36,162 nucleotides of DNA, from assembly GCA_030539055.1 (NCBI GenBank), contig JAUNSV010000006.1, positions 1-36,162 of the forward strand, written 5' to 3'. Below are positions 1 to 36,162 of the stretch, piece after piece. The DNA comes from Eubacteriales bacterium (GTDB lineage: Bacteria; Bacillota; Clostridia; Lachnospirales; Lachnospiraceae). Below the pieces are notes generated by a model. The model did no database searches and was not told where the DNA came from. It saw only the letters and a list, made by a program, of their open reading frames with translations. The translations under genes were made by a program, and so were the position numbers. The number at the start of each line of letters is the position of its first letter. Position 1 is the first letter of the stretch.

Positions 1-3
1 AAT

Positions 4-1179
4 ATGAAAAATACAAAAGAAAAAATAGTACTATTAGGGTCTACTGGCTCCATAGGAACTCAAACATTACAAGTTTTATCAATAACAAAAGATTGCGAAG
101 TTTTAGCTTTAGCTTGCAATAAAAATATTTCTTTATTAAAAAAACAAATAAAACAATTTAAACCAAAATATGTATGTGTGTATGATGAAAAAGAAGCAAA
201 AAAATTAGAAGAATATATTCATAAAAATAAATTAAATATTACACTATACATAGGAATGAATGGATTAAAAAAATTATGTACTATTAAAGAAGCAAGCTTA
301 GTAATAATTGCACTAGTAGGAGTAATAGGAATTGAGCCAACTATAGAAGCTATAAAAAATAAAAAAAATATTGCTTTAGCAAATAAAGAAACATTAGTAT
401 GTGCAGGCAGTATTATTATGCCGTTGGTAAAAAAATATAAAATTGAATTAAGACCCATCGACTCAGAGCATTCAGCAATTTGGCAATCACTTAATGGCGA
501 AAAAGAAAGCACTATAAAAAAAATATTATTAACAGCATCAGGTGGCCCATTTTATAATAAAAATATTAATGATTTAAAAAAAGTAACACTACATGATTGT
601 TTAAATCATCCAACTTGGAAAATGGGCAATAAAATAACAATAGATTGCTCTACCATGGTAAACAAGGGTTTTGAAGTTATTGAAGCAATGCATTTATTTA
701 ATGTTGAAGCAAAAAACATACAAGTAATAATTCAAAGAGAATCCATTATTCATTCTGCAGTTTTATTTAAAGATGGAGCAATAAAAGCAGAATTGTCTGT
801 GCCATCTATGAAAATCCCTATTGAGTATGCTATATATAAAAATAATAGAAGATATATAAAAGAAAGAGAATTAGATTTTAATACTTTAAAAAATTTATCA
901 TTTGATAAACCAGATTTAAATACTTTTAAAGGTTTAAAAATTGCATATGAAGTTGCAAAAAAGAAAGGCTTATATCCAACATCATTTAATATATTAAATG
1001 ATGAAGCTGTAAATTTATTTTTAAATAAAAAAATAGAGTATTTAGATATTTATAAAATAATACAAAGTGGTTTAAAAGATTTTGAAAATAAAAAATTAAA
1101 TAAAAAAAATCCCAAATTAAAAGATATATTAGATTTAATTAAATACGAAAAGGAATATATATGCAATTTATATCAATAA
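4..1179 (+). CDS. dxr: 1-deoxy-D-xylulose 5-phosphate reductoisomerase
   Basis: This enzyme catalyses the NADPH-dependent rearrangement and reduction of 1-deoxy-D-xylulose 5-phosphate to MEP, the committed step of non-mevalonate isoprenoid synthesis in the cytoplasm. The N-terminus carries the dinucleotide-binding loop GSTGSIG (about residues 12-18). The family motifs NKETLVCAG (about 126-134) and PIDSEHSAIWQ (about 152-162), which hold metal- and substrate-binding residues, are intact, as is the later HPTWKMG stretch. At 391 residues it is full length for the family. The ATG at base 4 sits at the window edge, so its ribosome binding site cannot be seen. The 3' end overlaps rseP by 19 nt. Together with rseP, ispG and polC it forms the operon order familiar from clostridia, and ispG two genes downstream acts in the same pathway. 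Confidence 0.97.
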   Translation: MKNTKEKIVLLGSTGSIGTQTLQVLSITKDCEVLALACNKNISLLKKQIKQFKPKYVCVYDEKEAKKLEEYIHKNKLNITLYIGMNGLKKLCTIKEASLVIIALVGVIGIEPTIEAIKNKKNIALANKETLVCAGSIIMPLVKKYKIELRPIDSEHSAIWQSLNGEKESTIKKILLTASGGPFYNKNINDLKKVTLHDCLNHPTWKMGNKITIDCSTMVNKGFEVIEAMHLFNVEAKNIQVIIQRESIIHSAVLFKDGAIKAELSVPSMKIPIEYAIYKNNRRYIKERELDFNTLKNLSFDKPDLNTFKGLKIAYEVAKKKGLYPTSFNILNDEAVNLFLNKKIEYLDIYKIIQSGLKDFENKKLNKKNPKLKDILDLIKYEKEYICNLYQ

Positions 1180-2345
1180 TATGTGCAATTTTAGCATTAT
1201 CTATAATAATACTATTTCATGAGTTTGGTCATTTTATTTTTGCTAAAATATTTAAAGTAGGAGTAATAGAATTTTCTTTGGGTATGGGACCAAGAATTAT
1301 TTCTTTTGTAAAAAATAATACCAGATATTCATGGAAAGTTATACCTTTTGGTGGGTCTTGTGCTATGATAGGAGAAGACCCATCTGGTAGTGGAGATTTT
1401 TCTTCATATGGTGGAGCTTATGATGAAAATACAGGCTTGGTAGATTTTGATGGAGTTAAATTTCCAAAAGATGAAATATCAAAAATAAGCTTCAATAATA
1501 TAATGCCTTATAAAAAATTACTTATAGCTTTTGCAGGTCCTTTATTTAATTTTATTCTTGCTTTTATCGTATCATTAGTAATAGTTTTTTTCACTGGAAT
1601 AGATAAACCTATTATAAGAAATGTAAGTGAAAATTCTCCTGCAACAATTGCTATGCCATACACTTTACAAAATGGAGATGAGATTTTATCATTAGAAACA
1701 CCAAACAAAAAAAGTAAGGTAGTGGTAACAAGAGATATTACATTATTTATGTACATAAATGACCAATATTTTACAAATGAAAAATATCCCTTAGGTATTA
1801 CATTTAAGAGAGATGGTCAAATACTTGAAACTATTGTTAAGCCACAATATAACGAAGAAGTTAAAAGGAATATTATAGGTATTTCATTTAAGAATGAGAG
1901 CCTAAAACCACAGAATGTAATTCAATTAGTTCAATTTACTTTTTATGAAATAGGCTTTTGTTTAAATTCAACTATAACAAGTTTACAATTATTATTTTCT
2001 GGTCAACTTTCTGCAAACGAAATTTCTGGACCTATAGGTACTGTAGCTATTATGGGATCATCTATTAGTGAAGCATCGACTTATGGTTTGTTAAGTGGAT
2101 TTCTTGTATTTATAAATCTTATTAGTGTAATATCTGCAAATTTGGGTGTTATGAATTTATTACCTATACCAGCACTTGATGGTGGAAGAATAGTCTTCTC
2201 AATTTATGAAATGATTTCTGGAAGAAAAGTAAATGAAAAAGTAGAAAGATTAGTAAATGGAGCATCAATGCTATTACTTTTATTATTAATGATTTTTATT
2301 ATGGGAAGTGATATATATAAATTAATCCCTTTCTTAAGTAAATGA
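1161..2345 (+). CDS. rseP: RseP-family site-2 intramembrane zinc metalloprotease
   Basis: This is a membrane-embedded S2P-type protease that cleaves transmembrane segments, in this family typically anti-sigma factors and remnant signal peptides. The zinc-binding HEFGH motif lies at residues 20-24 inside the first hydrophobic segment. The second catalytic motif, NLLPIPALDGGR, lies near residues 331-342, and a PDZ-like region sits between them. C-terminal hydrophobic helices follow (around LLLLLLMIFIMG). At 394 residues it is family-sized. It overlaps dxr by 19 nt and ispG by 4 nt, which suggests translational coupling. A glycine/serine/aspartate-rich stretch near residues 72-90 precedes the PDZ region. 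The physiological substrate cannot be told from sequence. The gene name follows family usage. Confidence 0.93.
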   Translation: MQFISIICAILALSIIILFHEFGHFIFAKIFKVGVIEFSLGMGPRIISFVKNNTRYSWKVIPFGGSCAMIGEDPSGSGDFSSYGGAYDENTGLVDFDGVKFPKDEISKISFNNIMPYKKLLIAFAGPLFNFILAFIVSLVIVFFTGIDKPIIRNVSENSPATIAMPYTLQNGDEILSLETPNKKSKVVVTRDITLFMYINDQYFTNEKYPLGITFKRDGQILETIVKPQYNEEVKRNIIGISFKNESLKPQNVIQLVQFTFYEIGFCLNSTITSLQLLFSGQLSANEISGPIGTVAIMGSSISEASTYGLLSGFLVFINLISVISANLGVMNLLPIPALDGGRIVFSIYEMISGRKVNEKVERLVNGASMLLLLLLMIFIMGSDIYKLIPFLSK

Positions 2346-3403
2346 TAAATAGAAAAAATACAAAAAAAATTAATATTGCTAATACATACATAGGTGGGTC
2401 AGATAATATACTAATTCAATCAATGTGCAATACTAAAACTACTAATGTAGAAGAATGCATAGAGCAAATTTTGCAACTAGAGGATGCTGGTTGTGAAATA
2501 ATTAGAGTTTCTGCTCCAGATATGGAATCAGCAAAAGCAATTAATATAATAAAACAAAAAATACACATCCCAATAGTTGCAGATATTCATTTTGATTATA
2601 AATTAGCACTTTCTTCTATTGAAAATGGTGCAGATAAAATAAGAATTAATCCAGGCAATATTGGATCAATAGAAAAAGTAAAATTAATTTGTGAAAAAGC
2701 AAAAGCATACAAAGTGCCAATTAGAGTTGGTGTAAATTCGGGGTCTATATCTAGCACGATTTTACAAAAATATAATAATAAAGTATGTGCAAATGCTTTA
2801 GTAGATTCTTGTTTATATTGCATTAATATATTAGAACAATTTGATTTTAGAGATATTGTAGTATCTATAAAATCTTCTGATATACTAATGTGCATACAAG
2901 CATACAAACAAATTGCATCAAAAACAATTTATCCACTTCATGTAGGAATTACAGAATCTGGGACTCTTTGGTCTGGAAATATAAAATCTTCTATTGGGCT
3001 TTCACTAATATTGAATGAAAATATAGGTAATACAATAAGAGTATCGCTCTCAGCAAATCCTATAGAGGAAGTAAAAAGTGCTAAATTAATATTACAAACA
3101 TTGGGATTACGAAGTGATGGAATAAAAATTATTTCATGCCCTACTTGTGCAAGAACAAATATAGATATAATTAATTTATCAAAAAAAGTAGAAGACATTC
3201 TTTTATTAAAATACCCAAATAAGAAAATAAAAGTAGCTATAATGGGTTGTGCTGTAAATGGACCTGGTGAAGCATCAAATGCAGATATAGGAATAGCAGG
3301 TGGCATAGGAGAGGGTTTAATTTTCAAAAAAGGAAAAATAATACGAAAAGTAAAAGAAGAAAATTTATTAGAGGAATTATTAAAAGAAATTGAAAAAATT
3401 TAA
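2342..3403 (+). CDS. ispG: 4-hydroxy-3-methylbut-2-en-1-yl diphosphate synthase (flavodoxin)
   Basis: This iron-sulfur enzyme of the MEP pathway reductively opens ME-cPP to HMBPP. The TIM-barrel half contains the conserved VADIHFDY and RINPGNIG motifs (about residues 79-103). The C-terminal [4Fe-4S] half supplies the cluster cysteines in CPTCAR (about 266-271), with a further Cys and the conserved Asn/Glu in MGCAVNGPGE (about 300-309). The 353-residue length matches the bacterial short form. It starts in an ATGA overlap with rseP and overlaps polC by 14 nt. It works in the same pathway as dxr two genes upstream. Confidence 0.96.
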   Translation: MINRKNTKKINIANTYIGGSDNILIQSMCNTKTTNVEECIEQILQLEDAGCEIIRVSAPDMESAKAINIIKQKIHIPIVADIHFDYKLALSSIENGADKIRINPGNIGSIEKVKLICEKAKAYKVPIRVGVNSGSISSTILQKYNNKVCANALVDSCLYCINILEQFDFRDIVVSIKSSDILMCIQAYKQIASKTIYPLHVGITESGTLWSGNIKSSIGLSLILNENIGNTIRVSLSANPIEEVKSAKLILQTLGLRSDGIKIISCPTCARTNIDIINLSKKVEDILLLKYPNKKIKVAIMGCAVNGPGEASNADIGIAGGIGEGLIFKKGKIIRKVKEENLLEELLKEIEKI

Positions 3404-6400
3404 TGATATTTTTTCGCTGGGTTTATCTAGCGAGAGTATTAAAAAATATGATAATTTATATATTAATAAAATTACGAAGAAAGAAGATAATAGCACTCTT
3501 TCTGTCTTTTTTTATGCACAAAATTATTATAAAAATGAAGAGTTAAATTTTTTAATAAAAAAAATTAACGAAAAGTATTTTAGAAAAAAAAGAATAATTA
3601 TAAATTACAAAATAAAATATAATATTGAAAATTTTGATTTATTACTATTTTTAGATAATAACAAAGAAGATATAAAACTTGAGTTAAAAAAACAAAATAT
3701 TGTTTTATGCAATATGTATATTGACAGTAAAATTGAAGTACTAAAAAATGACAGTAAATACAATATAGTTTTTACTATACCAAATTTTTTATTATACATA
3801 CAAAAAGAAAATGAATTCATAAATTGTATAAAAGATTATTTTTCATATACTTTTAATATAGAAGTTGAATTAATAATTAATTTTGAATTAAAAGAAGAAA
3901 AAAATATTGATGAATTAAAATTAATCGAAAATCACAACAAAGAGTATGAAAATTTACATAAAAATGATATTAACGCTCATGTGAATCCCGAAAGCGTTGC
4001 TATTAAAAAAAATTATGATAAAAAAATAAATAGACAAAAAAGAAAATATTATAATGATGGAAAAGTAATTTTTGGGAAAGAAATAGATCCCAAATTACAA
4101 ATATATACATTAGATCAATTAGATGTAGAAATAAAAAAAGTTGTAATTAGAGCAACTATTACGGCTTTTAATTTACGCTTTTCTAAAATGGGAAGAAGAA
4201 TTATATCTTTAACACTATCTGATTTAAATGATTCTATATATATGACAATTTTTCCAGATGAAGAAGAGTATAATATTGTATCAAAAAGACTTTGCGTAGG
4301 AAAAGCAATAAAAGTAGAAGCTCAAGCTACGATGTCTGAATTTGATAAAGAGATCACACTTCAATATATTGTAAATATAGAGGAGTGTGATAATGACTTA
4401 ATATTTCCTAAAAAGAAAGATGAAGAAAAAGAAAAAAGAGTCGAATTGCATTTGCACACAAAAATGTCGCAGCAGGATGGTGTAGGAGATATAGAAGAGT
4501 ATATTGATAAAGCAATATCTTATGGGATGCATGCTTTAGCAATTACAGACCATGGGGTGGTACATAGTTTTGCTAAAGCAAGGCACCATTTACAAAAGAG
4601 AATAAAAGAAAATAAAAATTTAAAATTTAAGTTGATATATGGTGTAGAGGGATATTTGGTTGATGATACAATTATTCCAAACACTATTAATAAATCAAAT
4701 TATTTAGAAGAAGAATATGTAGTATTTGATATAGAAACAACAGGATTAAATAAAATAGAAGATAAAATTATAGAAATAGGAGCTTGCCTTTGTAAGAATG
4801 GAAATATTATATCTACTTTTTCTAAATTTGTAAATCCAAAGATTCATATTCCATCAAGAATTACTACTCTTACTTCAATTAGTGATAAAGATGTATTAGA
4901 TGCAAAAACTATTGATTTTGTATTAAAAGATTTTAAAGATTTTGTTGGAGAGAGAACGCTTATTGGTCATAATGTAAAATTTGATATAGGCTTTATAAAA
5001 GAGAAAGGAAAAAAATTAAATATATATTTTGATAATAAAACTATTGATACAATGGAATTACAAAGAGTGTTATTACCAAATTTAAAAAATTCTAAACTAG
5101 ATACTTTATCAAAAGCTTTGAATATAACTAACGAGCATCATCATAGAGCTATAGATGATGCGATTTGCACACAAAAGTGTTATATGAAATTAATGGAAAT
5201 AGATAATCCTAAACCAGATGAATATGAAAAAATAAAAATATCATATATTAAAAAATTACCTAGATATCATATTATTATATTAGCAAAAAACGATATTGGA
5301 AGAGTAAATTTATATAAAATAATTTCTTTATCGCATATAAAATATTTCAAAACAAAACCAAGAATACCAAAATCTCTTCTTAATGAATTTAAAGAGGGAT
5401 TAATAATTGGTTCTGCATGCTCAGAGGGTGAAATATATAAATCAATATTAGAGGGAGAAGACGAAAAAAAATTAGAAGAAATAGCATCATATTATGATTA
5501 TCTTGAAGTTCAACCAATTAATAACAATAAATATTTAATAAGTGAAGATAATTATATTAAATCAATTGATGATCTAATTCAAATAAATAAAAAAATAATT
5601 GATCTAGCAACGAAATTAAATAAACCTTGTGTAGCAACAAGTGATGCACATTTTGTTAATGAAGAGGATCAAATATATAGAGATATATTAATGAGAGCAA
5701 TGTATTTGGATAAAAATAAAAAGGATGACTTAATAAAAAATGAAACAGATAGTGTCAAATTATTTTTAAAAAATACAAAAGAAATGCTTGATTCATTTTC
5801 ATATTTACCTATTGAAAAAGCAAAAGAAATAGTAATAAAAAATACAAATTTAATATGCTCTATGGTAGAAGATATTTCTCCTGTAAGAGATGATAAATGC
5901 CCACCTATTTTAGAAAACTCAGATCAAATTTTAAAAAATAGCTGTTTACAAAATTTAAAATTACAATATGGCGATACAATTCCACCACTAATAGAAGAAA
6001 GATTGAATACAGAGTTAAGATCTATTATTGATAATGGATATTCTGTAATGTATATTGCTGCAAAAAAATTGATTGATGAATCAATTAAAAATGGATACAG
6101 CGTAGGCTCAAGAGGCTCTGTTGGTTCATCATTTGTTGCTACAATGGCAGGGATATCTGAAGTAAACCCTCTCCCCCCACATTATTATTGCAAGAAATGT
6201 CATTTTATTGATTTTGATTCTGATATAGTAAAAGAATATAAAAATGAAACTGGATTTGATTTACCAAATAAAAAATGCCCTATGTGTAATGAAGAATTAT
6301 CTAAGGATGGTTGCAATATTCCATTTGAAACTTTTCTTGGTTTTAATGGTAATAAAGAACCAGATATAGATTTAAATTTTAGTTATGAATATCAATCTTT

Positions 6401-7811
6401 AGCACATAAGCATACAAATGAATTGTTTGGAGAAAAGAATACTTACAAAGCAGGAACAATTTCTACACTCGCAGAGAAGCAAGCTTATGGAATGATAAAA
6501 GGATATTTAGATGATAATAAAATTTCTAAGAAAAAATCACAAATTGATTATATGACAAAGCGATTATCTGGCATAAAAAAAACTACAGGTCAACATCCTG
6601 GTGGGATTATAGTACTTCCAAATGATGAAGAGATATATACATTTTGCCCCATTCAAAACCCAGCAGACAAAGAGGATGATGATGCAAAATACATAACTCA
6701 TTTTGATTATCATGATATAGATTCGAATGTTTTAAAATTAGATATTTTAGGCCATGGTGCACCAAGTATGATAAGGCATTTATATGATTTTACACATATT
6801 AATCCTATGGAAGTGGATTTTTCTTGCAAAGAGGTTTTATCACTTTTTAAAAGCACAAAAGCATTAAATATAGAGCCTAGTGATATCAATGGTGTAACTC
6901 TAGGATTATTGACTATACCAGAATTTGGCACAAGCTTTGCAATGCAAATGGTTATAGAAGCAAAGCCAGAAACAGTATCTGATCTAATAAGACTTGCAGG
7001 TCTAGCCCATGGCACAGATGTATGGAAACATAATGTTGAAGACATTATTAACTCTAATATTGCTACACTAAAAGAAAGCATATGTTGTAGAGATGATATT
7101 ATGATTTATCTTATAGATAAGGGAATAGATCCTCTAAAATCTTTTGAAATAATGGAGAGAATTAGAAAGGGAAAACAATTAAATAAAGATGATGAAGAAT
7201 TAATGCGTTCAAAAAATATACCAGAATGGTATATTACTTGTTGCAACAAAATAAAATATATGTTTCCTAAGGCTCACGCAGCAGCTTATGTAATATCTGC
7301 ACTCAGAATAGCTTATTTTAAAATATTTTTTCCTGTTGAATATTATGCATCATATTTTAGTATTAATATAGAAAATTTTGATTATGATATGCTATGCGTA
7401 GAAAAAAATATTTTATTCGATAAAATAAAAAAATATCATAACAATGAAAATGATGGAAAAGATGCAAAAAGAATAGAAAAAATTTTTAATTTGATGAGTG
7501 CTACACAGGAGATGTTCGCAAGAAATATTGAATTTATGCCAATTGATTTATATAAAGCTAAGGCAGAAAGTTTTGTTATTATAGATAATAAAATAATGCC
7601 ACCCTTTAGAGCTATCCAAGGTCTTGGAGAAACAATAGCAAAGGATATAGAGAAAGAGGCAAAAATAAAAAAATTTGAAAATATAGAAGATTTGCAAGAA
7701 AGAACTCATATTAATAATACTCTGTTGAATAAAATGTCTCAAATGGGGATATTGAGTGGTTTAGCTAATAGAGAAATAGAAAAGCAAATGTCTATTTTTG
7801 ATATAGTGTAG
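3390..7811 (+). CDS. polC: DNA polymerase III alpha subunit, Gram-positive PolC type
   Basis: This is the replicative polymerase with built-in 3'-5' proofreading. Domains run in the PolC order: a divergent N-terminal region (1-240), an OB fold (about 245-330), and a PHP domain starting at VELHLHTKMSQQDGV (about 350) that is interrupted by the exonuclease (EYVVFDIETTGL about 442, LIGHNVKFDIGF, HHHRAIDDA). The PHP domain then resumes, followed by a four-Cys zinc module (CKKC about 933, CPMC about 962) and the catalytic palm (PDIDLNF about 990, HPGGIIVLP, LKLDILGH). Exonuclease Asp/Glu and polymerase Asp residues are present. The protein ends in QMSIFDIV, which matches the C-terminal sliding-clamp-binding motif (QLSLF-like). 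At 1473 residues it is slightly longer than typical. The ATG overlaps the ispG end by 14 nt, with GAGGA upstream. Confidence 0.97.
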   Translation: MKKFNDIFSLGLSSESIKKYDNLYINKITKKEDNSTLSVFFYAQNYYKNEELNFLIKKINEKYFRKKRIIINYKIKYNIENFDLLLFLDNNKEDIKLELKKQNIVLCNMYIDSKIEVLKNDSKYNIVFTIPNFLLYIQKENEFINCIKDYFSYTFNIEVELIINFELKEEKNIDELKLIENHNKEYENLHKNDINAHVNPESVAIKKNYDKKINRQKRKYYNDGKVIFGKEIDPKLQIYTLDQLDVEIKKVVIRATITAFNLRFSKMGRRIISLTLSDLNDSIYMTIFPDEEEYNIVSKRLCVGKAIKVEAQATMSEFDKEITLQYIVNIEECDNDLIFPKKKDEEKEKRVELHLHTKMSQQDGVGDIEEYIDKAISYGMHALAITDHGVVHSFAKARHHLQKRIKENKNLKFKLIYGVEGYLVDDTIIPNTINKSNYLEEEYVVFDIETTGLNKIEDKIIEIGACLCKNGNIISTFSKFVNPKIHIPSRITTLTSISDKDVLDAKTIDFVLKDFKDFVGERTLIGHNVKFDIGFIKEKGKKLNIYFDNKTIDTMELQRVLLPNLKNSKLDTLSKALNITNEHHHRAIDDAICTQKCYMKLMEIDNPKPDEYEKIKISYIKKLPRYHIIILAKNDIGRVNLYKIISLSHIKYFKTKPRIPKSLLNEFKEGLIIGSACSEGEIYKSILEGEDEKKLEEIASYYDYLEVQPINNNKYLISEDNYIKSIDDLIQINKKIIDLATKLNKPCVATSDAHFVNEEDQIYRDILMRAMYLDKNKKDDLIKNETDSVKLFLKNTKEMLDSFSYLPIEKAKEIVIKNTNLICSMVEDISPVRDDKCPPILENSDQILKNSCLQNLKLQYGDTIPPLIEERLNTELRSIIDNGYSVMYIAAKKLIDESIKNGYSVGSRGSVGSSFVATMAGISEVNPLPPHYYCKKCHFIDFDSDIVKEYKNETGFDLPNKKCPMCNEELSKDGCNIPFETFLGFNGNKEPDIDLNFSYEYQSLAHKHTNELFGEKNTYKAGTISTLAEKQAYGMIKGYLDDNKISKKKSQIDYMTKRLSGIKKTTGQHPGGIIVLPNDEEIYTFCPIQNPADKEDDDAKYITHFDYHDIDSNVLKLDILGHGAPSMIRHLYDFTHINPMEVDFSCKEVLSLFKSTKALNIEPSDINGVTLGLLTIPEFGTSFAMQMVIEAKPETVSDLIRLAGLAHGTDVWKHNVEDIINSNIATLKESICCRDDIMIYLIDKGIDPLKSFEIMERIRKGKQLNKDDEELMRSKNIPEWYITCCNKIKYMFPKAHAAAYVISALRIAYFKIFFPVEYYASYFSINIENFDYDMLCVEKNILFDKIKKYHNNENDGKDAKRIEKIFNLMSATQEMFARNIEFMPIDLYKAKAESFVIIDNKIMPPFRAIQGLGETIAKDIEKEAKIKKFENIEDLQERTHINNTLLNKMSQMGILSGLANREIEKQMSIFDIV

Positions 7812-7837
7812 AAAAAAAATATAAAATATGATATAAT
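7809..7837 (+). promoter_or_regulatory. Putative promoter of tRNA-Thr (and the gene behind it)
   Basis: TAGAAA (7809-7814), a 17-nt spacer and a perfect TATAAT (7832-7837) preceded by TG at 7829-7830 form an extended -10 promoter. The predicted start is about 12 nt before the mature tRNA. The -35 match is only 4 of 6, and the call rests mainly on the -10 and spacing. The same TATGATATAAT core occurs upstream of two other genes in this window. Confidence 0.7.
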
Positions 7838-7855
7838 TTTTAAATTATTATGAAT

Positions 7856-7928
7856 GCTTTTTTAGCTCAGTTGGTAGAGCAACTCATTCGTAATGAGTAG
7901 GTCGCCGGTTCAAATCCGGCAAAAAGCT
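7856..7928 (+). tRNA. tRNA-Thr (anticodon CGT)
   Basis: The 73-nt cloverleaf is complete. The acceptor stem GCTTTTT pairs with AAAAAGC, the D arm is GCTC/GAGC, the anticodon stem is ACTCA/TGAGT with loop TTCGTAA, and the T arm GCCGG/CCGGC carries TTCAAAT. The anticodon CGT at loop positions 34-36 reads the threonine codon ACG, rare in this AT-rich genome. The discriminator base is T and no CCA is encoded, so CCA must be added after transcription. No terminator follows. The next gene's Shine-Dalgarno begins 3 nt after the tRNA end. Confidence 0.96.
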
Positions 7929-7940
7929 TTGGAGGTTTTT

Positions 7941-8714
7941 ATGCACGAATATTTACGAGCTGTAGGATTTTCTTCATTTGAAGACAATCATCAAGTAGAT
8001 GATTTTATTTTAAAAAATATAGAAGATAGTTTTTTAATTAGTTCATTTATTATTCCAAATGGGCATATTTATGGACAATACAAAATACCATTATCTTCTT
8101 CTTTTGGAATCTCTGTAGTTGGAGAACAAAATGATAATAAAGTTTTTTTAAAAGAGTATTATTTTCCTACTATAAAAGGGTATGATCCTTTAGTGATTCA
8201 AGAGTGTACTATACAAAGACATTCTGAAAAAGAAACATTTGCAGGAATTGTAGATGATTATAAACTTGGAGTAGCATTAATATTTTTTGTTACTAACCCT
8301 AATCAATATCAATCTATGTTAAAGAAAAAAGATAAAAAGGCTATTGGTATTAATCGTATTTTTTTATCTGCTTTATCAAATTCAGGTACTATAATCTTAC
8401 CACTTGAAAAAAGCATATATAAAGAAAAGAACAATAAAAAAGATGGAGATGATATTTATACTGTAGTAGATTCTTCTTTTATACCTTATGGAATAGAGTG
8501 TGATAAATACAATATTTTAGGAGAGATACTTTCTGTAAGTACTAAAACAAATAAATTCACTAAAGAGAAAGTGCATGAAATGCGAATATCAACAATGGGC
8601 TTAGAGATTACACTTGCAATTAATGCTATAGATTTAGTTGGTGAACCAAAGCCAGGAAGAAGATTTAAGGGGCAGATTTGGCTTCAAGGCGAGATAGAGT
8701 TTTTAGAAAAATAG
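7941..8714 (+). CDS. DUF3881-like protein of unknown function
   Basis: The product is a 257-residue soluble protein with no signal peptide or membrane segment. Its N-terminus (MHEYLRAVGFSSF) and overall length recall the DUF3881 family that I know from Lachnospiraceae, but I cannot verify this without a search, and no biochemical function is assigned to that family. The C-terminal third (GEILSVSTKTNKFTKEKV, then EPKPGRRFKGQIWLQG) looks like a small beta-rich domain. I chose the ATG at 7941 because a strong GGAGG lies at 7931-7935; an upstream in-frame codon falls inside the tRNA and is rejected. The gene sits 12 nt behind tRNA-Thr with no promoter between them, so it must be co-transcribed with the tRNA. 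Its last 50 nt overlap the convergent DUF1461 gene tail to tail. Confidence 0.8.
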   Translation: MHEYLRAVGFSSFEDNHQVDDFILKNIEDSFLISSFIIPNGHIYGQYKIPLSSSFGISVVGEQNDNKVFLKEYYFPTIKGYDPLVIQECTIQRHSEKETFAGIVDDYKLGVALIFFVTNPNQYQSMLKKKDKKAIGINRIFLSALSNSGTIILPLEKSIYKEKNNKKDGDDIYTVVDSSFIPYGIECDKYNILGEILSVSTKTNKFTKEKVHEMRISTMGLEITLAINAIDLVGEPKPGRRFKGQIWLQGEIEFLEK

Positions 8715-9363
8715 AAAATAGAGCTACAATAATTAAAAATAAAAGAAGAATATATATAGTCAAATCTTTAAATAACAACTCTGGCAATAAAGAAATAACA
8801 TAATCAAATCTTGGATCCAAAATCCAATAATCATTATTAAATAATAAATGATGAAAAGTAATAAAGAAATTATTAAAATTAAAAATAATAACAGAAATTA
8901 GAAGTGCAATAATAGCCATAATAATTTTTAACGAGCTAATATAGTTTTTCCAAATCAACATGAAACTTTCTTTAAGCTTATACTTTATAATAACAAAATA
9001 TATGATTGATAAGAAAAGAAAAATGTAGCTCATATCAACCAAATTGTTCATTAAATTTCTTACATCAATAAAATGCAATTTAGTTCTTTCACTAAAAAAT
9101 TCTTTTTTTTCACCATTTATTGTAACTACTGCACTTAAATCTTTTTCTTTATTTTTTAAATAATTCATCATATTGTTTGTTACAATATTAATATCTTCAT
9201 TTGATATATCAATACACAAATCTTCATATACATTATATTTGTTATATAATTCATTTAATAAATTGTTATTAATAAAACATACAATTTGAAATGAAGTAAT
9301 CAAAAAGAAAAACATAATAAAAAAAATAAAAATTGTATTAATAATTTTTTTATAAATTAACAT
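8665..9363 (-). CDS. DUF1461 / TIGR01906-type integral membrane protein
   Basis: The 232-residue membrane protein starts with one N-terminal hydrophobic segment (about residues 10-30) and an extracytoplasmic loop. Three further helices follow around residues 110-126, 144-164 and 205-225. The block NNFFITFHHLLF followed by NDYWILDP and LLPELLFKD matches the conserved region I associate with DUF1461 (TIGR01906), whose function is unknown. It is encoded opposite to all its neighbours. Its start codon is only 12 nt from the divergent CYTH gene, and no Shine-Dalgarno precedes it. A promoter whose predicted start falls on the ATG suggests a leaderless message. Its 3' end overlaps the DUF3881-like gene by 50 nt. 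Confidence 0.8.
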   Translation of the reverse strand: MLIYKKIINTIFIFFIMFFFLITSFQIVCFINNNLLNELYNKYNVYEDLCIDISNEDINIVTNNMMNYLKNKEKDLSAVVTINGEKKEFFSERTKLHFIDVRNLMNNLVDMSYIFLFLSIIYFVIIKYKLKESFMLIWKNYISSLKIIMAIIALLISVIIFNFNNFFITFHHLLFNNDYWILDPRFDYVISLLPELLFKDLTIYILLLFLIIVALFSIFLKTLSRLEAKSAP

Positions 9364-9369
9364 AAGGAT

Positions 9370-9398
9370 ATTATAATGAAAAACGAAATAGAACGCAA
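9370..9398 (-). promoter_or_regulatory. Putative leaderless promoter of the DUF1461 gene
   Basis: On the minus strand TTGCGT (9393-9398), a 17-nt spacer and a perfect TATAAT (9370-9375) are followed by six bases and then the ATG at 9363. Standard spacing puts +1 on the A of that ATG. The -35 and spacer lie inside the first codons of the divergent CYTH gene. The -10 is strong and the -35 is 3 of 6. Confidence 0.55.
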
Positions 9399-9858
9399 GT
9401 GGTTGATTGATATTAAAAATATACCATTAAATTTAAATGATTATAATTATAAAGACATAGAACAAGCTTATTTGCTAAGTAAGCCAACTTGTAGAATTAG
9501 AAAAGAAGATAGTACTTATTTTTTTACAATTAAAGAGAATACTTTTATAAATGGAGAGAAAGATAATTATGTAAGAAAAGAAAGCAATTTTATTATCGAT
9601 AAAGATACTTATGATAGGCTTATTTTATCAAAATTTGGAATTGTAATAAAAAAAAGAAGATATAATATTCCTTATGGTGAGTATATTATAGAGTTAGATA
9701 TATTTAAAGATGAATATAAAGGTTTAATATATGCAGAGATAGAATTTGATACTAGAGAGCATGCTATAGAGTTTACATCTCCCGATTGGTTTGGATTAGA
9801 GGTTACTTTACACAAAAAGTATTCCAATCTATCACTTGCAAAAGGAAGTTTACTTTGA
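9376..9858 (+). CDS. CYTH-domain protein (triphosphate tunnel metalloenzyme family)
   Basis: The 160-residue soluble protein has the CYTH signature ExExK at residues 4-8 (EIERK). Alternating charged strands typical of the triphosphate tunnel fold follow: CRIRKEDSTYFFTIKE, KKRRYNIPYGEYIIELDIF and AEIEFDT. The family includes thiamine triphosphatases, tripolyphosphatases and class IV adenylate cyclases. CYTH proteins of this short bacterial type most often hydrolyse inorganic tripolyphosphate or similar substrates, but the substrate here is not readable from sequence. The start ATG has AAGGA just upstream (9364-9368), abutting the start of the divergent DUF1461 gene. A promoter for the next gene lies across its 3' end. 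Confidence 0.88.
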   Translation: MKNEIERKWLIDIKNIPLNLNDYNYKDIEQAYLLSKPTCRIRKEDSTYFFTIKENTFINGEKDNYVRKESNFIIDKDTYDRLILSKFGIVIKKRRYNIPYGEYIIELDIFKDEYKGLIYAEIEFDTREHAIEFTSPDWFGLEVTLHKKYSNLSLAKGSLL

Positions 9859-9864
9859 TATAAT
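9836..9864 (+). promoter_or_regulatory. Putative promoter of the cytidylate-kinase-like gene
   Basis: TTGCAA (9836-9841), a 17-nt spacer and TATAAT (9859-9864) with TG at 9856-9857 form an extended -10 promoter overlapping the 3' end of the CYTH gene. The predicted start near 9871 leaves a leader of about 20 nt carrying GGGAGG before the ATG at 9890. Confidence 0.65.
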
Positions 9865-9889
9865 AAAATTGATAGGGAGGTATAAGTAT

Positions 9890-10543
9890 ATGCAAGAAAA
9901 AATTGAATTAAAAAAACAATTAATAATAACAATTGGGCGTCAATATGGCTCTGGCGGACGCACAGTAGGCAAGCTTCTTGCTGAAAAGTTGCATATTTCC
10001 TATTATGATGAAGAAATACTTAGATTAGCCTCAGAAGCATCTGCTGTAGGAGAAGAATTTTTTAGAGAAAGCGATGAAAATTTAGATAATAAGAATTTAT
10101 TGAATATTATTGCAGGAAAAAAATTCGAAATGGGCAAACCAGAAACAGGCAAAAATCTTACAACACCCGATAATTTATTTAAATTTCAATCCGAAGTAAT
10201 AAAAGAATTAGCTACAAAAGAGTCTTTTGTTATAATTGGTAGATGTGCAAATTGGATTTTACAATCAGAACATAAGAATAAAGTACTCCGTATTTTCTTT
10301 TATGCCGATTATGACACAAGAGTAAAAAGAATTATGGACCAAGAGAAAATAGAACGATCAGATGCAGTTGATAAAATAAAAAGAAAAGACAGAAAAAGAG
10401 AAGAGTATTATTATTATTTTACAAGGCATGAGATAGTAGATTTAGATAATTATGATTTAATGATTAATACTACTACAATAGGATTTCCCGAAATATTGGA
10501 TATTATTCAAACATTCTTAAAAGTAAGAGGATTTACAAATTAA
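9890..10543 (+). CDS. Cytidylate kinase-like family protein
   Basis: The 217-residue protein belongs to the cytidylate-kinase-like P-loop family. The N-terminal block LIITIGRQYGSGGRTVGKLLAEKL carries the nucleotide-binding loop in the GRQYGSGG-GK form typical of this paralogous family rather than canonical Cmk. YYDEEIL follows, and a later FVIIGRCANWIL segment (about residues 115-126) and a basic lid-like region (VKRIMDQEKIERSDAVDKIKRKDRKREE, about 150-177) are present. It is probably a nucleotide or small-molecule kinase; the substrate is unknown. I chose the ATG at 9890 because GGGAGG lies 9 nt upstream (9875-9880) and homology begins there; the longer reading from 9836 overlaps the promoter. 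It is followed by the 6S RNA. Confidence 0.85.
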   Translation: MQEKIELKKQLIITIGRQYGSGGRTVGKLLAEKLHISYYDEEILRLASEASAVGEEFFRESDENLDNKNLLNIIAGKKFEMGKPETGKNLTTPDNLFKFQSEVIKELATKESFVIIGRCANWILQSEHKNKVLRIFFYADYDTRVKRIMDQEKIERSDAVDKIKRKDRKREEYYYYFTRHEIVDLDNYDLMINTTTIGFPEILDIIQTFLKVRGFTN

Positions 10544-10546
10544 AAT

Positions 10547-10727
10547 ATTCCTGGGTAGTTCGTAACCACATTTATTGAACCTACAAAATCATACAGGGAC
10601 ACCTATTATTTGTACATGGCTATAATGCCTTGCCTATATGGCCGGAGGACTATAAAAGTGCACATGCGGTAACCCACCTAGCGTTAGCTAGGGATCAATA
10701 AGTGGAGCGACTACCTGGGTATTTTTA
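10547..10727 (+). ncRNA. ssrS: 6S RNA (RNA polymerase regulator)
   Basis: This region of about 180 nt has no good reading frame but shows the 6S architecture. The closing stem is CCTGGGTAGTT (10550-10560) with GACTACCTGGG (10709-10719), allowing G-U pairs. A bulge then leads to a second stem, CCAC plus TTATTGA (10566-10578) with TCAATAA plus GTGG (10695-10705). An asymmetric central bubble contains the small hairpin CTAGC-GTTA-GCTAG (10678-10691), followed by a long irregular apical arm through 10600-10670. The GTTCGTAAC and TGCGGTAACCCACCTAG stretches resemble clostridial 6S RNAs as I remember them. 6S RNA mimics an open promoter and sequesters housekeeping RNA polymerase. The ends are approximate and I could not pick a convincing promoter. 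It lacks the SRP, tmRNA and RNase P signatures. Confidence 0.87.
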
Positions 10728-10743
10728 TATTTACGGAGTAAAA

Positions 10744-11970
10744 ATGGAAGAGAATAAAAAAGAAAATAGGTATATAAAATTAGGAATTACTTTATTTTTA
10801 GTTTTGCTTGCTGTAGTAATTTCTTATTTTATTTTGAGAGATATATCTTCTATAGCCAAATTTATTAATATTATATTAAAATCTTTATCTTCAATCTTTA
10901 TTGGATTCACATTAGCATATATTTTTTCACCATTGTACAATATGATAAGAAATTTTATTATAAAAATATTTAAGAATACAAAATTCAAAACAAAAAAAAT
11001 ATTAACATTTGCTAAAGTCATTTCTACAATAATATGTATATTGCTTGTTCTTATTATAGTATTTGGTTTATTATTGTTAATGATACCAGATTTAGTAAAA
11101 TCAATAAATGATTTAATTAAAAATCTGCCATCATACTCTGCAAATCTTTCTATAGTATTGAATTATTTTCATTTGGAAGAATATGAAAAACAATTTAAAG
11201 AATGGTACAATCTTTTTCAAACAAATATTATTCAATTCATTCTTTCTTTTTCACAAAACTATGGAAAAAGTTTATTAAAGGGAGTATATAGCAGTGTTTC
11301 TTCATTTATTTATATAATAGTAGACTTCTTTGTAGGAATTATAGCAATGATATATTTGCTTAATTCTAAAGAAAAATTATTATCGCAATATAGGAAAATT
11401 GTATTTGCTTTATTATCAAAAAAGAATGCAATAAGTTTTATGAGAGAGTGTAAATATGTGCATAAAATTTTTGGCAGTTTTATTTCAGGGAAGCTTCTAG
11501 ATTCTTTAATTATAGGAATAATGTGCTATATAGGTTTATTAATTTTAAAAACACCATATGCATTAATAGTATCTGTAATCATTGGTATAACAAATGTTAT
11601 TCCATTCTTTGGACCTTTTATAGGAGCAATACCATCTATTATTTTAATAGCTCTTGCAGAACCAATTCAAGGAGTATACTTTGCAATATTTATTTTAATT
11701 TTGCAACAGTTCGATGGCAATATTTTAGGACCATTAATATTAGGAGATAGAACAGGTGTCGCTTCGTTTTATGTATTGGTATCAATTCTTTTGTTTGGTA
11801 CATTGTGGGGTTTTGTAGGAATGTTACTTGCTGTGCCTTTATGGGCGATTATGCAGCATATTATAAATTATTTTTGCAAAAAGGAATTATTAAAAAAGAA
11901 TTTACCTATTGATTCAATTGATTATTCATATGAAAAAGTTGATGAGATGTGTAAAGAAAATATTCAATAA
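10744..11970 (+). CDS. AI-2E family transporter (TqsA/PerM-like permease)
   Basis: The 408-residue membrane protein has the arrangement typical of the AI-2E transporter family. A first helical pair covers residues 8-60. A cytosolic or periplasmic segment (about 100-170) is followed by the C-terminal helical bundle with the family signatures TNVIPFFGPFIGAIPS (about 280-295), LGDRTGVASF and WGFVGMLLAVPLWAI. Members export autoinducer-2 or move ions and small solutes; the substrate here is unknown. I chose the ATG at 10744 because GGAG lies at 10735-10738, whereas an upstream in-frame ATG at 10702 lies inside the 6S RNA. Only about 17 nt separate it from the 6S 3' end. A bidirectional terminator follows the stop codon. 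Confidence 0.88.
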   Translation: MEENKKENRYIKLGITLFLVLLAVVISYFILRDISSIAKFINIILKSLSSIFIGFTLAYIFSPLYNMIRNFIIKIFKNTKFKTKKILTFAKVISTIICILLVLIIVFGLLLLMIPDLVKSINDLIKNLPSYSANLSIVLNYFHLEEYEKQFKEWYNLFQTNIIQFILSFSQNYGKSLLKGVYSSVSSFIYIIVDFFVGIIAMIYLLNSKEKLLSQYRKIVFALLSKKNAISFMRECKYVHKIFGSFISGKLLDSLIIGIMCYIGLLILKTPYALIVSVIIGITNVIPFFGPFIGAIPSIILIALAEPIQGVYFAIFILILQQFDGNILGPLILGDRTGVASFYVLVSILLFGTLWGFVGMLLAVPLWAIMQHIINYFCKKELLKKNLPIDSIDYSYEKVDEMCKENIQ

Positions 11971-11996
11971 AAAAATGGCTATAAGCCATTTTTTAT
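11968..11996. terminator. Bidirectional intrinsic terminator
   Basis: AATGGCT (11974-11980), the 3-nt loop ATA and AGCCATT (11984-11990) form a hairpin flanked by A-rich sequence on one side and T-rich sequence on the other, so it can end transcription from both directions. It sits between the convergent AI-2E transporter and SEC-C genes and contains the stop codon of each at its edges. Confidence 0.85.
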
Positions 11997-12499
11997 TGTC
12001 CTTTACCACAACATTTTTTATACTTCTTACCACTACCGCAAGGGCAAGGGTCATTTGGATATATTTTTTCTTTTTCTCTTTTTATTACAAGTGAACTTTT
12101 CACTTCTTTCATTATTTCATTTCTTCTTTCTTTAGACAGAACTGTGTCCCACTCGCTAAGCTCATATAGCCAATTAGCTTTTGCTTTAATCATATTTGCA
12201 TATAATTTTTCTGGTTCAATTAAAATTTTTACTTTTGAATTTTCTTTTAATTGTGCAACTTTATTGTCTTTTTTTATAGAGTCATTTATTCCCTCTAAAA
12301 AGCCAACAAATGACTCTATATCCATATCATAAAGCGTAGCTAATTCTATCACAGTTCCACTTATTTCTTCTTTAGGATTTGATAAAATTTTTTTATAAAT
12401 ATTTTTTTCTTTTAAAAAATAATTATCCCAAATTTTTTTTGAATTATTATTTTGATTGTATGCTTTCTCGTGCCAATTTTCTAAAATACTTGTTGCCAT
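11993..12499 (-). CDS. SEC-C motif protein
   Basis: The 168-residue soluble protein has a C-terminal SEC-C zinc-binding motif, [17 protein letters not shown] (about residues 147-163), in the exact C-x-C-x8-C-C pattern also found at the end of SecA. The N-terminal 130 residues are helical and charged, with [31 protein letters not shown] recalling small SEC-C proteins of Firmicutes. The zinc module probably mediates protein or ribosome contacts. The specific role is unknown, and no secretion gene is adjacent. The start ATG at 12499 is preceded on the minus strand by GGGAG. It lies downstream of the cold-shock gene's terminator and ends in the terminator shared with the AI-2E transporter. Confidence 0.85.
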
Positions 12500-12520
12500 T
12501 TGATTACTCCCTATGTTATA

Positions 12521-12548
12521 ATAAAACTGCCTCGAATTACCGAGGCAG
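12521..12548 (-). terminator. Intrinsic terminator of the cold-shock gene
   Basis: CTGCCTCG and CGAGGCAG form a perfect 8-bp stem with a 6-nt loop (12527-12548). On the minus strand it is followed by TTTTATT (12526 downward). It lies about 80 nt after the csp stop codon. The intervening 3' UTR can itself fold (AGTGTA at 12572-12577 with TACACT at 12611-12616, and ATAAATCATTTAT at 12588-12600). Confidence 0.9.
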
Positions 12549-12627
12549 AATTGCTTAAATATCTTTCTTAGAGTGTATACTTAATACATAAATCATTTAT
12601 ATAAACAAGGTACACTTTGATTTAATA

Positions 12628-12825
12628 TTAAAGCTTAGCTACATTGATAGCTTGTGGGCCTTTGTCTCCATTTTGAACTTCAAAAGAAACCTTGTCGCCA
12701 TCATTAAGACTTTTGTATCCACCTGATACTATACCAGAGTAGTGAACAAATATGTCTTTGCCTGATTCATCAGAAATGAACCCGTAACCTTTTTGGTTGT
12801 TAAACCACTTAACTGTACCTTCCAT
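12628..12825 (-). CDS. csp: Cold-shock domain protein (CspA family)
   Basis: The 65-residue single-OB-fold protein binds single-stranded RNA and DNA and acts as an RNA chaperone. RNP1 (KGYGFI, residues 13-18) and RNP2 (DIFVHY, about 24-29) are both intact, as is the start MEGTVKWFNNQKGYGF typical of bacterial Csps. The length matches the family. On the minus strand AGGAGG (complement of 12836-12841) precedes the ATG. It has its own promoter (12870-12898), a leader of about 38 nt beginning with a short hairpin, and its own terminator, so it is monocistronic. It is divergent from the Gx transporter gene. Confidence 0.97.
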   Translation of the reverse strand: MEGTVKWFNNQKGYGFISDESGKDIFVHYSGIVSGGYKSLNDGDKVSFEVQNGDKGPQAINVAKL

Positions 12826-12849
12826 TAATAAAGGACCTCCTAAAATAAT

Positions 12850-12864
12850 TGATGCATTGCATCA
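12850..12864. promoter_or_regulatory. Palindrome at the csp transcription start
   Basis: TGATGCATTGCATCA is a perfect 15-nt dyad around one central base. It covers the predicted +1 of csp (about 12863). In RNA it would form a 5-bp stem with a 3-nt loop at the extreme 5' end; in DNA it could be an operator. Function is inferred. Confidence 0.6.
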
Positions 12865-12869
12865 AAGTC

Positions 12870-12898
12870 AATATAACATATTTTTATAATATAGTCAA
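12870..12898 (-). promoter_or_regulatory. Promoter of the cold-shock gene
   Basis: On the minus strand TTGACT (12893-12898), a 17-nt spacer and TATATT (12870-12875) preceded by TGT form a near-consensus extended -10 promoter. Both hexamers match 5 of 6. It drives csp from about position 12863. Confidence 0.8.
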
Positions 12899-12940
12899 TC
12901 AATTTTTATACATTTTCTAAAAAATTTTAATTTTCAAAAT

Positions 12941-13471
12941 ATGCAAAATAGCACTATAAAAAACAATAATATTGCACTTCAAACTTGTATTTTATCTTTA
13001 TTTTTAATTTGCGGATACATTGAGATTGTAGTACCATTTTTTGATATAAGTGGAATAAAATTAGGCTTACCAAATTTAATTGCTTTAATATCATTTGATA
13101 TTATAGGTTATAAGGCTACAGCATTTTTATCTTTTCTTAGAGTGCTTATTATTCAAACTTTATTTGGGACTTTTTTTACTTTTGGAATTTCTTTCGGAGG
13201 CTTTTTAACTAGTATTTTGATAATGATAATTATGAAAAAATTTTTTAAAATGTCAATAATTATAGTATCCTTATATGGCTCAATATTTCATTGGATTGGT
13301 CAAGTAGTAGCATTTGGAATTTTTTCAAAATTTTTTTATTGGAATGTGAATATATTTTTTACAGCAATTTTGTTTGGTATTGTACCAGGCTTATTAATAG
13401 GAGTGATTGCAAATATAATTTTAAAAAATAAATATATAAAAAACATTAAAGAAATGAAAGGCGGATTATAA
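12941..13471 (+). CDS. Gx transporter family membrane protein (Hpre_diP_synt_I type)
   Basis: The 176-residue protein is almost entirely hydrophobic, with five to six membrane segments. The motif GIKLGLPNLIAL (about residues 37-48) is characteristic of the Gx transporter family, formerly annotated as heptaprenyl diphosphate synthase component I. These are ECF S-component-like small membrane proteins of uncertain substrate. In many Firmicutes this gene sits beside a NusG-domain-II gene; here that partner is present but two genes further on (15227-15586). The ATG lacks a visible Shine-Dalgarno, although the N-terminal topology supports this start. It is divergent from csp, and the next ATG follows its stop after one base. 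Confidence 0.82.
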   Translation: MQNSTIKNNNIALQTCILSLFLICGYIEIVVPFFDISGIKLGLPNLIALISFDIIGYKATAFLSFLRVLIIQTLFGTFFTFGISFGGFLTSILIMIIMKKFFKMSIIIVSLYGSIFHWIGQVVAFGIFSKFFYWNVNIFFTAILFGIVPGLLIGVIANIILKNKYIKNIKEMKGGL

Positions 13472-13472
13472 A

Positions 13473-14465
13473 ATGAAGAGAAATCATTTTGTATTAGGAT
13501 TTTTATTATTGCTTAGCGTTAGTTTATTATCTTGTTCCAATAAGAGTGGTAGTGTATTTTTTGCAGAGAATGAAACAGCATATCCTATGGTTGAATATGC
13601 AATGGATGAAGCAGGTAACACTTATTTTAGAGATGGAGCATTACCACAACAAAAACTTTTTTCTAGCAAAGCTACTGGAGCAAATGATATAAGTGAAGAA
13701 GTATCAAGTGCAAACACTAATAATTCTACAGAAAAAAAATTAATCAAAAGAGTTTACATCGATGCAGAGAGCAATAAGTATGATAATAGTATAGAAAGTA
13801 TAGAGAACAGTATTTCTAAAGTAAATGCTTATATCGAAAATAAACGAATAAGTGGCAATAATGAAAAAGATACACAGAATAGAAGAAGTGCATATTATGT
13901 TATTAGAGTGCCAAAAGATAATGTAGAAAAATTTTTATCTTCCATAGATGGAGATATCAATATTTTATCAAAAGAGGAATCTGTAGAAGATGTATCACTA
14001 CAATATTCTGATACTATGCTAAGAAAAGAATCATTGTATTTAGAGCGTGAGAAATTAAATGAATTATTAAAAAAGGCTACAAAAATAGAAGATATATTAA
14101 AAATTAATGAACGCTTATCGAGCGTAAATTATGAAATAGTAAGAATAGAAAGAACAATTAGAAATTATGATAATGATATAAATTATTCTACAATAACTAT
14201 AAATTTGTATGAGGTAAAAATTATATCAAGCAAACAGAAATTGGGTGTTGGTGAGAGAATAAGATATGGCTTTTTCAAAAATATTGAAGATATTAAAAAT
14301 AACATAGTAGAAAGTTATATATATGTTATTTCACACTTGCCAATAATTACTATTACTATTATAATTTTAGGCATAATAATACTAATTGTAATACTATGTT
14401 ACCAAAAGAGAACAAAAAGAAAGAAGAAAACGAAAGATAATAATAAAGACATTAAAGAATTATAA
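13473..14465 (+). CDS. DUF4349 domain lipoprotein
   Basis: The 330-residue predicted lipoprotein has an N-terminal signal ending in the lipobox LLSC, with Cys21 as the acylated residue; lgt in this same window encodes the enzyme that would modify it. A flexible linker follows. The DUF4349 region (about residues 86-255) begins LIKRVYIDAESNKYDNSIESIE and includes a long coiled-coil stretch (LYLEREKLNELLKKATKIEDILKINERLSSVNYEI is its core). A C-terminal membrane helix (about 286-309) with a basic cytoplasmic tail completes the protein, so both ends are membrane-attached. Function is unknown; such proteins are thought to act at the envelope. The gene is in an operon with the Gx transporter (1-nt gap) and the SIMPL protein. 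Confidence 0.85.
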   Translation: MKRNHFVLGFLLLLSVSLLSCSNKSGSVFFAENETAYPMVEYAMDEAGNTYFRDGALPQQKLFSSKATGANDISEEVSSANTNNSTEKKLIKRVYIDAESNKYDNSIESIENSISKVNAYIENKRISGNNEKDTQNRRSAYYVIRVPKDNVEKFLSSIDGDINILSKEESVEDVSLQYSDTMLRKESLYLEREKLNELLKKATKIEDILKINERLSSVNYEIVRIERTIRNYDNDINYSTITINLYEVKIISSKQKLGVGERIRYGFFKNIEDIKNNIVESYIYVISHLPIITITIIILGIIILIVILCYQKRTKRKKKTKDNNKDIKEL

Positions 14466-14490
14466 AAATATTAAAATTAAGGAGTAAAAA

Positions 14491-15240
14491 ATGGAAAAGA
14501 AAGAAAAAATTATAGCACAAGCATTCGTGTTTGCTATTGGAGCAATAATATGTTGCATAATAATGGTTGGTGGGTTTTTATATTATAAGAAGAATGCTCA
14601 AAACACAATAGTTGCAACTGGCTCTTATGAAGTTAATTTTGAATCAGATTTAATAGTGTGGAGAGGGTCATTCAAAGCAAAAAGAGATACAGCAATGAGA
14701 GCTTATGAAAAAATCAAACAGGACAAAGAAGTTGTACAAAAGTATTTAAATGACAATGGTGTCAATAATACCGAAGTAGTATTTAGCTCAATTGATATTA
14801 GCGAATTATACAATAGCATTTATGATGAGAATGGTAATTATAAAGGGACAGAGCAAACAGGATATCAATTATCACAAGATATTACTATAACATCAAATGA
14901 TATTGCAAAAATCGAAAGTGTATCAAGAGATATTTCAACTCTACTAGAGCAAGATGTAGAATTTTTATCATATAAACCAGAGTATTATTGCACTACACTT
15001 AGTGATATAAAACTCGATTTGATAGATAAAGCTACAGAAAATGCAAAAACAAGAATAGACATAATGGCTAAGCAAACAGGTGCTAGTATTACAAAATTAA
15101 AATCTTCTAAGCTGGGTATTTTCCAAATTACAGCAAGGAATACAGGTACAGCTTCGTATGGATCTGATGGTTATATAGATACTTCTTCAAAATCTAAAAC
15201 AGCAACTATAACAGTTAGACTAGAATATGCAATTGAGTAA
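14491..15240 (+). CDS. SIMPL domain (DUF541) membrane-anchored protein
   Basis: The 249-residue protein has a single N-terminal membrane anchor (about residues 8-31) followed by an extracytoplasmic SIMPL/DUF541 domain. The domain start IVATGSYEVNFESDLIVW and the periodic repeat pattern in RAYEKIKQDKEVVQKYLNDNGV and VFSSIDI match the family. SIMPL proteins form oligomeric envelope assemblies and have been linked to outer-surface or signalling roles, but no clear reaction is known. AAGGAG lies 7 nt before the ATG. It overlaps the NusG-domain-II gene by 14 nt, so the two are likely coupled. Confidence 0.87.
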   Translation: MEKKEKIIAQAFVFAIGAIICCIIMVGGFLYYKKNAQNTIVATGSYEVNFESDLIVWRGSFKAKRDTAMRAYEKIKQDKEVVQKYLNDNGVNNTEVVFSSIDISELYNSIYDENGNYKGTEQTGYQLSQDITITSNDIAKIESVSRDISTLLEQDVEFLSYKPEYYCTTLSDIKLDLIDKATENAKTRIDIMAKQTGASITKLKSSKLGIFQITARNTGTASYGSDGYIDTSSKSKTATITVRLEYAIE

Positions 15241-15586
15241 GTATAAGAATGTAATAGCTATATCAATTATTTGTATTTTAATAATATTATGCTTTTTAAT
15301 ACAAACATTTATTTCAAAAAAAAATGAACAAAAATTAATAATTACACAAAATAATATACAAATAACAAAAATAGATGATACAAATATAGATATAAATGTA
15401 GATGGCATTTATACTATAAAAGATAATGATAATTATAATACTATAGAAATTTCAAATGGTGGAATAAGAGTAATAGATGCAAATTGTAAAGATAAAACTT
15501 GTGTAAGGGTAGGCTTTATATATCCAAATAATCATAATTCTATTATAGCTTGCTTACCACATAAATTATTGATACAATTTAAATGA
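15227..15586 (+). CDS. NusG domain II-containing protein
   Basis: The 119-residue protein has one N-terminal membrane helix (about residues 7-26) and an extracytoplasmic NusG-II domain. The conserved part reads GGIRVIDANCKDKTCVRVG, followed by an ACLPHKLLIQF end; the C-x4-C pair and third cysteine match the family pattern. Despite the name, this small protein is not the transcription factor NusG. Its genes commonly neighbour Gx transporter genes, as here, which suggests a shared envelope or cofactor-related task that is not yet defined. It overlaps the SIMPL gene by 14 nt, and a terminator-like hairpin follows about 60 nt after the stop. Confidence 0.87.
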   Translation: MQLSKYKNVIAISIICILIILCFLIQTFISKKNEQKLIITQNNIQITKIDDTNIDINVDGIYTIKDNDNYNTIEISNGGIRVIDANCKDKTCVRVGFIYPNNHNSIIACLPHKLLIQFK

Positions 15587-15644
15587 GATAGTGAAATATT
15601 TACTTGATATTATAATAAAATGATTATAGAAAGAAGTTATCAAA

Positions 15645-15687
15645 GGGGAGTATGGAACACTACTATGTTTCTACTCCCTGTTTTAAT
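15645..15687 (+). terminator. Probable intrinsic terminator after the NusG-domain-II gene
   Basis: GGGAGTA (15646-15652) pairs with TACTCCC (15672-15678). An inner GGAAC/GTTTC extension sits above a one-base bulge, the loop is AT-rich, and TGTTTTAAT follows. It fits a terminator for the Gx-DUF4349-SIMPL-NusGII operon. The T-tract is short, so an attenuator or small RNA is an alternative. Confidence 0.6.
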
Positions 15688-15699
15688 AGTGAATAATAC

Positions 15700-15760
15700 A
15701 CTTAGCTAAGTAATGCCTTAAGGTTGAATTTAACATTACCTTAAGGTGAATTTACCTTAA
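15700..15760. promoter_or_regulatory. Cluster of palindromes and direct repeats upstream of a wall-repeat gene
   Basis: The perfect 12-nt palindrome ACTTAGCTAAGT (15700-15711) is followed by two copies of the palindrome CCTTAAGG (15716-15723, 15739-15746) and a partial copy CCTTAA (15755-15760). The copies are followed by similar GAATTTA tracts. The third element ends 12 nt before the -35 of the next promoter, a position suited to a regulator. This cluster and the preceding hairpin fill most of the 245-nt gene-free gap 15587-15831, the longest in the window. Confidence 0.6.
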
Positions 15761-15771
15761 TATTAAATATC

Positions 15772-15800
15772 TTGCGAATATTATTTAAATATGATATAAT
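15772..15800 (+). promoter_or_regulatory. Promoter of the first wall-repeat protein gene
   Basis: TTGCGA (15772-15777), a 17-nt spacer and TATAAT (15795-15800) with TG at 15792-15793 form an extended -10 promoter. The predicted start is near 15807, giving a leader of about 25 nt before the ATG at 15832. Confidence 0.75.
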
Positions 15801-15831
15801 TTATTTTTACAAAGGTAAAAGGTATAAATAT

Positions 15832-17040
15832 ATGAAAAAAAACAACTTAATATATTTAAGTTTCGCCTTTATGTTATTTTTTGCTTCTTTTTCGTTATGT
15901 GATGGTTGGGAAAAGAATGCAGATGGATGGTTATATTCTCAAAATGGCTCATATTGTTTTAATACATTCATACAAGACAGTGGTTCTACTTATTATTTTG
16001 ATCAAAATGGCAAGTGTGTGCAAAATTCATGGATAAAACTAAGTGATGATGCTTGGTATTATGCTGGCACTACTGGCAAGTTGTATGTGGATGGTATTTT
16101 TCATATCAATGACAATATGTATTATTTTGATGCAAATGGCAAATTATTAAAAGGCTGGATAGATGACACTTATTATGCTAATGAACAAGGATATTTAGTT
16201 ATTGGTTGGCAGCAACTCCCTATTTCTAAACAAGGAATAGTAAAACAAGATGAAACAGAAGCTTGGTATTATTTTAAAAGTGATGGTAAAAAAGTAGCAG
16301 CAGAGAATGAAACTTATACCACAAAAACTTTTGAAGATAGAAAATATTGTTTTGATCAAAGAGGAGTTTTATGTGTAGGCTGGGTTCAAATGAAACAAGA
16401 GGATCCAGAAATAAAAGGATATATGTATTTTGCTGAAAAAGAAACAACTCAATTCAAATTTGGTCAAGCAGTTGTATCTACTTGGTATGCTGCACCAAGC
16501 CCAACTATAGCTAATATGAGTGAAGAGGTAGCTTGGTATTATTTTAATTCAGCAGGTTATCCTAAGTGTGGTCAAACAGAGAATTATCAAAGAACAAGAA
16601 TAGACAACAAATATTATTTGTTTAATGACTTTGGCAATCCAGTTAGTGGAGTTAGAAGAGTAGGCGAAAATTACTATTATTTTGGTAATGATAGAAATGA
16701 TTGTTCTATGAAAGCTGGTTTAGTTAGTGTTGTAGATGGTAGTGGAGTAAAAAATTCGTATTATTTTTCATCAAGTGGTCAAGGATATAGTGGAGTTTAC
16801 AATAGTAAATTATATTTTCATGGATTATTGCAAAAAGCTGATTCACTTACAAAATACGAAGCTTTTGTAGTAAATTCGCAAATGTACTTGGTTAATTCAA
16901 GTGGTGTTATAGCAAAAAACAAGAAGAAAGTTAAAGATGGTGATGGCAATACATGGACTACTAACTCAAGTGGTATAGTAACAGATTATGAGGGTGGTCG
17001 TATTTCAGAATGTATTTATCCAGAGCCTAATGTTGATTGA
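15832..17040 (+). CDS. Secreted choline-binding-type cell wall repeat protein
   Basis: The 402-residue protein has a signal peptide (residues 1 to about 24, KK then a hydrophobic core ending near SLCDG). Nearly all the rest consists of degenerate aromatic/glycine repeats of the cell-wall-binding (CW_binding_1) type, such as YYFDQNGKCVQNSWI, YYFDANGKLLKGWI, WYYFKSDGKKV, WYYFNSAGYPKCG and YYLFNDFGNPVSGV. No catalytic domain is visible. Repeats of this kind usually bind choline or wall polymer and hold proteins on the surface, so a structural or adhesive role is likely. I chose the ATG at 15832 because it begins the signal peptide; an earlier reading overlaps the promoter. The Shine-Dalgarno is weak (AAAGG). 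It has its own promoter behind a palindrome cluster, and RNase Y follows 29 nt downstream. Confidence 0.88.
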   Translation: MKKNNLIYLSFAFMLFFASFSLCDGWEKNADGWLYSQNGSYCFNTFIQDSGSTYYFDQNGKCVQNSWIKLSDDAWYYAGTTGKLYVDGIFHINDNMYYFDANGKLLKGWIDDTYYANEQGYLVIGWQQLPISKQGIVKQDETEAWYYFKSDGKKVAAENETYTTKTFEDRKYCFDQRGVLCVGWVQMKQEDPEIKGYMYFAEKETTQFKFGQAVVSTWYAAPSPTIANMSEEVAWYYFNSAGYPKCGQTENYQRTRIDNKYYLFNDFGNPVSGVRRVGENYYYFGNDRNDCSMKAGLVSVVDGSGVKNSYYFSSSGQGYSGVYNSKLYFHGLLQKADSLTKYEAFVVNSQMYLVNSSGVIAKNKKKVKDGDGNTWTTNSSGIVTDYEGGRISECIYPEPNVD

Positions 17041-17069
17041 TTTTTTATTAGATTATTAAGGAGAAGGTT

Positions 17070-18626
17070 ATGGTACAAATAAGCATTACAATTGCCATAG
17101 CCGTAGTGATTGTACTTGTTGTAATATTCATTTCTTTTAATATAGGAAAAAAAAGTGAAAGAAATAATTATGCAAACAAAGTTGGTACGGCTGAGAAAAG
17201 GTCAAAAGAAATAGTAAATGATGCTTTAAAAATGGCAGAAAGTATTAAAACAGAAAAATTGCTTGAAGCAAAAGAATCTATACTAAAGCAAAAGAGTGAT
17301 TTAGAAAGAGAACTTACAAATAGACGAAGAGAAGTAAAAGAAATTGAAGAGAGAGCATTAAAAAGAGATGAATTATCTGAAAAAAAATCTCTAAATATTG
17401 ATCAAAAAGAAAATGCTCTTTTAATGAAAGAAGAAGATTTAAAATTAAGAGAAGAAAGAGTAAAAAATTTATATGATGAAAGAGTACGAGAATTAGAGCG
17501 TATTTCTACATTATCAAGAGAAGCAGCAAAAATTGAACTCTTTTCTGCTGTAAGAGAAGAAATAAAACATGATATAGCAAAATACATCAAAGAGGAAGAA
17601 GCTCAAGCAAAAGAAGAAGTAGAAAAGAATTCAATAGACTTAATGATGCAAGTCATTCAAAGATGTTGTTCAGATCATGTTTCGGAAGCTACAGTTTCTG
17701 TTGTAGAACTTCCAAATGAAGAAATGAAAGGTCGAATAATTGGAAGAGAGGGTAGAAATATTCGTGCCCTTGAAAATTTGACAGGAGTAGAATTTGTAAT
17801 TGATGATACTCCAGATACTGTGGTACTTTCTTCATTTGATCCAATAAGAAGAGAAATAGCACGAGTAGCATTAGAAAAATTAATTTTAGATGGCAGAATT
17901 CATCCAGCAAGAATAGAAGAAATAGTAGAAAAGAGTAAAAAAGAAGTCGATCAAAGCATAAAAGAGTATGGGGAAGAAGCAGTTTTATCATTAGGTATTC
18001 ATGGTATTAATCCAGAGTTAGTAAAATATGTAGGTAGGCTTCATTATAGATTTTCTTATGGTCAAAATGCCTTAGTTCATTCAATGGAAGTAGCACAATT
18101 ATCTGGAATATTTGCTCAAGAGCTAGGTTTAAATGTACAATTAGCAAAAAGAGCTGGTCTTTTGCATGATATTGGTAAATCTATTGATCATGAAAAAGAG
18201 GGAACGCATGTAACACTTGGTGCAGAGCTTTGTAGAAAATATAAAGAGCCTTTGGAAGTAATAAATTCTGTAGAATCTCACCATGGCGACAAAGAAGCTT
18301 TATATCCTATAGCTTTTATAGTGGGAGCATCAGATGCTATTTCTGCAGCTCGCCCTGGAGCAAGAAGAGAAACGATAGAAAATTATACTCAGCGTTTAAT
18401 TCAATTAGAAGAGATAACAAATGCATATGAGGGTGTTGAAAAATCATTTGCTGTGCAAGCAGGTAGGGAAGTAAGAATAATGGTAACGCCAGAAAAAGTA
18501 TCAGAAGACGATATGATAATAATGGCTCGTGCCATAGCAAAGCAGATTGAGGAGCAAATGACTTATCCTGGAACCATCAAAGTAAATGTAATTAGAGAAT
18601 CAAGGGCCATTGATTTTGCAAAATAA
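17070..18626 (+). CDS. rny: Ribonuclease Y
   Basis: This membrane-anchored endoribonuclease initiates mRNA decay in Firmicutes. The N-terminal helix (residues 3-25) anchors it. A long charged coiled coil (about 35-195) follows, then a KH RNA-binding domain with [15 protein letters not shown] (about 221-235), and an HD domain with [10 protein letters not shown] (about 336) and [12 protein letters not shown] (about 366-377) holding the metal-binding His-Asp pair. At 518 residues it is standard length. AAGGAG sits shortly before the ATG. It probably shares the promoter of the upstream wall-repeat gene or uses one I could not identify. The downstream rpsU has its own promoter. Confidence 0.97.
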
Positions 18627-18630
18627 ATAC

Positions 18631-18658
18631 TTTACTTTTTAAATAAATATGATATAAT
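18631..18658 (+). promoter_or_regulatory. Promoter of rpsU
   Basis: TTTACT (18631-18636), a 16-nt spacer and TATAAT (18653-18658) with TG at 18650-18651 form an extended -10 promoter starting within 5 nt of the rny stop codon. The start is expected near 18665. Confidence 0.72.
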
Positions 18659-18696
18659 ATTACAATTATTATACAGAGCGAGGGGAGGTGTTGAAA

Positions 18697-18870
18697 ATGT
18701 CATCAGTAGTTGTGAAAGAGAATGAAACTCTTGACTCAGCTCTTAGAAGATTCAAAAGAAATTGTGCTAAAGCTGGTATTCAACAAGAAATAAGAAAAAG
18801 AGAGTTTTACGAAAAGCCATCAGTTAGAAGAAAGAAAAAATCTGAAGCAGCGCGTAAAAGAAAATTTTAA
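18697..18870 (+). CDS. rpsU: 30S ribosomal protein S21
   Basis: This 57-residue basic small-subunit protein has the typical S21 sequence: [19 protein letters not shown], then a [20 protein letters not shown] core and a lysine/arginine-rich tail ending KRKF. The ATG at 18697 is chosen over an upstream in-frame GTG because GGGGAGG lies 8 nt before it and S21 proteins begin M-S/T-x-V-V-V. It has its own extended -10 promoter and a strong terminator, and lies between rny and phoH. Confidence 0.97.
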
Positions 18871-18873
18871 AAT

Positions 18874-18910
18874 TAAAAAAGGCCCTATTCTGTTGAATAG
18901 GGTCTTTATT
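18874..18910 (+). terminator. Intrinsic terminator of rpsU
   Basis: AAAGGCCCTATTC (18878-18890) pairs with GAATAGGGTCTTT (18895-18907) across the tetraloop TGTT, giving a 13-bp stem with one G-U pair, followed by ATT. It ends only 8 nt before the phoH start codon. Confidence 0.88.
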
Positions 18911-18917
18911 CGTTATA

Positions 18918-19889
18918 ATGGAAGAGTATTCATATATAAAAACAATAAATATTGATAAAGAATCACTGCCCAAAATTTTTGGACCGTTAGATATTTTTGC
19001 TAAAAAAATACAAAAAATATATTCTATTTCACTAATAGAGAGAAATGGTGAAGTAAAAATTATGGGCAGAAAAGAGAATGTAGAAAGAGTATATAATATT
19101 CTTTCTACTCTTTTATCATTGTCAATATCAAGTGGGCAAGTAACGGAGCAAAATGTGGATTATACAATAGCTATGAATGAAACAAATGATGAAAAAATGA
19201 TTATAGATATAGATAAAGATATTATTGCACATACATCAAAAGGACAAAGTATTAAAGCAAAAACAGTAAAGCAAAAGGAATATGTTGATTCTATACGAAA
19301 AAATATGATAACTTTTAGCATAGGTCCAGCTGGTACAGGAAAAACATATCTTGCAATGGCAGTTGCTGTATCTTTATTTAAAAAGGGAGAAGTGAATCGT
19401 ATTATTTTGACAAGACCAGCTATTGAAGCAGGTGAAAAATTAGGCTTTTTGCCAGGTGATTTGCAAAGTAAAGTAGACCCCTATTTAAGACCCTTATATG
19501 ATGCATTATATCAAATTTTGGGTATGGATAGTTTTCAATCAAATTTAGAAAAAGGATTAATAGAAGTAGCACCTTTGGCTTATATGCGTGGAAGAACCTT
19601 GGATAATGCTTTTATAATATTAGATGAAGCACAAAATACTACAGCATCACAAATGAAAATGTTTTTAACAAGAATAGGTTTTAATTCTAAAGTAGTAATT
19701 ACAGGAGATGAAACGCAAAAAGATCTCGATACAAAAGCGATATCTGGTTTAGACCAAGCAAAAAAAGTATTGAAGAATATAGAGGGTATAGAATTTATAA
19801 TTTTGAGTTCAAAAGATGTAGTAAGGCACCCTCTAGTGCAAAAGATAGTAAAAGCATATGATAATTTTGAACATAGAAAACAAAAATAA
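18918..19889 (+). CDS. phoH: PhoH-family ATPase
   Basis: The 323-residue P-loop ATPase has Walker A GPAGTGKT (about residues 136-143) and Walker B FIILDEAQNTT (about 231-241), with the conserved RPAIEAGEKLGFLPGDL block between them. The N-terminal 70 residues form the KH-like part usual in this family. PhoH proteins are linked to RNA metabolism and ribosome maturation and are encoded next to ybeY in many bacteria, as here. The ATG at 18918 is the first possible start in frame and is needed for the N-terminal region, yet it has no Shine-Dalgarno and stands directly behind the rpsU terminator. It overlaps ybeY by 32 nt. Confidence 0.93.
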   Translation: MEEYSYIKTINIDKESLPKIFGPLDIFAKKIQKIYSISLIERNGEVKIMGRKENVERVYNILSTLLSLSISSGQVTEQNVDYTIAMNETNDEKMIIDIDKDIIAHTSKGQSIKAKTVKQKEYVDSIRKNMITFSIGPAGTGKTYLAMAVAVSLFKKGEVNRIILTRPAIEAGEKLGFLPGDLQSKVDPYLRPLYDALYQILGMDSFQSNLEKGLIEVAPLAYMRGRTLDNAFIILDEAQNTTASQMKMFLTRIGFNSKVVITGDETQKDLDTKAISGLDQAKKVLKNIEGIEFIILSSKDVVRHPLVQKIVKAYDNFEHRKQK

Positions 19890-20337
19890 TACATGGTGTG
19901 ATTTTTCTTTAGAAAAAGTATCTAATAGTGTAATTAACGAAGCATTGAAATTGCATAAAATTAGTGTACCTTGTTTTGTTAATTTAATATTTTGTACAAA
20001 AAAGAAAATAAAAGAAGTAAATAATAGTACAAGAAATATTAATAAAGTAACAGATGTTTTATCATTTCCAAATATAGATTTTAATATTTCAAAATATGAC
20101 ATTTCAATTTATGATTTTGAACATAATGCAATTTATTTAGGAGACATATTAATTTGTACTAAAAAAATGATAGAGCAAGCAAAAAAATATAATCATTCTA
20201 TAAAAAGAGAATGTGCTTTTTTAATAGCTCATTCAATATTACATTTACTAGGATATGATCATATAAAAAAAGATGATGAAGAAAAAATGTTTACGCTTCA
20301 AGAAAGGATATTAAATAATATTGGGATATCAAGATAA
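19858..20337 (+). CDS. ybeY: Endoribonuclease YbeY (rRNA maturation factor)
   Basis: The 159-residue single-domain metalloendoribonuclease acts in 16S rRNA 3'-end maturation and ribosome quality control. The zinc site H-S-I-L-H-L-L-G-Y-D-H lies at about residues 125-135, with all three histidines present. Other family parts are the TDVLSFP block (about 64-70) and YLGDILIC (about 95-102). It starts inside phoH (32-nt overlap) and overlaps the following flippase gene by 17 nt, so the three are probably translated in a coupled fashion. Confidence 0.95.
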   Translation: MIILNIENKNNTWCDFSLEKVSNSVINEALKLHKISVPCFVNLIFCTKKKIKEVNNSTRNINKVTDVLSFPNIDFNISKYDISIYDFEHNAIYLGDILICTKKMIEQAKKYNHSIKRECAFLIAHSILHLLGYDHIKKDDEEKMFTLQERILNNIGISR

Positions 20338-21970
20338 AAAATCAAATTTCTTAATGCAAGGGACTATACTTGCTTTCGCTGGATTAATTGTTCGTTTGAT
20401 TGGTGTATTTTATCGTATACCAATGATAAATATTATAGGTGAAGAGGGAAATGGATATTATACATCTGCATATAATATTTATTCTCTTTTTTTAATTTTA
20501 TCATCATACTCTTTCCCTGTTGCTTTATCTAAAATATTATCTTACAAATTTTCAAAAAGAGCTTATGCAAATGCTTATAGTACTTTTAAAATATCATTAA
20601 TTATTGCTACTATTATTGGACTAATAATGTTTTTAATTATGTATTTTGGAAGTGATTTTATTGCTAATCTTGTTGGTAAACCTTTTTTAAAATTTTCGCT
20701 TAGAGTATTTGCTCCAACACTATGGGTAATGGCATATTTGTCTGTATTTAGAGGATTATTTCAAGGCACAGGAACAATGATGCCTACAGCTATATCGCAA
20801 ATTTTTGAGCAAATAGTGAATGCTATTATTAGTATAGTATTTTGTTATATATTATTTAATAGAGGCTTGCTAGCTAATGTAATATACGAATCAAATCAAT
20901 ACTCTTATGCTTTTGGTTCCAAAGGAGCTACAATAGGTACATTTGCAGGAGCATCAATTGCACTTGTCATTTTATTAATTATGTATTTGAGCTTAGCACC
21001 AAGACTAAAATATTATGCAAGTAAAAGTACCAAAACAGAGAGCAATAAAGAAATATTACAATCAATATTTTTTACTGTTACACCAATAATTATGTCAAGT
21101 ACTATTTACAATATTTTTTCTGTAGTATCTGATATATGTTATTCAAATATAATATTAAGAATAGGGAATAGTGCTACAATGAACCAAAATTGGGGCATAT
21201 ATGGAGAGTTTCATTTACTTTTTAATATACCTGTAGCTATAGCTTCTGCACTTACATCATCTGCTATTCCTGCTATAACAGCAGCTATAGCAAAAAGAGA
21301 TGGAATGGAGGCTTCAAACAGAATAAAGTACTCAATAAGATTCACATTATTAATTTTGCTTCCTGCATTTGTGGGACTTAGTGCTTTAGCTTCTCCTATA
21401 TCAAAATGTTTATTTAATGCTTTTGATGATAATTTATTAGTAAATTTAATAAGAGTAGGTTCTGCTTCAATTGTATTATATGGAATCACAACAATTACAA
21501 GTGGTATTTTGCAAAGTATTTCACTTATGAAAAAACCTATTATACATGGAGCTATATCACTTGTTGTTAGCACTATAAGCCTAATTGTGATGCTAATCGT
21601 ATTTAAATTAGATATTTATTCTGTAGTCATTGCAAATACAATTTTTCCATTGATTATTTCTATATTAAATATTATTACAATAATAAAAGTAGTGCATTAT
21701 AGGATGAATATTTTTTCTGCTTTAATATTACCAACTTGTATTTCTTTTATTATGGGAAGCATTACATTTTTTGTATATAATTTTATTGAATCCACTCTAC
21801 CTTCATTTTTTTCTCAAAATACTATAGGACTAATTTTTACATTGTTATTTTGTATTATACTAGCATTTTTTATTTATTTAGTTCTTATTATTATTTTGGG
21901 AGTAGTAAGAAAAGAAGATGCCAATTATCTACCATTATTTAGTAAAATAAAAAAGGTATTAAGACAATGA
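20321..21970 (+). CDS. SpoVB/MurJ-like polysaccharide flippase (MOP superfamily)
   Basis: The 549-residue membrane protein has about fourteen hydrophobic segments. Its N-terminus KSNFLMQGTILAFAGLIVRLIGVFYRIPM matches the SpoVB/YtgP group of the MOP exporter superfamily, which flips lipid-linked wall precursors or polysaccharides. The segment FRGLFQGTGTMMPTAISQIFEQ (about residues 143-164) is also typical. The start is uncertain. TTG at 20321 (17-nt overlap with ybeY) includes the conserved KSNF residues and has AGGA upstream; the alternative ATG at 20354 would shorten this region. SpoVB is linked to spore cortex formation, but without other sporulation genes here that role is not shown. Confidence 0.88.
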   Translation: MGYQDKKSNFLMQGTILAFAGLIVRLIGVFYRIPMINIIGEEGNGYYTSAYNIYSLFLILSSYSFPVALSKILSYKFSKRAYANAYSTFKISLIIATIIGLIMFLIMYFGSDFIANLVGKPFLKFSLRVFAPTLWVMAYLSVFRGLFQGTGTMMPTAISQIFEQIVNAIISIVFCYILFNRGLLANVIYESNQYSYAFGSKGATIGTFAGASIALVILLIMYLSLAPRLKYYASKSTKTESNKEILQSIFFTVTPIIMSSTIYNIFSVVSDICYSNIILRIGNSATMNQNWGIYGEFHLLFNIPVAIASALTSSAIPAITAAIAKRDGMEASNRIKYSIRFTLLILLPAFVGLSALASPISKCLFNAFDDNLLVNLIRVGSASIVLYGITTITSGILQSISLMKKPIIHGAISLVVSTISLIVMLIVFKLDIYSVVIANTIFPLIISILNIITIIKVVHYRMNIFSALILPTCISFIMGSITFFVYNFIESTLPSFFSQNTIGLIFTLLFCIILAFFIYLVLIIILGVVRKEDANYLPLFSKIKKVLRQ

Positions 21971-23160
21971 GAATATGTATTATAGGAGCAGGTGCATCTG
22001 GTTTGATGTGTGCATACATATTATCATCACATAATATGGATATTACTATATTTGAAAAAAATAATAAAATAGGTAAGAAATTGCTTTTAACAGGTAATGG
22101 AAAATGTAATTATACAAATTTGGATTTTTCGCTTAATAATTTTTATACAGATAACAAATTATTTTTACAAAAATTATTTGAAGAAATAGATAATATAAAA
22201 TTAATTGAAATATTGAAAGAAATTGGCATAGAACCATTTTACAATGGAGATTATGTATATCCAAGATCTTTAGATGCTAAATCACTAATTTATGCTTTTA
22301 AAGATTATTTAGAATATAAAAAAGTAAAAATAGTATTAAATAAAGAAATAAAAACATTAAAAGAAGTTGAAGATTACGATTATGTTATTTTTGCTACAGG
22401 TGGTTCTTCATATAAAAATACTGGTTCTACAGGATTTGCTTATGAAATAGCTCCCTTAATAGGGCATAATATTACTAAAACAAAACCAGCCTTAGTGCCA
22501 CTTATTCCTTATATAGATGATAATTTGTTTTCTTTTTTAAAAGGTCAAAGAGTAAAATCAAAAGTATCATTATATATAAATAATAAATTTATTGAAGAAG
22601 ATATTGGTGAAGTTCAATTTAATGATGATAATATTTCTGGTATAGTTATTTTGTCATTAAGCAGTTTAATTTCTAATAATAATAACAAAAATGATTCTTT
22701 TTTATTATTAAATTTTATATATGAAAAAGAGTATAATGATATTATTAATATTTTACACAAAAGAAGAGAAAATATAAAATACAAATTAAAAAGAGATTTT
22801 TTATCTGGATTTTGCAATGAAAAATTAGCATTATATATTACATCAAAAGTATTTTCAAATAAAGATCTCTTGAAAGAGACTAATACAATAAGTGATAAAC
22901 AAATTGAAGATATAACAAAATTACTTACTAATTTTAAAATCAAAATAAAAGATGTATCAACATTTGATAAAGCTCAAACTACCAAAGGTGGCATAAAATT
23001 AGATGAAATAAGTGATTCATTTCAATCACTTAAAAACAATAAATATTATTTTATTGGAGAAACTGTAGATGTGGATGCAAAATGTGGTGGATACAATTTG
23101 AGTTTTGCTATGATTAGTGGATACAAAGCTGCAATGTCAATAATAAAAAATGAAATATAG
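21967..23160 (+). CDS. NAD(P)/FAD-dependent oxidoreductase, HI0933 family (BaiN/YhiN-like)
   Basis: The 397-residue flavoprotein has the N-terminal FAD-binding GxGxxG motif IIGAGASGLMCA (residues 5-16), followed by the family hallmark KKLLLTGNGKCNYTN (about 38-52). The C-terminal part has the GGIKLDEI and FIGETVDVDAKCGGYNLSFAMISG blocks of the HI0933 group. Members are of uncertain substrate; one branch reduces bile acid intermediates. The gene starts in a 4-nt overlap with the flippase gene and overlaps the next FAD gene by 11 nt, forming a pair of flavoprotein genes. Confidence 0.9.
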   Translation: MRICIIGAGASGLMCAYILSSHNMDITIFEKNNKIGKKLLLTGNGKCNYTNLDFSLNNFYTDNKLFLQKLFEEIDNIKLIEILKEIGIEPFYNGDYVYPRSLDAKSLIYAFKDYLEYKKVKIVLNKEIKTLKEVEDYDYVIFATGGSSYKNTGSTGFAYEIAPLIGHNITKTKPALVPLIPYIDDNLFSFLKGQRVKSKVSLYINNKFIEEDIGEVQFNDDNISGIVILSLSSLISNNNNKNDSFLLLNFIYEKEYNDIINILHKRRENIKYKLKRDFLSGFCNEKLALYITSKVFSNKDLLKETNTISDKQIEDITKLLTNFKIKIKDVSTFDKAQTTKGGIKLDEISDSFQSLKNNKYYFIGETVDVDAKCGGYNLSFAMISGYKAAMSIIKNEI

Positions 23161-24628
23161 AATAAACCAATTAAAATTAAATATTAAAAAAGAAGTAAAA
23201 AAAGAGGATTTATTATTACCAAAAGAAATAATAAATAATTTTAAAATAGTAAAAAGATCAATAGATGCAAGAGATAAAAATAATATTCAATTTTCATATA
23301 ATATAGATATAGATGTGGATGAAAAAAAATTTAATAAATTACCAATAAGATTAAAGAAAAAATTCATTATATCAAATAGTAAAAATTATATTCCACCAAA
23401 ATTAAATAAAAATATCAAAATAGAAAATGATAATAGACCTATAGTAGTAGGTTTTGGTCCAGCTGGAATTTTTACATCTCTTATTTTATCAAATGCTGGA
23501 TGTAAACCTATTATATATGAAAAAGGTGAAGAAATAGAAAATAGAACAGACATTTTATTTGGAGAGGGTGGTGCTGGTACTTTTTCAGATGGAAAATTAA
23601 ATACATTAAATTATGATCCAAGTGGAATTAATGAATTTGTATTAAATACTCTAATAGAGAATGGTGCTAATTCAAATATATTATATGATAAACTAGCTCA
23701 CATAGGTACAGATAAATTAAAACCCATAATACATAATATTAAAGAAAAAATTATATCTTTAGGCAGTGAAATCCATTTTAATACAGAATTTTCATTAAAT
23801 AATTTTAATTATAAACAATATAAGGCACCAATTATTTTATGCACTGGACATTCTTCAATAAATATATATAATGAATTATTTAGTGAAAACTTCATTTTAC
23901 AAAGAAAACCCTTTGCTATGGGTATAAGAGTAGAGCACAAGCAAGAATTGATAAATAAAGCACAATATGGTAATATATCTAAGGAAGATTTAAATATTTT
24001 GGGTAATGCAAGCTACAAATTATCGTATAAATGTAGGGATGGAAGAAGTATATACTCTTTTTGTATGTGCCCAGGTGGATATGTAATAAATACAATATCA
24101 AATAATAATCAAATATGTACGAATGGGATGAGTTACCACAGTAGATCAAGCGATTATGCAAATAGTGCGATAGTATGCAATATTAAAGAAAATGATATAA
24201 AAGGCGTCTCGCCATTAGATTTTTTAAATTTACAAATAGAAATAGAAAAAAAGGCATATAAACTAGGAAATGGTTCTATTCCTAAAACTACATACAAAGA
24301 ATATAAAGAAGAAAAACACAATATAGTACGGCAAATTTATGAAAATATTAATTTGCCTTTTGACTTAAATCAAGATATAATAGAGGGAATAGAGTATTTT
24401 AAAACAAAAATATACGGATTTAATAATGATGATACAGTAATTTATGGACCAGAAACAAGGACTTCATCCGTTATTAAAATATTAAGAGATGAAGAGTATA
24501 AAGCTATAAATAAGGATAATATATATGTAGCTGGAGAGGGTGCAGGGTATGCTGGCGGAATAATGTCAAGTGCAATAGATGGTGTCAAAGTAGCACAAAG
24601 TATAATACAAAAAATTAATGGAGTGTAA
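23150..24628 (+). CDS. Uncharacterised FAD-dependent dehydrogenase (COG2509 type)
   Basis: The 492-residue protein has an N-terminal region of about 95 residues (INQLKLNIKKEVKKED, then VKRSIDARDK) followed by the FAD site VVGFGPAGIFTS (about residues 99-110). The conserved block GEGGAGTFSDGKLNT (about 139-153) and the end GEGAGYAGGIMSSAIDG (about 464-480) match the large FAD-dependent dehydrogenase group. The reaction is unknown. It overlaps the HI0933-family gene by 11 nt. It does not resemble a neighbour by descent beyond the common FAD fold. Confidence 0.87.
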   Translation: MKYRINQLKLNIKKEVKKEDLLLPKEIINNFKIVKRSIDARDKNNIQFSYNIDIDVDEKKFNKLPIRLKKKFIISNSKNYIPPKLNKNIKIENDNRPIVVGFGPAGIFTSLILSNAGCKPIIYEKGEEIENRTDILFGEGGAGTFSDGKLNTLNYDPSGINEFVLNTLIENGANSNILYDKLAHIGTDKLKPIIHNIKEKIISLGSEIHFNTEFSLNNFNYKQYKAPIILCTGHSSINIYNELFSENFILQRKPFAMGIRVEHKQELINKAQYGNISKEDLNILGNASYKLSYKCRDGRSIYSFCMCPGGYVINTISNNNQICTNGMSYHSRSSDYANSAIVCNIKENDIKGVSPLDFLNLQIEIEKKAYKLGNGSIPKTTYKEYKEEKHNIVRQIYENINLPFDLNQDIIEGIEYFKTKIYGFNNDDTVIYGPETRTSSVIKILRDEEYKAINKDNIYVAGEGAGYAGGIMSSAIDGVKVAQSIIQKINGV

Positions 24629-24630
24629 TA

Positions 24631-24777
24631 ATGGTAAAAAAAGAGGATATTAATAGATTAAATGAATTATATAAAAAGTCTCTTACACAATATGGGCTTC
24701 AAGACAGAGAAAAAGAGGAGCAAGCTTTATTAAGACAATTATATATTCAAACAATTAGAGATAAACTAGGTTCTTAG
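24631..24777 (+). CDS. DUF896 (YnzC-type) small protein
   Basis: This 48-residue acidic and basic helical protein is easily missed because of its size. It reads KKEDINRLNELYKKSL, then REKEEQALLRQLYIQTIR near the end. This is the pattern of the DUF896/YnzC family of Firmicutes, which form small helical hairpins of unknown function. GGAG lies about 7 nt before the ATG. It fits in a 158-nt interval between the FAD dehydrogenase stop (2-nt gap) and the HAD phosphatase start (9-nt gap), in the same direction. The TAGGAG around its stop supplies the next gene's ribosome binding site. Confidence 0.9.
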   Translation: MVKKEDINRLNELYKKSLTQYGLQDREKEEQALLRQLYIQTIRDKLGS

Positions 24778-24786
24778 GAGAGTAAA

Positions 24787-25440
24787 ATGATAAAAGCAAT
24801 TTTTTTTGATTTAGATGGCACTTTAACAAATACATTATATTGTCTTCAATATGTAATCAACACTATACTAACTCATCAAAATAAAGATGGAATAACAATA
24901 GATCAGGTTAAAAAAGTAGTAGGCGATGGTGCAAAAAATGCTTGCATTAGAAGCCTAAAAATAAAAGGAATAGATGCAAGTGATGATTTAGTAAATGAGT
25001 GTTTAAAAGAGTATAAAAAACTATTTAGTGAGTATTACTTATACAAAGTAGTAGCATATGATGGTATAAAAGAAGTATTATGTGAATTAAAAAAAAGAAA
25101 TATTAAAATTTTTTGTATTACAAATAAACCAGAAGTAGCAACAAAAAAAACATTAGATGAAATTTTTGGCATAAATTATTTTGAAGATTATGCGTGCGAC
25201 GATGGAAAATATGAATTAAAACCTTGCCCAGATGCTACAATTGCTATTTTAAAAAAATACAATTTAAATAATGAAGAATGCTTATTCGTTGGTGATACTC
25301 ATACAGATATAGAAACAGCAAATAATGCCAAAATTAAAAGCCTAGGTGCATTATGGGGATTTAGAGATGAAAAAGAATTAAAAGAAGCAAATGCTACATA
25401 TATTATTAAAGAACCTAAGGAGATATTAAATTATATATAA
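24787..25440 (+). CDS. HAD-superfamily hydrolase, phosphoglycolate phosphatase-like
   Basis: The 217-residue HAD hydrolase has motif I DLDGT with Asp8 as nucleophile and Asp10 as acid/base. Motif II CITNK (about residues 115-119), motif III lysine in the KYELKPCPD segment (about 141-149), and motif IV VGDTHTDIETA (about 168-178) are also present. The helical cap between residues 15 and 80 gives the Gph/PGP subfamily. The substrate is probably a small phosphorylated metabolite. The TAGGAG at 24775-24780 is the Shine-Dalgarno and overlaps the stop of the DUF896 gene. The next gene follows after 2 nt. Confidence 0.9.
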   Translation: MIKAIFFDLDGTLTNTLYCLQYVINTILTHQNKDGITIDQVKKVVGDGAKNACIRSLKIKGIDASDDLVNECLKEYKKLFSEYYLYKVVAYDGIKEVLCELKKRNIKIFCITNKPEVATKKTLDEIFGINYFEDYACDDGKYELKPCPDATIAILKKYNLNNEECLFVGDTHTDIETANNAKIKSLGALWGFRDEKELKEANATYIIKEPKEILNYI

Positions 25441-25442
25441 AT

Positions 25443-26750
25443 ATGCTTTACGAACTTATTTTACATAAAATAAAAAAAATATTTGTTTTAATTATTAATT
25501 TGTCTTTTATTTTTTTATTTGCTTGCAATAATAATACAACAATAGAAACAAGTAAAGAAAATGTGAACCAAACTCCGCCTCCATTAATTATTATTGATAG
25601 TGAAAAAGAGGAAGAAAAAATTCGAGAGATAGAAAGAGATATGAATAGGGTTGTTCGTGGTACAAATACTATAAATGATCAAAAATTAGTATCGTATCCA
25701 ATAGATAAAGTAACACATATATTTTTTCATATTTTAGTTGAAGAAGCTGAGAGAACATATGACAATAGTACTCAACAAGGAAGAGGATACAATTCTGTTA
25801 TGACAAGTGTGTCTGAATTCAAGGAAATATTAAACCAAATGTATGAAAAAGGTTATATGTTAATATCAATACATGATATGGGTGAAGTAATAAAGGATGA
25901 AAATGGCAAAGAGAAATTTGTTCGAAAAAAGTTAATGATACCAGAAAATAAAATTCCTTTTGTTATGTCTCAAGATGATGTATGCTATTATGAATATATG
26001 AAAGACACAGGTTGTGCTACAAAATTAATAATTGATGAACTAAGTGGTAGAATAAAAAATGAATATATAGATAAAGAGGGAAATACAAAAATAGGTTCTT
26101 ATGATTTAGTACCAATATTAGATGATTTTATTGATTTACACCCTGATTTTAGTTATAATGGAGCAAAAGCTATTTTAGCTTTAACTGGTTACAATGGGAT
26201 TTTTGGATATAGAATTGATGACACATATGATATTAACTCTAGTGAGTATAATGTAAAAAATAATAAAGAAGCAAATAAAAATATAGAAGAAGATAAAGCA
26301 TATGTAAAAAAATTGGCAAAAGCACTTTATGATGATGGATATGAATTTGCTTCACACTCATGGGGTCATAGAAGATACAATGAACTCAGTTTAGAAAAAT
26401 TGAAAATCGACAACGAAAAATGGGAAAAAAATGTAGGAGCATATTTACCAACAAAAACAGACATTTTAATATATCCTTATGGTAGTGATATAGGTTCAAC
26501 AGATTTGTATACATTAGCGAATAATAAGTATGCATATTTGAGAAGCAGAGGGTATATATACTATTGCCATGTAGATAGTAGTGAATATTGGGTTCAAGTA
26601 GGCAATAATTCACTTAGACAAGGTAGAAGGAATATTGATGGATATAGAATGTGGGAAGCTTACTCGGGGGGTAAAAATAGAGTGTCAGATCTCTTTGATG
26701 TAGAAACAGTTTTTGATACCAAAAGACCTACGCCAGTTCCACTTGAATAA
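25443..26750 (+). CDS. Polysaccharide deacetylase family lipoprotein
   Basis: The 435-residue protein has an N-terminal hydrophobic signal and lipobox LFAC (Cys28), so it is predicted to be a lipoprotein. The NodB-like deacetylase domain shows a variant of motif 1, SQDDVCYYEYM (about residues 176-186), in which both Asp are present but the usual following Gly is Val. Motif 2, HSWGH (about 304-308), gives the H-x3-H metal ligands, and a later IYPYG (about 342-346) fits motif 3. It probably removes acyl groups from a wall or capsular glycan. Only an AAGGAG about 20 nt away precedes the ATG, which is far for a Shine-Dalgarno. It is followed by a subtilase and a wall-repeat protein, suggesting a surface-remodelling set. 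Confidence 0.85.
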   Translation: MLYELILHKIKKIFVLIINLSFIFLFACNNNTTIETSKENVNQTPPPLIIIDSEKEEEKIREIERDMNRVVRGTNTINDQKLVSYPIDKVTHIFFHILVEEAERTYDNSTQQGRGYNSVMTSVSEFKEILNQMYEKGYMLISIHDMGEVIKDENGKEKFVRKKLMIPENKIPFVMSQDDVCYYEYMKDTGCATKLIIDELSGRIKNEYIDKEGNTKIGSYDLVPILDDFIDLHPDFSYNGAKAILALTGYNGIFGYRIDDTYDINSSEYNVKNNKEANKNIEEDKAYVKKLAKALYDDGYEFASHSWGHRRYNELSLEKLKIDNEKWEKNVGAYLPTKTDILIYPYGSDIGSTDLYTLANNKYAYLRSRGYIYYCHVDSSEYWVQVGNNSLRQGRRNIDGYRMWEAYSGGKNRVSDLFDVETVFDTKRPTPVPLE

Positions 26751-27834
26751 AATATTATTTAAAATTTTTGATAATAAAAAATTTTTCTTTACAATAATAA
26801 TATTAATTTGTATTTTAATTTTTATATATACAAGTAGTATTTATTATATTGAAGATGAATTTTATATTAATCAATGGGCTTTGAAAAGTGAGAATAGTAT
26901 TGACATAAATTATGAAAAAGCAATTAAATTATATAATTCACTACACAATAAATCAAATGTAATAGTAGCAATATTGGATACTGGAGTGGATATAAATCAT
27001 TTTGAATTATCATCAAATATTTATGAAAATAAAAATGAAATACCAAATGATAATATAGATAATGATTTAAACGGATTCATAGATGATTATAACGGGTGGA
27101 ATTTTGTAGACAATAATAATCAAATATTTGTAGATACAAAAGATGATGAGCATGGCACACACTCAGCAGGTACAATTATAGGGAAATGCAACAATGGTGG
27201 TATAAAAGGAATATGTGATAATGAACACATAAAGCTCTTACCTATTAAAATACTTGGGAAAGATATGCTTGGGAAAACACAAAACCTAATAAGCGCAATA
27301 GATTATGCAATAAAATCAGGTGCAAGTATAATCAATATTTCTCTAGGTACTCCAACATTTAGTTCAAATTTAGAAGAAATAATTAGAAGAAATCAAGATA
27401 TACTTTTTGTAATTGCATCTGGCAATACTAAATCAGGATTAGATATCGATAAAAATAAAATATATCCAGCTTCTTTTGAATTTGAAAATGTAATTACAGT
27501 TGGCAATATGAATAAAGATGGCACAAAATATGAAACTTCTAATTACGGAAAAAATACACTAAATATTTTTGCACCAGGAGTATCAATTATAAGCACTATT
27601 CCAAACAATCAATTTGCTTATCTTACAGGTTCAAGTATGGCTACAGCATTTGTAAGTGGGACTTCTGCTTTAATAAAAAGTGCGAATAAATTATTATCAC
27701 CAAAAGAAATAAAATATTATATAGAAAATTATTCAAAAAAAATCAATTCATTGATAGAATATTCTTCTTCAGGTGGGTGTTTAGACTCATATTCATCATT
27801 AAAAGAAGCAATTAAAGGAGGAACAAATGATTAA
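26743..27834 (+). CDS. Membrane-anchored S8 family (subtilisin-like) serine protease
   Basis: The product is a subtilase of about 363 residues with a hydrophobic anchor near residues 15-36 and no recognisable propeptide domain. The catalytic triad is complete: Asp in AILDTGVD (about residue 78), His in DDEHGTHSAG (about 137) and Ser in TGSSMATA (about 296). The oxyanion Asn lies in ASGN. A calcium-loop-like DNDLNGFIDDYNGWNF stretch follows the Asp. The start is unsettled because no ATG lies upstream of the catalytic domain: TTG at 26743, overlapping the deacetylase stop by 8 nt, is preferred over TTG at 26713, and neither has a visible Shine-Dalgarno. The next gene overlaps its end by 8 nt. 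Confidence 0.85.
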   Translation: MNKILFKIFDNKKFFFTIIILICILIFIYTSSIYYIEDEFYINQWALKSENSIDINYEKAIKLYNSLHNKSNVIVAILDTGVDINHFELSSNIYENKNEIPNDNIDNDLNGFIDDYNGWNFVDNNNQIFVDTKDDEHGTHSAGTIIGKCNNGGIKGICDNEHIKLLPIKILGKDMLGKTQNLISAIDYAIKSGASIINISLGTPTFSSNLEEIIRRNQDILFVIASGNTKSGLDIDKNKIYPASFEFENVITVGNMNKDGTKYETSNYGKNTLNIFAPGVSIISTIPNNQFAYLTGSSMATAFVSGTSALIKSANKLLSPKEIKYYIENYSKKINSLIEYSSSGGCLDSYSSLKEAIKGGTND

Positions 27835-28777
27835 AATTTTAAAAAAAATTAATAAGTTATTATTGCTAGTTTGTGCTTTTGTAATAATGAATAGTTTACA
27901 ATCATTTGCAGCAGATATTATAGATGTAAATATTCCATTGCCATACAATGTTAATTTAGCTGTAGATGGCACAATTACTTGGGATATAGATCATTATCAA
28001 AGCGGAATTATTGGTCAATATTATGATTATAAAAGTTTCCAATTAAGGTTGATTAAGGCTACTGTGGTACTTGAGGGTACTAATGTTACTTATGTAGATA
28101 AAGAAACAGGCTCAGCTAGAACTGTAGCAGGAAGTGAAAGAGAGTATCAAATGAATATTGGCTCTTCTGGATATTATAAAGTAAAAGTTAGAGCAGTTGA
28201 TCTAACAGGTGCATATAGCGAATGGACTACATCTCCTTATTATACAACTGTTACTGCAGAAGATACTAATCAAGGTAGCACTACTTCTTCTGGTAATACA
28301 AGTGGTGGTCCTGGTGTAAGTAATAATACTAATACAACAAATAATACATCAAATGTTATTGGTCCACACACAAATACAAGTAATACACAAAAAAGTGGAT
28401 GGAATACAGATGCCAATGGAAAATATTATATGCAATCAGATGGTACATATCCAAAAAACTCTTGGGCATATATAGATGGAAAATATTATAGGTTTAATTC
28501 AAGTGGATATATGAAAACAGGTTGGTTTAAAGATCCTACAAATAATTCTTGGTATTATTTGGATGGAAATGGCATTATGGTAACAGGACCATATTATATT
28601 GATGGATATTTTTATTATTTTAATGATTTAAATGGAGTTGGATATGGAGTAATGGCAGAGAATAAAGAAGTAGTAATAAATGGTCAATATTATGCTTATG
28701 ATTCAAATGGAAGATTAATTTTTAATCAAATGTTCAACAATCATTTTTATGGACCTGCAGGAAGTAGAATATATTAA
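27827..28777 (+). CDS. Secreted wall-repeat protein with a fibronectin-like N-terminal domain
   Basis: The 316-residue protein has a signal peptide ending near residue 28 (QSFAAD). An N-terminal domain (about 30-145) of fibronectin type III character follows (REYQMN then YYKVKVRAVDLTGAYSEW). A Ser/Thr/Asn/Gly-rich linker (about 146-185) leads to four or five cell-wall-binding repeats such as GKYYMQSDGTYPKNSW, SWYYLDGNGIMVTG and YYAYDSNGRLIFNQ. No enzyme domain is seen. The strong AAGGAGG upstream of the ATG contrasts with the weak signals of the two preceding genes. It overlaps the subtilase by 8 nt and resembles in architecture the first wall-repeat protein at 15832-17040. It abuts queA with no gap. 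Confidence 0.88.
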   Translation: MIKILKKINKLLLLVCAFVIMNSLQSFAADIIDVNIPLPYNVNLAVDGTITWDIDHYQSGIIGQYYDYKSFQLRLIKATVVLEGTNVTYVDKETGSARTVAGSEREYQMNIGSSGYYKVKVRAVDLTGAYSEWTTSPYYTTVTAEDTNQGSTTSSGNTSGGPGVSNNTNTTNNTSNVIGPHTNTSNTQKSGWNTDANGKYYMQSDGTYPKNSWAYIDGKYYRFNSSGYMKTGWFKDPTNNSWYYLDGNGIMVTGPYYIDGYFYYFNDLNGVGYGVMAENKEVVINGQYYAYDSNGRLIFNQMFNNHFYGPAGSRIY

Positions 28778-29809
28778 ATGAATACAAGTGATTTTTATTA
28801 TGATTTGCCAAAAGAATTAATAGCTCAAGATCCATTACTAGACAGATCTTCTTCAAGATTATTAATTATGAATAAGAACGATGGAAACATAAAACATGAT
28901 AATTTTTATAACATAATCAATTATTTTAAAAGTGGAGATGTCTTAGTATTAAACGAAACAAAAGTAATTCCAGCTAGATTGATTGGTACTTTAGATGAAA
29001 AAATAGTAGAAATATTTATTTTAAAAAGAATTAATGAAATAGATTTTGAGTGTTTAGTAAAACCAGGAAAAAAATTAAGAAAAGGTGCTATAGTAAATTT
29101 TTCAAACAATAAATTAAGTGCTGAAATCATTGATGTATTGAACGATGGAAGTAGAATAGTAAGATTTAAATTTGATGGAATATGGGAAGAAGTATTAAAT
29201 GAACTTGGTGAAATGCCACTTCCACCATATATTAAACATAAATTAAAAGATAAAAATAGATATCAAACTGTATATGCAAAAAATGAAGGCTCTGTAGCTG
29301 CACCAACAGCAGGCTTACATTTTACAAATGAATTAATTGATTCTCTAATAAAAAAGAAAGTAGAAATTGCAAAAATTACTTTACATGTGGGGCTTGGTAC
29401 TTTTAGACCAGTTAAATGTAAAAACATAGAGGATCATATAATGCATAAAGAAACATTTTATGTATCAAATGAAGTAGCTAATATTATAAATAAAGCTAAA
29501 GAAGAAAAAAGAAGAGTAATTGCTTGTGGCACAACTAGTGTTAGGACTTTAGAGAGTATTTCTTATACAGATAAAGATGGAGTAGAAAAAATAAAAGCTA
29601 TATCAGGAGATACAAATATTTTTATTTATCCAGGTTTTAAATTTAAAATAGTAGATGGTCTTATTACAAATTTTCACTTGCCAGAATCAACATTATTAAT
29701 GCTAGTTAGTGCTTTATGTGGAAGAGAGAATATTTTAAAAGCGTACAATGAAGCTGTAAAAGAAAAATATAGATTTTTTTCTTTTGGCGATGCTTGTTTT
29801 TTCATATGA
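28778..29809 (+). CDS. queA: S-adenosylmethionine:tRNA ribosyltransferase-isomerase
   Basis: QueA transfers the ribosyl part of SAM to preQ1 in tRNA, making epoxyqueuosine. The 343 residues match the family, with the conserved start [16 protein letters not shown] (about residues 4-19), [12 protein letters not shown] (about 56-67), [14 protein letters not shown] (about 169-182) and the end [17 protein letters not shown]. It begins immediately after the stop of the wall-repeat gene, with AGGA about 15 nt upstream. No preQ1 riboswitch or other leader is seen. It overlaps the following pseudouridine synthase by 4 nt. Confidence 0.96.
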
Positions 29810-30510
29810 TTAGATTAAATAAATATCTTTCTCACTTAGGAGTAGTATCAAGGAGAGAAGCAGACAAATTAATAGAACAGGGCAAAGTATATATAAATAA
29901 TGAAAAAGCATATATTGGTATGGAAGTAGATGAAAATGATTATAAATTAGATATAAAAGTATTAGGTAAAATAATAAATACAAAATACGAACCATTACTT
30001 ATAGCATACAATAAAAGGACAGGAGTCATATGCACAGAATCTAATAAAGAAAAAGGCGTAAGAATAGTAGATGAAATAAAAAAGTTTAATTTTAATAAAA
30101 GACTATTTACTATTGGTAGGCTAGATAAAGATACATCGGGATTAATACTACTCACAAACGATGGCGATTATGCAAAAGAGATGAGCGATAAATCCAAAAA
30201 ACATGAGAAAGAATATATAGTAAAAGTAGATAAAGAGTATGACAATATTTTTTTGTCTAAAATGAGTAAGGGAGTATTCTTAAAAGATTTAAATAAATAT
30301 ACCCAAAAAGCAAAATTAAAAAGAATATCAAATGACACTTTTTCAATTATAATTGTTGAGGGGCTTAATAGACAAATTAGAAGAATGTGTAAGGAACTTG
30401 GATATAAAGTTTTAGAATTAAAAAGAATAAGAATAGATGATATTTTATTAAATGATTTAAAAGAAAATGAGTATAGAAAAATTGAAAAATTTAATACAAG
30501 TTTTAAATAA
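29806..30510 (+). CDS. rluF: 23S rRNA pseudouridine synthase, RluF-like
   Basis: The 234-residue protein has an N-terminal S4 RNA-binding domain ([24 protein letters not shown]) and a catalytic domain with [18 protein letters not shown], holding the catalytic Asp, at about residues 102-119. [10 protein letters not shown] and [15 protein letters not shown] resemble E. coli RluF more than RluB, so the U2604-type enzyme is favoured; RluB/RluE activity cannot be excluded. I chose the ATG at 29806, giving an ATGA overlap with queA, over a TTG 12 nt upstream. It overlaps ligA by 44 nt. Confidence 0.87.
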
Positions 30511-32446
30511 AGCATCAGAAGATTATTATAATGGAAATGCTTCTATGTCTGATTTAGAATTTGATAAATTATATGATGAATTAAAAAATTTAGAAAAAAA
30601 ATATAATATAATTTTACCAAATTCACCCACGCAAAAAGTAGGATTTGAAATACCCCAAAAATTAAAAAAAGAAAAGCATGAAAAGTCAATGCTATCTCTT
30701 GATAAAACAAAAGATAGAAATGTACTTAAAGATTTTTTGAATGATAAAAAAGGTATTTTATCATACAAGATGGATGGCTTAACCATAGTACTTACATATG
30801 AAAATGGAAATCTAGTTAAAGCAGTAACAAGAGGCAATGGGGAAGTAGGAGAAATAATTACAGAAAATGCAAAATATTTTGAAAATTTACCCTTGCATAT
30901 TGAATACAAAAAACATCTGGTACTAAGGGGAGAAGCAATAATTAGCTATTCAGACTTTAAAAAAATAAATGATTCTATACCACTTGATGAAGAAAAATAT
31001 AAAAACCCCAGAAATTTATGTTCAGGTGCTCTTAGGCAACTAGATCCTAAAATGACTAAAGAAAGACATGTAAAATTTTTTGCTTTCAATTTAGTAGAGT
31101 ATGAAAAAAAATCAAATGAAGAGTTAAATAAAAAAAAGCACTTATTTGATTTAGAGCATCATTTCAAAGACAGATTAGATTTTCTTCAATATTTAGGTTT
31201 TACAATAGTATTATATAAGGAAGTAAATAGTGATAATATACTTGATACAATAGAATGGTTCTCAAAAGATGTAATATTGGAAGATTATCCATCCGATGGT
31301 TTAGTACTGATTTTTGATGATATACTTTATGGTGAATCACTCGGTCATACATCCAAATTTCCTAAAAACGCTCTTGCATTCAAGTGGAAAGATGAAGTAG
31401 AAAAAACTATATTAAGAGATATAGAATGGTCGCCATCTAGAACAGGGCTTATTAATCCAGTAGCTATATTTGATCCAGTTCAATTGGAGGGTACTATAGT
31501 AAAAAGAGCATCTTTGCATAATATTTCTATAATGAAAGAATTGCAAATTGGTATTGGAGATGAAATAGAAGTATATAAAGCAAATATGATTATTCCGCAA
31601 GTAGCAAATAATATTACAAAATCTGGAAAATTCAATATTCCAAATGAATGCCCTATATGCAATACTAAAACAAAAATTTTATCATCAAATGGCGTAGAAA
31701 CTTTGCACTGCATTAATAATAAATGCCCCATAAAACACTTAAAAAAATTTGAATTATTTGTATCAAGAAATGCTATTAATATAGAGGGCTTAAATATTGC
31801 AACATTAGATACTTTTATAGAGCATGGATTTATAAAAGAGTATGCAGATATTTTTCACTTAAATAATTATAAAGAAAAAATTATTGAATTAGATGGTTTT
31901 GGAGAAAAATCATATGAAAATATAATAAAAGCAATAGAGGATAAAAGAGAAGTCGAATTATCTAATTTAATAAATTCTTTAGGAATTATGGGTATAGGTA
32001 TTGCAAATAGCAAAATATTAGCAAAATATTATGATTATGATATAAATAAATTACTAATGGCTACTAAAGAAGAATTAAATAATATAGATGAAATAGGACC
32101 TATTTTATCAGATTCATTATATGATTATTTTCATAATGAAGACAATATAAAAATATTGAATAACTTATTAAAAGAAATCAAAATCATAAAGCATGATAAT
32201 ATAGATTTTTTAAAATTAAAAAATAAAACATTTGTTATCACAGGCTCTTTAACATATTATAAAAATAGAGATACTTTAATAGAATTAATAGAAAAGGAAG
32301 GTGGAAAAGTAACCTCATCTGTTACTAAAAATACAAATTATTTAATAAATAATGATTACAATTCCAATTCCACAAAAAATAAAAAAGCAAGAGAACTAGG
32401 TATTAAAATTATAAAAGAAGAAGATTTTAAGGAGATGATTAAATGA
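30467..32446 (+). CDS. ligA: NAD+-dependent DNA ligase
   Basis: This ligase seals nicks in replication and repair using NAD+. The adenylation motif KMDG lies at residues 101-104, with its lysine as the AMP acceptor. Family blocks SDLEFDKLYDEL (domain Ia) and PRNLCSGALRQLD follow. An OB region, a four-Cys zinc finger (CPIC about 394, then CINNKCP), helix-hairpin-helix repeats and a BRCT domain (about 584-659) complete the protein. At 659 residues it is full length. The ATG overlaps rluF by 44 nt without an obvious Shine-Dalgarno, so expression may depend on coupling. It ends in a 4-nt overlap with lgt. Confidence 0.96.
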   Translation: MSIEKLKNLIQVLNKASEDYYNGNASMSDLEFDKLYDELKNLEKKYNIILPNSPTQKVGFEIPQKLKKEKHEKSMLSLDKTKDRNVLKDFLNDKKGILSYKMDGLTIVLTYENGNLVKAVTRGNGEVGEIITENAKYFENLPLHIEYKKHLVLRGEAIISYSDFKKINDSIPLDEEKYKNPRNLCSGALRQLDPKMTKERHVKFFAFNLVEYEKKSNEELNKKKHLFDLEHHFKDRLDFLQYLGFTIVLYKEVNSDNILDTIEWFSKDVILEDYPSDGLVLIFDDILYGESLGHTSKFPKNALAFKWKDEVEKTILRDIEWSPSRTGLINPVAIFDPVQLEGTIVKRASLHNISIMKELQIGIGDEIEVYKANMIIPQVANNITKSGKFNIPNECPICNTKTKILSSNGVETLHCINNKCPIKHLKKFELFVSRNAINIEGLNIATLDTFIEHGFIKEYADIFHLNNYKEKIIELDGFGEKSYENIIKAIEDKREVELSNLINSLGIMGIGIANSKILAKYYDYDINKLLMATKEELNNIDEIGPILSDSLYDYFHNEDNIKILNNLLKEIKIIKHDNIDFLKLKNKTFVITGSLTYYKNRDTLIELIEKEGGKVTSSVTKNTNYLINNDYNSNSTKNKKARELGIKIIKEEDFKEMIK

Positions 32447-33306
32447 AATATGATATAGCTTTTCCACATTTAAATATTTATATTGAAGATATAATTAATT
32501 CTTTCGATATAGGTAATTTTACTATCGCATTTTATGGCATTATAATGTCTATAGCAATGATTTTGGGTTTTTTAATAGTACTTCATTTTGCTTCCAAATC
32601 GAAACAAAACACAGATTATTATTATGATTTATTTATTTTTGTAATAATATTTTCTATTATTGGTGCAAGAGCGTATTATGTAATATTTAATTGGGCTTAT
32701 TATTCTACATACCCAAGTCAAATTATTAATCTTAGAGCAGGTGGACTCGCTATTTATGGTGGAATTATTTTTGGAGTTCTTACAACATTTGTGTTTTGCA
32801 AAATAAGAAAAATCTCTTTTATTAAAACTGTAGATACAGCAATTATTGGTGTAGCTTTGGGTCAAGCAATAGGAAGATGGGGTAATTTTTTTAATATGGA
32901 AGCTTTTGGTACATATACAAATAATCCACTAGCTATGCAAATTAGAAAAGATTTAGTAAACAAATATGCTATAACTATAGAGATGCTTTATAACCAAATA
33001 AAAAATGGTGAATATGTTTATGTGCAAATGCACCCAACATTTTTGTATGAATCTATAGCTTGCTTAATTATTTTTGTAATTTTGATGATAGTTTTTAACC
33101 ATAAAAAACATAATGGAGTAGTTTTTGCTACATATATGGTTTTATATGGTATTGCAAGATTTTTTATTGAGGGCTTAAGAACTGATTCATTGTATATTGG
33201 AAGAACAGATAATAGAGTTTCACAAATTTTTTCTATTGTTATTTTTGCTATTGGAATCATCATTCTTGTTTATAATTTATTAATTAAAAGAAAGGAAAAA
33301 ATATGA
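32443..33306 (+). CDS. lgt: Prolipoprotein diacylglyceryl transferase
   Basis: This integral membrane enzyme transfers diacylglyceryl from phosphatidylglycerol to the lipobox cysteine of prolipoproteins. It has about seven membrane segments and the signature GQAIGRWGNFFNMEAFG (about residues 139-155), which contains the essential Arg and Asn. The LRAGGLAIYGGI segment (about 97-108) also matches. It has 287 residues. It overlaps ligA and ychF by 4 nt each. The predicted lipoproteins at 13473-14465 and 25443-26750 would be substrates. Confidence 0.96.
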   Translation: MKYDIAFPHLNIYIEDIINSFDIGNFTIAFYGIIMSIAMILGFLIVLHFASKSKQNTDYYYDLFIFVIIFSIIGARAYYVIFNWAYYSTYPSQIINLRAGGLAIYGGIIFGVLTTFVFCKIRKISFIKTVDTAIIGVALGQAIGRWGNFFNMEAFGTYTNNPLAMQIRKDLVNKYAITIEMLYNQIKNGEYVYVQMHPTFLYESIACLIIFVILMIVFNHKKHNGVVFATYMVLYGIARFFIEGLRTDSLYIGRTDNRVSQIFSIVIFAIGIIILVYNLLIKRKEKI

Positions 33307-34397
33307 AATTAGGAATAGTAGGTTTACCAAATGTAGGCAAATCAACTTTATTTAATTCGCTAACAAAAAAAGGAGCAGAATGTGCTAATTATCCATTTTG
33401 CACAATAGAGCCAAATGTCGGAATTGTTCCTGTGCCAGATAAACGATTAGATGAATTAGCAAAATTATATAATTCAAAAAAAATCACTTATGCTATTATA
33501 GAATTTGTAGATATTGCAGGACTAGTAAAAGGTGCATCAAAAGGTGAGGGTTTAGGAAATCAATTTTTAGCAAACATTAGAGAAACAGATGCAATATTGC
33601 ATGTTGTAAGATGCTTTGATGATAATAATATAATACATGTGGATGGTAGTATAGATCCAATAAGAGATATTGAAGTAATAAATTATGAATTAATATTTTC
33701 AGACTTAGATGTAATCAATAAAAGATTATCAAAGCAAAAAAGAGCTATGATGAATGACAAATTAGCAAAAAAAGAAGTAGACTTGTTAGAAAAATATAAA
33801 GCTCACTTAGAAGCTGGTAATCTTGCTTTAACAATGGAATTAAGTGATGAAGATGATAAAAAAATTATTAGTGAATTAAATTTACTAACAAATAAAAAAA
33901 CAATTTTTGCAATGAATGTATCGGAAGATGATATATCAAATGATTCAAACAATAAATATGTAGAGAAAGTAAAACAATATGCTAAGGATCATAATGCAGA
34001 AGCATTTTCACTTTGTGCTAAAATTGAAGAAGAGATTGCTTCTTTAGATGATAATGAAAAAAATGAATACCTAGATGCTCTAGGTTTAAAAGAATCTGGT
34101 TTAGATAAATTAATTAAAGCTTCATACAAACTTTTGAATCTAATGTCTTTTTTAACAGCAGGAGAAACAGAAACAAGAGCTTGGACAATAAAAATAGGTT
34201 CAAAAGCACCACAAGCTGCAGGGAAAATCCATTCCGATTTTGAAAAAGGGTTTATAAAAGCAGAAGTAATTAACTATCAAGATTTATTAACACAAGGATC
34301 TCTTTCAAAAGCAAAAGAAAAAGGGCTAGTACGAATCGAGGGAAAGGATTACATAGTAAAAGACGGAGATGTAATATTATTCCGTTTCAATAATTAA
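33303..34397 (+). CDS. ychF: Ribosome-binding P-loop ATPase YchF (OLA1 type)
   Basis: The 364-residue Obg-superfamily NTPase has G1 GLPNVGKS (residues 6-13), G3 DIAGLVKGASKGEGLGNQF (about 65-83), and the C-terminal TGS-like domain with TRAWTIKIGSKAPQAAGKIH and FEKGFIKAEVI. YchF prefers ATP over GTP and associates with ribosomes and stress response. It overlaps lgt by 4 nt, and the next gene begins 1 nt after its stop. Confidence 0.95.
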   Translation: MKLGIVGLPNVGKSTLFNSLTKKGAECANYPFCTIEPNVGIVPVPDKRLDELAKLYNSKKITYAIIEFVDIAGLVKGASKGEGLGNQFLANIRETDAILHVVRCFDDNNIIHVDGSIDPIRDIEVINYELIFSDLDVINKRLSKQKRAMMNDKLAKKEVDLLEKYKAHLEAGNLALTMELSDEDDKKIISELNLLTNKKTIFAMNVSEDDISNDSNNKYVEKVKQYAKDHNAEAFSLCAKIEEEIASLDDNEKNEYLDALGLKESGLDKLIKASYKLLNLMSFLTAGETETRAWTIKIGSKAPQAAGKIHSDFEKGFIKAEVINYQDLLTQGSLSKAKEKGLVRIEGKDYIVKDGDVILFRFNN

Positions 34398-34398
34398 T

Positions 34399-36114
34399 AT
34401 GAAAAAGAATAAACTTTCTTTATTATCTTCTATATTTTTGCTTGTTGGTGGAATGATTGGTTCTGCGATTTTTTCTTTGTCGGGAATTACTATTGAAAAA
34501 GCTGGACCTAGTGCCATAATATCTTGGATAATAGCAGCATTTGTTATGTTTTCTTATGCATTAATTTGCTCAGAGTTAGCTGTTAGATTTCCAAAAAGTG
34601 GTGGAGTATTTGTTTTTCCATCTAAAGCATTAGGAAAAAATGAAAAAGAGGGTGAATTTTTTGGATTTATTTCTACTTTTGGTTATATAAATTCAAATTG
34701 TATTGCTATTGCTTTTTCAGCAATTTACATAGGAACTTATTTATCAGTCGCTTTTCCTTCTTTTTCTAATATGCAAATTCCAATAGCAATTGTAGCTATT
34801 CTATTTATTTTATTAATGAATTATATAAAAATAACTTCAAATGGTAAAATAAATGCAATAATGGTTATTTTTTTAATTATTATTTTGGTTACAATAATAT
34901 ATATATCTTTTTCAAGCAATGAATGGAATATAAATTTATTGAAGCCATTTTTTACTCAAGGCACAAATGGTTCCTTTGGATTTATGTCTGCTGTTCCTAC
35001 AGCTATGATAGGATATGGAGCTGTAGTAGCAATTTGCTTTATGGTAGAAGAGATAGAATCACCACGAAAAAATATAATTAAGTCTATAGCAATTTCATTG
35101 ATTATAGTTGCACTCTTATATGCCTTAGTAATTTTTTCAGTTGTAGGATTGATGGATGCGAATACATTAAAAATAAAACATTATACTTATATTCCCTTGT
35201 ATGGAGTTGCATTTGAAATATTCAAAAATAATACTTTCTTACCAAAAATAATATCAATTGCTGCAATTTTAGCCTTGCTTACAACAATGTCTATAACAAT
35301 GCTACTTGGTTCAAGAGCATTGAAAGCAATTGCAGATGCAAAAATATTCCCAAATATTTTATCAAAAGAGAGTAAAAATAATACTCCAATTTTTGCTAGT
35401 ATTGTATTATCAATTGTAGCAATTATTTTATCTTTATTTCCTAATTTTGTAAGCTACATAGTCTCATTTGCTGTTCTTTTTGAAACTATTACAATCACAC
35501 TAAACATTTTCTCATTAATTAAATCAAGAAAGAAAATAGATAAGGGAGAAATAGTACTAAGCGAAAAAGATTTTAGGCTTCCTTTTGGGTTGTTCTTCCC
35601 TATAATAGTATTGATTATTTTAATACTATGCTATATTCCAGATATAATTAGTGGTGGGTGGAAAGTATTTATATTCAGTGCAATTTGGTATACTATTGCT
35701 ATAATTATTTTTAAATTTAGAAAAAAAAATGAAAATTTTAATATAATAATAGAAGGACTAGTAATTCACGGAAGAGGAAAAGGTAAAACAGTAGGTATGC
35801 CTACAGCAAATATAAAATATGATATTAAAGATAAATTGCCTAAAGAGGGAGTTTATGCTACAGAAATTTATATTGATGATGAAAAATTCTTTGGAGCTAC
35901 AAATGTAGGATTAAGACCCTCTGTTGATAAAGATGAAGATATTACAATAGAAACAAATATTATTAATTTTGATAGGGATATATATGATAAGAAAATTAAA
36001 ATTAAATTTTTAGAATTAATAAGAGATGTTACAAAATTTAATTCTATTGAAGAAGTAAAAAAACAAGTAGATAAAGACAAAGAATATATATTATCTAAGT
36101 ATATGAAAGAATAA
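34399..36114 (+). CDS. APC-family permease fused to a C-terminal riboflavin kinase domain
   Basis: The 571-residue protein joins two unrelated parts. Residues 1-440 form a 12-helix amino acid/polyamine/organocation permease, starting with LLVGGMIGSAIFSLSG (the GxxxGSxIF loop of the family) and including FFGFISTFGYI and AVVAICFMVEEIESPRKNI. Residues about 447-571 match the riboflavin kinase fold of RibF: the nucleotide loop GRGKGKTVGMPTANI (about 459-473), GVYATEI, TNVGLRPSVD, and TIETNIINF with the conserved Glu. No separate start codon lies upstream of this domain, and the junction holds nine A residues (35721-35729). The FAD synthetase half of RibF is absent. The amino acid substrate is unknown, and whether the kinase part is active or regulatory is inference. 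Confidence 0.85.
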   Translation: MKKNKLSLLSSIFLLVGGMIGSAIFSLSGITIEKAGPSAIISWIIAAFVMFSYALICSELAVRFPKSGGVFVFPSKALGKNEKEGEFFGFISTFGYINSNCIAIAFSAIYIGTYLSVAFPSFSNMQIPIAIVAILFILLMNYIKITSNGKINAIMVIFLIIILVTIIYISFSSNEWNINLLKPFFTQGTNGSFGFMSAVPTAMIGYGAVVAICFMVEEIESPRKNIIKSIAISLIIVALLYALVIFSVVGLMDANTLKIKHYTYIPLYGVAFEIFKNNTFLPKIISIAAILALLTTMSITMLLGSRALKAIADAKIFPNILSKESKNNTPIFASIVLSIVAIILSLFPNFVSYIVSFAVLFETITITLNIFSLIKSRKKIDKGEIVLSEKDFRLPFGLFFPIIVLIILILCYIPDIISGGWKVFIFSAIWYTIAIIIFKFRKKNENFNIIIEGLVIHGRGKGKTVGMPTANIKYDIKDKLPKEGVYATEIYIDDEKFFGATNVGLRPSVDKDEDITIETNIINFDRDIYDKKIKIKFLELIRDVTKFNSIEEVKKQVDKDKEYILSKYMKE

Positions 36115-36162
36115 TCATATTTAATTAATTAAAATATATAAAAAAAACATAATAAATATATA

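Follow-up and report, generated by a model that had tools for sequence, protein, structure and literature searches.

The stretch of DNA analysed here (the window) comprises the first 36,162 nucleotides of contig JAUNSV010000006.1 from a Lachnospiraceae genome assembly (GCA_030539055.1). Close to its end lies one open reading frame of 571 codons, beginning with ATG, in which an APC permease is followed in frame by a riboflavin kinase (RK) domain (Table 1). The initial annotation had described a fusion of a 12-helix permease with a complete-looking RK domain that is not accompanied by the FAD synthetase (FADS) partner usual in RibF, and this description was borne out by domain searches. In Pfam, AA_permease_2 matched the permease along its whole length (residues 6–435, E = 2.9e-38) and Flavokinase (PF01687) matched the C-terminal part (E = 1.6e-34), where the motifs noted earlier are present; FAD_syn (PF06574) gave no match in the fused protein at E up to 1. 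Hydropathy scanning placed the 12 hydrophobic segments within residues 12–440. The loops on the would-be cytoplasmic side contain 24 lysine and arginine residues, compared to 6 on the outside, so that by the positive-inside rule both ends of the permease should lie inside the cell and the kinase domain should face the cytoplasm.

Table 1. Features of the permease–riboflavin kinase gene, with positions in the window.
Feature	Position	Strand	Basis
Complete fused ORF, APC permease and RK	34399..36114	+	Pfam, ORF listing
Permease part, residues 1–440, 12 hydrophobic segments	34399..35718	+	Pfam AA_permease_2, hydropathy
Short linker, residues 441–448, RKKNENFN	35719..35742	+	Hydropathy; comparison with the L085 tail
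A9 run at the permease/kinase junction; possible slippage or sequencing-error site	35721..35729	+	
Riboflavin kinase domain, residues 448–563	35740..36087	+	Pfam Flavokinase
PTAN motif of RK, residues 468–471	35800..35811	+	Sequence; alignment of 27 RK domains
Glu518 of RK	35950..35952	+	Identical in all 27 aligned RK domains

The kinase domain aligns along its length to solved RibF structures (3op1, 1mrz and others), of which 3op1 is deposited as a macrolide-efflux protein. The P, T and N of the PTAN motif are as invariant as Glu518, the putative catalytic base of the kinase. The fused ORF begins one base past the stop codon of the preceding ORF (33303–34397), and the next ORF starts at 36226, beyond the window; the neighbours on either side are putatively YchF-like and Mfd-like. 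The gene sits inside a contig of 74,448 bases, away from the contig end. A promoter scan did no better on the real sequence than on shuffled ones (30 versus 33.0). Searches of plasmids and phages returned partial matches only, with no record reaching 80% coverage, and viral contigs gave none.

The permease and the kinase are joined at a run of nine A residues. In a scripted frame test, gain or loss of one base in this run terminated the permease there: the resulting frames place a stop codon 12 or 6 codons upstream of the kinase, and from there on contain no ATG, GTG or TTG with which the kinase could begin. The fused reading is thus the only one of the three frames that translates the kinase, and an indel error in the run would leave the only RK found in the genome untranslatable. 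Runs of at least eight A or T bases occur 33 times in the window. The permease of a related locus, L085, ends in RKKKNLNF followed by a stop codon. This tail corresponds to the linker of the fused protein, which places the join close to where the permease natively ends and the kinase domain natively starts.

The permease is related by sequence to APC transporters of solved structure, namely AdiC and 6f34/5oqt, which we take to be GkApcT. In NCBIfam it scores best against models of amino acid transporters, with each of those listed falling far below its cut-off. All 31 aligned permease rows carry GSA in the first transmembrane segment (TM1), in place of the GSG seen in many APC transporters. 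A contig scan with the single fused protein gave no match, and a second scan, made solely with an alignment of two permease peptides, yielded 35 loci, of which 32 were counted (L116–L118, one fragment and two distant relatives, were left out). The organisms concerned include Lachnospiraceae, other Clostridia and Spirochaetes. A RibF-like gene adjoins the permease in 26 of the 32 loci, downstream in 24 and upstream in two (L091 and L108). The contig ends within ~400 bases of the permease in three of the loci with no adjacent RibF (L086, L110, L112); L090, L092 and L111 have room downstream, yet no RibF lies beside the permease. The gap between the two genes is often short, and the genes overlap by 4 bases in the Sphaerochaeta-type loci L101, L104 and L105. 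The permease of L115 is split across two frames, and the contig of L095 is identical with that of G391 (L077).

A tree was built from 39 permeases under LG+G4 with no mixture model, the window row being of unusual composition. In it the window permease falls within a 19-row RibF-linked clade with support 100/99. It is 49% identical (220/446) to the L130 permease that directly precedes RibF. Among the 32 genomes with these loci, two RK matches were found in 19, one in 11 and none in 2. The single RK match of five Spirochaete genomes with a pair (L094, L101, L104, L105, L106) is the pair's own.

Only a single genome is known to carry the fusion. It occurs in none of the 35 related loci, no second permease–RK fusion appeared among the matches listed for 391 genomes of the class, and no APC permease–kinase fusion was found reported in the open-access literature. 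A 558-residue frame in G179, examined as a possible second permease fusion, was rejected, as it is a TruB–FADS–RK fusion. The initial annotation had named separate genes throughout the relatives as a finding that would speak against a true fusion. The genes are indeed separate there, to the letter, but a fusion by deletion explains this pattern, since the partner gene in the relatives encodes FADS and RK together.

The closest known counterpart of the paired genes is found in Clostridium scindens, which converts riboflavin to lumichrome without oxygen, according to a 2026 preprint (PMC12934955). The riboflavin-induced genes finA–K described there include a RibF (finB), a class I aldolase (finC), an alcohol dehydrogenase (finD), an aldehyde dehydrogenase (ALDH, finG) and two Grd-type genes (finHI), and a shorter version in Faecalicatena fissicatena accompanies hydroxyethylflavin (PMC12934955). 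The preprint discusses overflow metabolism and a role for FinB as an FADH2 pyrophosphorylase, and RibU1/2 are named as the riboflavin importers; the word "permease" is absent from its main text, as are "dihydroxyacetone", "acetyl" and "phosphorylat" (PMC12934955). This preprint alone was returned by an open-access literature search for riboflavin catabolism in gut bacteria. Among the matches listed, the open-access papers on these flavin products deal, to judge by their titles, mostly with photolysis. Hydroxyethylflavin in gut samples was reported in 2022 to correlate with Sutterella, whose predicted cluster differs in having a ribonucleoside hydrolase and a ribokinase (PMC8877437).

The gene set around the permease–RibF pairs matches fin of C. 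scindens. Tblastn (E = 1e-10) was used to count neighbours in the sequence surrounding each of the 26 pairs, a recount adopted since antisense frames had masked the permease and aldolase of L108/L133, and families were named by Pfam and NCBIfam on representatives. A Zn-ADH lies near 20 of the pairs, a class I aldolase near 19, a SorC-type regulator near 14, an Fe-ADH near 10, an ALDH near 9, and the two Grd-type subunits near 10 and 11. Because several contigs end within the cluster, these counts are lower bounds. By NCBIfam, the fin-type ALDH is nearest to betaine-aldehyde dehydrogenase and the Grd-type enzyme to sarcosine reductase. SECIS_4 elements were detected in 9 of 33 sources scanned, one being the window's own region; of five more loci scanned, four had them. 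An FMN riboswitch was detected in one of the 33 sources (L094, downstream of the pair) and none scored above the cut-off in the 13 genomes of the window's genus, so riboswitch control is no general feature of these loci.

The gene order of L130, which is presumably C. scindens ATCC 35704, is permease, RibF, aldolase, Zn-ADH, SorC, permease, ALDH and Grd-type genes. This fits finA to finI, and from the gene order the two permeases are probably finA and finF. When the aldolase served as the query, 8 of 398 genomes of the family yielded a total of 10 matches. Six of these loci contain RibF, and the permease stands beside it in five; the sixth, the fin-type locus L132, lacks a permease within 18 kb. 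The permease was found in none of the four aldolase and Zn-ADH loci that have no RibF.

To compare kinase types, the RK domains of 30 pair-linked RibF proteins were taken as the FinB set, with L091, whose RibF is of the ordinary type, set apart, and 56 ordinary RibF proteins were used for comparison (the best-scoring rows, not a random draw). Seven alignment columns carry a residue present in at least 85% of the FinB set and at most 20% of ordinary RibF. The window RK has all seven of these residues, FinB members have 4 to 7, and ordinary RibF proteins have 0 to 2 (n = 56). With two looser cut-offs the window RK has 8/10 and 8/12, whereas no ordinary RibF exceeds 3 and 2, respectively. A profile score places the window RK (–34) between FinB (61 to 181) and ordinary RibF (–182 to –74). 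In the RK tree the window domain falls weakly, on a long branch, among ordinary RibF and outside the FinB clade; the AU test did not reject a clade uniting the window RK and FinB (p-AU = 0.397). The window RK, which is 51% identical to that of L130, may therefore be a fast-evolving FinB-type kinase, though we make this assignment with some doubt.

The part of RibF that the window protein does not have is altered in the relatives as well. Of 31 pair-linked RibF proteins compared (L091 among them; L133, which duplicates L108, was dropped), 23 have a deletion of the FMN-binding loop in the FADS half. Four retain the first Ser of the ISS motif, compared to 52 of the 56 ordinary RibF proteins. The HxGH signature is mostly kept. 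Both the FMN loop and the ISS Ser are retained in all ten TruB–FADS rows of the window's genus. Since loop and Ser are lost from most of the pair-linked proteins, the half missing from the window protein appears to be largely decayed in its relatives.

The host genome is small (1.51 Mb, 99.3% complete). The initial annotation had proposed a check for a separate bifunctional RibF, and none was found: the fused gene is the only PF01687 match in the genome, and the only FADS match lies on another contig, fused behind TruB. This TruB–FADS protein has a tail of ~80 residues with a weak match to the RK profile (i-Evalue 0.0066), perhaps a relic of a kinase domain. Twelve genomes of the same genus were compared (55–98% complete, four of them at least 90%). 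None gave an RK match, even at E = 1. FADS was found in 11 of the 12, and the frame stops just past the FADS part in 10 of these 11 loci (L044 was scored from a 431-residue frame); the eleventh, G261, has a tail resembling that of the host protein. Lumazine synthase had no match in any of the 13 genomes, host included, and the fin aldolase had none in the host genome at E = 1e-40, with 0 first-look candidates.

A strong ECF S component, RibU, is present in 11 of the 12 congeners. The name comes from one of these proteins, which matched the solved RibU 3p5n (E = 8.7e-21), and the other ten are 53–84% identical to it; NCBIfam gave them no name. No RibU relative was found in the host genome or in G261, and none of the four PF12822 proteins of the host matched a solved RibU. 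The genus pattern is thus RibU with no RK match in 11 of the 12 congeners, and RK with no RibU relative in the host. Two of the four host S components do match PF07155, which Pfam names "ECF-type riboflavin transporter, S component", at 52.1 and 32.9 bits (cut-off 26.7), and the host may therefore have another ECF flavin importer. The first of them scores 34 against the NCBIfam riboflavin model (cut-off 99) and 52 against a folate-family model (cut-off 60), and has a similar protein in G261; the second did not match the NCBIfam riboflavin model. RibU of Listeria is described as required for growth on FMN or FAD and not on riboflavin (PMC9973259), which makes FMN uptake by the congeners plausible.

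We hypothesize, with moderate confidence, that the fused gene encodes a one-chain device for the uptake and trapping of riboflavin, which arose by fusion of a FinA–FinB type pair. The APC permease would bring in riboflavin, and the kinase domain, tethered at the inner face of the membrane by the linker of ~8 residues, would phosphorylate it; the resulting FMN would be expected to remain in the cell and so be trapped. The separate TruB–FADS protein would then turn FMN into FAD. We infer riboflavin as the substrate, the kinase activity, the trapping and the deletion route from sequence comparisons; the case for riboflavin as the permease substrate draws on the gene neighbourhood and on the negative searches of the genome. 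As to its origin, the gene is most likely a FinA–FinB type pair fused by loss of the FADS part: a permease gene followed by a RibF-like gene would have become a single gene when the stop codon of the permease disappeared together with the short gap and the decayed FADS part of FinB.

The initial annotation had offered trapping of imported riboflavin and flavin-dependent gating of an amino acid transporter as possible roles. Uptake with trapping, as a putative transport function, is the better supported of the two, because the permease is paired with RibF in most loci, often within a riboflavin-induced neighbourhood, and because the host has neither a lumazine synthase match nor a RibU relative. 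Nothing was found in support of gating, in which RK would bind FMN or riboflavin and control an amino acid permease. Cytoplasmic domains gate some transporters; however, the retention of PTAN and the conserved Glu in the only RK match of the genome leads us to expect an enzyme, and gating is the least probable of the readings considered. Nearly as improbable is an error at the A9 run in what are really two genes. The position of the run at the junction and the two-gene arrangement of the relatives would suit such an error, but a shift of one base leaves the RK frame with no start codon, and pair-linked RibF proteins have an FADS part ahead of RK that is missing here.

An accidental fusion, with flavin entering elsewhere (for example, through a PF07155-type S component), the permease carrying an amino acid or other solute and RK merely riding along, would agree with the amino acid transporter models that match the permease, remote as all those listed are, with the two S components above the PF07155 cut-off and with the single fused genome known. 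We consider it unlikely, however, as the pairing with RibF is conserved across phyla, the GSA of TM1 is shared by every aligned permease row, and the permease has been retained by a reduced genome with neither a fin aldolase match nor a RibU relative. The fin permeases themselves could carry something else, given that RibU1/2 are the importers named in C. scindens (PMC12934955), and the roles of the two permeases in the L130 fin region, one beside RibF and one beside ALDH, could differ. The window permease might accordingly have kept a role in exporting a flavin product such as lumichrome, or in importing another compound of the pathway, with RK only supplying FMN. This would be rather improbable in a host that has no fin aldolase match, so that lumichrome production by this route is unlikely, and no lumazine synthase match, so that flavin must come from outside.

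The uptake-and-trap protein proposed here may be compared with several known systems. It resembles fin of C. scindens in having a permease directly before a riboflavin kinase, here one with all seven FinB-signature residues; there, the genes are separate, FinB has an FADS-like half, and the pair is followed by aldolase, ADH, ALDH and Grd-type genes, whereas the window genome has no aldolase match. It shares with bifunctional RibF a kinase domain that aligns to the solved structures, but a permease stands in the place of FADS. It belongs by sequence to the same family as the APC amino acid transporters (6f34/5oqt, AdiC), and differs from them in its C-terminal enzyme domain and in having GSA rather than GSG in TM1. 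With ECF–RibU, present in nearly all the congeners, it would share a role in flavin uptake by auxotrophs, although the two families are unrelated. In principle it resembles the PnuC transporter with the NadR kinase, in which uptake by a carrier is coupled to trapping through phosphorylation by a cytoplasmic kinase; the families are different there and the vitamin is another. The bacterial riboflavin transporters listed in an earlier survey are RibU, RibM, RibN, RfuABCD, RibXY, RibZ, RibV, ImpX and RfnT, none of which is described as an APC permease in the portion of that source consulted (PMC4418817).

The fusion can be read as a "Rosetta stone" clue, in that it suggests a likely function for a permease that adjoins RibF in many anaerobes and offers a candidate importer for the anaerobic riboflavin-degrading neighbourhood of gut Lachnospiraceae. 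In a broader and more tentative reading, to which we would give somewhat less than an even chance, these APC permeases would form an unrecognised class of riboflavin transporters working with RK; the fin pair would feed catabolism, the window's genus would have lost RK and come to import FMN via RibU, and this species would have regained kinase and importer as one gene.

For the catabolic route, the gene content of fin is consistent with a retro-aldol scheme. Riboflavin would be converted to FMN by the FinB kinase, and the 4'-hydroxyl of the ribityl chain oxidised by Zn-ADH; retro-aldol cleavage of the resulting keto-FMN by the aldolase would give dihydroxyacetone phosphate and formylmethylflavin. 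The latter would be a branch point, from which Fe-ADH would produce hydroxyethylflavin by reduction, or ALDH would produce carboxymethylflavin by oxidation. Reductive N–C cleavage of carboxymethylflavin by the Grd-type selenoenzyme would then yield lumichrome and acetyl phosphate. Among the congeners of the host, FADS and RibU are kept and RK was not found in the 12 genomes compared, which makes their putative dependence on FMN uptake directly testable.

None of the 12 congeners (G251–G261 and G040; genomes 55–98% complete) contains a riboflavin kinase match. The TruB-fused FAD synthetase is retained in 11 of them (loci L034–L044), and RibU, the ECF S component for riboflavin, is likewise present in 11; G261 lacks any relative of RibU as well as a match to riboflavin kinase. 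On the basis of these gene contents, the congener genus is predicted to rely on imported FMN. ECF S components above the cut-off of the riboflavin-named Pfam family PF07155 were found in the window genome (L161 and L162) and in G261 (L163); none of the three reaches the NCBIfam riboflavin model at its own cut-off. Riboflavin kinase matches were also absent from five genomes belonging to other genera of the same family (G039, G135, G136, G212 and G229; 92–100% complete).

The PTAN motif is absent from the C-terminal tails of the TruB–FAD synthetase proteins of the window genome and G261; these tails are perhaps relics. A 558-residue triple fusion of TruB, FAD synthetase and riboflavin kinase is present in G179 (L081), from the same family as the window genome, and is a possible earlier state of the TruB–FAD synthetase fusion.

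Among the 31 RibF-like proteins adjoining relatives of the window permease (L084–L115), the FMN loop is gone from the FAD-synthetase half in 23, and the ISS motif is usually lost too. These losses bear on the idea, put forward in a preprint (PMC12934955), that FinB, the RibF-like protein of the riboflavin-induced fin neighbourhood of Clostridium scindens, works as an FADH2 pyrophosphorylase. In four Sphaerochaeta-type loci (L101, L104, L105 and L106), the FAD-synthetase motifs of RibF are degenerate, even though the permease–RibF pair holds the sole riboflavin kinase match of the genome; the two genes overlap by 4 bases in three of these loci.

Coordinates of additional features
Feature	Location	Remarks
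TruB–FAD synthetase with 80–100 residue tail, window genome	L002:1150-2598 (G000:C22)	weak riboflavin kinase match, i-Evalue 0.0066
TruB–FAD synthetase with 80–100 residue tail, G261	L043	weak riboflavin kinase match, i-Evalue 0.0025
Clade permease, C. scindens region (inferred)	L130:5172-6524	before RibF
Clade permease, C. scindens region (inferred)	L130:11350-12696	before ALDH
FMN riboswitch	L094:10428-10582	91.6 bits; 3' of permease–RibF–FeADH cluster, Spirochaetales bin

The two clade permeases of L130 may differ in their roles. Clade permeases without an adjoining RibF occur in genomes of 1.4–1.5 Mb (L090, L092 and L110, the contig of the last ending within about 400 bases of the permease); one of these records is labelled as a Methanosarcinaceae archaeon and one as Dehalococcoidales, labels that may stem from binning.
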